A stretch of DNA of 64,000 nucleotides from Bradyrhizobium sp. B097 (GTDB lineage: Bacteria; Pseudomonadota; Alphaproteobacteria; Rhizobiales; Xanthobacteraceae), in the NCBI RefSeq assembly GCF_038957035.1, contig NZ_CP152412.1, positions 3,282,501 to 3,346,500 on the forward strand, read 5' to 3'. Shown here in pieces: positions 1-64,000 of the stretch. Under the pieces are notes generated by a model. It was not told the origin of the DNA. It did no database searches and saw nothing but the letters and a program-made list of their open reading frames with translations. Position numbers and translations under genes: made by a program. The first letter of the stretch is position 1; each line of letters opens with the position of its first letter.

Positions 1-1
1 G

Positions 2-457
2 CTCGGGGCGCATCGCGATCCCTTCGCCGGCTCGCTGCGCTATCACCTTGGCCTCGTGACGCCGAACTCGAACGCGTGTCGCATTCTGGTCGACGGCGTC
101 GAATGCGTCTGGCGCGACGGCGAGGCCTTCATGTTCGACGAGACCTTCATCCACAGCGCCGAGAACAAGACCGACGTCAACCGCATCATCCTGTTCTGCG
201 ACGTCGAGCGCCCGATGAAGTACGGCTTCATGACCCGGATCAATCGCTGGGTCAGCCACAACATCGTCAAGGCGTCGGCGACCCAGAACGTCGACGGCGA
301 GCATGTCGGCGCGCTGAACAAGGTGTTCGGTAAGCTCTACGAGATCCACCTCGCCAGCCGCAAGGTAAAGGAGTGGAACCGGAACGTGTACTACACGCTG
401 AAGTATTCCGTGACCGCGCTGATCCTCGGCCTGATCGTGGTGTCGGCGCTGCGGTGA
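2..457 (+). CDS. lpxO: Lipid A hydroxylase LpxO family, 3' part only
   Basis: This is the C-terminal part of an aspartyl/asparaginyl beta-hydroxylase-fold, Fe(II)/2-oxoglutarate-dependent dioxygenase; the gene starts upstream of the window. Two blocks typical of LpxO are visible: an HRDPFAGSLRYHLGL segment holding the first iron-binding His, and FDETFIHSAEN followed by NRIILFCDVERPM, which holds the second His and the 2-oxoglutarate-binding Arg. The last 25 residues form one hydrophobic segment (YSVTALILGLIVVSAL), fitting a membrane-attached enzyme. LpxO enzymes add a 2-hydroxyl group to a secondary acyl chain of lipid A at the cytoplasmic side of the inner membrane. A strong intrinsic terminator follows 28 bases after the stop. 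Family assignment is firm; the exact substrate is inferred. Confidence 0.85.
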   Translation, partial: LGAHRDPFAGSLRYHLGLVTPNSNACRILVDGVECVWRDGEAFMFDETFIHSAENKTDVNRIILFCDVERPMKYGFMTRINRWVSHNIVKASATQNVDGEHVGALNKVFGKLYEIHLASRKVKEWNRNVYYTLKYSVTALILGLIVVSALR

Positions 458-484
458 AGGCAGCGGCCGCGCCGCGATAAACGC

Positions 485-514
485 AAAAGCCCCGGAGCGA
501 ACCGGGGCTTTTTT
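485..514 (+). terminator. Rho-independent terminator after lpxO
   Basis: An 11-bp perfect stem (485-495 with 502-512, arms AAAAGCCCCGG and CCGGGGCTTTT) with a 6-base loop runs into a T-rich tail. It ends the lpxO transcript and separates it from the convergent small gene. Confidence 0.85.
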
Positions 515-546
515 GTCTGGGACGTGAGGTGTGGGGCGCAACGGCA

Positions 547-702
547 TCAGTCGCGTTCGAAAACCTTGGCGCCGGGGTAGACGCGCCTGGCATAGGCGAC
601 GACCCACTCCCGGTTCTGGGTTTCCAGGAACGGCGTCCGGATCGTGCACGACCCGACGACGAGGTGCCACAGGCCATTCAGCTTCTGAATGTTGACGATC
701 AT
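547..702 (-). CDS. Small hypothetical protein, 51 aa
   Basis: A 51-residue reading frame starts with MIVNIQKL and ends KVFERD. The start was chosen because the sequence GAGGAA lies 8 bases upstream as a ribosome binding site; a longer frame reaching to about 903 has no such signal. The product has no signal peptide or membrane segment and contains a central WHLVVGSCTIRTPF stretch and several aromatic residues. It is convergent with lpxO across the terminator. I do not recognise a family. Coding status rests on the binding site and on the protein-like composition. Confidence 0.5.
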   Translation of the reverse strand: MIVNIQKLNGLWHLVVGSCTIRTPFLETQNREWVVAYARRVYPGAKVFERD

Positions 703-1159
703 GTGAGTGTTCCTCGAACCCGCGTTCCAGTCGGCACTTGCTTCCCGTGATAGTGCTGCGCTTTTCGCCCCGAAGCAGTGATCCCGATCACGGATTCGGA
801 ACACTATTTGCGCCCGCAGTCGTTGGTCGCCCGTTGGAGTGGCCGCGAGTATAAAAATCGCGCGCCATCGCTCAACTGTACGAGCGTAGGTACAGGGCAT
901 CACAAGGAATCAGAGAGGCCATACCAAGGTATGTTGACGTCTGTCCGGAGGCGCAGCGGGAGCGTGTTGCCTCAGTCCGGACGAACACTGATGGCCGGCT
1001 GGCCGAAACTCCGCCGGGCTGCTGCATTCTTTCTACGAGGTCCATCTCGCCAGCCGCGACGCCGGCGCCGTTCAACTTTGCGCGGCGCCTTCGCGCTCCG
1101 ATCCGTTACACGGGCGTGATAGGGTCGCATGACGCATTTCGCATTGAGGGGACCTTGTC
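703..1159. other. Intergenic stretch with lpxO-like remnant
   Basis: This 457-base stretch between the small hypothetical gene and the malic enzyme gene holds no convincing complete gene. It must carry the promoters of the two divergent genes. Its notable content is the short lpxO-like fragment near 1032-1060, described separately. Confidence 0.5.
1000..1078 (+). pseudogene. Possible decayed fragment of an lpxO-like 3' end
   Basis: Bases 1032-1060 match bases 336-364 of the lpxO gene at 25 of 29 positions, in the same reading frame, giving YEVHLASR against YEIHLASR. Upstream in that frame the residues GRNSAGLLHSF loosely follow the lpxO pattern, but the frame is closed by a TGA just before. 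It looks like the remnant of a second copy or of an old partial duplication. The match is short, so chance cannot be fully excluded. Confidence 0.4.
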
Positions 1160-2857
1160 ATGTCGGAGTCATCTGGAGCTTTCGCCACCACCGCGCTGAG
1201 CGGCTATGAGCTGTTGGCTGATCCGCAGTTGAACAAGGGCACGGCATTCTCCGAGGCCGAGCGCGAGGCGTTCGACCTGCATGGCCTGCTGCCGCCCAAT
1301 ATCTTGACGCTGGACGAACAGGTCTCGCGCCGCCTCGAGGCGTTGCGCGGCTACGAGACCGACATTGAGCGCTATGCCTTTCTGCGCGAACTACAGGACA
1401 CCAACGAGACGCTGTTCTACGCGCTCCTGGTCGGCAACCTGGAAGAGCTGTTGCCGATCGTCTACACGCCGACGGTCGGCGAGGGCTGCCAGAAATTCAG
1501 TCGGCTGTTTCGCAAGCCGCGCGGGCTGTTCCTCAGCATTCCGCACCAGCACCGGATCGACCGCATTTTCGCCCATCCGCGCTTCGATCACGTCGAGGCG
1601 ATCGTGGTCACCGATGGTGAGCGCATCCTCGGTCTAGGCGACCAGGGCGCCGGCGGCATGGGCATTCCGATCGGCAAGCTCGCGCTCTACACCGGCTGCG
1701 GCGGCCTGCATCCTGCGACGACCTTGCCGATCATGCTCGACGTCGGCACCGACAATCCCGATTGCCTGGCCGATCCGCTCTATATCGGCTGGCGCAACGA
1801 GCGCGTCCGCGGCCAGGCCTATGACGACTTCATCGAGGCGTTCGTCTCGGCGGTGGTGAAGCGCTGGCCGCGCGTCCTGCTGCAATGGGAGGATTTTGCC
1901 AAGAACAACGCGACGCGCATGCTCGAGCGCTATCGCGATCGGCTCTTGACCTTCAACGACGACATCCAGGGCACCGCGGCGGTCGCGACCGGTGCGTTGC
2001 TCTCCGCCATCAACGTCACCGGCGTGCCGCTGACCGAGCAGCGCGTTGCGGTGTTCGGCGCGGGCTCGGCCGGCTGCGGCATCGCCAGCCTGATCCGCGC
2101 GGCGATGATCGATGCCGGCCTGTCCGAGAGCGAGGCGGCGAAGCGTTTCTTCATGGTCGACCGCGACGGACTGCTGCTCGAGGGCATGAGCGGGCTCGCC
2201 CCGTTCCAGTTGCCGTTTGTCCAGAGCAAGCAGGCGATCGCGGGCTGGCAGCTCAGCCATCCCGACAAGATCGCGCTGCTCGACGTCGTGCGCAACGCCA
2301 AGCCGACCGTGCTGATCGGCGTCTCCGGGCAGGCCGGCGCGTTCTCCGAGCCGATCGTCCGCGCGATGGCCGAGTGCAACAAGCGGCCGGTGATCTTCCC
2401 GCTGTCGAACCCGACCTCGCGCGAGGAGGCGACGCCTTCCGATATCGAAGCGTGGACCGAGGGACGGGCGCTGATCGGCGTCGGCAGCCCGTTCCCGCCG
2501 ATTACGCGCGACGGCGCGCGCTTCAAGGTCGACCAAACCAACAACTCCTACATCTTCCCGGGCGTCGGTGTCGGCGCGCTCGCGGTCGGCGCCAGCCGCG
2601 TCAGCGACGGGATGTTCATGGCCGCCGCCAAGGCGCTGGCCAGCGTCTCGCCGGCCCGCAACAACCCGAAGCACAATCTGCTGCCGCCGGTCAGTGCGCT
2701 GCGCGATGTCTCGCTGACGGTGGCGCTGGCGGTCGCGCTGCAGGCGCACAAGGAGGGGCTCGCCAGGGATATTCCGATCGACCAGGTCGAGGCGCGCATC
2801 CGGGCCAAGATCTGGACTCCGCGTTACGTTCCGTATCGGAGCAGCGATCGGACCTAA
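1160..2857 (+). CDS. maeA: NAD-dependent malic enzyme
   Basis: This 565-residue cytoplasmic enzyme oxidatively decarboxylates L-malate to pyruvate, feeding pyruvate from the TCA cycle. The length and motifs are those of the SfcA/MaeA type: YTPTVG at residues 102-107, GLGDQGAGGMGIPIGKLALY at 158-177 (with the catalytic Lys at 173), the metal-binding FNDDIQGT at 265-272, and a Rossmann VFGAGSAG at 298-305. It lacks the phosphotransacetylase-like C-terminal domain of the long malic enzymes common in rhizobia, so it is the short form. GAGGGGA lies about 9 bases before the ATG. It is a single-gene unit, with about 300 bases on each side. Confidence 0.93.
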   Translation: MSESSGAFATTALSGYELLADPQLNKGTAFSEAEREAFDLHGLLPPNILTLDEQVSRRLEALRGYETDIERYAFLRELQDTNETLFYALLVGNLEELLPIVYTPTVGEGCQKFSRLFRKPRGLFLSIPHQHRIDRIFAHPRFDHVEAIVVTDGERILGLGDQGAGGMGIPIGKLALYTGCGGLHPATTLPIMLDVGTDNPDCLADPLYIGWRNERVRGQAYDDFIEAFVSAVVKRWPRVLLQWEDFAKNNATRMLERYRDRLLTFNDDIQGTAAVATGALLSAINVTGVPLTEQRVAVFGAGSAGCGIASLIRAAMIDAGLSESEAAKRFFMVDRDGLLLEGMSGLAPFQLPFVQSKQAIAGWQLSHPDKIALLDVVRNAKPTVLIGVSGQAGAFSEPIVRAMAECNKRPVIFPLSNPTSREEATPSDIEAWTEGRALIGVGSPFPPITRDGARFKVDQTNNSYIFPGVGVGALAVGASRVSDGMFMAAAKALASVSPARNNPKHNLLPPVSALRDVSLTVALAVALQAHKEGLARDIPIDQVEARIRAKIWTPRYVPYRSSDRT

Positions 2858-3174
2858 AGCCGCGCGTCGGCTTGCCTGGCGCGGCAGCTTCCACTCGCTG
2901 CGCTTCGTCAACGGTCTCATTCGGCCCGCTGCCAGCGGCATGTCCGCTTCGCCGGCCTGCGTCGATCGACCGGTGCCAGGCAAGACCCTTCGATGACAGG
3001 GCCGGGAGTGCCGGTTCTTCTCCACGCCGTGGCTTGACCGAAGTAAGAAGTTCCTTCAGTATTGGTATACCAAATACCAGCGTCGTGCCTTCGGGATTGG
3101 GACGTCTTGCGGTCTCCGCAGCGCGCGACCGCAGAACGATGTCGACGCAACAAGGAAAACGAGGGGGAGGACAA
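2858..3174. other. Intergenic stretch upstream of the GGT-like gene
   Basis: No gene is evident here. The only clear structure is a 12-bp perfect palindrome at 3062-3073 (annotated separately), about 100 bases before the gamma-glutamyltransferase-like gene. Confidence 0.5.
3062..3073. promoter_or_regulatory. Palindromic operator, GntR/FCD type
   Basis: TTGGTATACCAA is a perfect 12-bp palindrome. The core GGTATACC with outer TT/AA resembles operators bound by the FCD subfamily of GntR regulators. It sits about 100 bases upstream of the gamma-glutamyltransferase-like gene, where such an operator could control it. No gntR gene is present in the window, so the regulator would be encoded elsewhere. 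Confidence 0.5.
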
Positions 3175-4857
3175 ATGGCCAATCTTGGCATGTCGCGCAG
3201 GGAGTTGCTGGTCGGGTCCATGCTCACGGCGGTTGCCGCGGCGGTGCCGAGACGGCTCTGGGCCCTCGACACTACGGGCGCGCTGGCGCGATCGAAGACG
3301 GGCATGGTGACGAGCCCGCACGAGCTTGCAACGCAGGCGGGGCTCGAGGTGCTGCGCAAGGGCGGCAATGCGATCGAGGCTGTCATCGCCATCGGCGCCA
3401 CGCTGTGCGTGACCTATCCGCATTTCAGTGGTCTCGGCGGCGACAGCTTCATGGTGATCAGTGATCGCAAGGGCAATGTGCGGACGCTGTCCGGCGTAGG
3501 CCAAGCCGCGCTGAACCTTCCGAACTACAGCGGCTCGGTGCCGATCCGCGGGCCGGGATCGGCGCTGACCGCGGCGACGACCGTCGACGTCTGGGACCAG
3601 GCGTTCGATTTCAGCCGCAAGTCCTGGGCTGGAAAGCAGAGCTGGGCGTCGCTGTTCGCGCGCCCGATCGAATACGCCAGCAAGGGATTCCCGGTCACGC
3701 CGTCGCAACGCTTCTGGCAGGACATGGAGGCGAACAATCTGAAGGACTGGCCCGACATCCGGCGCATCTTCATGCCCGGCGGCCGGATGCCTGAAATCGG
3801 CGAGCCACTGCTCCAGCCTGAACTTGCGAAATCGCTGGAGATGCTGGCGGCAAACGGCGGGCGCGATTTCTATGAAGGAAAGCTCGCCGCACGCGTCGCG
3901 GCCGGACTGAAGCAGATCGGCTCGCCGCTGGCCGCCGACGATTTGGCGCGCTGCCGCGCGCGCGACGAGACGCCGTTGCGTGTCAGCTATCGCGGTGGAG
4001 AACTGCTCGGGCTGCGCCCGCCGACGCAAGGTCTCACGACGCTCGAGATCATGGGCATCCTCGACCGCTTCGAGCTTGCGAAGTATCCGGAAGGCAGCGC
4101 GGACTACTATCACCTGCTGGTCGAAGCGGTGAAGCAGGCCTTCATCGACCGCAACCGCTACATCGGCGATCCGGAATTCGTCGACGTTCCGGTCAATCAG
4201 TTGCTGTCGGCGAGCTACCTCGACGCCCGCGCCAAGGCGATTAGTCTGGAGAAGGCGATGCCGTGGCCACACGTGTTCAAGAAGGGCGACACGGTCTATC
4301 TCGCGGCGACCGATCGGGACGGCAATTGCGTCAGCATGCTGCAAACCGTCTACTTCGATTGGGGAAGCGGCATGGTGGCCGGCGACACCGGCATCATCTG
4401 GCACAACCGCGGCGCTTCGTTCAATCTCGACCCGGCCAGCCCCAATTGCCTCAAGCCGGGCAAGCGGCCGTTCCACACACTCAATCCCGGAATGTACCTC
4501 AAGGGCGGACGGCCGCATCTGCTGTACGGCACGCAGGGAGCCGATGGCCAGCCGCAGACGCTCGCGGCGGTGCTGACCAGGCTGATCGACTACAACATGG
4601 ATCCGCTCACCGCGCTGTCGCGGCCGCGCTTCCTGCTCGGCAAGACATTCTCCGATTCACGCGACAGCCTGAAGCTGGAGAAGGATGCCGGTGAAGAGGT
4701 CTTCAAGGCGCTCGCCGAGCGAGGCCACGAGATGAGTCCGATTCCGGCCCAGAGTCCGCTTGCAGGGCATCCGGGCGCGATCCGGATCGACGCCGACGGA
4801 AGCATCACCGGGGCGCATGATCCCCGCAGCGACGGGCGCGCCCTCGGGCTGTCATGA
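3175..4857 (+). CDS. Gamma-glutamyltransferase family protein, exported
   Basis: This 560-residue N-terminal nucleophile hydrolase is made as one chain that cleaves itself into two subunits; family members hydrolyse or transfer gamma-glutamyl groups, for example of glutathione. The N-terminus has a twin-arginine type signal (SRRELL, then a hydrophobic stretch ending near RRLWALD), so export to the periplasm is likely. The segment GDTVYLAATDRDGN aligns with the TTHYSVVDKDGN site of E. coli GGT and puts the nucleophile at Thr373; the usual second Thr and His are replaced by Val and Tyr. The later WGSGMVAGDTGI and PGKRPFHTLNPG blocks are family-like. GAGGGGGAGG before the ATG at 3175 favours that start over one at 3139. 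Substrate unknown. Confidence 0.85.
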   Translation: MANLGMSRRELLVGSMLTAVAAAVPRRLWALDTTGALARSKTGMVTSPHELATQAGLEVLRKGGNAIEAVIAIGATLCVTYPHFSGLGGDSFMVISDRKGNVRTLSGVGQAALNLPNYSGSVPIRGPGSALTAATTVDVWDQAFDFSRKSWAGKQSWASLFARPIEYASKGFPVTPSQRFWQDMEANNLKDWPDIRRIFMPGGRMPEIGEPLLQPELAKSLEMLAANGGRDFYEGKLAARVAAGLKQIGSPLAADDLARCRARDETPLRVSYRGGELLGLRPPTQGLTTLEIMGILDRFELAKYPEGSADYYHLLVEAVKQAFIDRNRYIGDPEFVDVPVNQLLSASYLDARAKAISLEKAMPWPHVFKKGDTVYLAATDRDGNCVSMLQTVYFDWGSGMVAGDTGIIWHNRGASFNLDPASPNCLKPGKRPFHTLNPGMYLKGGRPHLLYGTQGADGQPQTLAAVLTRLIDYNMDPLTALSRPRFLLGKTFSDSRDSLKLEKDAGEEVFKALAERGHEMSPIPAQSPLAGHPGAIRIDADGSITGAHDPRSDGRALGLS

Positions 4858-4932
4858 GACGACGCGCGACAGGCCGACGAATTGCGCGGCGGCTGTCGGG
4901 CCCCTCCGGCAGCCGCGCACGCCCGCGGTGCG

Positions 4933-5205
4933 CTAGCAGCCACGGCAAATGCCCTTGATCTTGCGGTCGACGATCGCGTCTTCCTGATCGATGATCTGCT
5001 GCGATGCCGACGCCGCTGCCGGAATGTCGGCGGCGCGCGGCTGGCGATGACCGACCGGCGCCGACCATGGCCGCGTCGCGGTTTCATTTGATGCAAATGG
5101 ACTGGCCGCCTGGACCGTCGCCTGTGCGAAGCCGGAGGTCGTCACTGCCACGGACAGGATTGCAGCCAGGCCAAGTCCTCTGCCGAGTCGCCGAAGATCG
5201 ATCAT
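4933..5205 (-). CDS. Small exported hypothetical protein, 90 aa
   Basis: The product starts MIDLRRLGRGLG and has a hydrophobic signal-peptide core ending in TSGFAQA, so it should be secreted across the inner membrane. The mature part is Ala/Ser/Pro-rich, then basic, and ends IKGICRGC with two cysteines near the terminus. The ATG at 5205 has GGAG nine bases upstream; the in-frame ATG at 5217 has none. It is divergent from the next small exported protein gene at 5414. No family recognised. Confidence 0.55.
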   Translation of the reverse strand: MIDLRRLGRGLGLAAILSVAVTTSGFAQATVQAASPFASNETATRPWSAPVGHRQPRAADIPAAASASQQIIDQEDAIVDRKIKGICRGC

Positions 5206-5413
5206 GAGAATCTCCATACCGTCATCGCCGCGTTCGCGCGCGGCCTTGATGAAATGGAGTGCCTCTCGCGTTCTGGTATTCCCCGGTCCATCGAACGTGA
5301 TGAGGCCGCTCGCGGTTCGGTGATCGCGCGTGATGAAATAATTATCCGGCGTCCACAGTCATTGGTCACAGGAGCCGAGCTTGGTCGGCTTCATCCACGT
5401 GTGGAGAAACCCG

Positions 5414-5650
5414 ATGACCAAAATGACCTTCGTGACGCTTGCTCTGGTTGCGGCAGCTGCGTTCTCGGCTCAGGCCTCGGCCGCCAGCAACAATGCTGCG
5501 GTGCGGCGCGCCCATGCTTCGATGACGACGACAACGACGACGACGCCGGTCAGCAGCAAGACGACTGATTGCGTGCGCGCGCCGAACGTCGGATCGTTCG
5601 CAACCGCGCCCTTCACCGAGCCGCCCTGCATGCCCGGCACGATGCGCTGA
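5414..5650 (+). CDS. Small exported Thr-rich hypothetical protein, 78 aa
   Basis: The N-terminus MTKMTFVTLALVAAAAFSAQASA is a clear cleavable signal peptide. The mature chain has a run of seven threonines encoded by an ACG/ACA repeat (about 5521-5550), then two cysteines far apart. GGAG precedes the ATG at 5414; an upstream in-frame start at 5381 would put a charged stretch before the signal and is rejected. It is one of three neighbouring small exported proteins. Function unknown. Confidence 0.55.
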   Translation: MTKMTFVTLALVAAAAFSAQASAASNNAAVRRAHASMTTTTTTTPVSSKTTDCVRAPNVGSFATAPFTEPPCMPGTMR

Positions 5651-5830
5651 CCACGCGCAGCGGAAAGCCCCGGACCCCCGGTCCAGGGTTTCCCGGGCGA
5701 TGCGATGTCGCCCGGAAGTGGCCGCGGAATGGGCGTGACCCACCTCACAGCAAGGCCAGTGCGATCGTGCGAAGTGTGCGGCGTCGGAGCTGGCGCATGG
5801 TGCCCCGGCCCGAGTTCAAGGAGACGTCGC

Positions 5831-6097
5831 ATGACACGCAATTCGCTTCTTGCCTTCGCTGCCGTTGTCGCGTTCGGCGTTACCGCGCTGAGCTCCGCGC
5901 AGGCCGGCGGACTTCACATGGCGCCGCCGAAGAATGTGGGCGCGAAACTGCCCCCGGGCGGTTCGGGCGGTCCGCATCGCCAGCCGGTCGATCCGCCGCC
6001 CTATCTCGGAACTGATTACAGCGGTGACAGTGCCGGTGGCAGCGGAGGTGGCGGATATCTCGGCGACCCCAACCATCCCGGCCACGAGCAGTTCTGA
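5831..6097 (+). CDS. Small exported Gly/Pro-rich hypothetical protein, 88 aa
   Basis: The signal peptide runs from MTRNSLLAFAAVVAF to SSAQAGG. The mature part is rich in Gly, Pro and Ser (SGDSAGGSGGGGYLGDP), with few hydrophobic residues, and is probably disordered. AAGGAGA lies 7 bases before the ATG at 5831 and fixes the start; the frame stays open upstream to 5705 without a binding site. A hairpin terminator follows. It could be a surface or periplasmic protein; no family is recognised. Confidence 0.55.
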   Translation: MTRNSLLAFAAVVAFGVTALSSAQAGGLHMAPPKNVGAKLPPGGSGGPHRQPVDPPPYLGTDYSGDSAGGSGGGGYLGDPNHPGHEQF

Positions 6098-6105
6098 AAC
6101 AGCAA

Positions 6106-6130
6106 CGGCCCCGAATTTGGTTCGGGGCCG
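6106..6130. terminator. Hairpin terminator between convergent genes
   Basis: A 10-bp perfect stem, CGGCCCCGAA (6106-6115) and TTCGGGGCCG (6121-6130), with a 5-base loop. It lacks a long T-run, but its place between two convergent stops suits a bidirectional terminator. Confidence 0.6.
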
Positions 6131-6157
6131 CAGTCTGCTGGTGGATCGGATCCGGAG

Positions 6158-6859
6158 TTACTCCGGCTTGCCGATCGATACTTTCAGCGTGCCGACGCCG
6201 TCGACGCCGCATTCGAGCTTGTCGCCCACCTGCAGCTGCGAGACGCCGGCGGGCGTGCCGGTCATGATGATGTCGCCGGCGGCGAGCTTCACCTGCTGCG
6301 AGAGCTGCCAGATGATCTCAGGCACGTTCCAGATCAATTCGGTGAGGTCGCCCTTCTGCGCTTCCTTGCCGTTGACGGTGAGCCAGATCTTGCCGCTGGA
6401 GGGGTGGCCGATCTTCGAGGCAGGCTGGATCGCGGAGCAGGGCGCGGAATAGTCGAACGACTTGCCGATCTCCCAAGGCCGCTCCTTCTTGCGCGATGCG
6501 ATCTGCAGGTCGCGGCGGGTCAGGTCGATGCCGACGGCATAGCCGTAGACATGCTCGAGCGCCTTGTCGGCGGGAATATTGAGCCCGCCGCTCTTCATCG
6601 CCACCACCAGCTCGACCTCGTGATGCAGGTCCTTGGTCAGCGGCGGATAGGGGATCGTCGCACCGTCCGGCACCAGCATGTCGGCATGCTTGCCGAAGAA
6701 GAACGGCGGCGCACGCTCGTCATTGCCCATCTCCCTGATATGCTCGAGGTAGTTGCGGCCGACGCACCAGATGCGGCGGACCGGATAGGTGCCGGATTCG
6801 CCGACGACGGGGAGCGAGGGCTGCGGGGGAAGCGGAATGACGGTGGAGGCGGCGTTCAT
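6158..6859 (-). CDS. Fumarylacetoacetate hydrolase family protein
   Basis: This 233-residue cytoplasmic enzyme has the fumarylacetoacetase C-terminal fold, which cleaves C-C bonds in acylpyruvates, using a divalent metal. Visible blocks are GRNYLEH near residue 34, the metal-binding HHEVELVVA near 79-87, GIDLTRRDLQ near 110, SFDYSAP, and the late GDIIMTGTPAGV. The compact single-domain length fits fumarylpyruvate or acylpyruvate hydrolases (NagK/FAHD1-like) rather than full-length fumarylacetoacetase. It is a single gene, divergent from the dipeptidase gene. The exact substrate cannot be told. Confidence 0.85.
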   Translation of the reverse strand: MNAASTVIPLPPQPSLPVVGESGTYPVRRIWCVGRNYLEHIREMGNDERAPPFFFGKHADMLVPDGATIPYPPLTKDLHHEVELVVAMKSGGLNIPADKALEHVYGYAVGIDLTRRDLQIASRKKERPWEIGKSFDYSAPCSAIQPASKIGHPSSGKIWLTVNGKEAQKGDLTELIWNVPEIIWQLSQQVKLAAGDIIMTGTPAGVSQLQVGDKLECGVDGVGTLKVSIGKPE

Positions 6860-7012
6860 GAACGGGTCCCGGAGGGTTGAAGGAGGGAGCGCGGGCCGTA
6901 TTTACGCGGTTACGGCGCTGGGGGCTAGGGGCCGCGGCTGCACCAGGCGCAGACGTGAGGCCAGCTTTCCGCCGGGCGCGGCCGCCCTTGGCCGGCGAGA
7001 GCGGTGACGCCG

Positions 7013-8200
7013 ATGCGCAGATGGCTTTCGGTCGGCCTTGCGCTGGTTGCCGCGGTCTTGTTCGCCTCCGCTGTTCGCTTTTTTGTGGTGACCCCGGAAC
7101 GGATCGACCGGGGGCAGAACAAGATCCAGCGCGTGGCCGTGGATATCACGCCCGCCGCGCAGGCCTTGCAGGCGACGCTCGATGTGGCGGACATGCATGC
7201 GGACAGCCTGTTGTGGAAGCGCGACCTGATCGCGCGATCCGATCGCGGCCATATCGACCTGCCGCGGCTGATCGAGGGCCGCTACGCGTTGCAGGTGTTC
7301 TCGTCGGTCACCAAGTCGCCCGAGGGCCAGAACTATGATGCCAACGCTGGCGACACCGACACGATCACGAACCTTGCCATCATCGATCTGCAGCCAATGC
7401 GGACGTGGTTCTCGTTGCTGCAGCGCTCGCTATGGCATGCCGAGAAGCTGCACAGCTTCGCCGACAAATCCACTGGGCGGCTTCGCGTGATCACGACACC
7501 GGCGGAGATCGATCGCCTGCTCGCGGATCGCAAGAGCGGCATGACGGTGGTTGGCGGAATGCTGTCGATCGAGGGCCTGCACGATCTCGAGGGCAACATC
7601 GACAATCTCGACGTGCTCTACGCGGCCGGATTCAGGATGGCCGGTCTCGCGCACTTCTTCGACAACGACGTCGCCGGCTCGATGCACGGCGTGGCAAAGG
7701 GCGGCCTGACGCCGCTCGGCCGGCAGGTGGTGCAGCGGATGGAGGCGAAGGGAATGATCGTCGATCTCGCCCATGCGAGCCATGCGGCGGTCGCCGACGT
7801 GCTGGCGATGGCGACGCGTCCGGTGGTCTCGAGCCATGGCGGCGTTCAGGCGACCTGCAAGGTCAACCGCAATCTCACCGATGATGAGGTCCGGGGTGTC
7901 GCGCGGACCGGCGGCGTGGTCGGCATCGGGTTCTGGCAAGGCGCGGTCTGCTCACTCGATCCGAACAACGTCGCGCGGGCGATTGCCCATGTCCGCGACC
8001 TGGTCGGTATCGACCATGTCGGCCTCGGCTCGGATTTCGACGGCTCGACCACCACGGGATTCGATGCGAGCGGGATCGCCGCCGTGACCCAGGCGCTGAT
8101 GTCGAGCGGGTTCTCCGAGGACGACATCCGCAAGGTCATGGGCGGCAATGTCCTGCGCGTGCTGCGCGCAGGCCTTGTCGCCAAGGACGAGAAGGGATGA
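7013..8200 (+). CDS. Membrane dipeptidase, peptidase family M19
   Basis: A zinc dipeptidase of the renal dipeptidase fold, about 395 residues. One N-terminal hydrophobic segment (WLSVGLALVAAVLFASAV) anchors or exports it. Metal ligands are visible: DMHAD (His62, Asp64), the Glu of GMLSIEGLHD, HASHAAV, and SSHGG; the late GSDFDG and GGNVLRV blocks complete the family pattern. Family members hydrolyse dipeptides, often with a D-residue, and so may recycle cell-wall peptides. A GTG at 7004 is a possible start, but the ATG at 7013 is better spaced (11 bases) from GAGAG. It converges on the ABC exporter gene with only 3 bases between stops. Confidence 0.9.
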   Translation: MRRWLSVGLALVAAVLFASAVRFFVVTPERIDRGQNKIQRVAVDITPAAQALQATLDVADMHADSLLWKRDLIARSDRGHIDLPRLIEGRYALQVFSSVTKSPEGQNYDANAGDTDTITNLAIIDLQPMRTWFSLLQRSLWHAEKLHSFADKSTGRLRVITTPAEIDRLLADRKSGMTVVGGMLSIEGLHDLEGNIDNLDVLYAAGFRMAGLAHFFDNDVAGSMHGVAKGGLTPLGRQVVQRMEAKGMIVDLAHASHAAVADVLAMATRPVVSSHGGVQATCKVNRNLTDDEVRGVARTGGVVGIGFWQGAVCSLDPNNVARAIAHVRDLVGIDHVGLGSDFDGSTTTGFDASGIAAVTQALMSSGFSEDDIRKVMGGNVLRVLRAGLVAKDEKG

Positions 8201-8203
8201 ACC

Positions 8204-10015
8204 TCAGCCGGTGGCGCTGATCGGCGCCAATGCCAGCGGCGACGGGTCGTGGTGATGCTGCAGGCGGAAGAACGAGGCATAGCGGCCGCCGCGGCGCAGC
8301 AGATCCTCGTGACGTCCGCGCTCGACGATCTCGCCGCCCTCGACCACCAGGATTGCGTCGGCGTGCATGATGGTGTGCAGGCGGTGCGCGATCACGATCG
8401 TGGTGCGGCCCTGGCAGAGATGCTCGATCGCCTCCTGCACCTGCTTCTCGGACTCCGAGTCGAGCGCGGCGGTGGCCTCGTCGAGCAGGATGATCGGCGC
8501 GTTCTTGACCAGCGCGCGGGCGACCGCGATGCGCTGGCGCTGGCCGCCGGACAGTTGCGTGCCGTGTTCGCCGACCGGCGTGTCGTAGCCGAGCGGGAAG
8601 CTCATGATGAAGTCGTGCGCGCAGGCGGCCTTGGCGGCGTCGACGATCTCGGCCTCGGTGGCGCCCGGCTTGCCGAACGCGATGTTGGCGCGGATGGTGT
8701 CGCGGAACAGATAGACGTCCTGGCCGACATAGGCGGTTTGCCGGCGCAGCGACTTGCGCGAGACTGACAGGATCGACTGTCCGTCGATCAGGATGTCGCC
8801 CTCGCGCGTCTCGTAGAAGCGCAGCAGCAGGGCGAGCACCGTCGATTTGCCGCCGCCGGAGGGACCGACCAGCGCGGTGACCTTGCCGGGCTCGGCCATG
8901 AAGCTCAAGCGGTTCAGCACCGGCTCACCGGGCCGATAGGCAAAGCTGACGTCGCGCAGTTCGATCCGCGCATCGGAGAGCTTGAGCGCCGGCTTGTCGT
9001 CGTCGGCCTGCTCGCTGGCGGGACTGTCGACGACCTCGAGCAGCATCCGCGCGCCGACCAGCTGGCTGTTGAGGTCGATGTTGAGCCGCGCTAGGCGCTT
9101 GGCCGGCTCGGTCGCCATCAGGAAGGCGGTCAGGAACGTGAAAAACTGGCCCGGCGTGGAACCGAGCGCCACCACGCTGTAGCCGCCATACATCAGGCAG
9201 CCGGCAACCGCGAAGCCGCCGAGCATCTCCATCAGCGGGTTGGAGCGGTTGGCGACATGCGCCATCTTGTTGGCGTTACGCTCGACGATCGCGATGTTCT
9301 CGTCGATCCGCTGCTGCATGGTGCCTTCCAACGTGAACGCCTTCACGGTGCGGATGCCCTGCAGCGATTCCTGCATCGTCTCCATGATGTCGGCAGTGCC
9401 GGTGAACTGGTTGTAGGCGAGGCCCTTGATCCGCTTCACGAGCTTGCGCAGCACCAGCATCGCCGGCGGCACCGCCACGAGCCCGATGAACGACATTAGC
9501 GGGTCCTGCCAGACCATGACGGCGACCATGCTGATCAGCATCAGGAAGTCGCGGCCGATCGCATTGACCAGCATGTTGAGCACGTCGGTGATCGACTTGG
9601 CGCCGGCGGTGAGCCGCGCCAGGAATTCCGAGGAGTGCCGCTGCGAGAAGAAGCCGATGCTTTCGCTCATCAGCTTGGCGAACAATTGCCGCTGGTTCCG
9701 CGCCAGGATGGCATTGCTGATCTTCGACAGGATCACCATGTGGCCGTAGGTCGCCACGCCCTTGATGAACAGCAGCGCCACCGTGACCCCGGCAAACATC
9801 GCGATGCCCGGGATGTTCTTGTCGACATAGGCCTGGTTGATCACCTGGCCGAGCACGTAAGTGGCGCCGGCCGTCGAGCCGGCCGCAACGGCCATCAGGG
9901 CGAACGCCGTCAGATAGCGCCGCCAGTAGGTGATCCCCTGTTCCGTGACCAGGCGGCGAATCAGGATCGCCGCGCCATAGGGATCGTCGGTAATTTTCTT
10001 TGGAAACTGAGCCAT
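8204..10015 (-). CDS. MsbA-like ABC exporter (fused permease and ATPase)
   Basis: A 603-residue half-transporter that works as a homodimer in the inner membrane. The N-terminal 330 residues form the six-helix exporter domain; the ATPase domain has Walker A GPSGGGKST (384-392), signature LSGGQ (488-492), Walker B IILLDE (508-513) and the H-loop IAHRLH. Closest types are MsbA-like lipid or glycolipid exporters. It lies next to galE and the lipopolysaccharide region, which fits export of an envelope glycoconjugate, but the cargo cannot be read from sequence. About 100 bases separate it from galE upstream on the same strand. Confidence 0.88.
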   Translation of the reverse strand: MAQFPKKITDDPYGAAILIRRLVTEQGITYWRRYLTAFALMAVAAGSTAGATYVLGQVINQAYVDKNIPGIAMFAGVTVALLFIKGVATYGHMVILSKISNAILARNQRQLFAKLMSESIGFFSQRHSSEFLARLTAGAKSITDVLNMLVNAIGRDFLMLISMVAVMVWQDPLMSFIGLVAVPPAMLVLRKLVKRIKGLAYNQFTGTADIMETMQESLQGIRTVKAFTLEGTMQQRIDENIAIVERNANKMAHVANRSNPLMEMLGGFAVAGCLMYGGYSVVALGSTPGQFFTFLTAFLMATEPAKRLARLNIDLNSQLVGARMLLEVVDSPASEQADDDKPALKLSDARIELRDVSFAYRPGEPVLNRLSFMAEPGKVTALVGPSGGGKSTVLALLLRFYETREGDILIDGQSILSVSRKSLRRQTAYVGQDVYLFRDTIRANIAFGKPGATEAEIVDAAKAACAHDFIMSFPLGYDTPVGEHGTQLSGGQRQRIAVARALVKNAPIILLDEATAALDSESEKQVQEAIEHLCQGRTTIVIAHRLHTIMHADAILVVEGGEIVERGRHEDLLRRGGRYASFFRLQHHHDPSPLALAPISATG

Positions 10016-10123
10016 CCGCGTTCCATTGACGGCGGGCAGCGCCGGCCGTCAGGGTTGCGGACCTCCTTGCCCGCTTGGCGGGGCTTTTTCAAGCACAATA
10101 ACTGCTTGATAACGGCTTGATTT

Positions 10124-11137
10124 TTAGGCCGATTCTGCCTGTCGGGCGGCGCCCCCGCGCTCCCGGAACAACTTCTCCTCCCAGGCCAGCGCGTGGCTCG
10201 CGATGGTCTCGAGATCGTCGTAGCGCGGGGTCCAGTCGAGCAGCGAGCGGATCCGGGTCGTATCGGCCACCATGGTCATGATGTCGCCGGGCCGGCGCGC
10301 GGCATAGGCGACCGCGAAATTGCGCATCGAGACCCGGCGCACCGCCTCGATGGTCTCGAGCACGGAATAGCCGCGGCCGTAACCACAGTTCATCGTCACC
10401 GATTGCCCGCCGGCGCGCAGATAGGACAGCGCCGAGCGATGCGCCTCGACGAGGTCGCTGACATGGATGAAGTCGCGCACGCAGCTGCCGTCCTGGGTCG
10501 GATAGTCGGTACCGAACACGTCGATCTTGGCGCGCTGGCCGGTCGCGGCCTCGACCGCGATCTTGAGCAGATGGGTGGCGCCGATGGTGGCAAGACCGAC
10601 GCGGCCCTTCGGGTCGGCGCCGGCGACATTGAAGTAGCGCAGCACGACGTAGCTCATGCCATGGGCGGAGGCGACATCGTGCAGCATGATCTCGGTCATC
10701 AGCTTCGACGAGCCGTAGGGCGACAGCGGACGCGTCGGCGCGATCTCGGGCACCGGCACCTGGTCCGGATTGCCGTAGACGGCCGCGGTCGAGGAGAAGA
10801 TGAAGCGGTTGACGCCGCCCTTCACCGCCGCGTTGAGCAGGCTGCGCGTCGTCATGGTGTTGTTGCGGTAATAGCCGAGCGGATCGCGCATCGAGTCCGG
10901 CACCACGACAGAACCTGCGAAATGGATGATGCTGTCGATGCCGTGCTGTGCGATCACGCCCTCGACGAGGTTCTCGTCGCCGGCATCGCCAATGAACAGC
11001 GGAACACCTTCGGGCAGGAACGCGGAGAAGCCGGTGGAAAGATTGTCGACGACGACGACGCTCTCGCCGGCATCGACCAGCGCATGAACCATGTGACTTC
11101 CGATATAGCCGGCACCGCCGGTCACAAGCACGGTCAT
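10124..11137 (-). CDS. galE: UDP-glucose 4-epimerase
   Basis: A 337-residue short-chain dehydrogenase-fold enzyme interconverting UDP-glucose and UDP-galactose (or the N-acetyl forms). NAD-binding GGAGYIGSH lies at residues 7-15, the catalytic SSTAAVYG and YGSSK pairs follow, and the sugar-binding RYFNVAGAD block is intact. GGGAGAG precedes the ATG. It opens the lipopolysaccharide region and is divergent from lpcC, so it probably supplies galactose units or galactose-derived uronates for surface polysaccharide. Confidence 0.93.
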   Translation of the reverse strand: MTVLVTGGAGYIGSHMVHALVDAGESVVVVDNLSTGFSAFLPEGVPLFIGDAGDENLVEGVIAQHGIDSIIHFAGSVVVPDSMRDPLGYYRNNTMTTRSLLNAAVKGGVNRFIFSSTAAVYGNPDQVPVPEIAPTRPLSPYGSSKLMTEIMLHDVASAHGMSYVVLRYFNVAGADPKGRVGLATIGATHLLKIAVEAATGQRAKIDVFGTDYPTQDGSCVRDFIHVSDLVEAHRSALSYLRAGGQSVTMNCGYGRGYSVLETIEAVRRVSMRNFAVAYAARRPGDIMTMVADTTRIRSLLDWTPRYDDLETIASHALAWEEKLFRERGGAARQAESA

Positions 11138-11268
11138 GGATAGAGCTCTCCCGATATCTTTAACGGGCGATGCTAGCGGGAGTGCGGTGAAGAGGGGGTT
11201 TCGCGGCGGCCGAACTGGCCACTATGCTTAATGTTGCGTATAGGAACTGGCACGAAACGGAGACTTGC

Positions 11269-12315
11269 GTGCCGATCGAGAACACACCTGCCGGCGAGCT
11301 CGTGCTCATCGTGCCCAATCTGCACCGACGCTATTCGGGTGTCACCGCGACCAATCGCATGGTCGCGCCGAAGCTTGCCAAGATGTTTCGCGCAGGCTGG
11401 CTCGGCTCGCATCGGCCGGACGGCATCGACGCGATCGGATTTGTCGATCTGATGCGGCTGTGGCGGCGCGCGCGGCCGCTGATCTGGCACGCGCGACGCA
11501 ATAACGAGATGATTGTCGGGCTCGCGCTGCGCGCGCTCGGCTGGCCGCTGAAACTGCTGTTCACGTCTGCCGCGCAGCGTCATCACTCCTGGCTGACGCG
11601 CTGGCTGATCCGCAACATGGATGCGATCATCGCGACCAGCCCGCTGTCGGCCTCCTATCTGAAGCGCGACGCCACCGTGGTGATGCATGGCGTCGACACC
11701 ATCAGTTATGCGCCTCCGGCCGATCGTGCGAACGCCTTCGCCGAAAGCGGATTGCCGGGGCGCTATGCGATCGGCTGCTTCGGGCGGGTGCGCGCGCAGA
11801 AGGGCAGCGACGTGTTCGTCGAGGCGATGTGCAGGCTGCTGCCGCACTATCCCGATTTCACGGCCGTCATTGTCGGCGCGGTGGTGCCGGAGCAACTGGC
11901 CTTTGCCAATGAGCTCAAGCGGAAGATCGAGGCCGCCGGGCTGCAATCGCGCATCATCATCGCCGGTGAATTGCCGATCGAGGATGTCGTGCGCTGGTAC
12001 CAGCGGCTGACGATCTACGCCTTCACCTCGCGCAATGAAGGTTTTGGCCTGACCTTGATCGAGGCGATGTCGGCAGGCGCGGCGCTGGTGGCCGCGCGCG
12101 CCGGCGCCGCCGAGTTCGTGGTCGAGGACGGCACGACCGGCGTGCTGACGCCGCCGGGCGATGTCGACGCGCTGGTGGCGGCACTCGAGCCCCTGATGCG
12201 CGATCCGGCCGCGGCCGCTTCGATGGGGGCGCGGGCACGCCAACGAGTTGTGGATAAGTTCAGCCTCGATGCGGAGGCGAAGGCGATCGCGGCGGTCTAT
12301 CGCGCGCTGATCTGA
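11269..12315 (+). CDS. lpcC: LPS core mannosyltransferase LpcC
   Basis: This GT-B glycosyltransferase (family 4 type) strongly resembles LpcC of Rhizobium leguminosarum, which adds mannose from GDP-mannose to the Kdo of the core. The shared blocks are RRYSGVTAT near the N-terminus, IWHARRNNEM, LKLLFTSAAQR, the IATS pair, CFGRVRAQKG and SRNEGFGLTLIEAM. A GTG start at 11269, preceded by GGAG, gives 348 residues, matching LpcC; an ATG at 11224 has no binding site and adds an unmatched 15-residue tail. The 3' end overlaps that of waaF by 19 bases. manC in this window would supply the donor. Confidence 0.85.
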   Translation: MPIENTPAGELVLIVPNLHRRYSGVTATNRMVAPKLAKMFRAGWLGSHRPDGIDAIGFVDLMRLWRRARPLIWHARRNNEMIVGLALRALGWPLKLLFTSAAQRHHSWLTRWLIRNMDAIIATSPLSASYLKRDATVVMHGVDTISYAPPADRANAFAESGLPGRYAIGCFGRVRAQKGSDVFVEAMCRLLPHYPDFTAVIVGAVVPEQLAFANELKRKIEAAGLQSRIIIAGELPIEDVVRWYQRLTIYAFTSRNEGFGLTLIEAMSAGAALVAARAGAAEFVVEDGTTGVLTPPGDVDALVAALEPLMRDPAAAASMGARARQRVVDKFSLDAEAKAIAAVYRALI

Positions 12316-13361
12316 GCCAGCACGCGCTCGGCTATCCCGACGACCTCTTCGGGGGCGATGTCGCGCATGCAGCGATGGTCGTTCATGGTGCAGACCGTGC
12401 GCTGGCACGGCTGGCACGGCAGCTTGCTTTTGGTCTGCCGCACCGTGGCGGCGAGGCCGTTGAGGGGCGCCCAGAGATAGGGGTCGGTCGGGCCGAAGAT
12501 GCCCATGGTCGGGGTGCCGATCGCGGCTGCGATGTGCATCAGCCCGGAGTCGTTGGTCACAGCGACGCTGGCCGCGGCCATTGCCAGCACGCCGTTGCGC
12601 AGATCGGTGCCGGTGAGATCGCGGACCCGCGCGCCGCCGACAGCGGCGATCTCCTGCGCCAGCGCCTTCTCGCCGGGGCCGCCGACCACCCAGACGTCGA
12701 AGCCGTGTTCGGCGAATAGCCGGGCGGCTTCCGGATAATAGGTCCAGCGTTTCGAGACCCCGACCGAGCCGGGTCCGAGTGCGATGGCCGGACCGGTGCC
12801 GAGGCCGTTGGCCTGCCGCCATCGGCCGACCTCGTCGGTGGGAACCCGCAGCTGCGGCACCGGCCATTCGGGCGGCCGAGGGGTGCCATCGGGCAGCGCC
12901 AGGATGGCGTTCTTGTCGATGAAGCGCGGCTGCTTCTTCTCGCCCCATCGCATCGCGTTGATCAGGCCGAACCGCGCCTCGCCGAAGAAGCCGACCCGCT
13001 CCGGGATGCCCGCCAGGGCCGGCGCGATGGCAGCCTTCCAGGTGCGCGGCAGCACCAGCGCGGTGGCGTAATTCCGAGCCCGAAACTCGGCCGCCAGCGC
13101 CCGCTGCCGGGCCAGGGCCAGCCGGCTGCGCGGCAGGTCGAACACGACGGCGGCACGGACCCCGGGCATATAATCCACCAAAGGGGCGCAAAGCCTAGAT
13201 GTCAGGAGGTCGACCGGCCGGTTGGGCCAGCGCTTGCGGAGCACCCTGACCACGGTGTGGCCGCGCACGAAATCGCCGATCCAAACATAGGGTACGACGA
13301 GGATCGGTCTGGTATCCTCGGTATCCTGGGTTTCGATGTCAGATATTGAATCAATATTCAT
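12297..13361 (-). CDS. waaF: ADP-heptose:LPS heptosyltransferase
   Basis: A 354-residue GT9 family enzyme that moves L-glycero-D-manno-heptose from ADP-heptose onto the LPS inner core at the cytoplasmic face. Family blocks are PYVWIGD at the N-terminus, the mid-chain LGPGSVGVSKRW nucleotide site, TGTDLRNG, and TNDSGLMHIAAAIGTPTMGIFGPTDP with the donor-site Asp and His. Its reading frame stays open far upstream through hldD and hldE, but that is antisense artefact; MNIDSIS at 13361 is the natural start. It is divergent from hldD. Heptosyltransferase I versus II is decided only by general similarity. Confidence 0.87.
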   Translation of the reverse strand: MNIDSISDIETQDTEDTRPILVVPYVWIGDFVRGHTVVRVLRKRWPNRPVDLLTSRLCAPLVDYMPGVRAAVVFDLPRSRLALARQRALAAEFRARNYATALVLPRTWKAAIAPALAGIPERVGFFGEARFGLINAMRWGEKKQPRFIDKNAILALPDGTPRPPEWPVPQLRVPTDEVGRWRQANGLGTGPAIALGPGSVGVSKRWTYYPEAARLFAEHGFDVWVVGGPGEKALAQEIAAVGGARVRDLTGTDLRNGVLAMAAASVAVTNDSGLMHIAAAIGTPTMGIFGPTDPYLWAPLNGLAATVRQTKSKLPCQPCQRTVCTMNDHRCMRDIAPEEVVGIAERVLAQISAR

Positions 13362-13496
13362 TTCTAAACAGGCCAAAGCCGGATCGGCGCGGCCAAGTCG
13401 GTAACCGGTTCGCGATGTGAGGTAAAGCCGTCGTTGCCTGTGGCGCGGGAGTGGGGCAAAGCTGGCGGCTGCAAAGGAATCTGGCGGGATTTCATC

Positions 13497-14477
13497 ATGT
13501 TTCTGGTAACCGGGGGCGCCGGTTTTATCGGATCGAACGTCGTGGCCGCGTTGAATGACGCCGGGCGCAGCGACGTGGCGGTCTGCGACATTCTTGGGGA
13601 CGACGGCAAGTGGCGGAACCTGGCCAAGCGCCAGATCGCCGATTTCGTGCCGCCGGCTGAGTTGATGGCTTGGCTGCAGGGCCGGCGGCTGGATGCCGTC
13701 CTCCATCTCGGTGCGATCTCGGAGACCACTGCGATCGACGGCGATCTGGTGATCGAGACCAATTTCCGGCTCTCGATGCGGCTGCTCGATTGGTGCACCG
13801 CGACCGGAACCCCGCTGATCTATGCCTCCTCGGCGGCCACCTATGGCGACGGCGACCAGGGTTTTGACGACGACGGTTCCGTTGAGGCGCTCAAGCGTCT
13901 GCGGCCGATGAACCTGTACGGTTGGAGCAAGAACCTGTTCGATCTCGCCGTCGCCGAGCGCGCTGCGAAAGGCGAAGCTCTGCCGCCGCAATGGGCGGGG
14001 CTGAAATTCTTCAACGTGTTCGGCCCGAATGAATATCACAAGGGCACGATGATGAGCGTGCTGGCGCGCCGCTTCGACGACATCAAAGCGGGCCGCGTCG
14101 TGCAGCTGTTCAAGTCGCATCGCGAGGGCATCGCCGACGGCGATCAGCGCCGCGACTTCATCTATGTCGACGACGTCGTGCGGGTGATGATGTGGCTGGT
14201 CGCGACGCCGCGGGTCTCCGGCCTCTTCAATGTCGGCACCGGCAAGGCGCGCAGCTTCAAGGACCTGATCGTCTCGGCCTACGGCGCGCTCGGCCTTAAG
14301 CCGAACATCCAGTATGTCGACATGCCCGAGCAGATTCGCGGCAGTTACCAATATTTCACCCAGAGCGTCGTCGATCGTCTCGGGCGCGCCGGATACAATG
14401 GCGGCTTTACGCAGTTGGAAGACGCGGTCGGAGCCTATGTGAACGGCTTTCTCGATCGCGCGGATCGCTATCGCTAG
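13497..14477 (+). CDS. hldD: ADP-L-glycero-D-manno-heptose 6-epimerase
   Basis: This 326-residue short-chain dehydrogenase-fold enzyme turns ADP-D-glycero-heptose into the L-glycero form used by waaF. It has the dinucleotide site VTGGAGFIGSN at the very N-terminus, the catalytic SSAATYG and YGWSK (Tyr and Lys), FFNVFGPNEYHKG and the substrate loop RRDFIYVDD, all specific for HldD/RfaD. The ATG at 13497 directly precedes the FLVTGG strand, so longer starts are unlikely. It is 18 bases upstream of hldE, probably one operon hldD-hldE-waaL. Confidence 0.93.
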   Translation: MFLVTGGAGFIGSNVVAALNDAGRSDVAVCDILGDDGKWRNLAKRQIADFVPPAELMAWLQGRRLDAVLHLGAISETTAIDGDLVIETNFRLSMRLLDWCTATGTPLIYASSAATYGDGDQGFDDDGSVEALKRLRPMNLYGWSKNLFDLAVAERAAKGEALPPQWAGLKFFNVFGPNEYHKGTMMSVLARRFDDIKAGRVVQLFKSHREGIADGDQRRDFIYVDDVVRVMMWLVATPRVSGLFNVGTGKARSFKDLIVSAYGALGLKPNIQYVDMPEQIRGSYQYFTQSVVDRLGRAGYNGGFTQLEDAVGAYVNGFLDRADRYR

Positions 14478-14495
14478 AGCGGATGACGGTGACTG

Positions 14496-15968
14496 ATGTT
14501 CGATTTTGAAGCGATCTCGCGTGCAATGTCCGGCCAGACCGTGCTCTGCGTCGGCGACCTCATGCTCGACGAGTTCGTGTATGGCGAGGTGTCGCGGATC
14601 TCGCCGGAGGCGCCGGCGCCGGTGATCGCGGTGAGGCGCAGCGAGATCAATATCGGCGGCGCCGGCAACGTCGCGCGCAACATCGCCGCGCTCGGCGGCC
14701 GCTGCATCTTCGTCGGCCTGATCGGCGAGGATGCCGCCGGGACGGTGCTGACCGAGGCGCTGGCGAAAGAGGCGGGGATCGAGACCGTGCTGGTGCGCGA
14801 CGCCGCGCGTCCGACCACGCGCAAGGTGCGCTTCGTCTCGGAACAGTTCTCGACCCACATGCTGCGCTCCGATTGGGAGCTGGCCGCGCCGGCCGCGCCC
14901 GCCATCGAGCAGCAGCTGATCGACGCGATCCTGCCGCACCTTGCGCGCGCCGACATCGTGCTGCTGTCCGACTATGCCAAGGGCGTGCTGACCGCGCGCG
15001 TGATCCGCAATGTGATCGACGCCGCGCGCCAGGCGGGCAAGCGCGTGATCGTCGACCCGAAGAGCGCCAATCTCGCGATCTATCGCGGCGCGACCGTATT
15101 GACGCCGAACCGGAAGGAATTCGCCGAGGCGACCCGCAGCCGCGCTGACAGCCAGGACAGCATCGCGCAGGCCGCGCCCGACGCGATGGTCCTCGCCGAT
15201 TGCGAGGCGATGCTGGTGACGCAGGGCGAGCGCGGCATGACGCTGGTGACGCGGGACGGCGGTTCGATCCACGTGCCGGCGCTGCCGGTCAAGGTGCGCG
15301 ATGTCTCCGGGGCCGGCGATACCGTCGCTGCGGCACTGGCGCTGGCGCTGGCGGGTGGTGCCGACTGGGACGGCGCGCTGCGGATCGCGAGTGCCGCAGC
15401 CGCGGTCGCGGTCGGCAAGACCGGTACCGCGACCGTCAAGGCCACCGAATTGCGGCGAAGGATCCTGCCGCACGCTACGTTGGCTGCCGAGGACAAGATC
15501 GTTCTGGCCGGCGGCGATGTCGACGCGTCTCTCGAGGAATGGCGCAGGCAGGATCTGCGGATCGGCTTCACCAATGGCTGTTTCGACATCCTGCATCCCG
15601 GCCACGTCAAGGTGCTGACCGCCGCGCGCAGCGCCTGTGACCGCCTGATCGTCGGATTGAACAGCGACGCCTCGGTGAAGCGGCTGAAGGGCGAGGGGCG
15701 TCCGGTGCAGAACGAGCGCGCCCGGGCCGAGGTGCTGGCGGCGCTGGAAGCCGTCGACCTCGTCGCAATCTTCGAGGAGGACACGCCGATCAACCTGATC
15801 ACGAAGGTGCGGCCGAGCGTGCTGGTCAAGGGCGGCGACTATACCCGCGAGCAGGTGGTCGGCCACGAGATCGTCGAGGCCGCCGGCGGCGAGGTCGTGC
15901 TGGTCGAGATCCTGCAGGGCCATAGCACGACGTCGCTGGTTGCCCGCGCCCGTGAGGGCAAGGCGTGA
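14496..15968 (+). CDS. hldE: Bifunctional heptose-7-P kinase / heptose-1-P adenylyltransferase
   Basis: The 490-residue protein has two domains. Residues 1 to about 330 are a PfkB-type kinase that phosphorylates D-glycero-manno-heptose 7-phosphate at C1, with [12 protein letters not shown] near the start and the anion-hole SGAGDT (catalytic Asp275). Residues 355-490 are a nucleotidyltransferase that makes ADP-heptose, with [13 protein letters not shown] at 358-370 carrying the HxGH motif and a later LVKGGDY. It feeds hldD and then waaF. The downstream waaL start overlaps its stop by 4 bases (GTGA), so translation is probably coupled. Confidence 0.94.
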
Positions 15969-17257
15969 GCGCGAGCATGGCATCCCCGGCAGGCGCCGCG
16001 GCGTGCCCGGCCTGGCGCGATCCGGCGCGCTGGCAGAGCACGACCGATGTGGTCGCGGTCCTGATTGCGGTGTCGCTGCCGTGGTCGACCTCGCTGGTCG
16101 GCATCTTCGGCGTGGTGCTGCTGATCTCGATTGCGCCGACCGTCGACCTGCGGGCGTTCTGGACGCTGCTGAAGCGGCCGATCTGCGTGGCGCCGATCGC
16201 GTTGTTTTGCCTCGCGCTCACCGGCACGCTCTGGTCGGACGCCGCCTGGGGCGCGAGATTCTACGCGATCGGGCCGACCGCAAAGCTCTTGGTGCTTCCC
16301 GTCCTGCTCTATCACTTCCAGCGCTCGAGCCGCGGGACATGGGTGTTCGTGGCTTTCCTCGTCTCCTGCACGCTGCTGATGCTGATGTCGTGGCTGGTGC
16401 TTGCCTATCCCCACCTCGCGCTGCGAGCGCCGGCCCCGGGCGAGCAGGGCGTCTTTGTCAAGAACTACATCGACCAGAGCCAGGAATTCACGCTGTGCGC
16501 GGTCGCGCTGGCCTATCCGATCGTGATGCTGTTGCGGGCCAATCGCGTCCTGCCGGCTGTGTTGTTGACCGGGATCGCGCTCAGCCTGCTTGCCAACATG
16601 GCGTTCGTGGTGGTGTCGCGGACGGCGCTGGTGACCATTCCGATCATGTTTGCGGTGTTTGCGCTACTGCATCTGCGCTGGCGCAGCATCGCCCTGATCC
16701 TGTGCGGGGCCGGCGCGTTGTTCGTGGCGGCGTGGTACGCCTCGCCGCAACTGCGCGCGACGGCCGATTCATTCCAGCGCGACTACAAGCTCTACATGGA
16801 GCGCAACGAGCCGACGTCGCTTGGTTTGCGGCTCGAATTCTGGCGCAAGTCGCTCGGCTTCTTTGCCGAGGCTCCGGTCGTCGGCCACGGCACCGGCGCG
16901 ACGCGGGGTCTGTTCGAGCGCGTCGCGGCCGGCGGTGTGAACCAGGCGTCCGCCGAAGTGATCGGAAACCCCCACAATCAAACGTTGAACGTCGCTGTGC
17001 AGTGGGGCATTGTGGGTGTAGCGATACTGTACGCGATGTGGCTGCTGCACCTGTTGCTGTTCCGCGGCGACGGTCTCGTCAACTGGATCGGGCTTCTCGT
17101 CGTGGTACAGAATATTTCAAGTTCGTTGTTTAATTCACACATCTTCGACTTTCATGAAGGCTGGATGTACGTGCTGGGCGTCGGGGTTGCAGGCGGTATG
17201 GCGTTGAAGGGGCGATTGGGGACGGATATGGAACCCGAGCCTCCGATCCGTCCATGA
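15965..17257 (+). CDS. waaL: O-antigen ligase/polymerase family protein
   Basis: A 430-residue polytopic membrane protein of the Wzy_C (O-antigen ligase/polymerase) family with about 10-12 hydrophobic helices. The large periplasmic loop between the later helices carries the usual [11 protein letters not shown] and [14 protein letters not shown] motif with the conserved His; WaaL enzymes use this region to move O-antigen from undecaprenyl diphosphate to the lipid A core. Its start overlaps the hldE stop by 4 bases. Ligase is preferred over polymerase because of the core-gene operon, but the family does not separate the two by sequence alone. Confidence 0.82.
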
Positions 17258-17340
17258 TCGCTGGCAAGGGCTCCGCAGATACGCTACAGCCTGCCAATGT
17301 CTCGTCGCCAACTCCCAGTTGCCAGCAACCCGTCCGTTAG

Positions 17341-19254
17341 ATGACGCGCCTTTCACAATTCACCCTGCGCAACTTCCTGATTCTGGCACATGACGCGCTG
17401 GCGACGACGTTTGCGTTGCTGGCGAGCTTTTATCTGCGCTTCGAGGGCAGCCTGCTTACCGATCGGCTGCCGCATTTGCTGCGCATTCTGCCCTGGTTCG
17501 TGCTGTTCAGCATCGTGGTCAGCTATTTCTCCAATCTGACCACGGCGAAATGGCGCTTCACCTCGCTGCCGGACGCGGTGAACATCCTGCGGGTCGCAGC
17601 GGTGCTGACGCTGGCACTGGTCGTGGTGGACTACGTCTACTTCTTCACCGGGGCGAATTCGCCAAGCCCGGTGTTCCTCGGCCGCGTCACGATCATCCTG
17701 TTCTTCTTCCTCGAGGTGTTCGCGCTGAGCGCGCTGCGCCTCGGCTATCGCTACTTCCGCTATTCGCGCACACGGCTTCATGCCCGATCCGACAATGCCG
17801 CGTCGGCGCTGCTGGTCGGACGCACGGCCGACGCGGAAGTCGTGCTGCGCGGCATCGAGAACGGCGCCATCAAGCGGCTCTGGCCGGTCGGCGTGCTCTC
17901 GCCGTCGGCCGCGGACCGCGGCCAGATGATCCGCAACATTCCCGTGGTCGGCGGCGTCGATGATATCGAAGCCGTGATTCGGGATTTCGAGAGCCGCCAG
18001 CGGCCGATCAAGCGCGTGATCATGACGCCCTCGGCCTTCGAGCCGGATGCGCATCCGGAAAGCGTGCTGATGCGCGCCAAGCGGCTCGGTCTGATGGTCA
18101 GCCGCCTGCCGTCGCTGGAGGGCGGCGATACGCCACGGCTCACCAATGTCGCGGTCGAAGACCTGCTGCTGCGCCCGAGCCAGAAGATCGACTATGCGCG
18201 GCTCGAGACGCTGGTGAAGGGCAAGTCCGTCATCGTGACCGGCGGCGGCGGCTCGATCGGTGCGGAAATCTGCGAGAGGGTGGCGACCTTCGGCGCGGCG
18301 CGTCTCTTGGTCGTCGAGAACTCGGAGCCGGCGCTCTATGCGGTCACCGAGGCGCTGTCCGCGCGCGACAGCGGCCCCGAGATCGAGGGCCGGATCGCGG
18401 ACATCAGGGATCGCGAGCGCATCACGCGCCTGATGAGCGAGTTCAAGCCCGACATCGTGTTCCATGCCGCGGCGCTCAAGCATGTGCCGATCCTGGAGCG
18501 CGACTGGAGCGAAGGGGTCAAGACCAACATCTTCGGGTCCGTGAACGTCGCCGACGCGGCGCGTGCTGCGGGCGCGAGCGCCATGGTGATGATCTCGACC
18601 GACAAGGCGATCGAGCCGGTGTCGATGCTGGGCCTGACCAAGCGGTTCGCCGAGATGTACTGTCAGGCGATGGATCATGACCTGATGGCCGAGGCCAGGG
18701 GCAAGTCGCACATGCGGCTGATCTCGGTGCGGTTCGGCAACGTGCTGGCGTCCAACGGATCCGTGGTGCCGAAATTCAAGGCCCAGATCGAAGCCGGCGG
18801 ACCGATCACGGTGACCCATCCGGACATGGTCCGTTATTTCATGACGATCCGCGAAGCCTGCGATCTCGTGATCACCGCCGCGACGCACGCCATGACGCCG
18901 GCGCGGCCTGACGTCTCGGTCTATGTGCTGAACATGGGGCAGCCGGTGAAGATCGTCGATCTCGCCGAGCGGATGATCCGCCTGTCGGGCCTGCAACCGG
19001 GTGTCGACGTCGAGATCGTGTTCAGCGGCATCCGTCCCGGCGAGCGGCTGAACGAGATCCTGTTCGCAAGCCAGGAGCCGACGCTCGAAATCGGCGTTGC
19101 CGGCGTCATGGCCGCCAAGCCGAACCAGCCTCCGATGTCGACACTGCGCAAGTGGCTCGCGGCGCTGGAAGATGCGATCGAGAGGGATGACCGCGTCACC
19201 ATCCGTGCCGTCCTTCAGGACGCCGTGCCCGAGTTCGGGTCGAATGCCGCCTGA
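17341..19254 (+). CDS. WbpM/CapD-like NDP-sugar 4,6-dehydratase, membrane bound
   Basis: A 637-residue enzyme with four N-terminal membrane helices (about residues 10-145), a nucleotide-binding middle domain and a C-terminal dehydratase domain starting at VTGGGGSIGAEI. Such WbpM-type proteins turn UDP-GlcNAc into the 4-keto-6-deoxy sugar, the first step to QuiNAc or FucNAc. The catalytic helix reads STDKAIEPVSMLGLTKR; aligned with the family the Tyr/Met position is Leu430, with Lys434 kept. That replacement is odd. The reductase at 20514 and the initiating transferase at 21523 would act next. No ribosome binding site is clear before the ATG. Confidence 0.85.
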   Translation: MTRLSQFTLRNFLILAHDALATTFALLASFYLRFEGSLLTDRLPHLLRILPWFVLFSIVVSYFSNLTTAKWRFTSLPDAVNILRVAAVLTLALVVVDYVYFFTGANSPSPVFLGRVTIILFFFLEVFALSALRLGYRYFRYSRTRLHARSDNAASALLVGRTADAEVVLRGIENGAIKRLWPVGVLSPSAADRGQMIRNIPVVGGVDDIEAVIRDFESRQRPIKRVIMTPSAFEPDAHPESVLMRAKRLGLMVSRLPSLEGGDTPRLTNVAVEDLLLRPSQKIDYARLETLVKGKSVIVTGGGGSIGAEICERVATFGAARLLVVENSEPALYAVTEALSARDSGPEIEGRIADIRDRERITRLMSEFKPDIVFHAAALKHVPILERDWSEGVKTNIFGSVNVADAARAAGASAMVMISTDKAIEPVSMLGLTKRFAEMYCQAMDHDLMAEARGKSHMRLISVRFGNVLASNGSVVPKFKAQIEAGGPITVTHPDMVRYFMTIREACDLVITAATHAMTPARPDVSVYVLNMGQPVKIVDLAERMIRLSGLQPGVDVEIVFSGIRPGERLNEILFASQEPTLEIGVAGVMAAKPNQPPMSTLRKWLAALEDAIERDDRVTIRAVLQDAVPEFGSNAA

Positions 19255-19302
19255 CCGCGTCGTCCTGCGGGCGATCAGGCAGCACCGTTTCGAAAGCCAT
19301 TG

Positions 19303-20517
19303 ATGCCCAGTTCTCGAAAAGTCGTGGTCGCCAGCCAGCATTATCCGCCGGACCACAGCACGACCGCCGCGATCATGTCCGCGATCGCCGAACGGATCGC
19401 GCAGGAGGCGGACGTGGTGGTGGTCTCCGGGATGCCGGGCTCGGCGCGGGCGCCGGCGCCGGGGCGGCCCGTCGTCGTCGAGATCAGGAACTGGCTGCCG
19501 GGCAAGGCGGCGCTGATCAAGCGCGCGCTGGCCGAGGCGCTATTCACCGGACGGATGTTCTTTGCGTTGTTGTCGCGGCTGCAGCGCGGCGACGTGGCGC
19601 TGACGGTGACGGCTCCCTTCGCGCTTCCCTACGCGGTTGCCGCCGCGGCAAGGCTGAAGGGGGCCAAATCTGCGTTGATCCTGCACGATTTGTTTCCGGA
19701 TGTTCTCGTGATGGCCGGCCTGCTGCGGCCGTCCTCGCTGGTTGTGCGGGCGATGCGCGCGATCAACGCGCTGATGTTTCGTGCCTTGAACGCCGTCATC
19801 GTGATCGGCCGCGACGCCGAGAAGCTGCTGCTGCGCTACCGCGGCATGACACCGGACAAGATCAGGTTCATCCCGAACTGGGCCACGCTCGACCCCGGCG
19901 ATCGTCCCGTCAGCCCCGATAATCCGTTTCGCAAGGCGATCGCCGCCCGCTTCGTCGTCGGCCTGTCCGGCAATCTCGGCTTCACCCACGATCCGGACAT
20001 CGTCTTCGGGGCCGCGCGGCTGTTGCGCGACGAGCGCGATATCCATTTCCTGCTGTCGGGATGGGGCATGGGCTTTGCGCGGCTGAAGGAGATGCAGGCC
20101 GAGGCGCAGCTCGCCAACGTCACGCTGGTCGAGCGCGTCGCGGATGGCGAGCTCGATGCGCTGCTCTCCAGCGCGGACGTCTGGCTCATTCCCTATCGCA
20201 AGAACGTTGCTGGTGTATCGGTCCCGAGCCGGTTCTATAATCTGCTCGCAGCCGGCCGGCCCGTCATCCTGGTCTCCGAACCCGAAGCCGAGGCCGCGCT
20301 GACCGTCAGCGAAAACCGGCTGGGCTGGGTCGTCACGCCGGGACGGCCCGACCAACTCGCCGATGCGATCAGGATGGCGTCGCAATCGCAGGACGCCGCG
20401 ATGGCCGAGCGTGCCGTCGCGACCGCGCGGACCTTCAGTCCCGAGCGGGCCCTGTCGAGCTACGCAGCGCTGGTTGCGGAGCTGTTATCCAAAGACGATG
20501 TGGAGCGGACAGCATGA
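19303..20517 (+). CDS. Glycosyltransferase family 4 protein (WcaI/WbuB-like)
   Basis: A 404-residue GT-B fold transferase. The N-terminal acceptor domain begins VVVASQHYPPDHSTTA, typical of WcaI/WbuB-like enzymes; the donor domain contains FIPNWATLDPGD, VGLSGNLGFTHDPD, and SVPSRFYNLLAAGRPVI with the E-rich donor loop SEPEAE. An internal hydrophobic stretch around the middle suggests membrane association. It sits between the WbpM-like dehydratase and the reductase and overlaps the latter by 4 bases (ATGA), so it should add a sugar to the O-repeat early in assembly. Donor and acceptor cannot be named. Confidence 0.85.
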   Translation: MPSSRKVVVASQHYPPDHSTTAAIMSAIAERIAQEADVVVVSGMPGSARAPAPGRPVVVEIRNWLPGKAALIKRALAEALFTGRMFFALLSRLQRGDVALTVTAPFALPYAVAAAARLKGAKSALILHDLFPDVLVMAGLLRPSSLVVRAMRAINALMFRALNAVIVIGRDAEKLLLRYRGMTPDKIRFIPNWATLDPGDRPVSPDNPFRKAIAARFVVGLSGNLGFTHDPDIVFGAARLLRDERDIHFLLSGWGMGFARLKEMQAEAQLANVTLVERVADGELDALLSSADVWLIPYRKNVAGVSVPSRFYNLLAAGRPVILVSEPEAEAALTVSENRLGWVVTPGRPDQLADAIRMASQSQDAAMAERAVATARTFSPERALSSYAALVAELLSKDDVERTA

Positions 20518-21455
20518 ATGATCGCCGCCCGACGGTTCTGGTGACGGGTGCGAGCGGCTTTGTCGGCCGCCACGTGGTGCCTGAGCTCGAGCAGAACGGC
20601 TGGTTGGTGCGACGCGCGGTGCGCACCCCGCTGCAGGATGCAAACGACGTGGCGATCGGCTCGCTCAGTCCCGCCACCGATTGGCGCGCCGCGCTCGATG
20701 GCGTGGACGCCGTCGTTCATCTTGCGGCGCGCGTTCACCAGCAGTCCGATGAGCAGGCGATCGAGCTCTACCGCAACGTCAATATCGAAGGCACGCTGCA
20801 TCTGGCGCGTTCGGCGGTTGCGGCGGGCGTTCGGGATTTCATTTTTGTCAGCACGATCCTCGTGCATGGGCGCAGCAATTACGGCCGCCCGCCGTTTCGC
20901 GAGGACGATGTCCTGACACCGCGCGGCCTCTACGGAAACTCGAAGGCGGCCGCCGAAGTTGGCCTGAAGGGGATTGTGCCGGGCACCGGCATGAGGGTGA
21001 CTGTGATCAGGCCGCCGCTGATCTACGGCGCCGGCGCGAAGGGAAATTTCGCCCTGCTCAAGCGCGCGGTGATCAATCGCATGCCGCTTCCGCTCGCCTT
21101 TGTGAAGAATCGCCGCGCGTTCCTGTCCGCGGAAAACCTGGCGTCGTTCATTCTGTATCGGTTGTCGCGACCGGGAAATGATTTCGACGTCTTTCTGGTG
21201 GCCGACCGCGAGCAGGTCTCGACGCGGGAGTTCGTCGAGCGGCTTGCCCGCGCGGCAGAAACCTCGCCGCGTCTGTTCTGGCTGCCGTCGCCGCTCCTGA
21301 GAGTGTCGCTCACGGTGGGCGGCCGCAAGGAAGCCTATGACAGCCTGTTCGCCTCGCTTGAACTTGATCTGTCCAAGGTCGCGAGCACCGGATGGCAGCA
21401 GCCGATCAGCCTCGATGAAGGGCTGAAGCGCGCGCTGAGCCGAACGGATATCTAG
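20514..21455 (+). CDS. NAD-dependent sugar epimerase/reductase (WbpV/WreQ-like)
   Basis: A 313-residue extended short-chain dehydrogenase. It has VTGASGFVGRHV for NAD(P), a catalytic FVSTILVHG serine block, and YGNSK with Tyr and Lys. The HLAARVHQQSDE segment is typical of the WbpV/WbpK/WreQ group, which reduces the 4-keto sugar made by WbpM-type dehydratases to UDP-QuiNAc or UDP-FucNAc. Position directly after the dehydratase and transferase, with a 4-base overlap, supports this reading. UDP-GlcNAc 4-epimerase is an alternative. Confidence 0.75.
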   Translation: MNDRRPTVLVTGASGFVGRHVVPELEQNGWLVRRAVRTPLQDANDVAIGSLSPATDWRAALDGVDAVVHLAARVHQQSDEQAIELYRNVNIEGTLHLARSAVAAGVRDFIFVSTILVHGRSNYGRPPFREDDVLTPRGLYGNSKAAAEVGLKGIVPGTGMRVTVIRPPLIYGAGAKGNFALLKRAVINRMPLPLAFVKNRRAFLSAENLASFILYRLSRPGNDFDVFLVADREQVSTREFVERLARAAETSPRLFWLPSPLLRVSLTVGGRKEAYDSLFASLELDLSKVASTGWQQPISLDEGLKRALSRTDI

Positions 21456-21522
21456 ATTTTGTTTTGACGCGTTTTCTTCACGCGAACCGGCATCCACTTC
21501 GCTGGTAAGCGCTCTGGCCCGA

Positions 21523-22533
21523 TCAGAACGGTCGCGAGAACCGGCGCAGTTGCCAGGCGACGGCGAGCGCGCCGGCCAGCAGCAGGACGATGTCTGCCAC
21601 GCGGGAATTGAGGGCGACCGAGGCGAATGCGAGCAGCGCCAACACGACGTTGAGTGCAAAGACCTCGCCGACGACGCGCCACACCACAAATCCATTGTCG
21701 GTCGCGCGCTGATAGAAGTGCGAGCGGTGCGCGGACCAGAACGGCTCGCGCCGCGCGATGCGGCGAAACAGCGTGACCGTCGCGTCGGTCAAATAATACA
21801 GCGGCAGCAGCAGCGCGGCGGCGAATTGCTGATGCAGGGCAAGCTCGAGCAGGCACCAGCCCAGCAGCAAGCCAATAGGCAGGCTGCCTACATCGCCAAG
21901 GAATATCTTGGCCACCGGCCGGTTGAACGGCGCGAAGCCGAGCAGCGCGCCGCACAGCGCCGCCGCGACCAGCGCGCAAGCCGCGGGCACATGGCCGAAG
22001 CTGCCGAGCAGGGCGACGGCCACCGTGATCGGCACGGCCTCGGCCGCCGTCATCAGGTCGAGCCCGTCCATGAAGTTGACGAGGTTCACGAACCAGAGGC
22101 CGGCGATCAGCAGCAGGCCGCGTTCGAGCCAGATCGGGCAGGCCGGAACGAGCCTGAGATCGGCCGGCGCCGAAAACACCACGGCTGCAACGGCGGCCGC
22201 CTGCAGCAACAGCCGCGGGGCGACCGGCAGGGAGCGGATGTCGTCGGCAAAGCCCACCACCGCGATGAACAGGCAGGCCGCGAACACGGTGAATGGTATC
22301 GTGAGGTCCGGCGATCCGGCCAGCACGATGACGATCCCGCCCGCCAGCAGCGTGGCTGCGATGACCGCGATGCCGGCGCCCTGCGGCGTTGGAATGCGGT
22401 GCGACGAGCGCGCATTCGGCTTCGCCAGTGCCACGCGCAGCAGCAGAGGCCGCGTCGCGCGGATCAGGACGGCCGAGATCGATGCGGCCAGCACCGCTGC
22501 GATCAATGACAGGAGGGTCTCGAAACTGCTCAT
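21523..22533 (-). CDS. Undecaprenyl-phosphate sugar-1-phosphate transferase (WecA/WbpL family)
   Basis: A 336-residue MraY/WecA superfamily protein with about 11 membrane helices that starts O-antigen synthesis by moving a sugar 1-phosphate onto undecaprenyl phosphate. Diagnostic parts are PNARSSHRIPTPQGAG at the N-terminus, VGFADDI (first Asp pair), NLVNFMDGLD, KIFLGDVGS, and HRSHFYQ in the last cytoplasmic loop. The non-E. coli HRSHFYQ type resembles WbpL, which uses UDP-FucNAc/QuiNAc or GlcNAc. It is convergent with the WbpV-like gene, and its promoter lies toward the UPF0104 gene at 22562. Confidence 0.87.
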   Translation of the reverse strand: MSSFETLLSLIAAVLAASISAVLIRATRPLLLRVALAKPNARSSHRIPTPQGAGIAVIAATLLAGGIVIVLAGSPDLTIPFTVFAACLFIAVVGFADDIRSLPVAPRLLLQAAAVAAVVFSAPADLRLVPACPIWLERGLLLIAGLWFVNLVNFMDGLDLMTAAEAVPITVAVALLGSFGHVPAACALVAAALCGALLGFAPFNRPVAKIFLGDVGSLPIGLLLGWCLLELALHQQFAAALLLPLYYLTDATVTLFRRIARREPFWSAHRSHFYQRATDNGFVVWRVVGEVFALNVVLALLAFASVALNSRVADIVLLLAGALAVAWQLRRFSRPF

Positions 22534-22561
22534 TCTAATTCGGCCACTGCGATCCCGGGAC

Positions 22562-23530
22562 TCACGATTGCGATCCAGGGACTTCGATCGGCTCGGCGCC
22601 CTTGGCGGCCTTTTCCGGGCTCAGGATCCACACCAGGCCGCCGAACACACCGACCACGAACGACACCGCGCCGAACAGCAGCGAGATGTTGACGCCTTCG
22701 TTCGCGATCAGGCCGGCATAGCCGAAAGCGAGCGCCATCGTGGCCTCGCGCACGCCCCAGCCTGCGATCGAGATCGGCATCATCGTGATCAGCATCACCG
22801 GAGGCAACAATTGGAAGATCTCGCCGAAGGTGACTGGGGCCGCGATCGACTTCACCACGCACCAGGCGATCACGACGGTCACCACGTGAATGGCGATCGA
22901 AAGGGTCGCGACCCGCAATCCATGCTGGCGGCTGAACAACACCCGGTTCGCGATGACCGCGCAGGCGTGGATGTGGTGCGTTGCCCACCACTGCTTCAGC
23001 CAGGGCCACGGCAACAGGCCGATCACGAGGAAGCCAAATCCGGCCGCGAGCGCGGCGATGTCGAGCAGCAGCAACGCCATCCAGCCGTGGGAATCGGAGA
23101 TCAGCCGGTAGCTCCAGGGCAGCGTGGCCGCGATGACGACGGCGAGGGCGATCAGTCCGACCGCACGATCGACGAAGATCGAATAGGTGGCCGCGCGCCA
23201 GCCCGCGCCGGCGCGCGCGACGAGCCAAAGCCGCACGGCATCGCCGCCGATCGAGGACGGCAGGGTCTGGTTGAAGAAGGTGCCGATCACGTTGAAGCGC
23301 ATCGCCTGCGCGGTTTCCAGCGGCGCGCCGCACTCCACGCTGATCTCGCGCCAGCGCAACACCCCGAGAAATATCTGCAGGAAGGTGACCGCGATCGCGA
23401 GGCCGAGCCAGCCCAGGCTCTCGACCTGGATGCGGGAGGCGAGGTCATACAGGTTGACCTTGCGCAGCGAGAAATAAAGCAGCGCAGCCGAGATCAGGAT
23501 CTTGACGGTCGAAAGCAGGATTCGGCGCAT
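22562..23530 (-). CDS. UPF0104 / lysylphosphatidylglycerol synthase TM-region protein
   Basis: A 322-residue integral membrane protein with 7-8 hydrophobic helices, of the flippase-like family that includes the MprF membrane part. The family hallmarks are FFNQTLPSSIGGDAVR in the first third and a late MMPISIAGWGVREATMA. The ATG at 23530 begins the hydrophobic MRRILLSTVKILIS stretch; an upstream start at 23635 adds 35 basic residues without support. It lies 28 bases upstream of the WecA/WbpL-like gene on the same strand, probably in one transcript, suggesting a role with lipid-linked sugars. Its substrate is unknown. Confidence 0.82.
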   Translation of the reverse strand: MRRILLSTVKILISAALLYFSLRKVNLYDLASRIQVESLGWLGLAIAVTFLQIFLGVLRWREISVECGAPLETAQAMRFNVIGTFFNQTLPSSIGGDAVRLWLVARAGAGWRAATYSIFVDRAVGLIALAVVIAATLPWSYRLISDSHGWMALLLLDIAALAAGFGFLVIGLLPWPWLKQWWATHHIHACAVIANRVLFSRQHGLRVATLSIAIHVVTVVIAWCVVKSIAAPVTFGEIFQLLPPVMLITMMPISIAGWGVREATMALAFGYAGLIANEGVNISLLFGAVSFVVGVFGGLVWILSPEKAAKGAEPIEVPGSQS

Positions 23531-23881
23531 TTCCGTTCGCGCTGCCAGGTTTTCAGAATGTGTCAAAAACAGCGCAAAACGCTTTCGCGCGCCCAAATTC
23601 GCCGCCTTGGTATGGTTTCCGCACCGATCTGGCAATACCCGTACTGGTCCCTATTGCGGCAGGTGCGAAGGGGCGGCTAAAGATGCCGGAACGGGGGACG
23701 GCCAGCCGTTCACCGGGAGTTTACAAGACCGGTAAGATCCGACCAGACGCGTGGGGGCGCGTGACTGCCCGGATCGTGCCTCCCAGGTAACAGGGCTGCC
23801 GGCCACGGCAGCCCGGGCCAATTTGGTGTGCTGCCTGCGGATGGATACGACAGGACTGCCACGACAGGACTTGAGGCATCG
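23531..23881. promoter_or_regulatory. Divergent promoter region with hairpin and direct repeat before manC
   Basis: The 351 bases between the divergent UPF0104 and manC genes hold a perfect 9-bp hairpin, GGGCTGCCG (23793-23801) with CGGCAGCCC (23806-23814) and loop GCCA, and a tandem 11-bp direct repeat ACGACAGGACT at 23847-23857 and 23861-23871, ending just before the manC ribosome binding site. No coding region is supported. The repeat could be a regulator half-site pair. Confidence 0.4.
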
Positions 23882-25294
23882 ATGGATCGACGAATTATCC
23901 CCCTGATCATGTGCGGCGGCGCAGGGACGCGGCTCTGGCCGGCGTCGCGCGAGGTGCATCCGAAGCAGTTCCTGTCGCTGTTCGGGGCGCGCTCGACCTT
24001 TCAGGAGACGCTGCTGCGGGTCTCCGACGCCGGCCTGTTCGAGCGGCCGATCGTGATCACCAACGAGGCCTATCGCTTCATGGTGCTGGAGCAGCTGGCC
24101 GAAATCGGCCGCGAGGCCGACGTGCTGCTGGAGCCGATGCGCCGCGACTCCGGGCCCGCGATCGCGGCCGGTGCGGCATTCGCGCAGAGCCGTGACGGCG
24201 AAGCGATCGTGCTGGCGCTCGCCGCCGACCATCTGGTGCGGGATACCCCGGCCTTCGTTGCCGCCTGCCGCGGCGGATTGGTGGCTGCCGAAGCCGGCCG
24301 CATCGTGACCTTCGGCGTCAAGCCGGAACGGCCCGCCACCGAATACGGCTATATCAGCCCGGGTGAGGTGGTCGCCGGCGAGGTGCGCGCGGTGGCAAAA
24401 TTCGTCGAGAAGCCGGATGCCGCGACGGCGGCAGGCTATATCGATGCGGGCTATCTCTGGAACAGCGGCAACTTCATGTTCCGCGCCGGCGTGCTGCTCG
24501 ACGAGTATCGCAATGTCGATGCCGACAGCATCGCGTCGGTGGAGCAGTCGGTTGCGTCAGCGACGCGCGATCTCGGCTTCGTCAAGCTCGATGCAGCGGC
24601 GTTCGGCGCGGCAAAGGCGATCTCGATCGATTACGCCGTGATGGAGAAGACCGCTCATGCCGCGGTGGTGCCGGTGGCGTGCGGCTGGTCCGACATCGGC
24701 TCGTGGCGCCAGGTCTGGGAGCTCTCCGACAAGGACAGCCTCGGCAACGCGGCGCGCGGCGCGGCGGTGTTCGAGGACTCCCGCAATTGCAACGTCTCGA
24801 CCGACCGGGCGCTGGTCGCGCTCGAAGGCGTCGACGACCTCGTCGTGGTCGCGACCCAGGACGCTGTGCTGGTGTCACGCCAGAAGGATGCCAACGGGCT
24901 GAAGCGGCTGGTCGCGAAATTGAAAGTGGCGGCGCCGGGGGTGACCGAGAACCACATCAAGGTGCATCGCCCCTGGGGCTCCTATCAGTCGGTCGACAAT
25001 GGCGACCGCCACCAGGTCAAGCGCATCATCGTCAAGCCCGGCGGGCGGCTGTCCTTGCAGAAGCACCATCACCGCTCCGAGCACTGGATCGTGGTGCGTG
25101 GGACCGCGCAGGTCACCGTCAACGAGCTGATCAAGACGGTGCACGAGAACGAGTCGATCTACATCCCGATCGGCGCCGTGCACCGGCTGGAGAATCCCGG
25201 CAAGATCCAGCTCGAGCTGATCGAGGTGCAGACCGGCAGCTATTTCGGCGAGGACGACATCATCCGCATCGAGGACGACTACCGGCGCAGCTGA
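23882..25294 (+). CDS. manC: Mannose-1-phosphate guanylyltransferase / mannose-6-phosphate isomerase
   Basis: The 470-residue bifunctional type II enzyme. The N-terminal domain (1 to about 330) makes GDP-mannose, with MCGGAGTRLWPASRE at the start, the FVEKPD motif and GWSDIGSW; the C-terminal cupin domain is the isomerase, with HRPWGSY, KPGGRLSLQKHHHRSEHW (metal His and Glu) and IPIGAVHRLENPG. GDP-mannose feeds lpcC and other mannose uses in the envelope. TTGAGG precedes the ATG at 23882; a start at 23828 is not favoured. Confidence 0.94.
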   Translation: MDRRIIPLIMCGGAGTRLWPASREVHPKQFLSLFGARSTFQETLLRVSDAGLFERPIVITNEAYRFMVLEQLAEIGREADVLLEPMRRDSGPAIAAGAAFAQSRDGEAIVLALAADHLVRDTPAFVAACRGGLVAAEAGRIVTFGVKPERPATEYGYISPGEVVAGEVRAVAKFVEKPDAATAAGYIDAGYLWNSGNFMFRAGVLLDEYRNVDADSIASVEQSVASATRDLGFVKLDAAAFGAAKAISIDYAVMEKTAHAAVVPVACGWSDIGSWRQVWELSDKDSLGNAARGAAVFEDSRNCNVSTDRALVALEGVDDLVVVATQDAVLVSRQKDANGLKRLVAKLKVAAPGVTENHIKVHRPWGSYQSVDNGDRHQVKRIIVKPGGRLSLQKHHHRSEHWIVVRGTAQVTVNELIKTVHENESIYIPIGAVHRLENPGKIQLELIEVQTGSYFGEDDIIRIEDDYRRS

Positions 25295-25379
25295 GGCGAG
25301 CCGGTTCCCGCGCCGATCGCCGGGCGCGGGACGATGTAACTCTTTGAATCAAAACGTGTCCGGATTTCGCCGTTGGCAT

Positions 25380-25543
25380 TCGCCACATTTGTGACGCCGT
25401 GCTATAGCGGCTGCCAACGAAGCGGGGTGATTTGCGCCGGAGGCGCAGATCGGGACGAGGGGCCTTGGTCTGATTCCCTCGGAGCCGGTATGGCTCCCTG
25501 AGGAGCCGGGACAACCGCCAGAACGCTACTTGGGGTCTACGAT
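25380..25543 (+). promoter_or_regulatory. Structured 5' leader upstream of the gnnA-like gene
   Basis: Between manC and the gnnA-like gene lies a leader rich in inverted repeats: TTGCGCC..GGCGCA near 25433-25450, and GGAGCCGGTATGGCTCC near 25481-25497 followed by GAGGAGCCGGGAC. TTGTGA/TATAGC-like promoter boxes lie near 25390-25410. The order of helices suggests a folded RNA, but I do not recognise a known riboswitch class. Confidence 0.35.
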
Positions 25544-26560
25544 ATGAATGCAAAAGTGTCCGCAGCCGGCGCGAGGGCCGATATCGGCCGCGCATTGCGC
25601 GTCGGCGTGATCGGCGCCGGCGTAATGGGCAGCAACCATGCCCGCGTGCTGGCCGGATTGCCCGGCGTCGTGCTGATCGGCATCGTCGATCCGCTGCCGG
25701 AGCACCGCACGCGCGCCGTCGACCTGGTCGGTTGCCGCGCCTTCGAGAGCCTCGATCAGCTGCTTGCCGAGGGCATCGATGCGGTGACGATCGCAGCCCC
25801 CACCCATCTGCATCACGAGATCGCGCTCGCCTGCATCGCGCGCAACATCCATATCCTGGTCGAGAAGCCGGTCGCATCCACGGTCGAAGAGGGTCGCGAG
25901 ATGGTCGCGGCCGCCGAGCGGGCCGGTGTCACGCTGATGGTCGGTCATGTCGAGCGTTTCAATCCTGCGGTCGCCGCGATCAAGCAGGCGATCTCGGGCG
26001 AGGATATCCTGTCGATAGGCATCACCCGGGTCGGCCCGTTCCCGCCGCGGATGTCCAATGTCGGCGTCGTGATCGACCTCGCCGTGCACGACATCGACCT
26101 GATCCGCTGGTTCACCGAGTCCGACATCGTCGAAGTGCAGCCGCAGCTTTCGAGCGCGGTCGCCGAGCGCGAGGACATCGCACTGCTGCAGTTCCGCACG
26201 GCGTCCGGCGTGCTCGCCCACATCAACACCAACTGGCTGACGCCGTTCAAGGCGCGCAACGTGACGGTCGCGACCCGCGGCAAGTACGTGATGGGCGACC
26301 TGCTCACCCGCCAGGTCACCGAATGCTTCGGCTTCAAGCCGGACGGCAGCTATTCGATGCGTCATCTGCCGGTCGGTCACGACGAGCCGCTGCGCGCCGA
26401 GCTGATCGCCTTCCTCGATGCCGTGCGCAGCGGCAAGCTGCCGGCGGTGTCCGGCGACGAAGGCGTAGCGAGCCTCGAGATCGCGATCCGCTGCCTGGAA
26501 TCGCCCGCTCGGCCCGCCGCATCGACGATGCGCAAGGGACCGCGCCGCATCGCCGGCTGA
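25544..26560 (+). CDS. gnnA: Gfo/Idh/MocA oxidoreductase, probable UDP-GlcNAc 3-dehydrogenase
   Basis: A 338-residue NAD(P)-dependent oxidoreductase. The Rossmann site is VGVIGAGVMGSNHARVL, the catalytic EKPVAS Lys follows, and MVGHVERFNPAV is a motif I associate with UDP-N-acetylglucosamine 3-dehydrogenases. Next to a DegT aminotransferase this fits GnnA, which oxidises UDP-GlcNAc at C3 so that GnnB can aminate it, giving UDP-GlcNAc3N for lipid A with a 2,3-diamino-2,3-dideoxyglucose backbone, the type known in Bradyrhizobium. The alternative is a WbpB-like step on UDP-GlcNAcA, but the WbpA and WbpD partners are absent nearby. Confidence 0.72.
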   Translation: MNAKVSAAGARADIGRALRVGVIGAGVMGSNHARVLAGLPGVVLIGIVDPLPEHRTRAVDLVGCRAFESLDQLLAEGIDAVTIAAPTHLHHEIALACIARNIHILVEKPVASTVEEGREMVAAAERAGVTLMVGHVERFNPAVAAIKQAISGEDILSIGITRVGPFPPRMSNVGVVIDLAVHDIDLIRWFTESDIVEVQPQLSSAVAEREDIALLQFRTASGVLAHINTNWLTPFKARNVTVATRGKYVMGDLLTRQVTECFGFKPDGSYSMRHLPVGHDEPLRAELIAFLDAVRSGKLPAVSGDEGVASLEIAIRCLESPARPAASTMRKGPRRIAG

Positions 26561-26610
26561 TTGCCTTCACTGGCTGATCGTCATTCATTCAACACGTGCA
26601 AAGAGCTTCC

Positions 26611-27762
26611 ATGAACCAGCATATGCAGCTTGAGCCCATTCCCTTCATCGATATCGCCGCGCAGCGCCGGCGGCTCGGCAAGTCGATCGATGACGCGGTC
26701 GCGCGCGTGCTCGACCATTGCCAGTTCATCAACGGGCCGGAAGTCACCGCGCTGGAGAAGGCGCTGGCGGACTATAGCGGCGCCAAGCATGTGGTGAGCT
26801 GCGCCAGCGGCACCGACGCGCTGCTGATGGTCCTGATGGCGAAGAATGTCGGGCCGGGCGATGCGGTGCTGTGCCCGACCTTCACCTTCTGCGCGACCGG
26901 CGAAGTCGTGACGCTGACCGGTGCGACTCCGGTTTTCGTCGACGTCGATGAGGAGACCTTCAACATCGACGTCAATTCGTTGAAGCGCGGCATTGCGACG
27001 GCGCGCGCACGCGGGCTGAAGCCGGTTGCCGTGATCCCGGTCGATCTGTTCGGCCAGAGCGCCGATCACGACGCGATCGGTGCGGTCGCCGAGGCCGAGG
27101 GCCTGTTCGTGCTCGACGATGCCGCGCAGGGCTTTGGCGCAACTTACAAGAACCGCAAGCTCGGCACCTTCGGGCTCGCGACCGGGACCAGCTTCTTCCC
27201 GGCCAAGCCGCTCGGCTGTTTCGGCGACGGCGGCGCGATCTTCACCGACGACGAGGAGCTCGCGCGCACGCTGCGCAGCATCCGCGTCCACGGCCAGGGC
27301 TCGGACAAGTACGACAACGTGCGGCTCGGCCTCACGGCGCGGCTCGACACCATGCAGGCGGCGATCCTGCTCGAGAAGCTGAAGATCTTCGACGACGAGA
27401 TCGCCGCGCGCAACAAGGTGGCGGAGCGCTATTCGCGGGCGCTCGGCAACCTGGTCGCGGTGCCGCGCGTGGCTCCCGGCTGCACCTCGGTGTGGGCGCA
27501 ATACACCATCCGTCTGACCAACGGCATCGATCGTGACGCCTTCGCGGCCGCCTTGAAGGCGCAGGGCGTGCCGACCATGATCTACTATCCGAAGTCGGTC
27601 CACCAGCAGACGGCCTACAGCCACTATCCGGTTGCCGACGGCGGCCTGCCGGTCAGCGAGCGCCTGTCGAAGGACGTCATCGCCTTGCCGATGCACCCCT
27701 ATCTCGACGAGGCGGCGCAGGACCGCGTCATCGCGGCTGTGCGCAGCGCGCTTTCTGCCTGA
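26611..27762 (+). CDS. gnnB: DegT/DnrJ/EryC1 aminotransferase, probable UDP-3-keto-GlcNAc transaminase
   Basis: A 383-residue PLP-dependent sugar aminotransferase. SCASGTDALLM (about 63-73), CPTFTFCATGE, VLDDAAQGFGA (PLP-binding Asp170) and SFFPAKPLGCFGDGGAIF, with the PLP-binding Lys199, are all intact. It lies 50 bases after the gnnA-like dehydrogenase and should aminate its 3-keto product, using an amino acid donor. The ATG at 26611 is preceded by AGAG; a GTG at 26596 is possible. WbpE, which acts on the 3-keto uronate, is the main alternative and shares the same motif set. Confidence 0.75.
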   Translation: MNQHMQLEPIPFIDIAAQRRRLGKSIDDAVARVLDHCQFINGPEVTALEKALADYSGAKHVVSCASGTDALLMVLMAKNVGPGDAVLCPTFTFCATGEVVTLTGATPVFVDVDEETFNIDVNSLKRGIATARARGLKPVAVIPVDLFGQSADHDAIGAVAEAEGLFVLDDAAQGFGATYKNRKLGTFGLATGTSFFPAKPLGCFGDGGAIFTDDEELARTLRSIRVHGQGSDKYDNVRLGLTARLDTMQAAILLEKLKIFDDEIAARNKVAERYSRALGNLVAVPRVAPGCTSVWAQYTIRLTNGIDRDAFAAALKAQGVPTMIYYPKSVHQQTAYSHYPVADGGLPVSERLSKDVIALPMHPYLDEAAQDRVIAAVRSALSA

Positions 27763-27805
27763 TACGTCATTTTGACGTAGGGTGATGATGCGCTAGAAGC
27801 AGCGC

Positions 27806-29335
27806 ATGCTTGGGCGCATCTTCACCGTCGGCGGCTATACCCTGCTATCGCGGGTCACCGGGTTCGCGCGCGACATCATGCTCGCGGCGATCCTCGGCGC
27901 CGGGCCGGTCGCCGACGCCTTCTTCGTGGCGCTGCGGCTGCCCAATCATTTCCGCGCGATCTTTGCCGAAGGCGCCTTCAACGCCGCCTTCGTGCCGGCC
28001 TATGCCCATGTCCATGGCGAGCGCGGCGAGGCGTCGGCGCGGCTGTTCGCCGACCGCATCTTCACGCTGCTGTTCGCCTCGCAGGTGATCCTGCTTGTCG
28101 TGGCGATGGCGTTCATGCCGCAGGCGATGAGCATTCTCGCGCCGGGCTTCACCGAGGACGCATCGCAGCGCAAGCTCGCGATCGAGCTGACGCGGATCAC
28201 CTTTCCCTATCTGCTCTTGATCACGCTGGTGACGCTTTATGGCGGCATGCTCAACGTGATGCATCGCTTCGCCAGCGCCGCCGCGGCGCCGATCTTCCTC
28301 AACCTCGCCATGATGATGACGCTGGCGCTCGCGGCGTTCTTCCCCAGCGCCGGCCACGCCGCGGCCTGGGGCGTCCTGATCTCGGGCTTCCTGCAGTTCT
28401 TCCTGCTCGCCGGCGACCTCGCCCGCCACGGCGGCCTGCCGCGATTCGCACCGCTCAAGCTCGACGAGGACGTCCGCGCCTTCTTCCGCGCGCTGGGGCC
28501 GGCGACCCTGGGCTCGATGGGAACGCAGGTGGCGCTGTTCGCCGACACCATCATCGCGACCTTCCTGCCCGCGGGCGCGTTGTCGGCGCTCTACTATGCC
28601 GACCGCCTCAATCAACTGCCGATCGGCGTGATCGGGATCGCGATCGGCACCGTGCTGCTGCCGGAGATGTCGCGGCGCCTGACCGCCGACGATCACACAG
28701 GCGCCATGGCCGCGCAGCGCCGCGCCTTCGATTTCACGCTGCTGTTCTCCGTGCCGTTCGTGGCGGCGTTCCTGACAGTTGCCGATCCGATCATGCGCGC
28801 GATGTTCGCCCGCGGCGCCTTCTCGAAGGCCGATGCAGCAAGCGCCGGCGCCACGCTCGCGGCCTATGCGGTTGGGCTCATTCCCTTCGTGATGATCCGC
28901 AGCGCGGTTGCGACCTTCTACGCCCGCAAGGACACTGCAACGCCGGTAAAGGCGGCGCTGACCGGGGTCGCGGTCAACGTCGCGCTGAAGATCGCGCTGG
29001 TCGGCTCACTGGCGCAGGTCGGGCTCGCGCTCGCGACTGCGGTCGGGGCCTGGGTCAATCTGCTGCTGGTGCTGCTGTTCGCCGTGCGCCGCGGCTACCT
29101 CGCGTTCGATCGCGCGCTGATGCGCTCGTTCGGCACCTTCGCGATTTGCGGCCTGCTGCTCGCGCTCGCGCTGTGGCTGACCTCGCATTTCGCTTATGTG
29201 TGGTTTGCGCCGATGCAGATCTTTCGCGATGAGATGATCCTGCTGCTGTTGATCACGGTCGGCGCCTTCGTCTACGCCTTGCTGATCCTCACGCTGTTCG
29301 GCCGCGGCTGGCTGTTCGCGCTGCGGCGCGTATAG
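27806..29335 (+). CDS. murJ: Lipid II flippase MurJ
   Basis: A 509-residue MOP-superfamily membrane protein with about 14 helices that moves lipid II across the inner membrane for peptidoglycan synthesis. The family signature is visible in GAGPVADAFFVALRLPNHFRA near residues 31-51, with FAEGAFNAAFVPAY after it, RITFPYLLLIT and YYADRLNQLPIGVIGIAIGT in the central part. The start ATG lies 44 bases after the aminotransferase stop, so it may be expressed with gnnA-gnnB. Single-copy essential gene in most bacteria. Confidence 0.93.
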   Translation: MLGRIFTVGGYTLLSRVTGFARDIMLAAILGAGPVADAFFVALRLPNHFRAIFAEGAFNAAFVPAYAHVHGERGEASARLFADRIFTLLFASQVILLVVAMAFMPQAMSILAPGFTEDASQRKLAIELTRITFPYLLLITLVTLYGGMLNVMHRFASAAAAPIFLNLAMMMTLALAAFFPSAGHAAAWGVLISGFLQFFLLAGDLARHGGLPRFAPLKLDEDVRAFFRALGPATLGSMGTQVALFADTIIATFLPAGALSALYYADRLNQLPIGVIGIAIGTVLLPEMSRRLTADDHTGAMAAQRRAFDFTLLFSVPFVAAFLTVADPIMRAMFARGAFSKADAASAGATLAAYAVGLIPFVMIRSAVATFYARKDTATPVKAALTGVAVNVALKIALVGSLAQVGLALATAVGAWVNLLLVLLFAVRRGYLAFDRALMRSFGTFAICGLLLALALWLTSHFAYVWFAPMQIFRDEMILLLLITVGAFVYALLILTLFGRGWLFALRRV

Positions 29336-29463
29336 TTTTACCTGTCAAATCAAATGCATAGGAGCCGAGTGTGGGATAGCGCCGCGTGCGGCGGAAAGCG
29401 GTTTGCGCTTCGCTGACAACCACGCCAATATGCATACAAACAACCAAGGCAATTGGAGAGACG

Positions 29464-31773
29464 ATGGCAGCTCCCATCAAGTTCGGCGTCGGACAAAGTG
29501 TGCGACGCAAGGAGGATGACGCTCTGATTCGCGGCAAGGGCCGCTATACCGACGACGTTGCTCCGTCTCCCGCATTGCACGCGCTGATGCTGCGCTCGCC
29601 GCATGCGCACGCGACCTACACGATCGATGCCGGCAAGGCCCGCGGCATGCCCGGCGTGGCGCTGATCCTGACCGCGGCCGACGTCGCCGAGCTCGGCGGC
29701 CTGCCGTGCCTGTTCAATCTCGAAACCGACCCGTTCACCGCACCGCCTTATCCGATCCTCGCCAAGGATGAGGTGCGCCATGTCGGCGACGCGATCGCCT
29801 TTGTGGTCGCCGATACCGTCGATCATGCCCGCGACGCGATCGAGGCGATCGACGTCAAGTGGACGCCGCTGCCGGCGGTGGCCGGCCTGATCAATGCGGT
29901 GAAGAAGGGCGCGCCGCAGGTGTGGCCGGACAAGCCCGGCAATCTGCTGTTCGACGTCTCGATCGGCGACAAGGGCGCCGCCGAGGCCGCCTTCGCCAAG
30001 GCGCATGCGGTGGCCGAGATCACCATCGTCAACCCGCGCGTCATCACCAATTTCATGGAGACCCGCGCCGCGGTCGCCGAATACGACGCCAAGAAGGATC
30101 ATCTGACGCTGACGATCGGCAGCCAGGGTAGCCACCGCCTGCGCGAGATCCTCTGCGACATGATCCTGAAGATGCCGAAGGAAAACATGCGGGTGATCTG
30201 CCCGGATGTCGGCGGCGGCTTCGGCACCAAGCTGTTTCCCTATCGCGAATATGCGCTGATCTCGGTCGCGGCGCGCAAGCTCAAGAAGTCCGTCAAATGG
30301 ACCGCCGAGCGCTCCGACCATTTCATGGGCGACGCGCAGGGCCGCGACAACCTCACCACCGCGAAGATGGCGCTCGCCGAGGACGGCAAGTTCCTCGGTA
30401 TGGATGTCGACCTGATGGGCGACATGGGCGCCTATCTCTCGACGTTCGCGCCCTACATCCCGCATGGCGGCGCCGGCATGCTGCCGGGTCTCTATGACAT
30501 CAAGGCCTTCCACTGCCGCGTCCGCACCGTGTTCACCAACACCGTGCCGGTCGATGCCTATCGTGGCGCCGGCCGCCCGGAGGCTGCCTACGTGATCGAG
30601 CGGCTGGTCGATGCTGCCGCGCGAAAGCTCGGCATGACGCCGGACGCCATCCGGCGGAAGAACTTCATCCCGCCGAAGTCGCTGCCCTACACGACCGCGA
30701 CCGGCAAGGTCTACGACTCCGGCGACTTCGTCGCGCATATGAAGCGCGCGATGGAGATCGCCAACTGGAAGGAGTTTCCGAAGCGCGCCAAGGCCGCCAA
30801 GAAGGACGGCCTGGTGCGGGGCATCGGCATGGCGAGCTATGTCGAGGTCTGCGGCACCATGGGCGAGGAGACCGCCAATGTGGCGCTCGATCCCAACGGC
30901 GACATCTCGATCCTGATCGGCACCCAGTCGAGCGGGCAGGGCCACCAGACCGCCTATGCGCAGATCGTCGCCGAGCAGTTCGGCGTGCCGCCCGAGCGCG
31001 TCCATGTCCTGCAGGGCGACACCGACAAGATCGCGACGGGCCTCGGCACCGGCGGTTCGGCATCGATCCCGTCCGGCGGCGTCAGCGTGCAGCGGGCGAC
31101 GCACGAACTCGGCAACAAGCTGAAGGAGCTTGCGGCGCAGGCGCTGGAAGCCGGCGCCGGCGACCTCGAGATCGCCGACGGCCGCATCCGCATCGCCGGC
31201 ACCGACCGTTCGGTCAGCTTTGCCGATCTCGCCAAGCGTCCCGGCGGCGATACGTCGAAGATGAACTCGAGTGCGACCTTCGCCAGCGCCGACGGCACCT
31301 ATCCGAACGGTACGCACCTCGCCGAGGTCGAGATCGATCCCGCCACCGGCATCATCAAGATCGTCAGCTACGTCATCGTCGACGATTTCGGCGTCACGCT
31401 CAATCCGCTGATGCTCGCGGGCCAGGTTCATGGCGGCGCGATGCAGGGCATCGGGCAGGCACTGATGGAGCAGGCGGTCTACAGCCCATCCGACGGTCAA
31501 CTCGTCACCGGCACCTTCATGGACTATGCGATGCCGCGCGCCGCCGACGGGCCGTCCTTCGTGTTCGAGACCCACAACGTGCCATGCACGACCAACCCGC
31601 TCGGCGTGAAGGGCGCCGGCGAGGCCGGCGCGATCGGCTCGTGTCCCGCGGTCGTCAACGCGATCGTCGAGGGGCTGCATCGCGAGTTCGGGATCGACCA
31701 CATCGACATGCCGGCGACGCCGGAGCGGGTCTGGATCGCGGTCCGCGAGGCGCAGCGCCGCCATAATCTCTGA
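29464..31773 (+). CDS. Xanthine dehydrogenase family, molybdopterin-binding (CoxL-like) subunit
   Basis: A 769-residue molybdenum-hydroxylase large subunit of the form II CoxL type. It starts VGQSVRRKEDDALIRGKGRYTDD as usual, has PDVGGGFGTK, the active-site loop AYRGAGRPEA (form I CO dehydrogenases have the Cys-containing AYRCSFR instead), GQGHQTAYAQI and the catalytic Glu in GVKGAGEAGA. Such enzymes hydroxylate aldehydes, purines or N-heterocycles with water as oxygen source, and need FeS and FAD subunits. Neither subunit is encoded next to it here. GGAGAG precedes the ATG at 29464. Substrate unknown; not a true CO dehydrogenase. Confidence 0.87.
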   Translation: MAAPIKFGVGQSVRRKEDDALIRGKGRYTDDVAPSPALHALMLRSPHAHATYTIDAGKARGMPGVALILTAADVAELGGLPCLFNLETDPFTAPPYPILAKDEVRHVGDAIAFVVADTVDHARDAIEAIDVKWTPLPAVAGLINAVKKGAPQVWPDKPGNLLFDVSIGDKGAAEAAFAKAHAVAEITIVNPRVITNFMETRAAVAEYDAKKDHLTLTIGSQGSHRLREILCDMILKMPKENMRVICPDVGGGFGTKLFPYREYALISVAARKLKKSVKWTAERSDHFMGDAQGRDNLTTAKMALAEDGKFLGMDVDLMGDMGAYLSTFAPYIPHGGAGMLPGLYDIKAFHCRVRTVFTNTVPVDAYRGAGRPEAAYVIERLVDAAARKLGMTPDAIRRKNFIPPKSLPYTTATGKVYDSGDFVAHMKRAMEIANWKEFPKRAKAAKKDGLVRGIGMASYVEVCGTMGEETANVALDPNGDISILIGTQSSGQGHQTAYAQIVAEQFGVPPERVHVLQGDTDKIATGLGTGGSASIPSGGVSVQRATHELGNKLKELAAQALEAGAGDLEIADGRIRIAGTDRSVSFADLAKRPGGDTSKMNSSATFASADGTYPNGTHLAEVEIDPATGIIKIVSYVIVDDFGVTLNPLMLAGQVHGGAMQGIGQALMEQAVYSPSDGQLVTGTFMDYAMPRAADGPSFVFETHNVPCTTNPLGVKGAGEAGAIGSCPAVVNAIVEGLHREFGIDHIDMPATPERVWIAVREAQRRHNL

Positions 31774-31781
31774 TAAATTGT

Positions 31782-31812
31782 CGCAGGCGGAATGAAGATT
31801 CCGCCTGCGGTG
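31782..31812 (+). terminator. Hairpin terminator after the CoxL-like gene
   Basis: A 12-bp perfect stem CGCAGGCGGAAT (31782-31793) and ATTCCGCCTGCG (31798-31809) with a GAAG loop and a weak T-run, 8 bases after the stop. It probably separates this gene from cytochrome c556. Confidence 0.65.
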
Positions 31813-31876
31813 TTTGCAAACCAGGCCGGCCGCGTACCTGCGGACCGGGACAGAGCGGAATTGAGGGGTTTTGCCG

Positions 31877-32323
31877 ATGAAGCGGATTGTCGTCGTTGCA
31901 GCGATGCTTGCGTTGAGTGCGGGTGCGGTCGTGGCCGACCAGAATCAGGTCAAGCAGACCCAGGCCCAGATGAAGGAAACCGGCAAGAACGCCGGTGCGC
32001 TCGGCGCCATGATCAAGGGCGAGAAGCCCTACGACCAGACAACGGTCGACGCCGCGCTGGCGAAGTTCGAGGACACTGCCAAGAAGCTGCCGACGCTTTT
32101 TCCTGAAAGCAGCAAGGGCCTCAAGACGGAAGGCGATTACTCCGCTGGGCCGAAGATCTGGGAAGACAAGGCCGGCTTCGAGCAGCACATCGCGAGCTTT
32201 GCCAAATCCGTCGCTGATGCCAAGGGCAAGATCAAGGATGTCGACACGCTGAAGGCCGAGCTGACCGTGATCGGCAAGCAGTGCGGCGGGTGCCACGAGA
32301 CCTATCGCCTCAAGAAGGGCTGA
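31877..32323 (+). CDS. Cytochrome c556 / c'-type cytochrome
   Basis: A 148-residue periplasmic four-helix-bundle cytochrome. The signal peptide MKRIVVVAAMLALSAGAVVA leads to a chain with a Met in the first helix (QAQMKETGKNAG, Met32) as likely sixth heme ligand and a C-terminal heme site CGGCH (Cys136, Cys139, His140). Presence of the Met points to the low-spin c556 group rather than the high-spin c' group. GAGGGG precedes the ATG at 31877. It is downstream of the CoxL-like gene, beyond a hairpin, so a functional link is only suggested. Its role is electron transfer in the periplasm. Confidence 0.85.
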   Translation: MKRIVVVAAMLALSAGAVVADQNQVKQTQAQMKETGKNAGALGAMIKGEKPYDQTTVDAALAKFEDTAKKLPTLFPESSKGLKTEGDYSAGPKIWEDKAGFEQHIASFAKSVADAKGKIKDVDTLKAELTVIGKQCGGCHETYRLKKG

Positions 32324-32340
32324 TCGCCATTCGGTCGATC

Positions 32341-32375
32341 AAAGGGCGGATGCTGTGAAGCATCCGCCCTTTGTT
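32341..32375. terminator. Bidirectional hairpin terminator
   Basis: A 14-bp perfect stem, AAAGGGCGGATGCT (32341-32354) and AGCATCCGCCCTTT (32359-32372), with loop GTGA, between the convergent cytochrome c556 and CHRD genes. Confidence 0.8.
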
Positions 32376-32413
32376 GTGCCGGCCGTTTCTTGTTGAAGTT
32401 TACTTCGTGAGGT

Positions 32414-32836
32414 CTACTTCGTCACCTGGCCGCGGATCTCGCCGCCCGGGTTCGCCGCGGTGTGGACGTTGACATAGTACTTGCCGGCGAGGAGATCGGC
32501 GGCCTGCGCGTCGGTCAACGTCGCGCTCCCCTCGACCGGGCTCGACGTCGCGTTCGGGATGGCGACCGCGACACCGGAATTCTTGCCGGCGTCGGCGGGG
32601 CCATGGAAATGCGCGGCGGTCGCGGGGCCCGACAGGCCGGAATAAGTCAGCTTCCAGCTCAGCTTCTTGGAGGCGGCGTCGTAATCGATGTCGGCAGTGC
32701 CCGTGCCGGCGCTGGTGTTGGCAGGCACTTCGGACTTGCCGTCCAGCTTCGCCGTCAGCTTCTCGGCAAAGGCCGGACCGGCGAGCGCGATTGCGGCGCC
32801 CAATGTCAGCGTGGCAAGCAAGGTCTTGTTTGGCAT
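32414..32836 (-). CDS. CHRD domain-containing exported protein
   Basis: A 140-residue protein with a signal peptide (MPNKTLLATLTLGAAIALAGPAFA) followed by one CHRD domain, the beta-fold first seen in chordin. Domain hallmarks are LDGKSEVP at its start, TAAHFHGPADAG in the middle, and YYVNVHTAANPGGEIRGQV at its end, each with conserved His and Gly. CHRD proteins in bacteria are extracytoplasmic, with no assigned biochemistry. AGGGGAGAG precedes the ATG at 32836, which fixes the start against one at 32962. It is divergent from the diheme cytochrome gene. Confidence 0.88.
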   Translation of the reverse strand: MPNKTLLATLTLGAAIALAGPAFAEKLTAKLDGKSEVPANTSAGTGTADIDYDAASKKLSWKLTYSGLSGPATAAHFHGPADAGKNSGVAVAIPNATSSPVEGSATLTDAQAADLLAGKYYVNVHTAANPGGEIRGQVTK

Positions 32837-33002
32837 GGTTCTCTCCCCTTTGACGTCACACGATGGTTGCAAATCTTCAAACCGCGGCGCTCCGGATTTA
32901 TTCCCAAAATGATCGTGAGTGCGGCAAATTTGATGCGAGCTTGTGCGATCGGTTGCCATCATACTGGTTGATGAACTGACGCGACCAATGACGGATCGGT
33001 GA

Positions 33003-33932
33003 ATGTTGCGACGAATTCTCCTCCTGGCCGCTTTGGCCGGCTTGATCGGCTTCGGTGTGTTCTGGTGGCTGACGATCCCCGCGACCGTTGCCGCGAGCGC
33101 GCTGCCCGCCTACCAGCCCAATCTGGCCAACGGGCTCACAACGTTCAATGCGGGAGGATGTTCCTCCTGCCATGCGGTGCCGAAGCAGGACGACCGCACC
33201 AGGCTTGGCGGCGGCCTCGCGATACCGTCGCCGTTCGGTACCTTCTATGCGCCGAACATCTCGCCCGATCCGAACGACGGCATCGGCCGCTGGAGCGAGG
33301 CTGATTTCGTCACCGCGGTCATGAAGGGCACCTCGCCGTCGGGGACGCACTATTTTCCGGCGTTTCCCTACACGTCCTATCAGCACGCCAGGCTCAATGA
33401 CGTGCGCGACCTGTTCGCCTATCTGAAGACCTTGCCGCCGATCGCCGGCAAGGTGCGCGACCACGATGTGCCGTTTCCCTTCAACATCAGGCGCAATGTC
33501 GGTGTCTGGAAATTCCTGTTCATGGACGGCAAGCCGTTCGTCGCGGATGCGAGCCGCTCGGCGCATTGGTATCGCGGCGCCTATCTCGTCAACAGCTTCG
33601 GCCATTGCGCCGAGTGTCACAGCCCGCGCAATTTTCTCGGCGGCATCATCAGTTCGCAGCGTTTCGCCGGTGGCCCGAATCCGGAAGGCGAAGGCTGGGT
33701 GCCCAACATCACGCCGCGGGGGATCGCGGACTGGAGCGCGAAGGACATCGTCTATTTCCTCGAGAGCGGCCAGACGCCGGACGGCGATAGCGCCGGCGGG
33801 TCGATGGTGCGCGTGATCCGCAACACCTCGCAGCTCTCGCCGACCGATCGCGACGCGATCGCCGAATACATCAAGTCGCTGCCGCCGGTCGAGGGACCGC
33901 CGAAGCCGGTGAAGAAGGAGAAGGAGTCGTAG
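33003..33932 (+). CDS. Diheme cytochrome c, membrane anchored
   Basis: A 309-residue periplasmic electron carrier. One N-terminal hydrophobic segment (about residues 4-24) serves as anchor or uncleaved signal. Two heme sites are seen: CSSCH at 53-57 and CAECH at 202-206, each followed by the spaced Pro/Met-containing segments typical of the cytochrome subunits of alcohol, gluconate or aldehyde dehydrogenases. The C-terminus is Lys/Glu-rich (KKEKES). It could accept electrons from a periplasmic dehydrogenase or from the nearby molybdenum hydroxylase, but no partner is contiguous. Confidence 0.87.
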   Translation: MLRRILLLAALAGLIGFGVFWWLTIPATVAASALPAYQPNLANGLTTFNAGGCSSCHAVPKQDDRTRLGGGLAIPSPFGTFYAPNISPDPNDGIGRWSEADFVTAVMKGTSPSGTHYFPAFPYTSYQHARLNDVRDLFAYLKTLPPIAGKVRDHDVPFPFNIRRNVGVWKFLFMDGKPFVADASRSAHWYRGAYLVNSFGHCAECHSPRNFLGGIISSQRFAGGPNPEGEGWVPNITPRGIADWSAKDIVYFLESGQTPDGDSAGGSMVRVIRNTSQLSPTDRDAIAEYIKSLPPVEGPPKPVKKEKES

Positions 33933-33944
33933 TCCTGTGCCTCG

Positions 33945-34040
33945 GCTCCTCATGGTGAGGAGGACGGAGCGTGCGTCTCGAACCATGAGGCCCAGGTCTA
34001 TGGCCTGTATCCTTCGAGACGCCCGCCATGCGGGCTCCTC
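33945..34040. repeat. Palindromic intergenic repeat, type 1
   Basis: The stretch begins CTCCTCATGGTGAGGAG and continues with GTCTCGAACCATGAGG and CCTTCGAGACGCCCG, ending CGGGCTCCTCC. Its arms fold back on one another in several nested hairpins. This wording recurs between genes in Bradyrhizobium genomes, as far as I recall. It is non-coding and follows the diheme cytochrome gene. Confidence 0.7.
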
Positions 34041-34098
34041 CAGCGACAAAGGCGAAACCTTTGCGCGGGGATGACGGGTGGTCGCTCAGCTAGCTCAG

Positions 34099-34220
34099 TG
34101 TCATCACCCGCGTATGGGGTGATCCAGTATTCCAGAGAGCGCAGTGCTAGAGCCGAGAGGCTGCGGCGTACTGGATCGCCCGGTCCATGTGCGCAATTGC
34201 GCACCGGCCGGGCGATGACA
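34099..34220. repeat. Palindromic intergenic repeat, type 2
   Basis: Starts TGTCATCACCCGCG, has GGTGATCCAGTATTCCAGAG and a matching TACTGGATCGCCCGG, and ends CCGGGCGATGACA. The ends and the TCCAGTA/TACTGGA pair are inverted, and an internal TGCGCAATTGCGCA palindrome forms a stem near 34190-34203. It is a known style of Bradyrhizobium intergenic repeat and has no gene. Confidence 0.7.
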
Positions 34221-34290
34221 GCGGTGGACGAGGATATAGCCTCACATCCTCTCAGGTTGAGGAGTTACAGCACGCTTGCGTTGGGGCGTC

Positions 34291-34536
34291 CTACTTCGCG
34301 CCGAACGCCTTGAAGGTGATGATGGTGAGGGTGTCCTGGATGCCCGGGATCACCTGAACCTTTTCGTTGATGAAATGGCCGATGTCGGTGTCGTGGTCGA
34401 CGTAGAACTTGACCAGCAGATCGTAATTGCCCGCGGTGGAATAGATCTCGGACGCAATCTCGGCTTCCGCCAGCGCATTGGCGACGGTGTAGGACTGGCC
34501 GAGCTTGCATTTGATCTGGACGAAGAAAGGAACCAT
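34291..34536 (-). CDS. Stand-alone Lrp/AsnC ligand-binding (RAM) domain protein
   Basis: An 81-residue protein made only of the Lrp/AsnC C-terminal alpha-beta domain (starts MVPFFVQIKCKLG, contains STAGNYDLLVKFYVD and ends ITFKAFGAK). It has no helix-turn-helix, so it is not itself a DNA binder. Stand-alone domains of this type form rings and bind amino acids, and may act on partner regulators. The ATG at 34536 has GGAGA about 8 bases upstream. It is divergent from thiD, with which it shares a promoter region. Confidence 0.85.
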   Translation of the reverse strand: MVPFFVQIKCKLGQSYTVANALAEAEIASEIYSTAGNYDLLVKFYVDHDTDIGHFINEKVQVIPGIQDTLTIITFKAFGAK

Positions 34537-34729
34537 CAAAGTCGTCTCCGGGGATTTCCGTGACTATAGGCCAAAAACGGGCGGCCAAGGCAAGGGGTCA
34601 AGGCAAAGGGGCAACAAGGCCAACTCGCGGGAAAGTCATGCGAACTTGCTGCCGATCGGCGGCCGGGCTAGGACAGGCCATGATCTCGTTCGTCATGGTC
34701 TCATTCGTCTCAACCGCCGGTCCCGCAAC

Positions 34730-35527
34730 ATGACGCCGGTCGCGCTCACCATTGCCGGCTCGGATTCCTCGGGCGGGGCGGGCATCCAGGCCGACCTCAA
34801 GAGCTTTGCCGCGTTCGGGGTCTATGGCGCTTCCGCCATCACGGCGCTGACGGCGCAGAACACCACGGGGGTCAGTGGCATCCATCCGGTGCCCGCTTCG
34901 TTCGTTACGGCCCAGATCGATGCGGTGTTCTCCGACCTCGAAATCGGCGCGGTCAAGATCGGCATGGTGGCGCAGGTCGAGACCATCGCGGCGATTGCCG
35001 ACGGGCTGAAGCGCTGGGCGCCGCGGCATGTCGTGCTGGATCCGGTGATGGTCGCAACATCAGGCGATCGGCTGCTGGCGGCCGAGGCGGTCGATGCGCT
35101 GAAGACCATGCTCTTTCCGCTGGCCTCGCTGATCACGCCGAACCTGCCGGAAGCGGCGGCGCTGCTGAACGAGCCGGTCGCTGCGAGCGAGGCTGACGTC
35201 GAGCGACAGGGCAGGCAATTGCTGACGATGGGATGTCGCGCGGTGCTGGTCAAGGGCGGCCATGGGCACGGCGCCGAGAGCATCGACTATCTGATCGATG
35301 GCGAGCGCAGCATTGCGCTCGCGGCGCCGCGCATCGCAACCGCCAACACGCACGGCACCGGCTGCTCGCTGTCATCGGCGATCGCCGCAGGACTCGCAAA
35401 GGGCGACGCGATGGAGACCGCCGTGCGCAGCGCCAAGGCCTGGATCACGGATGCGATCGCCGCCGCCGATCGCTTCGCCGTCGGCCACGGCCACGGGCCG
35501 GTGCACCATTTCCACAAATATTACTGA
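34730..35527 (+). CDS. thiD: Hydroxymethylpyrimidine/phosphomethylpyrimidine kinase
   Basis: A 265-residue ribokinase-fold enzyme making HMP diphosphate for thiamine synthesis. [20 protein letters not shown] at the N-terminus, the QNTTGV substrate loop, [24 protein letters not shown], and the late catalytic anion hole [13 protein letters not shown] are all typical. The ATG at 34730 begins the first strand; longer in-frame starts near 34505 overlap the divergent gene and are not supported. No thi-box (TPP) riboswitch is visible upstream, and no other thiamine gene is near. Confidence 0.93.
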
Positions 35528-35547
35528 CGCTCGGTAGCCTCGTAGCT

Positions 35548-35637
35548 GCGTAGCCCGGATGAAGCGAAGCGAAATCCGGGAACAGATCATCCGCGGACGC
35601 AAGACCCGGATTACGCTGCGCTTCATCCGGGCTACGC
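35548..35637. repeat. Inverted-repeat intergenic element, type 3
   Basis: A 90-base element with long imperfect inverted ends: GCGTAGCCCGGATGAAGCGA at the left and the near-complement ending CTTCATCCGGGCTACGC at the right, with AATCCGGG / CCCGGATT inner arms. The element wording is common in Bradyrhizobium intergenic DNA. It would form one long hairpin when transcribed and may end thiD transcription. Confidence 0.75.
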
Positions 35638-35812
35638 ATCCATCGCCTCTTTGAATGCGTAGTGTTCCGCCGCGATATGCAGCCACACAACGCCTGTTCC
35701 GCACAGCCGCGTCCGCCCATGTCGCCAGATTGTCGCATGCCGCTGTTATCCGCACTGGAGGGGCGTGCTGCTGATTCTCGTTAACTGTTAGTGAGGCCTT
35801 GGGTCGCGGGGA

Positions 35813-35830
35813 TCGTCATCGCCTTGTCAC
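35813..35830 (+). promoter_or_regulatory. PHO-box-like PhoB site before the plcP-like gene
   Basis: TCGTCAT (35813-35819), 4 bases, TTGTCAC (35824-35830): two 7-base half-sites 11 bases apart in direct orientation, close to the PHO-box plan CTGTCAT-N4-CTGTCAT. It ends 23 bases before the ATG of the phosphatase gene at 35854. Phosphate control of lipid-remodelling genes is known in rhizobia, so the site makes biological sense, though half-sites are imperfect. Confidence 0.55.
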
Positions 35831-35853
35831 AGGAATCTGTTAGGTGCACAGGC

Positions 35854-36666
35854 ATGGGAAGTGACTCCTTGAGTGAAGAAAGCCCCGAGCGGCGCTTTCG
35901 CACTTTGTTTATCTCCGATGTTCATCTCGGAGCCCGCGGTTCGCAAGCCGACCGCCTGCTGGACTTCCTCCGCTCCCACGATGCCGACACGATCTACCTC
36001 GTTGGTGATATCGTCGACGGCTGGGCGCTGAAGTCGAACTGGTACTGGCCGCAGACCCACAACGATTTCGTGCAGAAGATGCTGCGCAAGGCGCGCAAGG
36101 GCGCCAAGGTGATCTACGTCCCGGGCAACCACGACGAGTTCCTGCGCAAATATTACGGCACGCATTTCGGCGGCATCGACGTGGTGGAGAACACCGTTCA
36201 CACCGGCGCCGACGGCAAGCGCTACCTCGTGATCCACGGCGACATCTTCGATCTCGTGGTGCAGAACGCGCGCTGGCTCGCTCATCTCGGCGACAAGGCC
36301 TACGACTTCGCGATCCAGATGAATCGCTTCGTCAACTTCTTCCGCAAGATGTTCGGCGTTCCCTACTGGTCGCTGTCGCAATGGGCCAAGCTGAAGGTCA
36401 AGAAGGCGGTGAACTATATCGGCGCGTTCGAGGCGACGCTGGCGGGCGAGGCGCGGCGTCATGGCTGTGACGGCGTGATCTGCGGCCACATCCATTACGC
36501 GACGATTCATGACGAGCACGGCATCCGCTACATGAATTGCGGAGACTGGGTGGAGAGCTGCACGGCGCTCGCCGAGCATGAGGACGGCCATTTCGAGATC
36601 ATTACCTGGACCGACCCGGTGCGCCGGATCGCGCCAGTTCCGCGAGTGACGGCACGCGCTGCATGA
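35854..36666 (+). CDS. plcP: Metallophosphoesterase, PlcP / UDP-diacylglucosamine diphosphatase-like
   Basis: A 270-residue calcineurin-fold phosphoesterase. Metal ligands: DVHLG, GDIVDGW, GNHDE, HGDIFD and GHIHYA, in order. Annotation pipelines usually call such proteins UDP-2,3-diacylglucosamine diphosphatase, but in rhizobia and marine bacteria homologues called PlcP are phospholipases C that cut phosphatidylcholine or other phospholipids to diacylglycerol under phosphate lack. The overlapping glycosyltransferase downstream and the PHO-box-like site upstream favour PlcP. No membrane segment. ATG at 35854 chosen because it precedes the conserved core closely; an upstream start at 35791 would cover the PHO box. 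Confidence 0.7.
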   Translation: MGSDSLSEESPERRFRTLFISDVHLGARGSQADRLLDFLRSHDADTIYLVGDIVDGWALKSNWYWPQTHNDFVQKMLRKARKGAKVIYVPGNHDEFLRKYYGTHFGGIDVVENTVHTGADGKRYLVIHGDIFDLVVQNARWLAHLGDKAYDFAIQMNRFVNFFRKMFGVPYWSLSQWAKLKVKKAVNYIGAFEATLAGEARRHGCDGVICGHIHYATIHDEHGIRYMNCGDWVESCTALAEHEDGHFEIITWTDPVRRIAPVPRVTARAA

Positions 36667-37754
36667 CGCATATCCTGGTCGCGACCGATGCGTGGCATCC
36701 CCAGGTCAACGGGGTTGTCCGCACGCTGACCATGATGGCAGAGGCGGCGAAATCGCTCGGCGTCGAGGTGAGCTTCCTGACGCCGGACGAGTTCCGCACC
36801 TTCGCGATGCCGAGCTATCGCGATCTCCGGCTGGCGCTGCCGTACCAGGCCAAGGTCGCCAGCCTGATCGAGGCGGCCAGGCCCGACAGCATCCATATCG
36901 CGACCGAAGGCCCGATCGGGCTGTCGGTCCGCCGCTATTGCCGCAAACACGGCCTGCCGTTCACGACGAGCTTCCACACCCGCTTTCCGGAGTACGTCTC
37001 GGCACGCACGCCTGTTCCGGAAGCCTGGGTGTGGCGTGCGCTGCGCTGGTTCCACAGGCCGAGCCGGGCGGTGATGGCCGCGACCCCGGCGCTGGCCGCC
37101 GAACTGCGCCAGCGCGGCTTCCGCAACGTGGTCCTGTGGTCGCGCGGCGTCGATACCGCGCTGTTCCACCCGCGCGATGTCGATCTCTGCCTGCCGCAGC
37201 CGGTCTATCTCAGCGTCGGCCGGGTGGCGGTGGAGAAGAACCTCGAGGCATTCCTCGATCTCGATCTGCCCGGCACCAAGGTGGTGGTCGGCGACGGCCC
37301 GGCGCGGGCGGCACTGGAGCGGAAATATCCCGAAGCCCTCTTCCTCGGCGCCCGTCATGGGGAAGAATTGGCCGAAATCTATGCCGCGGCCGATGTGTTC
37401 GTTTTCCCCAGCCGCACCGATACGTTCGGTTTGGTGCTGCTTGAAGCGTTGGCCAGCGGCCTGCCGGTTGCCGCTTTTCCGGTCACCGGTCCCCGCGACG
37501 TGATCGGCGCGGCGCCGGTCGGCGTCCTCGACGAGGATCTGCGCCACGCCTGCCTGGAGGCGCTCAGCATCCCGCGGCAGGCCTGCGTCGATTTCGCCGC
37601 GCTCCACACCTGGCAGGCGTCGGCCCGGGTGTTCATCGACCGCTGCATGAACGTCCGCCCCGCGGCGCCCGACGGCGAGGGCGAGGCGCTCGAATTCGGC
37701 GCCGAAGAGCACCATTTCGCGGCCTTGCCGGCGCCTCAGCCAAACTCACGCTAA
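36663..37754 (+). CDS. agt: GT4 glycosyltransferase, Agt-like diacylglycerol glycosyltransferase
   Basis: A 363-residue GT-B enzyme starting HILVATDAWHPQVNGVVRTL, the opening used by the SqdX/MgtA/Agt group. The donor domain has VYLSVGRVAVEKNLEAFLD, VVVGDGPARAALE, and SRTDTFGLVLLEALASGLPVAAF with the E-x7-E pair. Its ATG overlaps the plcP-like stop by 4 bases, indicating coupled translation. Together they match the plcP-agt arrangement in which diacylglycerol released by PlcP receives glucose or glucuronate to give phosphate-free glycolipids. Sugar donor unproven; a GDP-mannose lipid mannosyltransferase is the alternative. Confidence 0.7.
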   Translation: MTHILVATDAWHPQVNGVVRTLTMMAEAAKSLGVEVSFLTPDEFRTFAMPSYRDLRLALPYQAKVASLIEAARPDSIHIATEGPIGLSVRRYCRKHGLPFTTSFHTRFPEYVSARTPVPEAWVWRALRWFHRPSRAVMAATPALAAELRQRGFRNVVLWSRGVDTALFHPRDVDLCLPQPVYLSVGRVAVEKNLEAFLDLDLPGTKVVVGDGPARAALERKYPEALFLGARHGEELAEIYAAADVFVFPSRTDTFGLVLLEALASGLPVAAFPVTGPRDVIGAAPVGVLDEDLRHACLEALSIPRQACVDFAALHTWQASARVFIDRCMNVRPAAPDGEGEALEFGAEEHHFAALPAPQPNSR

Positions 37755-37760
37755 AGCGTC

Positions 37761-37797
37761 TTGCCGGGTTACCCGCCGCCGCGATACAAATCGTGGA
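37761..37797 (+). promoter_or_regulatory. Promoter of the threonine dehydratase gene, apparently leaderless
   Basis: TTGCCG (37761-37766), 18 bases, TACAAA (37785-37790). Transcription starting 6-8 bases past the -10 box would begin at or next to the ATG at 37797, so the mRNA would have no leader; no Shine-Dalgarno sequence precedes this ATG. Confidence 0.4.
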
Positions 37798-38786
37798 TGA
37801 CGGACATCACTCTCAATCCACCCGTCGATGCTGCGGACATCGATGCCGCCGCAAGGGTGGTCGCGCCGTTCGCGGTGCGCACGCCGCTCCTGACTTTCCC
37901 CGTTCTCAACGAACGCGTCGGCACCCAGGTCTTCCTCAAGCCCGAGATGCTGCAACGGACCGGATCGTTCAAGTTCCGCGGCGCCTTCAACAAGCTCGCC
38001 TCTATACCGCAGGACAAGCGGAGCGGGGGTGTCGTCGCGTTCTCCTCGGGCAACCACGCCCAGGGCGTTGCCGCGGCGGCAAAGATCCTCAACATGCAGG
38101 CGACCATCGTGATGCCTGCGGACTCGCCGATCACCAAGCGTGAGCGGACCGAGTCCTATGGCGCCGAGGTCGTGCTGTACGATCGTGATCGCGACGACCG
38201 CGAGGCGATCGCCAATGGCATCGCCAGCAAGCGCGGTGCGACCTTGGTGCGTCCCTATGACGATCCCTTCGTGATCGCGGGCCAGGGCACCGCCGGCCGC
38301 GAGATCGCCGAGGACATGGCCGCGCTCGGGCTCGTGCCCGACATCGTCGTCGCGCCGGCTTCCGGCGGCGGCCTGATCGCAGGTGTTGCGACCGCGGTGA
38401 AGGCGAAATATCCGCAGGCCCAGGTGATCGTCGCCGAGCCCGCGGGCTATGACGATCACGCTCTGTCGCTCAAGGTCGGCCATCGCGAGGCGCATGCGGT
38501 TGCGCCGCGCACCATCTGCGATGCGCTGATGGCGATGATGCCGGGCGAACTCACGTTTGCCATCAACAGCAAGCTGCTCGCGAATGGCGTCAGCGTCTCC
38601 GACGATGAGGTCGGCGCAGCCGTCGCGTTCGCCTATCGCGAGCTGAAGCTCGTGGTCGAGCCCGGCGGCGCGGTCGGGCTCGCGGCGCTGCTGGCGGGAC
38701 GGATCGACGCCAAGGGCAAGAACGTCGTCATCGTGCTCTCGGGCGGCAATGTCGACGCCGACCTGTTTGCGAAGCTCGTCGCCTGA
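37797..38786 (+). CDS. Threonine/serine dehydratase, PLP-dependent
   Basis: A 329-residue fold-type II PLP enzyme that deaminates threonine to 2-oxobutyrate (and serine to pyruvate). The PLP Lys is in GSFKFRGAFN (Lys59), the phosphate loop in SSGNHAQG, and the glycine-rich PASGGGLIAG follows; EPGGAVGLAA and LSGGN finish the pattern. It lacks the C-terminal ACT-like regulatory domain of biosynthetic IlvA, so it is the short catabolic (TdcB) or serine-racemase-like form. It ends at a strong terminator shared with the convergent caspase-like gene. Confidence 0.88.
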   Translation: MTDITLNPPVDAADIDAAARVVAPFAVRTPLLTFPVLNERVGTQVFLKPEMLQRTGSFKFRGAFNKLASIPQDKRSGGVVAFSSGNHAQGVAAAAKILNMQATIVMPADSPITKRERTESYGAEVVLYDRDRDDREAIANGIASKRGATLVRPYDDPFVIAGQGTAGREIAEDMAALGLVPDIVVAPASGGGLIAGVATAVKAKYPQAQVIVAEPAGYDDHALSLKVGHREAHAVAPRTICDALMAMMPGELTFAINSKLLANGVSVSDDEVGAAVAFAYRELKLVVEPGGAVGLAALLAGRIDAKGKNVVIVLSGGNVDADLFAKLVA

Positions 38787-38808
38787 GACCAGCGTCTCGA
38801 AGAGAAAT

Positions 38809-38842
38809 GGGGGCAGGGCGGTCGTCGCTCTGCCCCCGTTTC
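38809..38842. terminator. Bidirectional hairpin terminator
   Basis: A 12-bp stem with one G-T pair: GGGGGCAGGGCG (38809-38820) and CGCTCTGCCCCC (38826-38837), loop GTCGT, followed by GTTTCG, between convergent genes. Confidence 0.75.
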
Positions 38843-38860
38843 GTTGTGGAGCGCGGCTGA

Positions 38861-40417
38861 TCAGTGCCTGAAGCCGCCACGGTGGCTGCCGCCCATTCCG
38901 CCGAGAGAGCCGGACGGACTTGGGTGAAACGCTGTATGGCTACCACCCGATCCCGTCCGGTTGACTCGCGTGCTCTGCCGCTCGGCGCGGAAGTGCTGCC
39001 CGCTGTTATCTTTCATGATCCGGTTCGACGTGGTGTTGCCGGCATTCGCGGCAGGAAGGCTTGCGACCTTGCCCTTGCCGATTGAGCTTGGCATGCCGAC
39101 CGGCTTCGCTCCAGGCGCAGGCATGGTCACGATCTTGCCGACGGCACCTTGCGCGCCGGCATTGATCGGCCCGAAGGCTGGACGACTGGAAAGCCGCGTG
39201 AACTGCATCAGCGGGATTGCTTTCGGCTGCGCCTGCAGCTTCAACGCCGACTGCGTGTAGGGGCTGTTGCCGAAATTGTCGTGGAAGGTCTTGTAGGCGA
39301 ACGGCGTGTTGGCGAGCACCGCCTTGTGCCAGGCCGCGACCTGCAACCAGTTCGTCAGCAGGAAGCGAATGCGGTCGCAGAGCGGATCGCGCGGATAGAG
39401 CCGGATGAATTCCTCATAGTATTCCGGCCGCCCCTCCGACAGCACGAAATCATAGGCCTGGCGCACCGACCGGTTCGGCAGGTTCGATGCCATCTGTACG
39501 ACCGGACCATTCGCCGGTGCACGCGCCGACGCGACCGCGGTGTCGCCGAAGAAATAGAAGTCGGAGGTCAGCGACGAACTTTCCCAGGGTGTCTGCCGGC
39601 CGTCGGTCGTCGAGTTGACGTCGAGGCGAATGCGCTTGAACAGCTGCTCGATCGGCAGATTGGGCTCGCGCGCCAGACGCAGGAAGGCGTTGGTGTAGGG
39701 GCTGTGGCCGTTACTGCCGTCCTGCGCTTCCATGCCGGGCGCGGTCGAATAGCCGACGATCGAGCCGTTCGGGGCATCGACGACGGCAAGGCCGCGGCCG
39801 GCATCGCTGACGTTCGGAAACGGGTTGTTGCGGCAGGCATCGAGCACCACGATGCGCATCCGGCTCGGGACGTTCTCGAGCGTGCCCATCACGTCGACGA
39901 GGCGCACCGCATTGCCGTCGAGGTCGGACGGCGTTGCGATCTTGGCATCGACCGGAATCAGATAGTTCTCGCCGGCGAGCTGCACGCCGTGGCCGGCGTA
40001 ATAGATCATCGCGACCGTGCCGGGGCCGCGCGCCGCGACCTTGTCGGAAAAATCCTGCAACACCTTCACCATGTCGCCCTGCCTGAGGTCGGTCGCGGCG
40101 ATCACCTCGAAGCCGGCCGTGTTCAACAGCTCGGCCATCGACTGCGCGTCATTGCCGGGATTGGCGAGCTTCGGCGCATTCTCGTAGTTCGCATTGCCGA
40201 TCACGAGCGCGACGCGCTGCTCGGGGCCGCGTCGCGCTGCCGGCGCTGCTGTGGCAGGCGTCGCCGGCGAAGCGGCTTGATCGATCGATTGTGCCGGCGT
40301 CTGCGTTGCATTGCCGACGGTGACGCCGCTGGTCTCGGCAGATGCTGTGTCCGATACACCGAGGCTCAGCAGACCGAGCAATGCGGCAGATATCATGATG
40401 GATGTCAGGCGGACCAT
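38861..40417 (-). CDS. Exported caspase-family (C14) peptidase-like protein
   Basis: A 518-residue protein with an N-terminal signal or anchor (ISAALLGLLSLGVSDTASA), a Pro/Ala linker, and a caspase-like domain from residue 68: RVALVIGNANY, the catalytic His143 in IYYAGHG and Cys195 in VVLDACRNNPF. A helical middle region includes RQAYDFVLSEG and DRIRFLLTNW, and the last 90 residues are rich in Gly, Ser, His and Arg, ending GGSHRGGFRH. GGGAGCG precedes the ATG. It should act outside the cytoplasm. Orthocaspase-type Arg/Lys specificity is possible; its targets are unknown. Confidence 0.87.
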   Translation of the reverse strand: MVRLTSIMISAALLGLLSLGVSDTASAETSGVTVGNATQTPAQSIDQAASPATPATAAPAARRGPEQRVALVIGNANYENAPKLANPGNDAQSMAELLNTAGFEVIAATDLRQGDMVKVLQDFSDKVAARGPGTVAMIYYAGHGVQLAGENYLIPVDAKIATPSDLDGNAVRLVDVMGTLENVPSRMRIVVLDACRNNPFPNVSDAGRGLAVVDAPNGSIVGYSTAPGMEAQDGSNGHSPYTNAFLRLAREPNLPIEQLFKRIRLDVNSTTDGRQTPWESSSLTSDFYFFGDTAVASARAPANGPVVQMASNLPNRSVRQAYDFVLSEGRPEYYEEFIRLYPRDPLCDRIRFLLTNWLQVAAWHKAVLANTPFAYKTFHDNFGNSPYTQSALKLQAQPKAIPLMQFTRLSSRPAFGPINAGAQGAVGKIVTMPAPGAKPVGMPSSIGKGKVASLPAANAGNTTSNRIMKDNSGQHFRAERQSTRVNRTGSGGSHTAFHPSPSGSLGGMGGSHRGGFRH

Positions 40418-40536
40418 CGCGCGCTCCCAAAAGCTGGTCCCGGTGCAGGACCGGTCGCGGGGAGGCTAGGCGCGGACACGCCCGCCGTACGTGAGCTGGG
40501 TCACGCTGCGCGGGTGGTCAATGGCAGAAAACCGCC

Positions 40537-40890
40537 TCAAGGGAAGCTGCGGATGACTTCGATCGGCCCGACGATTGCAGCATTGAACGCCGGCAGGTCG
40601 TCCGCAGGGATCCAGTATTCGAGATGCGCGTGGCCGCCAGCCTCTTGCACATCATAGCGATCGATGAAGCTTCGCTTGACCCGAAACCGTGTGACGAATC
40701 CGGTGCCACTTGCGGGCACGTTCCAGTCGCGCGCGATCTTTGCGGCGTACTCTTCCGTCAGGACCGGATAGAAGATCGGTTGATCGGGAAGCCGCGGCGG
40801 AAAGGCACGCATGCCACTCTGCTCGATCAGGGCGAGCTCCTGGGGGCCCACAGGTCGCCAAAGAGTGATCGTGTCGGCTTCGTCGGGCAT
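40537..40890 (-). CDS. ADP-ribosylation/crystallin J1-like small protein
   Basis: A 117-residue cytoplasmic protein with ITLWRPVGPQELALIEQSG at the N-terminus, PPRLPDQPIFYPVLTEEYA, ARDWNVPASG, VTRFRVKRSF and EYWIPADDL. Proteins with this pattern are widespread and named ADP-ribosylation/crystallin J1 in databases, without known activity; the name reflects a weak historical match, not a shown hydrolase. No ADP-ribosylglycohydrolase metal motif is seen. It lies between the caspase-like gene and the Ala/Pro-rich protein gene, all on the minus strand. Confidence 0.65.
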   Translation of the reverse strand: MPDEADTITLWRPVGPQELALIEQSGMRAFPPRLPDQPIFYPVLTEEYAAKIARDWNVPASGTGFVTRFRVKRSFIDRYDVQEAGGHAHLEYWIPADDLPAFNAAIVGPIEVIRSFP

Positions 40891-40900
40891 CGGACCGCGC

Positions 40901-42172
40901 TTACGAGAAGAACGCGATTCTCTCGACCTGGGTCATGCGGCGGATCGGCGCGAGGGGATCGTTGGCTGCGACGCGCGGCTTTTTCAAAAGGCCGCTCGCG
41001 ATGATGGTCGAACCGAGCGAGACTTCTGCTGCGGGAGCGACGGCAGCCTCCACGGTGGGTGGGAGGGGCGGCGGCACGGCTACCGGAGCCACAGCAATCG
41101 GTGCTGCGGCCATCGGTGGCGGCTCGACCTTGACCTCGATCGGCTCGGGCGCCGGTGCGGGCTCGGGCTGAATGGCCGGTGCGACCATCTCGGGCTCGTC
41201 AGCCATCGCCTCGGCGACGCGCATCTCCTCGGCAAGGTGCATCTCTTCGGCGATCGCTTCTTCGTCGATCGGATCGGGCGCGCCCATCTCCATCGCGATG
41301 AGGTCGAGCACCGCTTCGTCCTGGGCGTCAGCGGCGGCCTCGGTGACGCGGGCGAGCTCTGCGGCTTCGGCTTCGGCCAGCGCAGCCTCCGCCTTGAGCC
41401 ATGCTTCGTTCGGCTCCGGCATTGCGGCCGCGGTAGCCTCAATGCTCGGCGGTGCAACGGCCTCCTGAGGCGGCGCCGGCGGCGTGGCGGCCATGGTGGC
41501 GTCGGGCGCAGCGCTCTCGGCGGCAGCGCTTTCCGCCACTGGTTGCGGCGAGGGGGCAGCAGCGAGCGGTTCCGCCACCGGTGCTTCGGTAACGTCAGGT
41601 TCGGCCGCAGGCGTTTCCGCCTTGTCCGGATCGAATTCGTTGAGCCGGCGGGCCAGCGCCGCGAAAGCGGCATCCAGCACGGCCTTGGCGTCGTCCATCG
41701 AAACCTGGGTCGCACCGGCCTCGATCGCGCTGGCCTGCGAATCGATGATGTCGCAGATCCGGCCGTCATTGCCGATCTCGCGCAGCCGCCAGGAGATCTC
41801 CCGAATCACCCGCACGCCCTTGCGAACCGGCGCGAGGTTTGGCTCGAAGCTGATGCCGTCGAGCGCCGCGATGGCCGAGGCCTGGGCCGCCTCGATCGCG
41901 CCGCGCAGGGCGGCCAGCGCCTGCGCCAGCTGCTCGTCCCTGATGGCCGCTGCGGCGGCTTGCCGCTGCGCGCTGAGACTGTCCTCGATCCGCGCCACGG
42001 CATCGAGCACCATGCGGGTGTCGGCGTTGCGGTTGCGCTTGGCGTATTCGCCGAGGAACCAGCGGCCCCGCGAGGTCTCCATGAAGGCCGCGCTGATCGC
42101 AGCATAGTCCTCCTCGCTCGGCAGGGCGGCGCGGGCGGATATCGGCGACAGGGCGAATGCTTCTTCGGCCAT
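40901..42172 (-). CDS. Ala/Pro/Glu-rich protein with conserved ends, function unknown
   Basis: A 423-residue acidic protein. Residues 1 to about 175 are helical and protein-like (FMETSRGRWFLGEYAKRNRN, VRVIREISWRLREIGND), the middle 200 residues are low-complexity Ala/Pro/Glu with an AEAMADEPEM type helix region, and the end is DPLAPIRRMTQVERIAFFS. The conserved helical start and end with a disordered middle suggest a scaffold or adaptor protein. GGAGAGA before the ATG at 42172 fixes the start. Only 10 bases separate its stop from the next minus-strand gene. I cannot name the family. Confidence 0.6.
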   Translation of the reverse strand: MAEEAFALSPISARAALPSEEDYAAISAAFMETSRGRWFLGEYAKRNRNADTRMVLDAVARIEDSLSAQRQAAAAAIRDEQLAQALAALRGAIEAAQASAIAALDGISFEPNLAPVRKGVRVIREISWRLREIGNDGRICDIIDSQASAIEAGATQVSMDDAKAVLDAAFAALARRLNEFDPDKAETPAAEPDVTEAPVAEPLAAAPSPQPVAESAAAESAAPDATMAATPPAPPQEAVAPPSIEATAAAMPEPNEAWLKAEAALAEAEAAELARVTEAAADAQDEAVLDLIAMEMGAPDPIDEEAIAEEMHLAEEMRVAEAMADEPEMVAPAIQPEPAPAPEPIEVKVEPPPMAAAPIAVAPVAVPPPLPPTVEAAVAPAAEVSLGSTIIASGLLKKPRVAANDPLAPIRRMTQVERIAFFS

Positions 42173-42247
42173 CACAATCTCTCCGCGCAAATCACTGCGC
42201 GTTACGCTAACGATCACCACGATATCGCGCGAATCGCAATTGAATTG

Positions 42248-43447
42248 ATGTCTTCCGAATCACAAATCCCCATCGCAGCCAAAGTCGCGCCGCGGCGATT
42301 CGCGCGCAGCCTCGCGGCATTCTATGCCACGACGTTCGGGATGACCGGGGTCCACCTGCCGTTTTTCACGGTGTGGCTGAAGGCGATCGGGATCGATGCC
42401 ACCTGGATCGGCCTCATCACGGCGGTGCCGCCGGTGACGCGCTTCACCGTGCTGCCGCTGGTCACCGCGGCGGCGGAGCGGCGCCAGATGCTGCGCGGCG
42501 CGATGATCGCCACGGGATTCGCCACCGCATTGGGCTTTGCCGTGATCGGCACCCAGCACCAGCCGTTGGTGTTGCTCGCGGTCTATGCGCTGACCTGCTG
42601 CGTGTGGACGCCGATGGTGCCGCTCACCGACGCCTACGCGCTGCGCGGCGTCAGGCAATTTGGCCTCAGCTACGGACCGCTGCGGCTCTGGGGCTCGGCC
42701 GCCTTCGCGGTCTGCGCGCTGATCAGCGGGTTCTTGCTCCGCTATGTCGCCGAGGTCAATTTGATCTGGATCATCACCGCCGTGACGGTGCTCGGCGCTC
42801 TCGTCGGACTGACACTGCGGCCGCTCGGCCGCCCAGCGGCCGCAGCTACGCCGGCGGCCGGCGCGCCGCGGCTGCTGCGCAATCCGACCTTCCTCGCGAT
42901 CATCGTGTCCTCGGCGCTGATCCAGGGCAGCCACGGCGCCTATTACATCTTCGCATCGATTGCCTGGCAGCAGGCCGGCTTCAGCGGCCTGACCATCGCG
43001 GCTCTTTGGGTGCTCGGTGTGATCGCCGAGATCGTGCTGTTTGCGGCCTCGCCGCGCTTCAGGTTGCCATCGGCTGTCCTGGTGATGATCGCGGCCGCCA
43101 GCGCTGTGGCGCGCTGGGCGATCACCGCGCAGGATCCGCCGCTTGCCGTGCTCGCCGTGGTCCAGCTCGGCCACGGGCTGAGCTTCGGCCTCACCCAGGT
43201 CGGCATCATGGGGCTGATGGTGCATCACGTGCCGGTTCATGTAATGGCGCGCGCGCAGGGCTATCTCACCGCCTGCGGCGGCATTGTCGCAAGCACCACG
43301 GCGATCGTCAGCGGCGTGGTCTATGCGCGCTTCGGGCTCGGCGTCTACGACATGATGGCGGCGATGGCGGCCATCGGCGGCTTAGTGATGTGGCTGGCGC
43401 GGAGGCGACTAACCCATCATCCCCAGAGTGCGGCGTCGGGCGGATAG
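42248..43447 (+). CDS. MFS transporter (MFS_1-like, HcaT type)
   Basis: A 399-residue, 12-helix major facilitator protein. The N-terminal ATTFGMTGVHLPFFTVWL, RFTVLPLVTAAAERR loop and YGPLRLWGSAAF in helix 4-5 match the MFS_1-like group that includes the phenylpropionate permease HcaT and nucleoside symporters. It is divergent from the Ala/Pro-rich gene and its 3' end overlaps the dipeptide epimerase gene on the opposite strand by 31 bases. Given that neighbour, dipeptides or muropeptide parts are possible cargo, but this is only a guess from position. Confidence 0.8.
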   Translation: MSSESQIPIAAKVAPRRFARSLAAFYATTFGMTGVHLPFFTVWLKAIGIDATWIGLITAVPPVTRFTVLPLVTAAAERRQMLRGAMIATGFATALGFAVIGTQHQPLVLLAVYALTCCVWTPMVPLTDAYALRGVRQFGLSYGPLRLWGSAAFAVCALISGFLLRYVAEVNLIWIITAVTVLGALVGLTLRPLGRPAAAATPAAGAPRLLRNPTFLAIIVSSALIQGSHGAYYIFASIAWQQAGFSGLTIAALWVLGVIAEIVLFAASPRFRLPSAVLVMIAAASAVARWAITAQDPPLAVLAVVQLGHGLSFGLTQVGIMGLMVHHVPVHVMARAQGYLTACGGIVASTTAIVSGVVYARFGLGVYDMMAAMAAIGGLVMWLARRRLTHHPQSAASGG

Positions 43448-44418
43448 ACCAGGCTGCCCTCGTAGCGCAGGCCGTGGTCGCGGTCCCTGGCCAGCAGCAG
43501 CGGGCCGTCGAGATCGACGAAGCGCGCGGCTTGCGCGATCAGCATCGCCGGCGCCATCGCCAGCGAGGTCGCGACCATGCAGCCGATCATGATCTCGAAG
43601 CCGAGCGCGCGGGCGGCGGCCGCCATCGCGAGCGCTTCGGTCAGTCCGCCGGTCTTGTCGAGCTTGATGTTGACGGCGTCATAACGGCCGCGCAGGCCCT
43701 CGAGTGAGGCGCGGTCATGCACGCTCTCGTCGGCGCAGACCGCAACCGGGCGCTTGATGCGCAGCAGCGCCTCGTCCTTGCCCGCCGGCAGCGGCTGCTC
43801 GATCAGCGTGACGCCGGCATCGGCGCAGGCCGCAAGATTGGCGGCGAGGTTGTCCTCGGTCCAGGCTTCGTTGGCATCGACGATCAGTTCGGATGCCGGC
43901 GCCGCCTTGCGCACGGCGGCGATCCGCGCGGCGTCGCCATCGCCGCCGAGCTTGATCTTGAGCAGCGCGCGGTGCGCGGCCTTCGCGGTGGCCTCCGCCA
44001 TCGCCGCAGGCGTCCCGAGCGAGATCGTATAGGCGGTGGTGCGCGGTTCGGGCGCGGGGCGGCCGAGCAGGTTCCAGATCCGCCTGCCGGCGCGTTTGGC
44101 CTCGAGGTCCGCCAGCGCGCAATCCAGCGCATTGCGGGCGGCGCCAGCGGGCATGCCGGCCTGCAAGGCGATCCGGTCCATGCCACTGGCGAGCGGCCCC
44201 TGCATCGCCTGGATCGCCTGTAGCGTCGCTTCGGGCGTTTCGCCATAGCGCGGATAGGGCACGCATTCGCCGCGGCCGGTGAGGCCGCCCTGGCTCACCT
44301 CGGCCACCACGACGACCGCCTCGGTCTTGGCGCCACGGCTGATCGTGAAGGTTCCGGCGATCGGCCAGCGCTCGATCCGCCCTGTCAGGGAAACCGCTCC
44401 GGGAGGGGTGGAAGTCAT
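43417..44418 (-). CDS. Dipeptide epimerase (enolase superfamily)
   Basis: A 333-residue muconate-lactonizing-type enzyme related to L-Ala-D/L-Glu epimerase (YcjG/YkfB). The acid/base Lys is in LLKIKLGG, metal ligands in IVDANEAW, IEQPLP and CADESVHD, and the second catalytic Lys in VNIKLDKTGG; all are intact. The late IGCMVATSLAMAPA matches the dipeptide-binding loop. Such enzymes turn L-Ala-D-Glu from murein peptides into L-Ala-L-Glu for reuse. It overlaps the convergent MFS gene by 31 bases. Confidence 0.85.
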   Translation of the reverse strand: MTSTPPGAVSLTGRIERWPIAGTFTISRGAKTEAVVVVAEVSQGGLTGRGECVPYPRYGETPEATLQAIQAMQGPLASGMDRIALQAGMPAGAARNALDCALADLEAKRAGRRIWNLLGRPAPEPRTTAYTISLGTPAAMAEATAKAAHRALLKIKLGGDGDAARIAAVRKAAPASELIVDANEAWTEDNLAANLAACADAGVTLIEQPLPAGKDEALLRIKRPVAVCADESVHDRASLEGLRGRYDAVNIKLDKTGGLTEALAMAAAARALGFEIMIGCMVATSLAMAPAMLIAQAARFVDLDGPLLLARDRDHGLRYEGSLVYPPDAALWG

Positions 44419-44552
44419 TTTAAAGTCTACTATTTCCTGAACCGTAGCTTGCGACGCGCAACCAACTATGGCTGGTTAGCGGCAGATTCGACAAGCCGAT
44501 CCGGCAAGCCGCCGGAGATCAACGGCCAGCCGGCTTGAGGGGTAGGCAAAAG

Positions 44553-45686
44553 GTGAGCGGCGACCCGACACTGGAGCGGATAGCCCAAGGCGAAGGACTG
44601 GCGTTGTGTGCGGCGGGCAACTGGACAGCCCGCTTTGCGCCCGCGCTCGAGCGGATCGTCTCCGACGCCGAGAAGCTGCGCGGCAGCCGTCCCCACATCT
44701 TCATCGACGTGTCGCAGGTCGCGAGCCTCGACACGTTCGGCGCGTGGCTGATCGAGCGGCTGCGCCGCAGCCTCAGCGATGCCAGCGCCGAAGCCGAGAT
44801 CGCGGGCCTCTCGGCCAATTATTCCAGCCTGGTCGACGAGGTCCGCCGCGTCGGCCCCGCGCCCAAGGCCGCGAGCGAACCGCTGCTGATATCGGGCATG
44901 CTCGAGCAGATCGGGCGCACCGTGGCCGGGGTCAGCGGCACCATCATCGGCCTCGTTGATATGCTCGGTGCGGTGCTGGCCGCGGCCGCCAAGGTGCTGA
45001 TCCATCCGCGCAGCTTCCGCTTCACCTCGACTGTGCATCACCTCGAGCAGGTCTGCTTGCGCGCGGTGCCGATCGTCGTGCTGATCACCTTCCTGATCGG
45101 CTGCATCATCTCGCAGCAGGGCATCTTCCATTTCCGCAGGTTCGGCGCCGATATCTTCGTGGTCGACATGCTGGGTGTGCTGGTGTTGCGCGAGATCGGC
45201 GTGCTGCTGGTCGCGATCATGGTCGCGGGCCGTTCCGGCTCGGCCTATACCGCCGAACTCGGCTCGATGAAGATGCGCGAGGAGATCGACGCGCTGCGCA
45301 CCATGGGCTTCGATCCGATCGAGGTCTTGATCCTGCCGCGCATGCTGGCACTGGTGCTGGCGCTGCCGATCCTGGCCTTCCTCGGCGCGATGGCCGCGCT
45401 CTATGGCGGCGGCCTGGTGGCCTGGCTCTATGGCGGCGTCGATCCGGAGGCCTTCCTGCTCCGCCTTCGTGATGCCATATCGATCGACCATTTCATCGTC
45501 GGCATGGTCAAGGCGCCTGTGATGGCTGCGGTGATCGGCATCGTCGCCTGCGTCGAGGGACTGGCGGTACAGGGCTCGGCGGAGTCGCTCGGACAGCACA
45601 CCACCGCGTCGGTGGTGAAAGGGATCTTCTTCGTGATCGTGATGGACGGCGTGTTCGCGATCTTCTTCGCCTCGATCGGGATGTGA
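44553..45686 (+). CDS. mlaE: MlaE-family lipid ABC permease with fused STAS domain
   Basis: A 377-residue protein: residues 1-100 form a STAS domain (CAAGNWTARF, FIDVSQVASLDTFGAWLIERL), normally the separate MlaB, and 150-377 are the MlaE permease with QQGIFHFRRFGAD, REIGVLLVAIMVAGRSGSAY, the EEIDALRTMG coupling helix and GIVACVEGL. It moves phospholipids or related lipids between membranes with the ATPase and MCE protein encoded next. A GTG at 44553, preceded by GAGGGG and TAGG, is preferred to a TTG at 44535. It overlaps or abuts the ATPase gene. Confidence 0.9.
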   Translation: MSGDPTLERIAQGEGLALCAAGNWTARFAPALERIVSDAEKLRGSRPHIFIDVSQVASLDTFGAWLIERLRRSLSDASAEAEIAGLSANYSSLVDEVRRVGPAPKAASEPLLISGMLEQIGRTVAGVSGTIIGLVDMLGAVLAAAAKVLIHPRSFRFTSTVHHLEQVCLRAVPIVVLITFLIGCIISQQGIFHFRRFGADIFVVDMLGVLVLREIGVLLVAIMVAGRSGSAYTAELGSMKMREEIDALRTMGFDPIEVLILPRMLALVLALPILAFLGAMAALYGGGLVAWLYGGVDPEAFLLRLRDAISIDHFIVGMVKAPVMAAVIGIVACVEGLAVQGSAESLGQHTTASVVKGIFFVIVMDGVFAIFFASIGM

Positions 45687-45688
45687 TC

Positions 45689-46459
45689 ATGGCGGAGCAG
45701 GACATCGACGCCATCATCCGGGTCCGCGACATCACGGTCCAGTTCGGCAACACCCGTGTGCTCGACGGCCTCGACCTCGACGTCAAGCGCGGCGAGATCC
45801 TCGGCTTCGTCGGCCCGTCCGGCGCCGGCAAATCGGTGCTGACGCGCACGATCATCGGACTCGTGCCGAAAGTCTCCGGCCGCATCGAAGTGTTTGGCGT
45901 CGATCTCGATGCCGCGAACTCGGCGCAGCGCCGCGCCGTCGAGCGGCGCTGGGGCATCCTGTTCCAGCAGGGCGCGCTGTTCTCCTCGCTCACGGTGCGC
46001 CAGAACATCCAGTTTCCGGCGCGCGAATATCTGCGGGTCTCGCAGCGGCTGCTCGACGAGATCATGGTGGCGAAGCTGGTGATGGTCGGGCTGAAGCCCG
46101 AGGTCGCCGATCGCTATCCGTCGGAACTGTCCGGCGGCATGATCAAGCGCGTCGCGCTGGCGCGCGCGCTCGCGCTCGATCCGGAGCTCGTGTTTCTCGA
46201 CGAGCCGACGTCGGGCCTCGATCCGATCGGCGCCGGCGATTTCGACGAGTTGGTGCGCACCCTGCAGCGCACTTTGGGGCTGACCGTTTTCATGGTAACC
46301 CACGATCTCGACAGTCTTTACACGGCGTGCGACCGTATCGCCGTTTTAGGGAACGGTAAGATCATTGCTGCAGGATCGATCGCCGACATGAAGGCATCGC
46401 AGCATCCGTGGTTGCAGCAATATTTCAACGGCAAGCGCGCCCGCGCCGTTGTGGCCTAG
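45689..46459 (+). CDS. mlaF: MlaF-family lipid ABC ATPase
   Basis: A 256-residue ABC ATPase. Walker A is VGPSGAGKS near residue 48, the Q-loop FQQGALFSSLT, the signature LSGGMIKR (Met instead of the usual Gln, as normal for MlaF), and Walker B VFLDEPTSGLDP. It powers the MlaE permease. The ATG at 45689 lies 2 bases after the mlaE stop; an in-frame GTG at 45683 would overlap it. The mlaD gene follows after 121 bases that hold a repeat. Confidence 0.92.
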   Translation: MAEQDIDAIIRVRDITVQFGNTRVLDGLDLDVKRGEILGFVGPSGAGKSVLTRTIIGLVPKVSGRIEVFGVDLDAANSAQRRAVERRWGILFQQGALFSSLTVRQNIQFPAREYLRVSQRLLDEIMVAKLVMVGLKPEVADRYPSELSGGMIKRVALARALALDPELVFLDEPTSGLDPIGAGDFDELVRTLQRTLGLTVFMVTHDLDSLYTACDRIAVLGNGKIIAAGSIADMKASQHPWLQQYFNGKRARAVVA

Positions 46460-46460
46460 C

Positions 46461-46505
46461 CCATGATCCCGAAACGAAAAGACCGGTTTTCGGACGAGAT
46501 CATGC
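46461..46505. repeat. Short palindromic repeat, type 4
   Basis: CATGATCCCGAAA at the left and TTTTCGGACGAGATCATG at the right form an interrupted inverted repeat around ACCGG. The wording (GATCATG ends around CCGGTTTTCGG) is very common between genes in Bradyrhizobium and Rhodopseudomonas. It lies inside the mla operon between mlaF and mlaD. Confidence 0.7.
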
Positions 46506-46580
46506 GCCAACAGGGAATTCGACGGGTTCGAACGCAGGCCGACTGCGCGAGCGCCCAAGAGTGATGAACGCGAGCAATTG

Positions 46581-47456
46581 ATGGAAACGCGGGCGAACTA
46601 CGTCTTGATCGGGGCTTTCACGCTGGCGGTAATCGCCGCGGCGTTCGGCTTCGTGCTGTGGTTCCAGAGCCTGCACACCACCAAGCAGCGCAGCCCCTTG
46701 CGGGTGATCTTCGAGGGGCCGGCGTCGGGCCTGCGCAACGGCGGCAATGTCAATTTTAACGGTATCCGGATAGGGGAAGTGGTCTCGGTCAAGCTCGACA
46801 ACCCCAGGCGCGTGGTCGCGCTGGCGATGATCGAGAACAACGCACCGCTGCGCAAGGACACCCTGGTCGGCCTCGAATTCCAGGGCCTGACCGGCGTCGC
46901 CGCGATCTCGCTGAAGGGCGGCGAGGAGGCCGCTCCGCCGGTGCCGCTGGATGAGGATGGCATCCCGGTTCTGACCGCCGACCCGAATGCGCTGCAGGAT
47001 GTCACCGAAGCGATCCGCGCTACCCTGCAAAACGTCAACCGCATCGTCGCCGACAATCAGCAGTCGGTGAAGAATTCGCTGAAGAATCTCGAGGTCTTCA
47101 CCCAGGCGCTGGCGCGCAATTCCGAGAAGATCGACAACGTCATGCTCAAGGTCGACGGCGTGATGGGCAAGGCCGACAATCTGATGCTGGGCCTCAATGC
47201 GATCGCGGGCGGCAACAATGGCAGCGAGCTGAACCTGATGGTGAAGTCGATCCGCGAGCTCGCCGACGATCTCGACAAGCGATCCAATCTCCTGATCAAC
47301 GACGGCCGCCGCACGCTGTCCGACATCAGCCGCGCCGTGAACAATTTCGACCGCAACCCGAGCCGGGTGATCTTCGGCGGCAGCAACAATGCCGCACCAG
47401 AGCCCGCGCCGGCTCCGGCCGCAGCACCGGCCGGCCCGCGGCGCCGGCAGCAATAG
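46581..47456 (+). CDS. mlaD: MlaD/MCE family substrate-binding protein
   Basis: A 291-residue protein with one N-terminal helix anchor (YVLIGAFTLAVIAAAFGFVLWF, positions 7-28) and a periplasmic MCE domain (FEGPASGLRNGGNVNFNGIRIGEV, ... LEFQGLTGVAAISLKGG), then about 130 residues of coiled coil (NSLKNLEVFTQALARNSEKID) and a Pro/Ala tail. It is the periplasmic lipid-carrying part of the MlaFED complex; the longer coiled-coil form resembles rhizobial and chloroplast TGD2-like proteins. Start at 46581 follows an upstream TTG. No mlaC is present next to it. Confidence 0.9.
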   Translation: METRANYVLIGAFTLAVIAAAFGFVLWFQSLHTTKQRSPLRVIFEGPASGLRNGGNVNFNGIRIGEVVSVKLDNPRRVVALAMIENNAPLRKDTLVGLEFQGLTGVAAISLKGGEEAAPPVPLDEDGIPVLTADPNALQDVTEAIRATLQNVNRIVADNQQSVKNSLKNLEVFTQALARNSEKIDNVMLKVDGVMGKADNLMLGLNAIAGGNNGSELNLMVKSIRELADDLDKRSNLLINDGRRTLSDISRAVNNFDRNPSRVIFGGSNNAAPEPAPAPAAAPAGPRRRQQ

Positions 47457-47495
47457 GCTACGCGCCCTCCGTTCGTCCCGACGATCGTCGCAGTC

Positions 47496-47858
47496 CTACT
47501 GGGGCGCCGCCTCAGATGGCTCGGCTGCTTCAGGAACGAAGCGGCGATAGCGGTCGTCCGGATACGTCTGCTCGGAGTGAATCGTCAGGCTGCGTACGCG
47601 GTGGGGATCGGATGCCGCATCGACGACGCCGTTCGTTGCCGGCCATTCGCGACCGGACGCATCGCGAGTCTCACCGCCGGCCGGCCGGACGGGCGTCGTT
47701 CGAACGAGAGGCGTGTCGGCTGCCGGCTTGTTCGGCTCCTGTATTTTGATGGTCCGGATTTTGGACGGCTGGATCGGGTCCGCCGTCGCAACCGCGGCGA
47801 CCCCAATTATCCCGAGCATCGTCAGCGCGACGATGGGCCGCCAGGGTGCGAGCAACAT
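47496..47858 (-). CDS. Small exported hypothetical protein, 120 aa
   Basis: The N-terminus MLLAPWRPIVALTMLGIIGVAAVATA is a signal peptide. The mature 90 residues are hydrophilic, with TIKIQEPNK, VRTTPVRPAGG, and SLTIHSEQTYPDDRYRRFVPE. GGGAGGG lies 7 bases before the ATG at 47858. It follows the giant coiled-coil gene on the same strand, but a terminator lies between, so it likely has its own promoter. No family recognised. Confidence 0.6.
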   Translation of the reverse strand: MLLAPWRPIVALTMLGIIGVAAVATADPIQPSKIRTIKIQEPNKPAADTPLVRTTPVRPAGGETRDASGREWPATNGVVDAASDPHRVRSLTIHSEQTYPDDRYRRFVPEAAEPSEAAPQ

Positions 47859-47914
47859 CTGAACCCTCCCAGCTCGTTCTCCCGCAAAACTTAGTCTTGC
47901 GGCGGTCAAAAGCA

Positions 47915-47940
47915 AAACGGAGGCATCGCTGCCTCCGTTT
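47915..47940 (-). terminator. Terminator of the giant coiled-coil gene
   Basis: Perfect 11-bp stem AAACGGAGGCA (47915-47925) and TGCCTCCGTTT (47930-47940), loop TCGC. Read on the minus strand it ends in TTTTGCTTTTG, 25 bases after the stop of the giant gene. Confidence 0.85.
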
Positions 47941-47964
47941 CTTGTACTGCGATGGTTCGAACGC

Positions 47965-50900
47965 TTACCCCAGCCGTCCCGCGGCGTGGGCAAGCAGGGT
48001 GTAGACCAGCCCGGTTTCCGAGGTCAGGTGGCCGCTCAGCTCCTGCTGGCCGCGACCTTCGCGGGCGACTTCGTCGAGCAGGCGCTCGAATTCCGCGATG
48101 TAGCGGTCGACCGTCTGCTTGAAGCCGCGGTCGGCGCGGTACTTGCGGGCCACCTCGTCGAAGGCCTTCTGGCCGGCCGGCGTGTAGAGGCGCTTGGAGA
48201 ACGCCTTGTTCTCGCCGCGCTGGTAGCGATCCCACATCTCGGCCGCAAGCGTGCGGTCCATCAGCCGGCCGATGTCGAGCGACAGCGATTCCAGCGGATT
48301 GGCGGTCGGCTGCTGTTGCGGACGCGGGCGCTGCTGGGCGTCGCGGTTCTGCGGGGCAGGCGGCGGCGCGTCGCTGCGGTTGAGCAGGTCGGACAGCCAG
48401 CCATCGCCGTTGTTGGGGCCGGCCGGGCTGACCGACGGGGCCTCGGTGCGGCGCGAGGTGGTTGCCATGCCGAGATCCGGCGGCGGCAGCGTCGCGGCGC
48501 TGTTGCCATTGTCGCGCACGCTGTCCCGCATGCGCACGTCGGCGCGGCCGCCGGCGGCAGCCATCACCGGCTCCTCGTGGCGGACGCTGGCGCGGTTGGA
48601 CGAGACCACGTCGAGCCCGCGGCCGTGATGGGCGACGATGCGGTTCAGCTCGGCCAGGGCCTCGATCTGGTCGACGATCACCTTGCGCATCTGCGCAGTG
48701 TTTTCGGCGGCCTCCTGCGGCATTTCCAGCACGCCGCGGCGCAGCTCGTTGCGGGTGGCCTCGAGCTCGCTGTGCATCTCGCTCGCCATCTGCTTCATCG
48801 CCGTGACCATCGCGGAGAACTTCTCCGTCGATTCCTTGAACATCGCATCGGTCTCGGCGTTGCTCTGCTGGTAGAGGTCGCTCATGGCGTCGACGGTCTG
48901 CTGACGCTCGTTCTCGGCGGCCATGCGCACCGCCTCGAACTGCTTGCTGATCGCAGCCGAACCGGCGCCTGCGGTCTCCGCCACCACGCGCGCGATGTCG
49001 CGGGCGCGTTCTTCGGCCGCGCCGAGCGATTCATCGAGCAGCCCGGTGAAGCGCGACAGCCGCTGGTCGAGATCGGTGGTGCGCAGATCGATGGTCGTGA
49101 CCAGCGATTCCAGCGCCGACTTGCGCTCGCTGACGGAGGCCGTCGTTGAGCGGTTGGCCTGTTCGACCACGGCAGCCGCCTCGATCAGCGCCTTGCCATG
49201 GGTCTCGAACTGGCTCGACAGTGCGCCGAGATCTTCCAGCGCCTTGCCGGTCTTGCTGTTGAACACCGTGAGCTGGTCTTCCAGCGTCTGGGTCGCCACG
49301 CCGTTGCGCGAGGTGACGTCGTTCATGGCGGACACGAAGTCGGCCACGCGGGTCACCAGCGCGCGCTCCAGCGAGTTGAGGTTGTCGTGGGCGCCGGTCA
49401 GCACTTCCTGCAGCAGGATGTTGCCCTCGCGCAGCCGCTCGAACAGCGCCACCGTATCGGTGCGCAGGATCTTGCTGGTCTCCTGCATCTCCGTGACGGC
49501 CGAGATCGAGACCTGGCGCGACTGGTCGATCGCCGCGCGCGAGGCCTGCTCGAGCTCCTTGAGCGACTTCGCCACCGCGCCGGTCGCCTGATCGCCGGCC
49601 GAGGTGATGTTGCGCGCGACATCGCCGCCATGCGCCGCCATCGACTGCGAGAAGGCGAGGCCGCGGGTTTCGATCGCCCTCAGCGCGTCCGCGGTGGCGC
49701 GATCCATGTCGTTCGACAGCTGCGTGGTCTTGGCGGTCAGCGCCTCGACCAGCGAGCCGCGGCGACCGTCGACCATCTGCGACAGCCGCTCGGTCTGCTG
49801 CTGCACATAGGTGACGATCTCGTCGGTCTTGCCGGTCATCGCCGAGCCGAATGCGCTGGAAGCGGACAGCACCGAACGTTCGATGTCGGCGGAGGTCGTC
49901 TTGACCTTGGTCGAGACCTCGTTGGACATGGTGATCAGCGCGGCCTGTGCGTTCTGCGCAGAGGTCTGGATGTTGTCGGTGGTCTTGGCCGTGACCGAAC
50001 CCAGCGCGCGCTCGATATCGGTCGAGAGCGTGCGGATCTGGGCGGCGGCATCGGCGGAGGTCGCCGCAAACGAGCTCTGGGCCTCGCGGGCGCTGCCCAG
50101 GATGGTCTGTGCAGTCTCCGCGCTGGTCGTGGTCAGCGAGCGCTCGATCTCGACCGAGATCGCGCGGATCTGGGTTGCGGCCTCGTTGGACGTTGCCACG
50201 AACGAGTTCTGGGCATCGCGGGCGCTGCCGAGGATCGTCTGGGCGGTGTTGGTGCCGACCGAGGTCAGGGTGCGCTCGACATCGGCTGCCAGCGACTTGA
50301 CGTGGTTGGCTGCATCCGTCGACGCGGTGACGAGGGTGTTCTGCGCCTCGCGCGCGCCGGCCGTCAGCACCTCGACGGTGCCGGAACCGGCCATCGACAG
50401 CGCGCGCTGGATATCGGCAGCAAGCGCCGACACCTTTGTCGCAGACTCGGTCGATGCGTTGACCAGCATGCTCTGGGCTTCACGCGCGCCTGCCGTGATC
50501 GATTCCGCGGTGGCGGAGCCGGCCATCGACAGCGAGCGCTCCATGTCGGCCGCCAGCGTGCGGACCAGATCGGTGGCCTCGGTGGATGCGCCGGCCAGCG
50601 TGCTCTGGGCCTCGCGGGCGGAGGCGACGATGGCTTCCGCGGTGGCCGAGCCTGCCATCGACAGCGAACGCTCGATGTCGGCCGACAGGGTGCGGACCAG
50701 ATTGGTGGCGTCGGTCGAGGCGCCGGCCAGCGTGTTCTGGGCCTCGCGGGCGGAGGCGACGACGGCTTCCGCGGTCGCGGTGCCGGCGGTCGAGAGCGAG
50801 TGCTGCATGTCGGCCGCGAGCGTGCGGACCAGGTTGGTGGCTTCGGTCGACGCGCCGGCCAGCGTGCTCTGGGCCTCGCGGGCGGAGGCGACGACGGCTT

Positions 50901-53898
50901 CCGCGGTCGCGGAGCCGGCCATCGACAGCGAGCGCTCGACGTCGCTGGCGAGCGACTTCACCTGACCGGTGACGTCGGCCGATGTCGCGATCAGCGTGGT
51001 CTGGGCCTCGCGGGCGCCGGTCATGATCGCTTCGGCAGCGGCAGAGCCGGACATCGACAGCGATTGCTCGACATCGGAAGCCAGCGACTTGACCTGGCTT
51101 GCGGCTTCGATCGAGGCCGAGACCAGCGTGGTCTGCGCGTCGCGGGCGCCCGACAGCACCGAGGCTGCGGTGGCGCTACCGGCCGCCTGCAGCGTGCGCT
51201 CGACGTCCTCCGACAGCGCCTTGATCTGCGAGGCGACGTCGCCGGAGGCGGAGACCAGCGAGACCTGGGCGTCGCGGGCACTGGTGAGGATCGAGTTGGC
51301 GGCGCTGGTGCCGACGGCGGTCAGCACGCTCTCGACCTCGGCGGAGCTCTGCTTGAGCTGGTTGCCGACATCCGCGGACACGGTGAGCAGCGCCTGCTGC
51401 GCGGTGCGCGCGCCGGTCTGGATGGTTTCGCTGGTGTTGACCACGAGGTTGGTCAGCGAGCGCTCGGCGTCCTCGACATGGGACTTGATGCTCGACGACA
51501 ACATTTCGGCGCGGGACATCAGGTCCTCGCTCGCCTGGCGGCCGCTGCTCTCGATGCGGCCGGCGACGGCCTCGACGCGCGAGCCCAAGAGGTCCTCGAA
51601 CTGCGCGACGCGGGTGTCGATGTCACCGGCGATGACGCCGACGCGGCTCTCGATGCCCTGCTGGATGTCGGCGAAGCGCGCCGAGATGGTGTCGGTCAGG
51701 TTCGAGCTATGACCGCTGATGGTGTCGACGAGGCGGCTGTTGTGACCGTTGATGGTATCGGCGAGGCGGGTGCTGTGGCCGTTGATGGTGTCGACCAGGC
51801 GGTTGCTGTGGCCGTCGATGGTCTCGGTGACGCCGTTGATGCGGTGGTCGACCGCGGCGATCGCCTGCACGGTGCCCTCGGTCAGGGTCGTGGTGAGCAG
51901 GCCGAGGCGCGAGTCGATCGAGTGGATCGCCTGGGTGGCGCCTTCGGTCAGCTGGGTCGCGAGCGTGCCGAGATGGCCGTCGATGGTGTCGGTGACCGAC
52001 TTGGCGCGGCTCTCGAAGGTGACTTCGAGCGTCCGCATGCGGCCGTCGATCGCGTCATCCAGCGACTGCAGGCGGCCGTCGAACGAGCCGATCTTGGTGG
52101 CGAGCGATGAGTCGAACGACGACAGCTTGTCGGACAGCGAGGCGTCGAGATTGGTGACGCGGCTGCCCAGCGTGGTCTCGAATTGCAGCAGGCGCTGGTC
52201 GAGCGAAGCGGTGATCTCGCCGCTATTGCTGGTGACGCGATTGTCGAAGGTGTCGACATAGGTCTTCAGGCTGTCGGCGATGTCCTGGGTCCGCTGGCCC
52301 ATGCGCTCGACGATGTCGCCGCCGAACGTCTTCACGGTGCGGTCGAATTCCGAGATGTGGCGGGTGATCAGCGCGCCGAGCGTGCCGGAGTCGCGGGCGA
52401 ATTTCTCGGCGAGCTCGCTGCCGTGGTTCTTCACCAGGTCGTCGAACGCGCTCATCTGCAGCGACAGCGAGTCGTGCGCGGTCTCGGTCTGGCCCACCAC
52501 CTTGGCGACCAGCGAATTGACGGTGACGTCGAGCGCTTCGCTCGCCCTGTCGCCGGACGTCATGATCTGGCCGGCGAGGCGGTTGCCGGCGTCGTCGATC
52601 TTGCTGACCAGGTCGTTGCTGCGCAGTTCGAGCTCGAGCAGCAGCGAGTCCGCGGAATTCTTCAGGGAGTCGTGGACCTCTTCGGTGCGGTCGGAGATGC
52701 CGTCGACGATCGCAGACGAACGCTGCTCGAACTCGCCGGTGATGCGGTCGATGCGCTCGTTCAGCATCTCGTGGACGCGGTCGGCCAGGTCGACGAACTC
52801 GTCATGGACATGGCCGGTCTTGAAGTTGAGGCTGGTGGTGAGCCGCTCGGAGGCGTCCATCACCGCGCGCGTGGTCTCGGCGCTGGCTTCCTCGAGGCGG
52901 TCGAGCAGGTCGCCGCCGCGCTCGCCGAGCGCGAGGATCATGTTGTCGCCGGCATGGCTCAGCGCAGTCGTGATGTGCTGGCCGCGCTCTTCGAGCGCGC
53001 CGGTGATGCTCTTGGCGACCTCGTCGACGCGCGAGGCAATCGCGTCCGAGATCAGCGCGATGTCGTGGCGCAGGTCGATCTGCACGCCGGAGATCGCGCT
53101 GCGCACCTGCTCGGCCTGGCCGACCAGATTGTCGCGCTGATGGGCGATGTCCTGCAGCAGCGCGCGGATACGCACTTCATTGTCGGAATAGGCGCGCTCC
53201 AGCGCCGCCACCTCGTTGGCAACCAGGGTCTCGAGCTCGCCGGCGCGCGCGATCGCGCGTTCGACGCCGTCGCCCATCGCCGCGACCTCGCGGCGGATCG
53301 CCTGGCCGACCGTCACCATGGAATCGGCGGCGGCGTTTTCCGGCTCGGAGAATCGCATTGCGACCTGCGCCATCGATTGCGCGATCATCTGCATGCGCTG
53401 ACCGTGCGAGGCGAGGCTGGCGAGATAATAGAACAGCAGCACCGGAACGGCGAACAGCGCGGCGAGGCCGGCGAGCACCAGGACGCCGGTGCCCTGGGCC
53501 ATCGAAGCCTGCAGGGCCGGCCAGAACGCGATGGTGAGGATGACGCCGCCGAGCAGCCAGGCGCCGGAGCAGACGAAAAACAGCGTGAAGGCGTTGCGGG
53601 CGCGGCCTCCCTGCAGCGTCTGCAGCATCTGGCCGATGGTCTCGCGATCATCATTGGCGGCGCGGCGCGGCGCGCGCGGCTCCTCGATCGGCTCGAACAC
53701 CGAACGATCGGTATTCGCACGGGACTCGAACGATGCGGCCGAAAAATCCGGAGCTGACGGCGGCAGGCTCGGCGGCGCGGCGCCGTCGTTGAGGGGGCTG
53801 CGGCTCTCCGCGCCTTGCTCGCTGATGTTGAGGGCTTCCTGGATGGCAGAAAGCGCGACTTCGGTGGGATCTTTGACCTTCTTGGGAGTGTTCGCCAT
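47965..53898 (-). CDS. Giant membrane-anchored hendecad coiled-coil protein, GPR/RgsE-like polar growth factor
   Basis: A 1,977-residue protein. Residues 1-100 are soluble and proline-rich; two membrane helices follow at about 103-126 and 138-161; then about 1,600 residues are almost unbroken coiled coil. Residues 685-735 are five 11-residue units of the form (V/A)DTINGHSxRL, and about 820-1345 are twelve 44-residue units centred on (S/G)AREAQ. A Pro/Gln linker leads to a conserved C-terminal domain (RLYTPAGQKAFDEVARKY, TSETGLVYTLLAHAAGRLG). This plan matches GPR of Agrobacterium and RgsE of Sinorhizobium, large apolipoprotein-like proteins needed for polar growth. Start MANTPKK at 53898 is chosen over 54030; its ribosome binding site is weak. 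Confidence 0.75.
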   Translation of the reverse strand: MANTPKKVKDPTEVALSAIQEALNISEQGAESRSPLNDGAAPPSLPPSAPDFSAASFESRANTDRSVFEPIEEPRAPRRAANDDRETIGQMLQTLQGGRARNAFTLFFVCSGAWLLGGVILTIAFWPALQASMAQGTGVLVLAGLAALFAVPVLLFYYLASLASHGQRMQMIAQSMAQVAMRFSEPENAAADSMVTVGQAIRREVAAMGDGVERAIARAGELETLVANEVAALERAYSDNEVRIRALLQDIAHQRDNLVGQAEQVRSAISGVQIDLRHDIALISDAIASRVDEVAKSITGALEERGQHITTALSHAGDNMILALGERGGDLLDRLEEASAETTRAVMDASERLTTSLNFKTGHVHDEFVDLADRVHEMLNERIDRITGEFEQRSSAIVDGISDRTEEVHDSLKNSADSLLLELELRSNDLVSKIDDAGNRLAGQIMTSGDRASEALDVTVNSLVAKVVGQTETAHDSLSLQMSAFDDLVKNHGSELAEKFARDSGTLGALITRHISEFDRTVKTFGGDIVERMGQRTQDIADSLKTYVDTFDNRVTSNSGEITASLDQRLLQFETTLGSRVTNLDASLSDKLSSFDSSLATKIGSFDGRLQSLDDAIDGRMRTLEVTFESRAKSVTDTIDGHLGTLATQLTEGATQAIHSIDSRLGLLTTTLTEGTVQAIAAVDHRINGVTETIDGHSNRLVDTINGHSTRLADTINGHNSRLVDTISGHSSNLTDTISARFADIQQGIESRVGVIAGDIDTRVAQFEDLLGSRVEAVAGRIESSGRQASEDLMSRAEMLSSSIKSHVEDAERSLTNLVVNTSETIQTGARTAQQALLTVSADVGNQLKQSSAEVESVLTAVGTSAANSILTSARDAQVSLVSASGDVASQIKALSEDVERTLQAAGSATAASVLSGARDAQTTLVSASIEAASQVKSLASDVEQSLSMSGSAAAEAIMTGAREAQTTLIATSADVTGQVKSLASDVERSLSMAGSATAEAVVASAREAQSTLAGASTEATNLVRTLAADMQHSLSTAGTATAEAVVASAREAQNTLAGASTDATNLVRTLSADIERSLSMAGSATAEAIVASAREAQSTLAGASTEATDLVRTLAADMERSLSMAGSATAESITAGAREAQSMLVNASTESATKVSALAADIQRALSMAGSGTVEVLTAGAREAQNTLVTASTDAANHVKSLAADVERTLTSVGTNTAQTILGSARDAQNSFVATSNEAATQIRAISVEIERSLTTTSAETAQTILGSAREAQSSFAATSADAAAQIRTLSTDIERALGSVTAKTTDNIQTSAQNAQAALITMSNEVSTKVKTTSADIERSVLSASSAFGSAMTGKTDEIVTYVQQQTERLSQMVDGRRGSLVEALTAKTTQLSNDMDRATADALRAIETRGLAFSQSMAAHGGDVARNITSAGDQATGAVAKSLKELEQASRAAIDQSRQVSISAVTEMQETSKILRTDTVALFERLREGNILLQEVLTGAHDNLNSLERALVTRVADFVSAMNDVTSRNGVATQTLEDQLTVFNSKTGKALEDLGALSSQFETHGKALIEAAAVVEQANRSTTASVSERKSALESLVTTIDLRTTDLDQRLSRFTGLLDESLGAAEERARDIARVVAETAGAGSAAISKQFEAVRMAAENERQQTVDAMSDLYQQSNAETDAMFKESTEKFSAMVTAMKQMASEMHSELEATRNELRRGVLEMPQEAAENTAQMRKVIVDQIEALAELNRIVAHHGRGLDVVSSNRASVRHEEPVMAAAGGRADVRMRDSVRDNGNSAATLPPPDLGMATTSRRTEAPSVSPAGPNNGDGWLSDLLNRSDAPPPAPQNRDAQQRPRPQQQPTANPLESLSLDIGRLMDRTLAAEMWDRYQRGENKAFSKRLYTPAGQKAFDEVARKYRADRGFKQTVDRYIAEFERLLDEVAREGRGQQELSGHLTSETGLVYTLLAHAAGRLG
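49856..51438 (-). repeat. Twelve tandem 132-bp coding repeats
   Basis: Inside the giant gene the 44-codon unit repeats about 12 times in phase. The best conserved part, CTCGCGGGCGGAGGCGACGA on the + strand, recurs at 50611, 50743 and 50875, exactly 132 bases apart and nearly identical. The outer copies are more diverged. Confidence 0.9.
51706..51842 (-). repeat. Tandem 33-bp coding repeats
   Basis: Four to five 33-bp units encode the 11-residue pattern DTI(N/D/S)GH(S/N)xRL-V/A. They are N-terminal to the 132-bp repeats in the giant coiled-coil gene and show its basic 11-residue period. Confidence 0.85.
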
Positions 53899-54277
53899 GT
53901 TCAGTCTGAGCCCTCTCACTATTTTACGCGTCGGCGAGCCTGCGATCGTCCCCACGCAAGCTCGAAGCCGGTGCCCACAAGCGGAGCGCAAGCGCCCCCT
54001 CGGCGGCTTGTCCGCTACATCCGCAAACATCCTATTGGGAGAGCGATGCGAATGAAATGCTTGCGATTAATACTTTCTTAATCATCGTTAACAGCTTTGC
54101 GCCATAAGGCCTTATGGGTACTCGAAATTCCTGCCGCAGAGGGCCGATTGTGTCCGGAAATTGTCCAGAATCGGGCGGTTTTGCCGATCGTCCCGACAAC
54201 AATTCGTTAACCAGTTTCGTGATTGGCTGGGCGAACGGTCCGCCGGTGAAGCCCGGCAGAGACGACAGGGACAGGCC
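53899..54277. promoter_or_regulatory. Divergent promoter region, giant gene and hpt gene
   Basis: This 379-base region separates the giant coiled-coil gene from the hpt gene. It holds an AT-rich patch near 54060-54095 with a CtrA-type site. No gene is supported; an open frame from about 53899 to 54030 in front of the giant gene looks fortuitous. Confidence 0.6.
54067..54081. promoter_or_regulatory. CtrA-type binding site
   Basis: TTAA (54067-54070), 7 bases, TTAA (54078-54081), the TTAA-N7-TTAA plan recognised by the cell-cycle regulator CtrA; a further TTAAC half-site lies at 54088-54092. The site is about 170 bases upstream of the giant gene and 200 upstream of hpt, so it could serve either. 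Confidence 0.5.
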
Positions 54278-54655
54278 ATGCCGCTTCATCTCGAACGGGT
54301 CGAATGGACGCAATCGCCGCCGCTCGCGCCGGGCGACGGGCCGATCGACGTCGATCACCTCAGGCGGATGACGCTGGGCGACCCGGGGCTGGAGCGGGAA
54401 GTGCTGGCGATGTTCTCGACCCAGTCGGCCCGGATCCTTGGCGAGCTGGCTGCCTTGCCGCCGGAGGCTCCGACCCACGCCCACACCCTGAAAGGATCGG
54501 CGCGGGCGATTGGCGCCTTCGGCGTTGCCGAGGCGGCCGCCAACCTGGAAACCGCGCTCACCGCCGGTTCCGACCCGGCCCAGCCGCTCGCCGCGCTCGG
54601 GGCCGCGATCGCCGAAGCGCGCACGGCGATCGAGCTGATTCTGGGCCGCTCCTAG
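54278..54655 (+). CDS. Orphan Hpt (histidine phosphotransfer) domain protein
   Basis: A 125-residue protein. A short N-terminal stretch precedes a four-helix Hpt domain with the phospho-accepting His69 in [14 protein letters not shown] and the helper Lys72 and Gly. It has no kinase or receiver domain, so it must pass phosphate between separate proteins, as ChpT or CheA-type relays do. AGGGA precedes the ATG at 54278. It is divergent from the giant coiled-coil gene. Confidence 0.87.
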
Positions 54656-54818
54656 CCTTATCGGCCCTCTCCACGGCCTGCGGCAACGGGTAGGGCGCCG
54701 CCCCTGGCCGGCCGGCAGGTTTTCGGTCTCCGTGCTAGCGCTGTACGGATCGACCCGTTATACGACTGCCGGGACCTTTCCAACCATCGTCCGGCGCATT
54801 CCGGCAGCACGAGCAATC

Positions 54819-55139
54819 ATGGCCAAAATACACTTTATCGACCATTCCGGAGAGAAACGCTCCATTGATATCGAGAACGGCGCGACGGTGATGGAAGGTG
54901 CGATCCGCAACGCCATTCCCGGCATTGAAGCCGAATGCGGTGGCGCCTGCGCCTGTGCGACCTGCCATGTCTATGTCGATGACGCGTGGCGCGAGAAGGT
55001 CGGCGCGCCGTCGCCGATGGAAGAGGACATGCTGGATTTCGGCTTCGACGTGCGTCCGAATTCGCGGCTGTCCTGCCAGATCAAGGTGACCGACGATCTC
55101 GACGGACTGGTCGTGTCGACGCCGGAGCGGCAGGCCTGA
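54819..55139 (+). CDS. 2Fe-2S ferredoxin, adrenodoxin type
   Basis: A 106-residue electron carrier. Cluster ligands are Cys40, Cys46, Cys49 (C-x5-C-x2-C) and Cys86; a further Cys44 is not a ligand. MEEDMLDF after the cluster loop is typical of the ISC/adrenodoxin type (Fdx, palustrisredoxin). Such ferredoxins pass electrons to cytochromes P450 or to Fe-S cluster assembly. The ferredoxin-NADP reductase gene at 55770 lies only 630 bases away and could reduce it. No clear ribosome binding site; the ATG begins directly with the first strand. Confidence 0.92.
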
Positions 55140-55145
55140 CCTGAT

Positions 55146-55637
55146 TTATTCGCCGTCCGGGTTCACACCGCGACGGACCCAGCGGCGGAAGTTCTCTTTG
55201 ACCTCCGCCGGCAGCGGTGTCGGTCTGCGCGTGGCCTCATCGATCATCACGGTGACCGCCCTCGCCGACGCCACGCATCTCCCTTCCGAAAATACCACCT
55301 GATCGAAAGTGGTCGACGTCCGTCCGAACTTGACGAGACCGAGCCCGAGCTCGATCTGTCCCGGCCAGTGCAGCTCGGCGCGGAAATGGATGTCGAGCCG
55401 CACCATGATCCAGCCAAGCCCGGCCGGCATCAGCCCCATGCTGAGGTCCTTCACCAGCGTGACGCGGCCGGTCTCAAAATAGCTCGCATAGACGGCGTTG
55501 TTGACGTGCCCGTTCGGGTCGAGATCGGCAAAGCGCACATTGTCGGACAGGCGATAGGGAAAGTCTTCCAGGCGCGGTGCATCGTCGGCGCGGACAGGGG
55601 CATTCACGAGGGGGATCTCCGTCGGTTTCCCGCCCAT
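55146..55637 (-). CDS. Acyl-CoA thioesterase, hot-dog fold
   Basis: A 163-residue single hot-dog domain enzyme of the 4-hydroxybenzoyl-CoA thioesterase type. The key helix opens RFADLDPNGHVNNAVYASYFE with the catalytic Asp and the conserved HVNN. It cleaves an acyl-CoA or acyl-ACP thioester, substrate unknown. The gene lies between ferredoxin and ferredoxin-NADP reductase on the opposite strand; its promoter faces the reductase gene. Confidence 0.88.
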   Translation of the reverse strand: MGGKPTEIPLVNAPVRADDAPRLEDFPYRLSDNVRFADLDPNGHVNNAVYASYFETGRVTLVKDLSMGLMPAGLGWIMVRLDIHFRAELHWPGQIELGLGLVKFGRTSTTFDQVVFSEGRCVASARAVTVMIDEATRRPTPLPAEVKENFRRWVRRGVNPDGE

Positions 55638-55757
55638 ACAGCCGAGTTACGCAGGCTCGGCAAGGGGTTGCCGCGCCAGCCGCTGTCCCTATTATGCATG
55701 TCCCGATCCGGCCCACTCGGCTGGACAGGCGAGAGCCGTCCAGTCGATCTCAACTGA

Positions 55758-56798
<1,041 letters not shown>

Positions 56799-56925
56799 TT
56801 CCACTTCAGCAGCGACCAATGCCGGGGGCATGGGCCATTGCCCGTGCGGCGCGGGTACTGGAACACTCCGCGAAATGGCCGTAGTCTGCTCGTAATCGAG
56901 TTTGTCGATTGATCAGGTGATGATG

Positions 56926-57495
56926 ATGCGGAACACGCTATCCAGACTTCGGCTGATCCTGGCGATCGCCACGGCCTTTGCGCTAGCTGCTCCGCTTGCA
57001 GCTTCCGCGGCCGAGCTATCGGCGGCCGGACTCTGGCAGAAGATCGAAGACGGCAAGCCCGAAGGCTGGTTCCTGGTGATCGAGCGCAACGGCCTGTTCG
57101 AAGGCATGATCGCAAAGATGTTCTCGGCGCCCGACGATCCGCCCAATCCGGTCTGCTCGAAATGCACCGACGATCGCAAGGACATGCCGTGGCTTGGCAT
57201 TCCCCTGATCCGCGACATGAAGCGCAACGGGCTCGCCTATGAAGGCGGCAACGTGCTCGATCCGCGCAACGGCAAGGTCTACAAGGCCAAGATGACGCTG
57301 AGCGCCGATGGACAGACGCTGACCATGCGCGGCTATCTCGGCATCTCGCTGTTCGGCAAGGACGAGGTCTGGACCCGGCTGCCGGACACCGCGCTGGCGC
57401 AGCTCGATCCCACAATCGTCGCCAAATATCTGCCCGCACAAGCCGCAGCGATGAAGCCGCCACCGGCGCCCTTGCCCGCGACGAAGCGGCACTAG
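56926..57495 (+). CDS. DUF2147 exported protein
   Basis: A 189-residue protein with a signal peptide ([18 protein letters not shown] ... ASAAE) and a DUF2147 domain: [20 protein letters not shown], the [19 protein letters not shown] cysteine pair, [22 protein letters not shown] and LTMRGYLG. The domain is a small periplasmic beta-barrel, whose function is unknown. ATG triplets stand at 56920, 56923 and 56926; the last is best spaced from AGG. The Pro-rich tail is variable in this family. Confidence 0.88.
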
Positions 57496-57559
57496 ACATC
57501 CTCATTGGGATCACGTTGGTTCGCGGCCGCACGCGTGCGGCGTCGCGAGCGTGCAGCGT

Positions 57560-59518
57560 TCAGCGTTGCTCCGGTGCCGTCGGCAATGGCGCGACCGGCT
57601 CGGAGATCACTTCAGGCACCGTGGTGTTCAATCGCAGCACGGTGGCGGCTGCGGGGACCGCGGCATCGGCCATCGCCGCATGACCTTCGGCGCTGGGATG
57701 CACCGCGCCGCCATACACCGCCGACAGGATGCCCCATGTCGCATCGTGGATGTCGGTTGGCTGCATCGAGGACGGCAGGCCCTGCGGGTAGGTCATCGCC
57801 GCGAAATAGCTGTCATTGGCATCGCGGATCCAGCGCGCACGCGGCAGATAGGCGCGGTATTCGCCGGCGCTGCGGCCGCATTTGAGCGGCTGGTTGGCCG
57901 CGGCGACGATGTCGGAGACGAAGCTGTCGCCGTTGGCGGCGAAGCAGTCGCGGTCGAACTCCGGATCGGTCGACGCGCGTGCGCAGAAGCCGTGGCTTGC
58001 AAACGCATCCTGATGCGCATCGACGAAGGTCATGCGTTCGGCCTGCGGACTGCGGCAGATGATGCCGGACTGGCACTGCGCGATCGCCTTGAGCTGCGGC
58101 AAGAATTCGTTCTGCACGAAGCCCGAGACCGCCGCGAGCCGCTTCGGATCGGCGTTGAACGAGGGATGGACCTCGAAGCCGGCGCGGCCGCCGGGGCAGG
58201 GCGCGCCGCCATTGGCCAGCGCCGGATTGGCGTAGGCGGTGTAGACCACGTGCGAGAGGTCGCCGCCGACCAACGGCTTCAGCGCATCGCGCAGCTTGGC
58301 GAAATCGGCCGGCAGGTCGCGCGCCAGTGCCGAACGGGCATCGTCGACGCTGGCCATCGAGCCGCCCTGGCTGAACAGCGCGCGTTCGGTCGGCGTGTCG
58401 ACGATCACGTTGGCGACGAGGCCGGAGAAATAGATGTCGTTGGCGCCGACCGACAGCAGCACGAGATCGAGCGTGCGGTCCGGCTGCCGGCGCTTGACGG
58501 CTGCGAGTGCCGTGCGCAGCTCCGCGATCTGGCCGTTGACGGTGCCCGAGCAGGTGTTGGCGGTTTTCGTCGGCAGACATTCCCGCGCCTGCTGCGAGCC
58601 GAGCAGGCCGTCGGCGATGGTGGCGCCGGTGCAGGCCAGCGGCAGATAGGTCACCGCGATGTGCGGGTATTGCACGGCGAGCGCAAGCGCGGTGCGGGTC
58701 TGGTAGCTGTACAGCGAACGGTGACAGGCCGAGTTGAGCCACAGCGCGCTTTGGCGCTGCCAGTTGGTCAGGGTGTCGGGCGCTTCGCAGGCGCGGCCGC
58801 CTTTGTAGCCGGCGCGGCTCGGCCGGTAGTATTGCGCGCCGCCGAGATAGGAGCGGAAGCAGAACCCTTCGTCGGAGAGGGCGATCGCGCGATCGGGATT
58901 GCCTTCGCCGGATGCGATGCTGTCGCCGAGGCCGGCGATCAGCAAATCGCGCACCGCGATCTGGGTCGTCACGCGCTGGTTTGCATCCGAGCCGCTGGCG
59001 ACGTCGACGGTCGCGACCGTGGTGCGGCCGTAGCGGACGCGCAGATTGACCGGCTCGGCGCAATCGAATGTCGAGGATTGCGGCCCATCGCCGTCGTCGA
59101 ACGACCAGGCGCAGGTCGCGCCGACCGGAACCGGACCCGTGAGCCGCACCACGATCGGGTGATCGATCGGCGTCAGATAGCTTTCCTTGACGTTGTCGCG
59201 GGTGCAGGGCTCGCTGACGCGGCCTTGCAGGTCGATGCAGAGCCGGTTGACCGTGTTGCGCGCCCAGCCGCGGCCGTCGCTTTGCATCTCCAGCGCCTGT
59301 TCCGAGGCCAGCACGCTGCGGCCGAGCCCGCTTTCGACATGCAGGCGGAAGTCGCGTTCCTCGCGGAACAGCCGGAAGCGGTTGCGGACCTCCCAGGAGA
59401 TCGAGAGCTGGCTATCCTGCGCGTCCGCGGCTGAAGCCAATACCGCCGCGAGCGCGCTGCCGAGCAGCACGCTGCAGACCGTTGCGCGAAACGAAAATCG
59501 AACCAAAGAGCCAATCAT
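57560..59518 (-). CDS. Exported SGNH/GDSL hydrolase-like protein
   Basis: A 652-residue secreted protein. Signal peptide MIGSLVRFSFRATVCSVLLG to DAQ, about 180 residues of beta-rich N-terminal domain, then an SGNH domain: block I GLGDSIASGEGN (catalytic Ser), block III SVGANDIYFSGL (Asn), block V VHPSAEGHAAMA (His). Cysteines in pairs suggest disulfides. Such proteins act as lipases, esterases or deacetylases of surface polymers. An upstream start at 59602 is possible but has no signal sequence logic. Substrate unknown. Confidence 0.82.
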   Translation of the reverse strand: MIGSLVRFSFRATVCSVLLGSALAAVLASAADAQDSQLSISWEVRNRFRLFREERDFRLHVESGLGRSVLASEQALEMQSDGRGWARNTVNRLCIDLQGRVSEPCTRDNVKESYLTPIDHPIVVRLTGPVPVGATCAWSFDDGDGPQSSTFDCAEPVNLRVRYGRTTVATVDVASGSDANQRVTTQIAVRDLLIAGLGDSIASGEGNPDRAIALSDEGFCFRSYLGGAQYYRPSRAGYKGGRACEAPDTLTNWQRQSALWLNSACHRSLYSYQTRTALALAVQYPHIAVTYLPLACTGATIADGLLGSQQARECLPTKTANTCSGTVNGQIAELRTALAAVKRRQPDRTLDLVLLSVGANDIYFSGLVANVIVDTPTERALFSQGGSMASVDDARSALARDLPADFAKLRDALKPLVGGDLSHVVYTAYANPALANGGAPCPGGRAGFEVHPSFNADPKRLAAVSGFVQNEFLPQLKAIAQCQSGIICRSPQAERMTFVDAHQDAFASHGFCARASTDPEFDRDCFAANGDSFVSDIVAAANQPLKCGRSAGEYRAYLPRARWIRDANDSYFAAMTYPQGLPSSMQPTDIHDATWGILSAVYGGAVHPSAEGHAAMADAAVPAAATVLRLNTTVPEVISEPVAPLPTAPEQR

Positions 59519-59633
59519 GGCGCGGTTTGACGCGAGTGGTACGGCGAAAATAAGAGAAGCGGCTGCAGAGACCAACAATCCGGGATCGAAACCGGGACTC
59601 AAAACAGGGACTTCGGACCGATAACGTTCGCTG

Positions 59634-60710
59634 TTACCGTCTCAGCCGCCTGATCTGCTGCTGCCGGCTTTCGATCGGTTGCCGCACGGTCGCCGAAGCC
59701 GTGCAGGCTTGGCTGAGTCTTTTTCGTTCCTGCCAGGGCCGCACCACGTTGAGCCACAGCTCGCGCATGCCCATGATCGAGATCGAGATCCCGAACGGGA
59801 TCAGGAAATAGAGGATACGGAACACGACCAGCGTCGCCAGCAATTGCTCCTTGCTGAACTCCGGCAGCGCCACCAGCATTGCAGCGTCGAACACGCCGAT
59901 CGAGCCGGGGGCGTGGCTCGCAAAGCCGAGCAGCGTCGCCAGGATGAACACCACCGCCAGCGAGACGAAGTCGATATGCGGCTCGGTCGGCATCAGGAGA
60001 TACATCGCAAGCGCGCAGAAGCCGAGATCGACCACGCCGATGATGATCTGCAGCAGTGTCAGCTTGGCCGAGGGCAGCACCACCTTCCAGCCGTTCTGGC
60101 CGAGCTCGCGGCGCTTCTCGCCGGTCAGGAGCCAGACGAAATAGGCGCCGATGCCGGCAAGGCAGCCGAGCGCGATCAGCCGGTTCATCGCCGGCGGCAG
60201 CAGGTCCATCGCCGATGCCGCCGCGGGGTGCCAGGCCATGCCGAAGCCGAGCACGAACAAATTGCCGAGCCAGAAGGTCAGGCCCGAGAGAAAGCAGATT
60301 TTGGCGACATCGATCGCGGAGAGGCCGTAATCGGAATAGATCCGGAAGCGGATCGCGCCGCCGGTAAAGACGGTGGCGCCGATATTGTGGCCGATCGTGT
60401 AGCTGGTGAAGCTCGACAGCGCTGCGATGCGGTAGGGGACGTGGGTCTTGCCGATCGTGCGCAGCGCGAAGAAGTCATAGAAGGTCAGCGTGCAGAACGC
60501 CCCGACCACGCAGAGCGCCGCCAGCGCGATCCGGTGCGGCGCGATGTCGGTCAGCGCGGTGAGGATGATACCGGTGTCGACGCCCTTCAGGGTGTGGACC
60601 AGCGTCGTGATAGCGAACGCGATGATGAGCACGCTCGCAGCGATCCCGAGCCGTTTCCAGCCGATCTTTTCCTTGAAGCCACGCCCAAGCGTGGTCAGCA
60701 GCCGAAGCAT
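59634..60710 (-). CDS. UPF0104 / lysylphosphatidylglycerol synthase TM-region protein
   Basis: A 358-residue membrane protein with about 8 helices of the flippase-like family related to the membrane half of MprF. Blocks: SYTIGHNIGATVFTGGAIRFRIYS, and the late ATLLGFASHAPGSIGVFDAAML. It lacks the catalytic acyltransferase-like half, so it cannot make aminoacyl lipids alone. GGGAGG precedes the ATG. It is a second UPF0104 member in this window besides the one at 22562, but the two share only the general pattern. Possible partner: the SGNH hydrolase gene just downstream on the same strand. Confidence 0.83.
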   Translation of the reverse strand: MLRLLTTLGRGFKEKIGWKRLGIAASVLIIAFAITTLVHTLKGVDTGIILTALTDIAPHRIALAALCVVGAFCTLTFYDFFALRTIGKTHVPYRIAALSSFTSYTIGHNIGATVFTGGAIRFRIYSDYGLSAIDVAKICFLSGLTFWLGNLFVLGFGMAWHPAAASAMDLLPPAMNRLIALGCLAGIGAYFVWLLTGEKRRELGQNGWKVVLPSAKLTLLQIIIGVVDLGFCALAMYLLMPTEPHIDFVSLAVVFILATLLGFASHAPGSIGVFDAAMLVALPEFSKEQLLATLVVFRILYFLIPFGISISIMGMRELWLNVVRPWQERKRLSQACTASATVRQPIESRQQQIRRLRR

Positions 60711-61326
60711 TCATCCTCCCGGCAGGGACAATTTCAGTGGGACCCGGTCACGGTCGGCGACGGGTGACGGGCAAACGCACCGTACGCGATGACCCATAAG
60801 GCAAAACCGATGCGTTGTGCAGCCCTTGACAATCCAACCTTCGGCTCCCGTTCAGCGTTGTTGTCACATTGGCTACATATGTTCTCGCGCTGCGGAATGT
60901 GAGTCGCAGCCATGTCGCCGTCCGCGGCGGGACCACTGCATGTTCCGCCTTCCTTCAGCCGTTCCCAGCGATTTCGTTGGTGTTTTTGCCGATTTTGCCG
61001 TCGTCGCAGCGCTGCTGCGGGGCCGTCGGAGCGGAGCGAATAGACGATATGCATCAGCGTGGGGGAGGTCCGGGCCGGCTGCGGCGTTTACCAAAGCGTG
61101 AAGTCGATGTGCGCATCTGCGTGATCCGGCTGTGGACCGCCGTTCGGGCCGGAATGAGGCGCCCGGGGGGCGGTCCGTAGGTCTATTGAGGCAAAACGCC
61201 GCGCAACATCGCCGTAGCCTCATGGTCCGGCCGGCACGACGATGCAACACTTCGATCCGCAGCGAAGTATCATTGAGAAACGAAGACCTATCTCTCGCAT
61301 TGGTTGCGCAGAGCGAGGTCAAGACC
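60711..61326. other. Intergenic stretch, 616 bases, no gene seen
   Basis: Between the UPF0104 gene and the divergent MFS gene. Several overlapping open frames are compositional and lack start signals. A 6-bp inverted repeat ACTTCG-N8-CGAAGT at 61249-61268, about 60 bases before the MFS start, may be a regulator site. Confidence 0.5.
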
Positions 61327-62745
61327 ATGCAACAGACATCCCTGAACCTCCGGCGCGTGCCGGACCAGCGCGCGGCGTCGCATCAGCCGTCGACCGGGCT
61401 TGCGGCGACGTTGACGCTCGCCGCGATGAGTCTCGGTTACGGCGTCGTGCAGCTCGACGTCACCATCGTCAACACGGCGCTCGACGCCATCGGCGGCTCG
61501 CTCGGCGGCGGCGTTGCCGAGCTGCAATGGGTGGTCAGCGCCTACACCATCGCGTTTGCCGCCTTCATCCTGACCGCGGGCGCGCTCGGCGACCGGATCG
61601 GCGCCAAGCGCATTTTCATGGCCGGCTTTGCCATCTTCACCACAACGTCGGTTGCGTGCGCCATCGCGCCTGATGCCGTGACGCTGATCGCCGCGCGCTG
61701 CGTGCAGGGGCTGGCCGCGGCCATCCTGGTGCCGAACTCGCTCGCGCTGCTCCGCCACGCCTATGCGGACGAGAAGGCGCGGGGACGCGCGGTCGGCGTC
61801 TGGGCCGCAGGCGCAAGCCTTGCGCTGACCGCAGGTCCGTTCGTCGGCGGCGGGCTGATCACGCTGGTCGGCTGGCGCGCGATCTTCCTGGTCAACCTGC
61901 CGATCGGCCTGGCCGGGCTGTGGCTCGCCTGGCGCTTTGCCGGCGAAACCACGCGCCATCACCAGCACCGGCTCGATCTGCCGGGGCAAATTGCGGCGAT
62001 CGCCGCGCTCGGCACGCTGGCCGGCGCCCTCATCGAGGGCGGCGCGCTCGGCTGGGATAACCCGTTCGTGGTCGCAGGCTTCGCTCTGGCGGCCGTCTTC
62101 TCCGCGCTGTTCGTCTGGCATGAGGCGCGCACGGCGCAGCCGATGTTGCCGCTCTCGCTGTTTAGCAACAGGATGTTTGCCTTGACCTCGCTGGTCGGCC
62201 TGCTGGTGAACGTTGCGTTCTACGGGCTGATCTTCGTGCTCAGCCTCTACTTCCAGCAAGTCAACGGGCTGTCGGCGTTCGTCACCGGCCTCGCATTCGT
62301 GCCGATGCTCGGCGCCGTGCTGCCCGCCAATTTGATCGCGCCGCATGTCGCCGAGCGGATCGGCGCGCCGGGGACGATCGCGCTCGGCGCCGCGATCTCG
62401 GCCGCCGGATGCCTGGCGATGCTGTTCATCGGTCCCGGTACCGGCTATCTCGCGATCTGCCTGCAACTGCTGGCGATCAGCGGCGGCCTCGGCCTGCTGG
62501 TGCCGCCGCTGACATCGGCGCTGCTCGGCAGTGCCGAGCCGCAGCACGCCGGGATCGCGACCGGGGTGCTGAACGCGACCCGGCAGACCGGCAGCGTGCT
62601 GGGTGTCGCGTTGTTCGGCTCGATGGTCGGCCGGTCCGCGGCCTTCATCGCGGGCCTGCATGCGGCACTCGTGATCTCCGCGGGCGTATTGCTTGCCGCC
62701 GCCGCGCTGATCTGGATCGGCGCATCATCACAAGCGCGGCAATGA
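61327..62745 (+). CDS. DHA2-family (EmrB/QacA) MFS efflux transporter
   Basis: A 472-residue, 14-helix drug:H+ antiporter. Motif D1 LDVTIVNTAL with the charged Asp in helix 1, motif A GALGDRIGAKRIF in loop 2-3, and motif C AAGASLALTAGPFVGG in helix 5 are clear. Such pumps expel drugs or organic ions. GAGGT precedes the ATG at 61327. No emrA-like adaptor or tetR gene is adjacent, so it probably works alone in the inner membrane. Confidence 0.88.
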   Translation: MQQTSLNLRRVPDQRAASHQPSTGLAATLTLAAMSLGYGVVQLDVTIVNTALDAIGGSLGGGVAELQWVVSAYTIAFAAFILTAGALGDRIGAKRIFMAGFAIFTTTSVACAIAPDAVTLIAARCVQGLAAAILVPNSLALLRHAYADEKARGRAVGVWAAGASLALTAGPFVGGGLITLVGWRAIFLVNLPIGLAGLWLAWRFAGETTRHHQHRLDLPGQIAAIAALGTLAGALIEGGALGWDNPFVVAGFALAAVFSALFVWHEARTAQPMLPLSLFSNRMFALTSLVGLLVNVAFYGLIFVLSLYFQQVNGLSAFVTGLAFVPMLGAVLPANLIAPHVAERIGAPGTIALGAAISAAGCLAMLFIGPGTGYLAICLQLLAISGGLGLLVPPLTSALLGSAEPQHAGIATGVLNATRQTGSVLGVALFGSMVGRSAAFIAGLHAALVISAGVLLAAAALIWIGASSQARQ

Positions 62746-62823
62746 GCGAGGCGGTCGTTGCGCGGTCGCGGGGCGGCATCTAACTTTGCGCGATCGGGGA
62801 CTGTCGCCGAGGGGGCTGATCAG

Positions 62824-64000
62824 ATGCCTGCGCCAATCGACCGTCGTCTGTTGCTGCGCCGCGCCGCGATGCTCGGCGCCTCGCTGCCATTTGCCAACCT
62901 GATCGGTCCGGCCCGCGGCGAGGCGCCCGGCCTGATCGCGCGCAGGGTGTTCTTCGACAATCCCGATTACATCAATGTCCGTCTCAGCCCGGACGGGACG
63001 CAGCTGTCCTATGTCGCGCCGCTCGACGGTGTGAACAACCTCTGGGTCACCCCGCTGTCCGATCTCAAGGCGGCGCGGCCGGTGACCCGCGTCACCGATC
63101 GCAACATCTCGGGCGGCTATCGCTGGGCGCATACCAACCGCCATGTGGTGTTCTTCCGCGAGCGCGACGGCGATGAAAACTGGCGTGCCGCCAGCGTCGA
63201 CGTCACCGACGGGAAGATTGTGCCGTTGACGCCGGAGACCGGCGTCAAAGCCTTCCTGCAGGAGTCCGACCGCAAATTCCCCGAGGAGATGCTGCTGCGG
63301 CACAACCAGCGCGACAAGCGCTACTTCGACATGTACCGCGTCAACATCGTGACCGGCGCCAGCGAACTCGTCTACGAGAACCACGACTATATCGCGCTGA
63401 TCACCGACAGCACATTCCAGCTCCGCCTGGCGTCGCGCCTGATCGCCGACGGCTCCGCCGAAATGTTCGAGCGCGGTCCGGACGGCAACTGGGGCGCCGT
63501 TCATGACGGTGCCGATCGCCGAGACCGATACGACCCAGCTGCTGGATTTCAGCGCTGACGGCAAGACGCTGTACCTGATCGACTCGCGCGGCCGCGACAA
63601 GGCGGCGTTGTTCGCCCTCGACATGGCGACGCGCCAGACCACGCTGCTTGCCGCCGATGATGATGCCGACATCGTGCGGGCGATCTTCGACGAGAATCGC
63701 CGGCCATTGGCGGCGCTGGCGATCACAGACCGGATGCGCTGGCACGCCGTCGATCAAAGCGTCGCCAACGACCTCGCCGATCTCAGCCGCTATGGCGCCG
63801 GCGACATCAGCTTTGTCAGCAACAGCGACGATCTTCGGCTCGGAACGGTCCATTTCGAACGCGACACCGAGAGCGGTGAATACGCGCTGCTCGACCGCAA
63901 GACGCGCGAGGTGCGCAAGCTCTACACCCAGCACCGTGCGCTCGACGGTCTCGCGTTGCGCAAGCTCGAGCCGGTCGTGATCCCCTCTCGCGATGGCCTG
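62824..64000 (+). pseudogene. S9 family peptidase, frameshifted, 3' end outside window
   Basis: A prolyl-oligopeptidase family (S9) beta-propeller region begins MPAPIDRRLLLRRAAMLG with a Tat-like signal and continues as blade repeats (VRLSPDGTQLSYV, GGYRWAHTNRHVVFF). In the first frame it stops at 63558, but the family continues from MTVPIAET (63503) in the next frame, with FSADGKTLYLIDSRG, to the window end. One extra G in the GGGG run at 63491-63494 explains the shift. It is either a broken gene or an assembly error. The catalytic hydrolase domain would lie outside the window. Confidence 0.8.

Follow-up and report, generated by a model that had tools for sequence, protein, structure and literature searches.

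The long open reading frame on the minus strand of the window, by which we mean the whole 64,000-nucleotide stretch of Bradyrhizobium sp. B097, is supported by sequence comparison as the Bradyrhizobium ortholog of the polar-growth scaffold called GPR in Agrobacterium (2,115 residues) and RgsE in S. meliloti (2,089 residues). A probability of roughly 0.78 is given to the reading that this protein is a membrane-anchored scaffold at the growing pole, in which a hendecad rod forms a coiled coil and a C-terminal domain on a proline-rich linker acts on envelope synthesis; for Bradyrhizobium, we infer where it localises, how it oligomerises and what it does. The gene is expected by family, as GPR/RgsE orthologs occur throughout the order (Rhizobiales). 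The family itself is known, but its regular rod architecture was not found described: a literature search returned no description of the hendecad plan, of homology to TipN at the domain level for both ends, or of the conserved Mla–GPR–Hpt–ferredoxin neighbourhood. GPR is a main structural candidate for the organisation of pole growth in rod-shaped bacteria that lack MreB, and its helical region of about 1,700 residues has previously been read as apolipoprotein-like; the hendecad frame offers a concrete, testable structure for it. The gene and the parts of its product are as follows.

47965..53898, minus strand: GPR/RgsE ortholog, 1,977 residues (ATG at 53898, stop at 47965-47967; Pfam PF01442, E 1.1e-49)
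53521..53592, minus strand: predicted membrane helix 1, about residues 103-126 (hydropathy peak; within AlphaFold2 helix 84-124; segment homologous to TipN by profile)
53419..53487, minus strand: predicted membrane helix 2, about residues 138-160 (hydropathy peak; within AlphaFold2 helix 138-184)
53044..53418, minus strand: conserved membrane-proximal region, about residues 161-285, common to RgsE and TipN
49519..53121, minus strand: hendecad rod spanning residues 260-1460, with 109 units of eleven residues in a single frame and free of Pro, Cys and Trp
51688..51819, minus strand: four near-identical single 11-residue units, residues 694-737 (TRF 33-bp array at 51706-51826)
49870..51321, minus strand: eleven 44-residue units of four hendecads each, residues 860-1343 (TRF 132-bp arrays)
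48619..49518, minus strand: distal rod, about residues 1461-1760 (local period 3.565-3.64)
48331..48591, minus strand: Pro-rich low-complexity linker, about residues 1770-1856, recognised from the sequence
47968..48330, minus strand: C-terminal helical domain, residues 1857-1977 (found in 284/297 genomes of the order and 112/289 of the class)

The 1,977-residue frame named in the sequence-only reading is present at the stated coordinates, on the minus strand, and its start is well marked: MAN[TN]PKK opens all 72 Bradyrhizobium orthologs compared, and another in-frame ATG lies upstream at 54030. These 72 are locus L001 together with the 71 of 80 loci that were readable whole, the other nine having no complete frame; a few of the 80 records carry names to family or class level only. 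In its own genome (one contig, 9.25 Mb) the protein matches only itself. About 100 residues precede the two predicted membrane helices, which are followed by the membrane-proximal region, the rod, the linker and the 121-residue C-terminal domain. The membrane-proximal region is predicted to be helical with a single break near the conserved Pro 186; no proline at all occurs in residues 187-1726. AlphaFold2 models residues 67-303 (41 sequences; mean pLDDT 90.6, pTM 0.48) as a helical membrane hairpin that, after a break near Pro 186, is followed by a single helix at 187-302. The C-terminal domain is predicted to be all-helical (pLDDT 81.9, pTM 0.73), and a fold comparison of this model gave no clear match.

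The end domains had been said to match GPR/RgsE, and dissimilarity there had been named as one observation that would overturn the assignment; both ends turned out to be similar. Residues 70-280 are 40% identical (E 8e-52) and the last 130 residues 47% identical (E 5e-42) to a 2,089-residue S. meliloti protein annotated as kinesin (record CP090106.1, strain Ak57), which is taken as RgsE (SMc00190) by its length, its annotation and the order-wide single copy. Agrobacterium GPR was compared through its description in PMC8262873 only. With these proteins the window protein has in common two N-terminal membrane helices, a PF01442 helical region within a chain of about 2,000 residues, a Pro-rich linker, the conserved C-terminal domain, single copy, and the gene order with Hpt and ferredoxin neighbours. 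The rod differs in sequence and in repeat content (the 44-residue units), and PF01442 covers 12 stretches of the S. meliloti protein versus 8 here. The NCBIfam model of the anti-phage protein ZorA reaches 18.9 bits against a cut-off of 500.

What is known of the family comes from two species. RgsE is reported as a homolog of Agrobacterium GPR, membrane-anchored with a cytoplasmic location, which interacts with TolQ, RgsA and RgsS and has homologs in every Rhizobiales family, with distant homologs also in Emcibacterales and Rhodospirillales (PMC7327166). Both the Agrobacterium and the S. meliloti members are reported to form a ring or focus at the growing pole, and their depletion to cause a shape defect (PMC8262873, PMC7327166), and Bradyrhizobium is described as growing at the new pole (PMC11031950). 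Of the proposal that this gene encodes a candidate polar growth organiser, the family assignment is the part that stands, with end domains, gene order and single copy all fitting GPR/RgsE; the polar role in Bradyrhizobium is one that we infer.

The gene order concerns the following neighbours.

54161..54655, plus strand: stand-alone Hpt protein, divergent, with the motif HTLKGSA and an uncertain start codon (PF01627, E 2e-8)
54822..55139, plus strand: 2Fe-2S ferredoxin (PF00111, E 2.2e-12)
44535..47456, plus strand: genes for MlaE, an ABC ATPase in the MlaF position and MlaD, convergent with the GPR gene (PF02405, PF00005, PF02470)

The Hpt and ferredoxin genes lie upstream of the GPR gene in S. 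meliloti as they do in the window. Across 20 further loci of the order (L148-L167), which represent 19 families besides that of the window plus another genus of the latter, the ferredoxin gene is upstream in every case, divergent in 19 and on the same strand in L149, and an Hpt gene is found in 14. A refined profile places Hpt upstream in 21/27 loci of the order and in 6/21 outside it; the window's own Hpt protein keeps an intact H-x-L-K-G motif. An MlaD match stands tail-to-tail with the GPR gene in 10/20 loci of the order and 5/20 outside, as read in the fetched sequence, which reaches at most about 3 kb downstream; the S. meliloti stretch yielded no MlaD match. Such conservation of gene order suggests a functional link of Hpt, ferredoxin and Mla with GPR, and a literature search on RgsE together with Hpt found no description of an Hpt–GPR gene link. 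As a separate observation, a Sphingomonas record called a plasmid (L122:6018-8342) encodes a GPR-family protein of 774 residues, and in the Hpt-like gene beside it the motif His seems to be replaced (AALRLKG).

Over residues 200-1800, the hydrophobicity spectrum of the protein peaks at a period of 3.665 residues (11/3 = 3.667) with a power of 119; none of 200 shuffles exceeded 11, and the power at the heptad period of 3.5 is 0.1. In a fixed 11-residue frame over residues 260-1460, the core position holds I, L, V, M or F in 105 of the 109 units, and the best frame of 1,000 shuffled sequences reaches 39% at most; these two measures confirm the proposed 11-residue period. Three sections can be told apart. 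Residues 260-600 carry two adjacent hydrophobic stripes (28/31 and 31/31 units), and the core is hydrophobic in all 24 units of residues 601-860 and all 52 of residues 861-1436. In the last of these sections, one core flank is 98% Ala, Ser, Thr or Gly, the other 40% Ala and 40% I, L, V, M or F, and an outer position is 69% Asp or Glu. The 44-residue repeats were correctly read as four 11-residue units: eleven follow in register at 860-1343, the lag-44 identity is 0.51 over 860-1420, and TRF reports 132-bp arrays. The block of single units noted at 685-735 was likewise found, as four units at 694-737 with a lag-11 identity of 0.56 over 680-740. The hendecad plan does not extend to the whole rod, as had been proposed, but holds for residues 260-1460, about 1,200 residues; windows past about 1460 peak at 3.565-3.64, near the values of family members outside the order.

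A period of 11/3 does not by itself prove a coiled coil, because the stretch of human apoA-IV that was tested shows it too, in the same 11-residue frame and with a best-frame core occupancy of 0.94. The rod might instead be an apolipoprotein-like amphipathic surface helix that gathers lipid at the pole membrane or lies on it, as has been put forward for GPR, keeping the 11/3 period without any coiled coil. PF01442 scores 169.2 bits against a cut-off of 90, apoA-IV provides the only PDB sequence matches at E up to 1e-3 (best 2e-5), Mla phospholipid-transport genes adjoin the GPR gene, and a lipid-related function of GPR has been argued for (PMC8262873). The likeness to apoA-IV nevertheless consists of helical periodicity and a weak sequence match, and the rod keeps one or two, locally three, core positions of eleven and has no broad nonpolar face. 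Lipid-binding apolipoproteins are built from 22-residue helices punctuated by proline, with a strongly amphipathic lipid face flanked by basic residues. Neither trait is seen in residues 260-1460, where 0 of 1,201 residues are proline and K+R amount to 100 versus 162 D+E (net charge -62), whereas the apoA-IV stretch has 6 prolines in 192 residues and 30 K+R versus 35 D+E. By the HELIQUEST-type discriminant D, with a threshold of 1.34, none of 1,183 windows lies above it. Brevundimonas TipN, whose ends appear homologous, gives no PF01442 hit at E 1e-3. The absence of prolines and the net negative charge, both read from the sequence, weaken the case for a lipid-binding role, and we regard this explanation as unlikely.

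In the preferred reading, that of a coiled-coil scaffold, the two predicted N-terminal helices would anchor the protein in the inner membrane, as anchoring has been reported for RgsE (PMC7327166). The rod of about 109 hendecads would then be nearly straight and, fully extended, up to roughly 180 nm long. A helix rises by about 0.149 nm per residue, so that 1,201 residues measure about 178 nm. Through its narrow hydrophobic stripe, the rod may pack with others into higher-order coiled-coil assemblies similar to the GPR ring reported at the growing pole of Agrobacterium, which is described as hexameric (PMC8262873). Hendecads are said to supercoil very little, and their tight central packing to call for higher oligomers or small central residues (PMC9858780). 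Since the centre of the stripe is occupied by a large hydrophobic residue, the analysis suggests assemblies larger than dimers, which would agree with the reported hexamer. In Agrobacterium, deletion of the GPR helical domain A-IV-1 is reported to interfere with hexamer formation, and GPR that lacks the predicted 20-residue coiled coil of A-IV-1 to make paired foci still (PMC8262873).

The C-terminal domain, on its flexible Pro-rich linker, would dock or regulate the envelope-synthesis machinery rather than build the ring, the partner being conjectural. It is placed there because the C terminus of GPR is needed for function (removal of 221 residues abolishes it), yet paired foci still form, with abnormal shape, after removal of 332 residues, as reported in PMC8262873. 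Long hendecad rods are also described in Scy and FilP, proteins of polarised growth in Streptomyces, which differ in their DivIVA-like N-terminal motif and in the Ala-rich cores of their hendecad dimers (PMC9858780), where the window rod has a large hydrophobic centre. The window protein, unlike Scy and FilP, has membrane helices, and a DivIVA search of it gave no match up to E 1. The likeness is presumably architectural and convergent.

Comparison within the genus shows how the rod changes. Between two conserved anchors, 26 different rod lengths occur among the 72 Bradyrhizobium orthologs; relative to the rod of the window protein, the extremes are 403 residues fewer and 199 more. The intervals flanking the rod differ by single residues. 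Taken modulo 11, the lengths fall into class 4 in 61 orthologs, class 0 in 10 (the window protein among them) and class 1 in one, so that two classes cover 71/72; modulo 7, all seven classes are represented. This pattern may arise partly from recombination between the 33-bp and 132-bp repeats. The frame is held in the sequence as well, as in ortholog L069, where the core position is hydrophobic in 104/104 units. As far as these sequences tell, the number of hendecad units varies freely among species and the 11-residue frame is retained. The 71 orthologs without L109 span 25 lengths of about 75 to 121 hendecads, a natural series on rod length versus ring size. L109 itself (Bradyrhizobium sp. 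AT1, 2,180 residues) is the sole member of class 1 and has no hendecad pattern between about 775 and 1350, perhaps owing to a frameshift in the assembly.

Beyond the order, the C-terminal domain leads to TipN. A profile of five sequences matched 112 of 289 genomes of the class, 4 from the order and 108 from outside it. One weak match (2e-4) was a protein recorded as hypothetical; its close relatives in Brevundimonas bear the name tipN. In hhalign comparisons with TipN, the membrane region (47 members) reaches a probability of 98.3% (P 1.1e-14, 208 columns; reversed TipN 0.67%) and the C-terminal domain (48 members) 94.8% (P 5.5e-8, 109 columns; reversed TipN 0.1%, four mid-rod segments below 1%), both values resting on profiles that include intermediates from outside the order. 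With members of the order alone the probabilities are 93.5% and 84.2%, respectively. The TipN set of 43 sequences, thinned by shared 4-mers, is narrow (Neff 1.5). A similarity of GPR and TipN has already been mentioned (PMC8546619) and the two have been called analogous (PMC13170164); here it is extended to both end domains, which are homologous to TipN as judged by profile. This homology would join the marking of the pole in Caulobacter to polar growth in rhizobia.

The rods tell the two proteins apart. The Brevundimonas TipN compared has about 830 residues, far fewer than the 1,977 of the window protein, and in three TipN sequences the rod has a median period of 3.575 and no window at 11/3; in the window protein, only the distal rod comes near 3.57, residues 260-1460 being at 11/3. 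In 24 of 27 loci of the order (exceptions L114, L115 and L165), 50% or more of the rod windows, each of 165 residues, are at 11/3, whereas 19 of 20 loci outside have none and L134 has 15%. Because such windows are typical of the order and nearly absent outside it, the pure hendecad rod seems to have been added inside the order. The picture that we favour is of an alphaproteobacterial family that includes TipN, in which the order would have expanded a hendecad segment between an ancestral membrane part and an ancestral distal rod with C-terminal domain, as periods and profiles indicate. The two exceptions L114 and L115 (G069 and G248, family f24) have long rods with many similar repeats and a median local period of 3.615-3.62.

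This wide distribution, with 108 of the 112 matching class genomes lying outside the order and MreB present in 19/21 of the out-of-order genomes tested, could also be taken to mean that the protein is a static rod of the envelope or a tether of the chromosome, and that the pole function is a specialisation of the Rhizobiaceae; cells without RgsE still grow, if slowly (PMC7327166). Both characterised members from the order and TipN of the Caulobacterales are, however, reported as pole proteins (PMC8262873, PMC7327166, PMC13170164), and they share conserved end domains with the window protein, which makes a static role highly improbable.

A bolder version of the TipN connection would see GPR as a giant TipN, an ancestral alphaproteobacterial new-pole landmark, with a rod that the order lengthened by amplifying hendecads in frame alongside the loss of MreB, rod length as the ruler of the ring, and Hpt, ferredoxin and Mla as ties to a phosphorelay and to lipid supply. 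We consider it doubtful as a whole. Were it true, GPR and Streptomyces Scy would be parallel cases reached by convergence. In the 10-kb TipN stretch (L168), neither Hpt nor ferredoxin was matched.

Loss of MreB was considered as the cause of long rods and set aside. The window genome holds no MreB match reaching E 1e-30; weaker ones (at most 60.6 bits) fall in frames of 644, 657, 451 and 440 residues, the first two of DnaK size. In the order, MreB was found in 33/297 genomes, 32 of which also have the GPR-family C-terminal domain, in frames of 915-1,498 residues in 27 and of 170-815 residues, perhaps cut, in 5. The median frame is 1,083 residues with MreB (22 loci) versus 1,837 without (43 loci; Mann–Whitney p 1.9e-8), in a hand-picked, non-random set of 65 loci whose last 20 MreB-less members were chosen partly as short or in new families. 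On a tree of the loci, the MreB label changes 9 times, where 200 shuffles average 19.7 changes, and the longer rods of MreB-less members of the order are largely a clade effect. The MreB-less loci L190-L196 are short as well (939-1,308 residues), and outside the order long rods occur together with MreB in L134 (2,121 residues, G530) and L138 (2,029 residues, G514).
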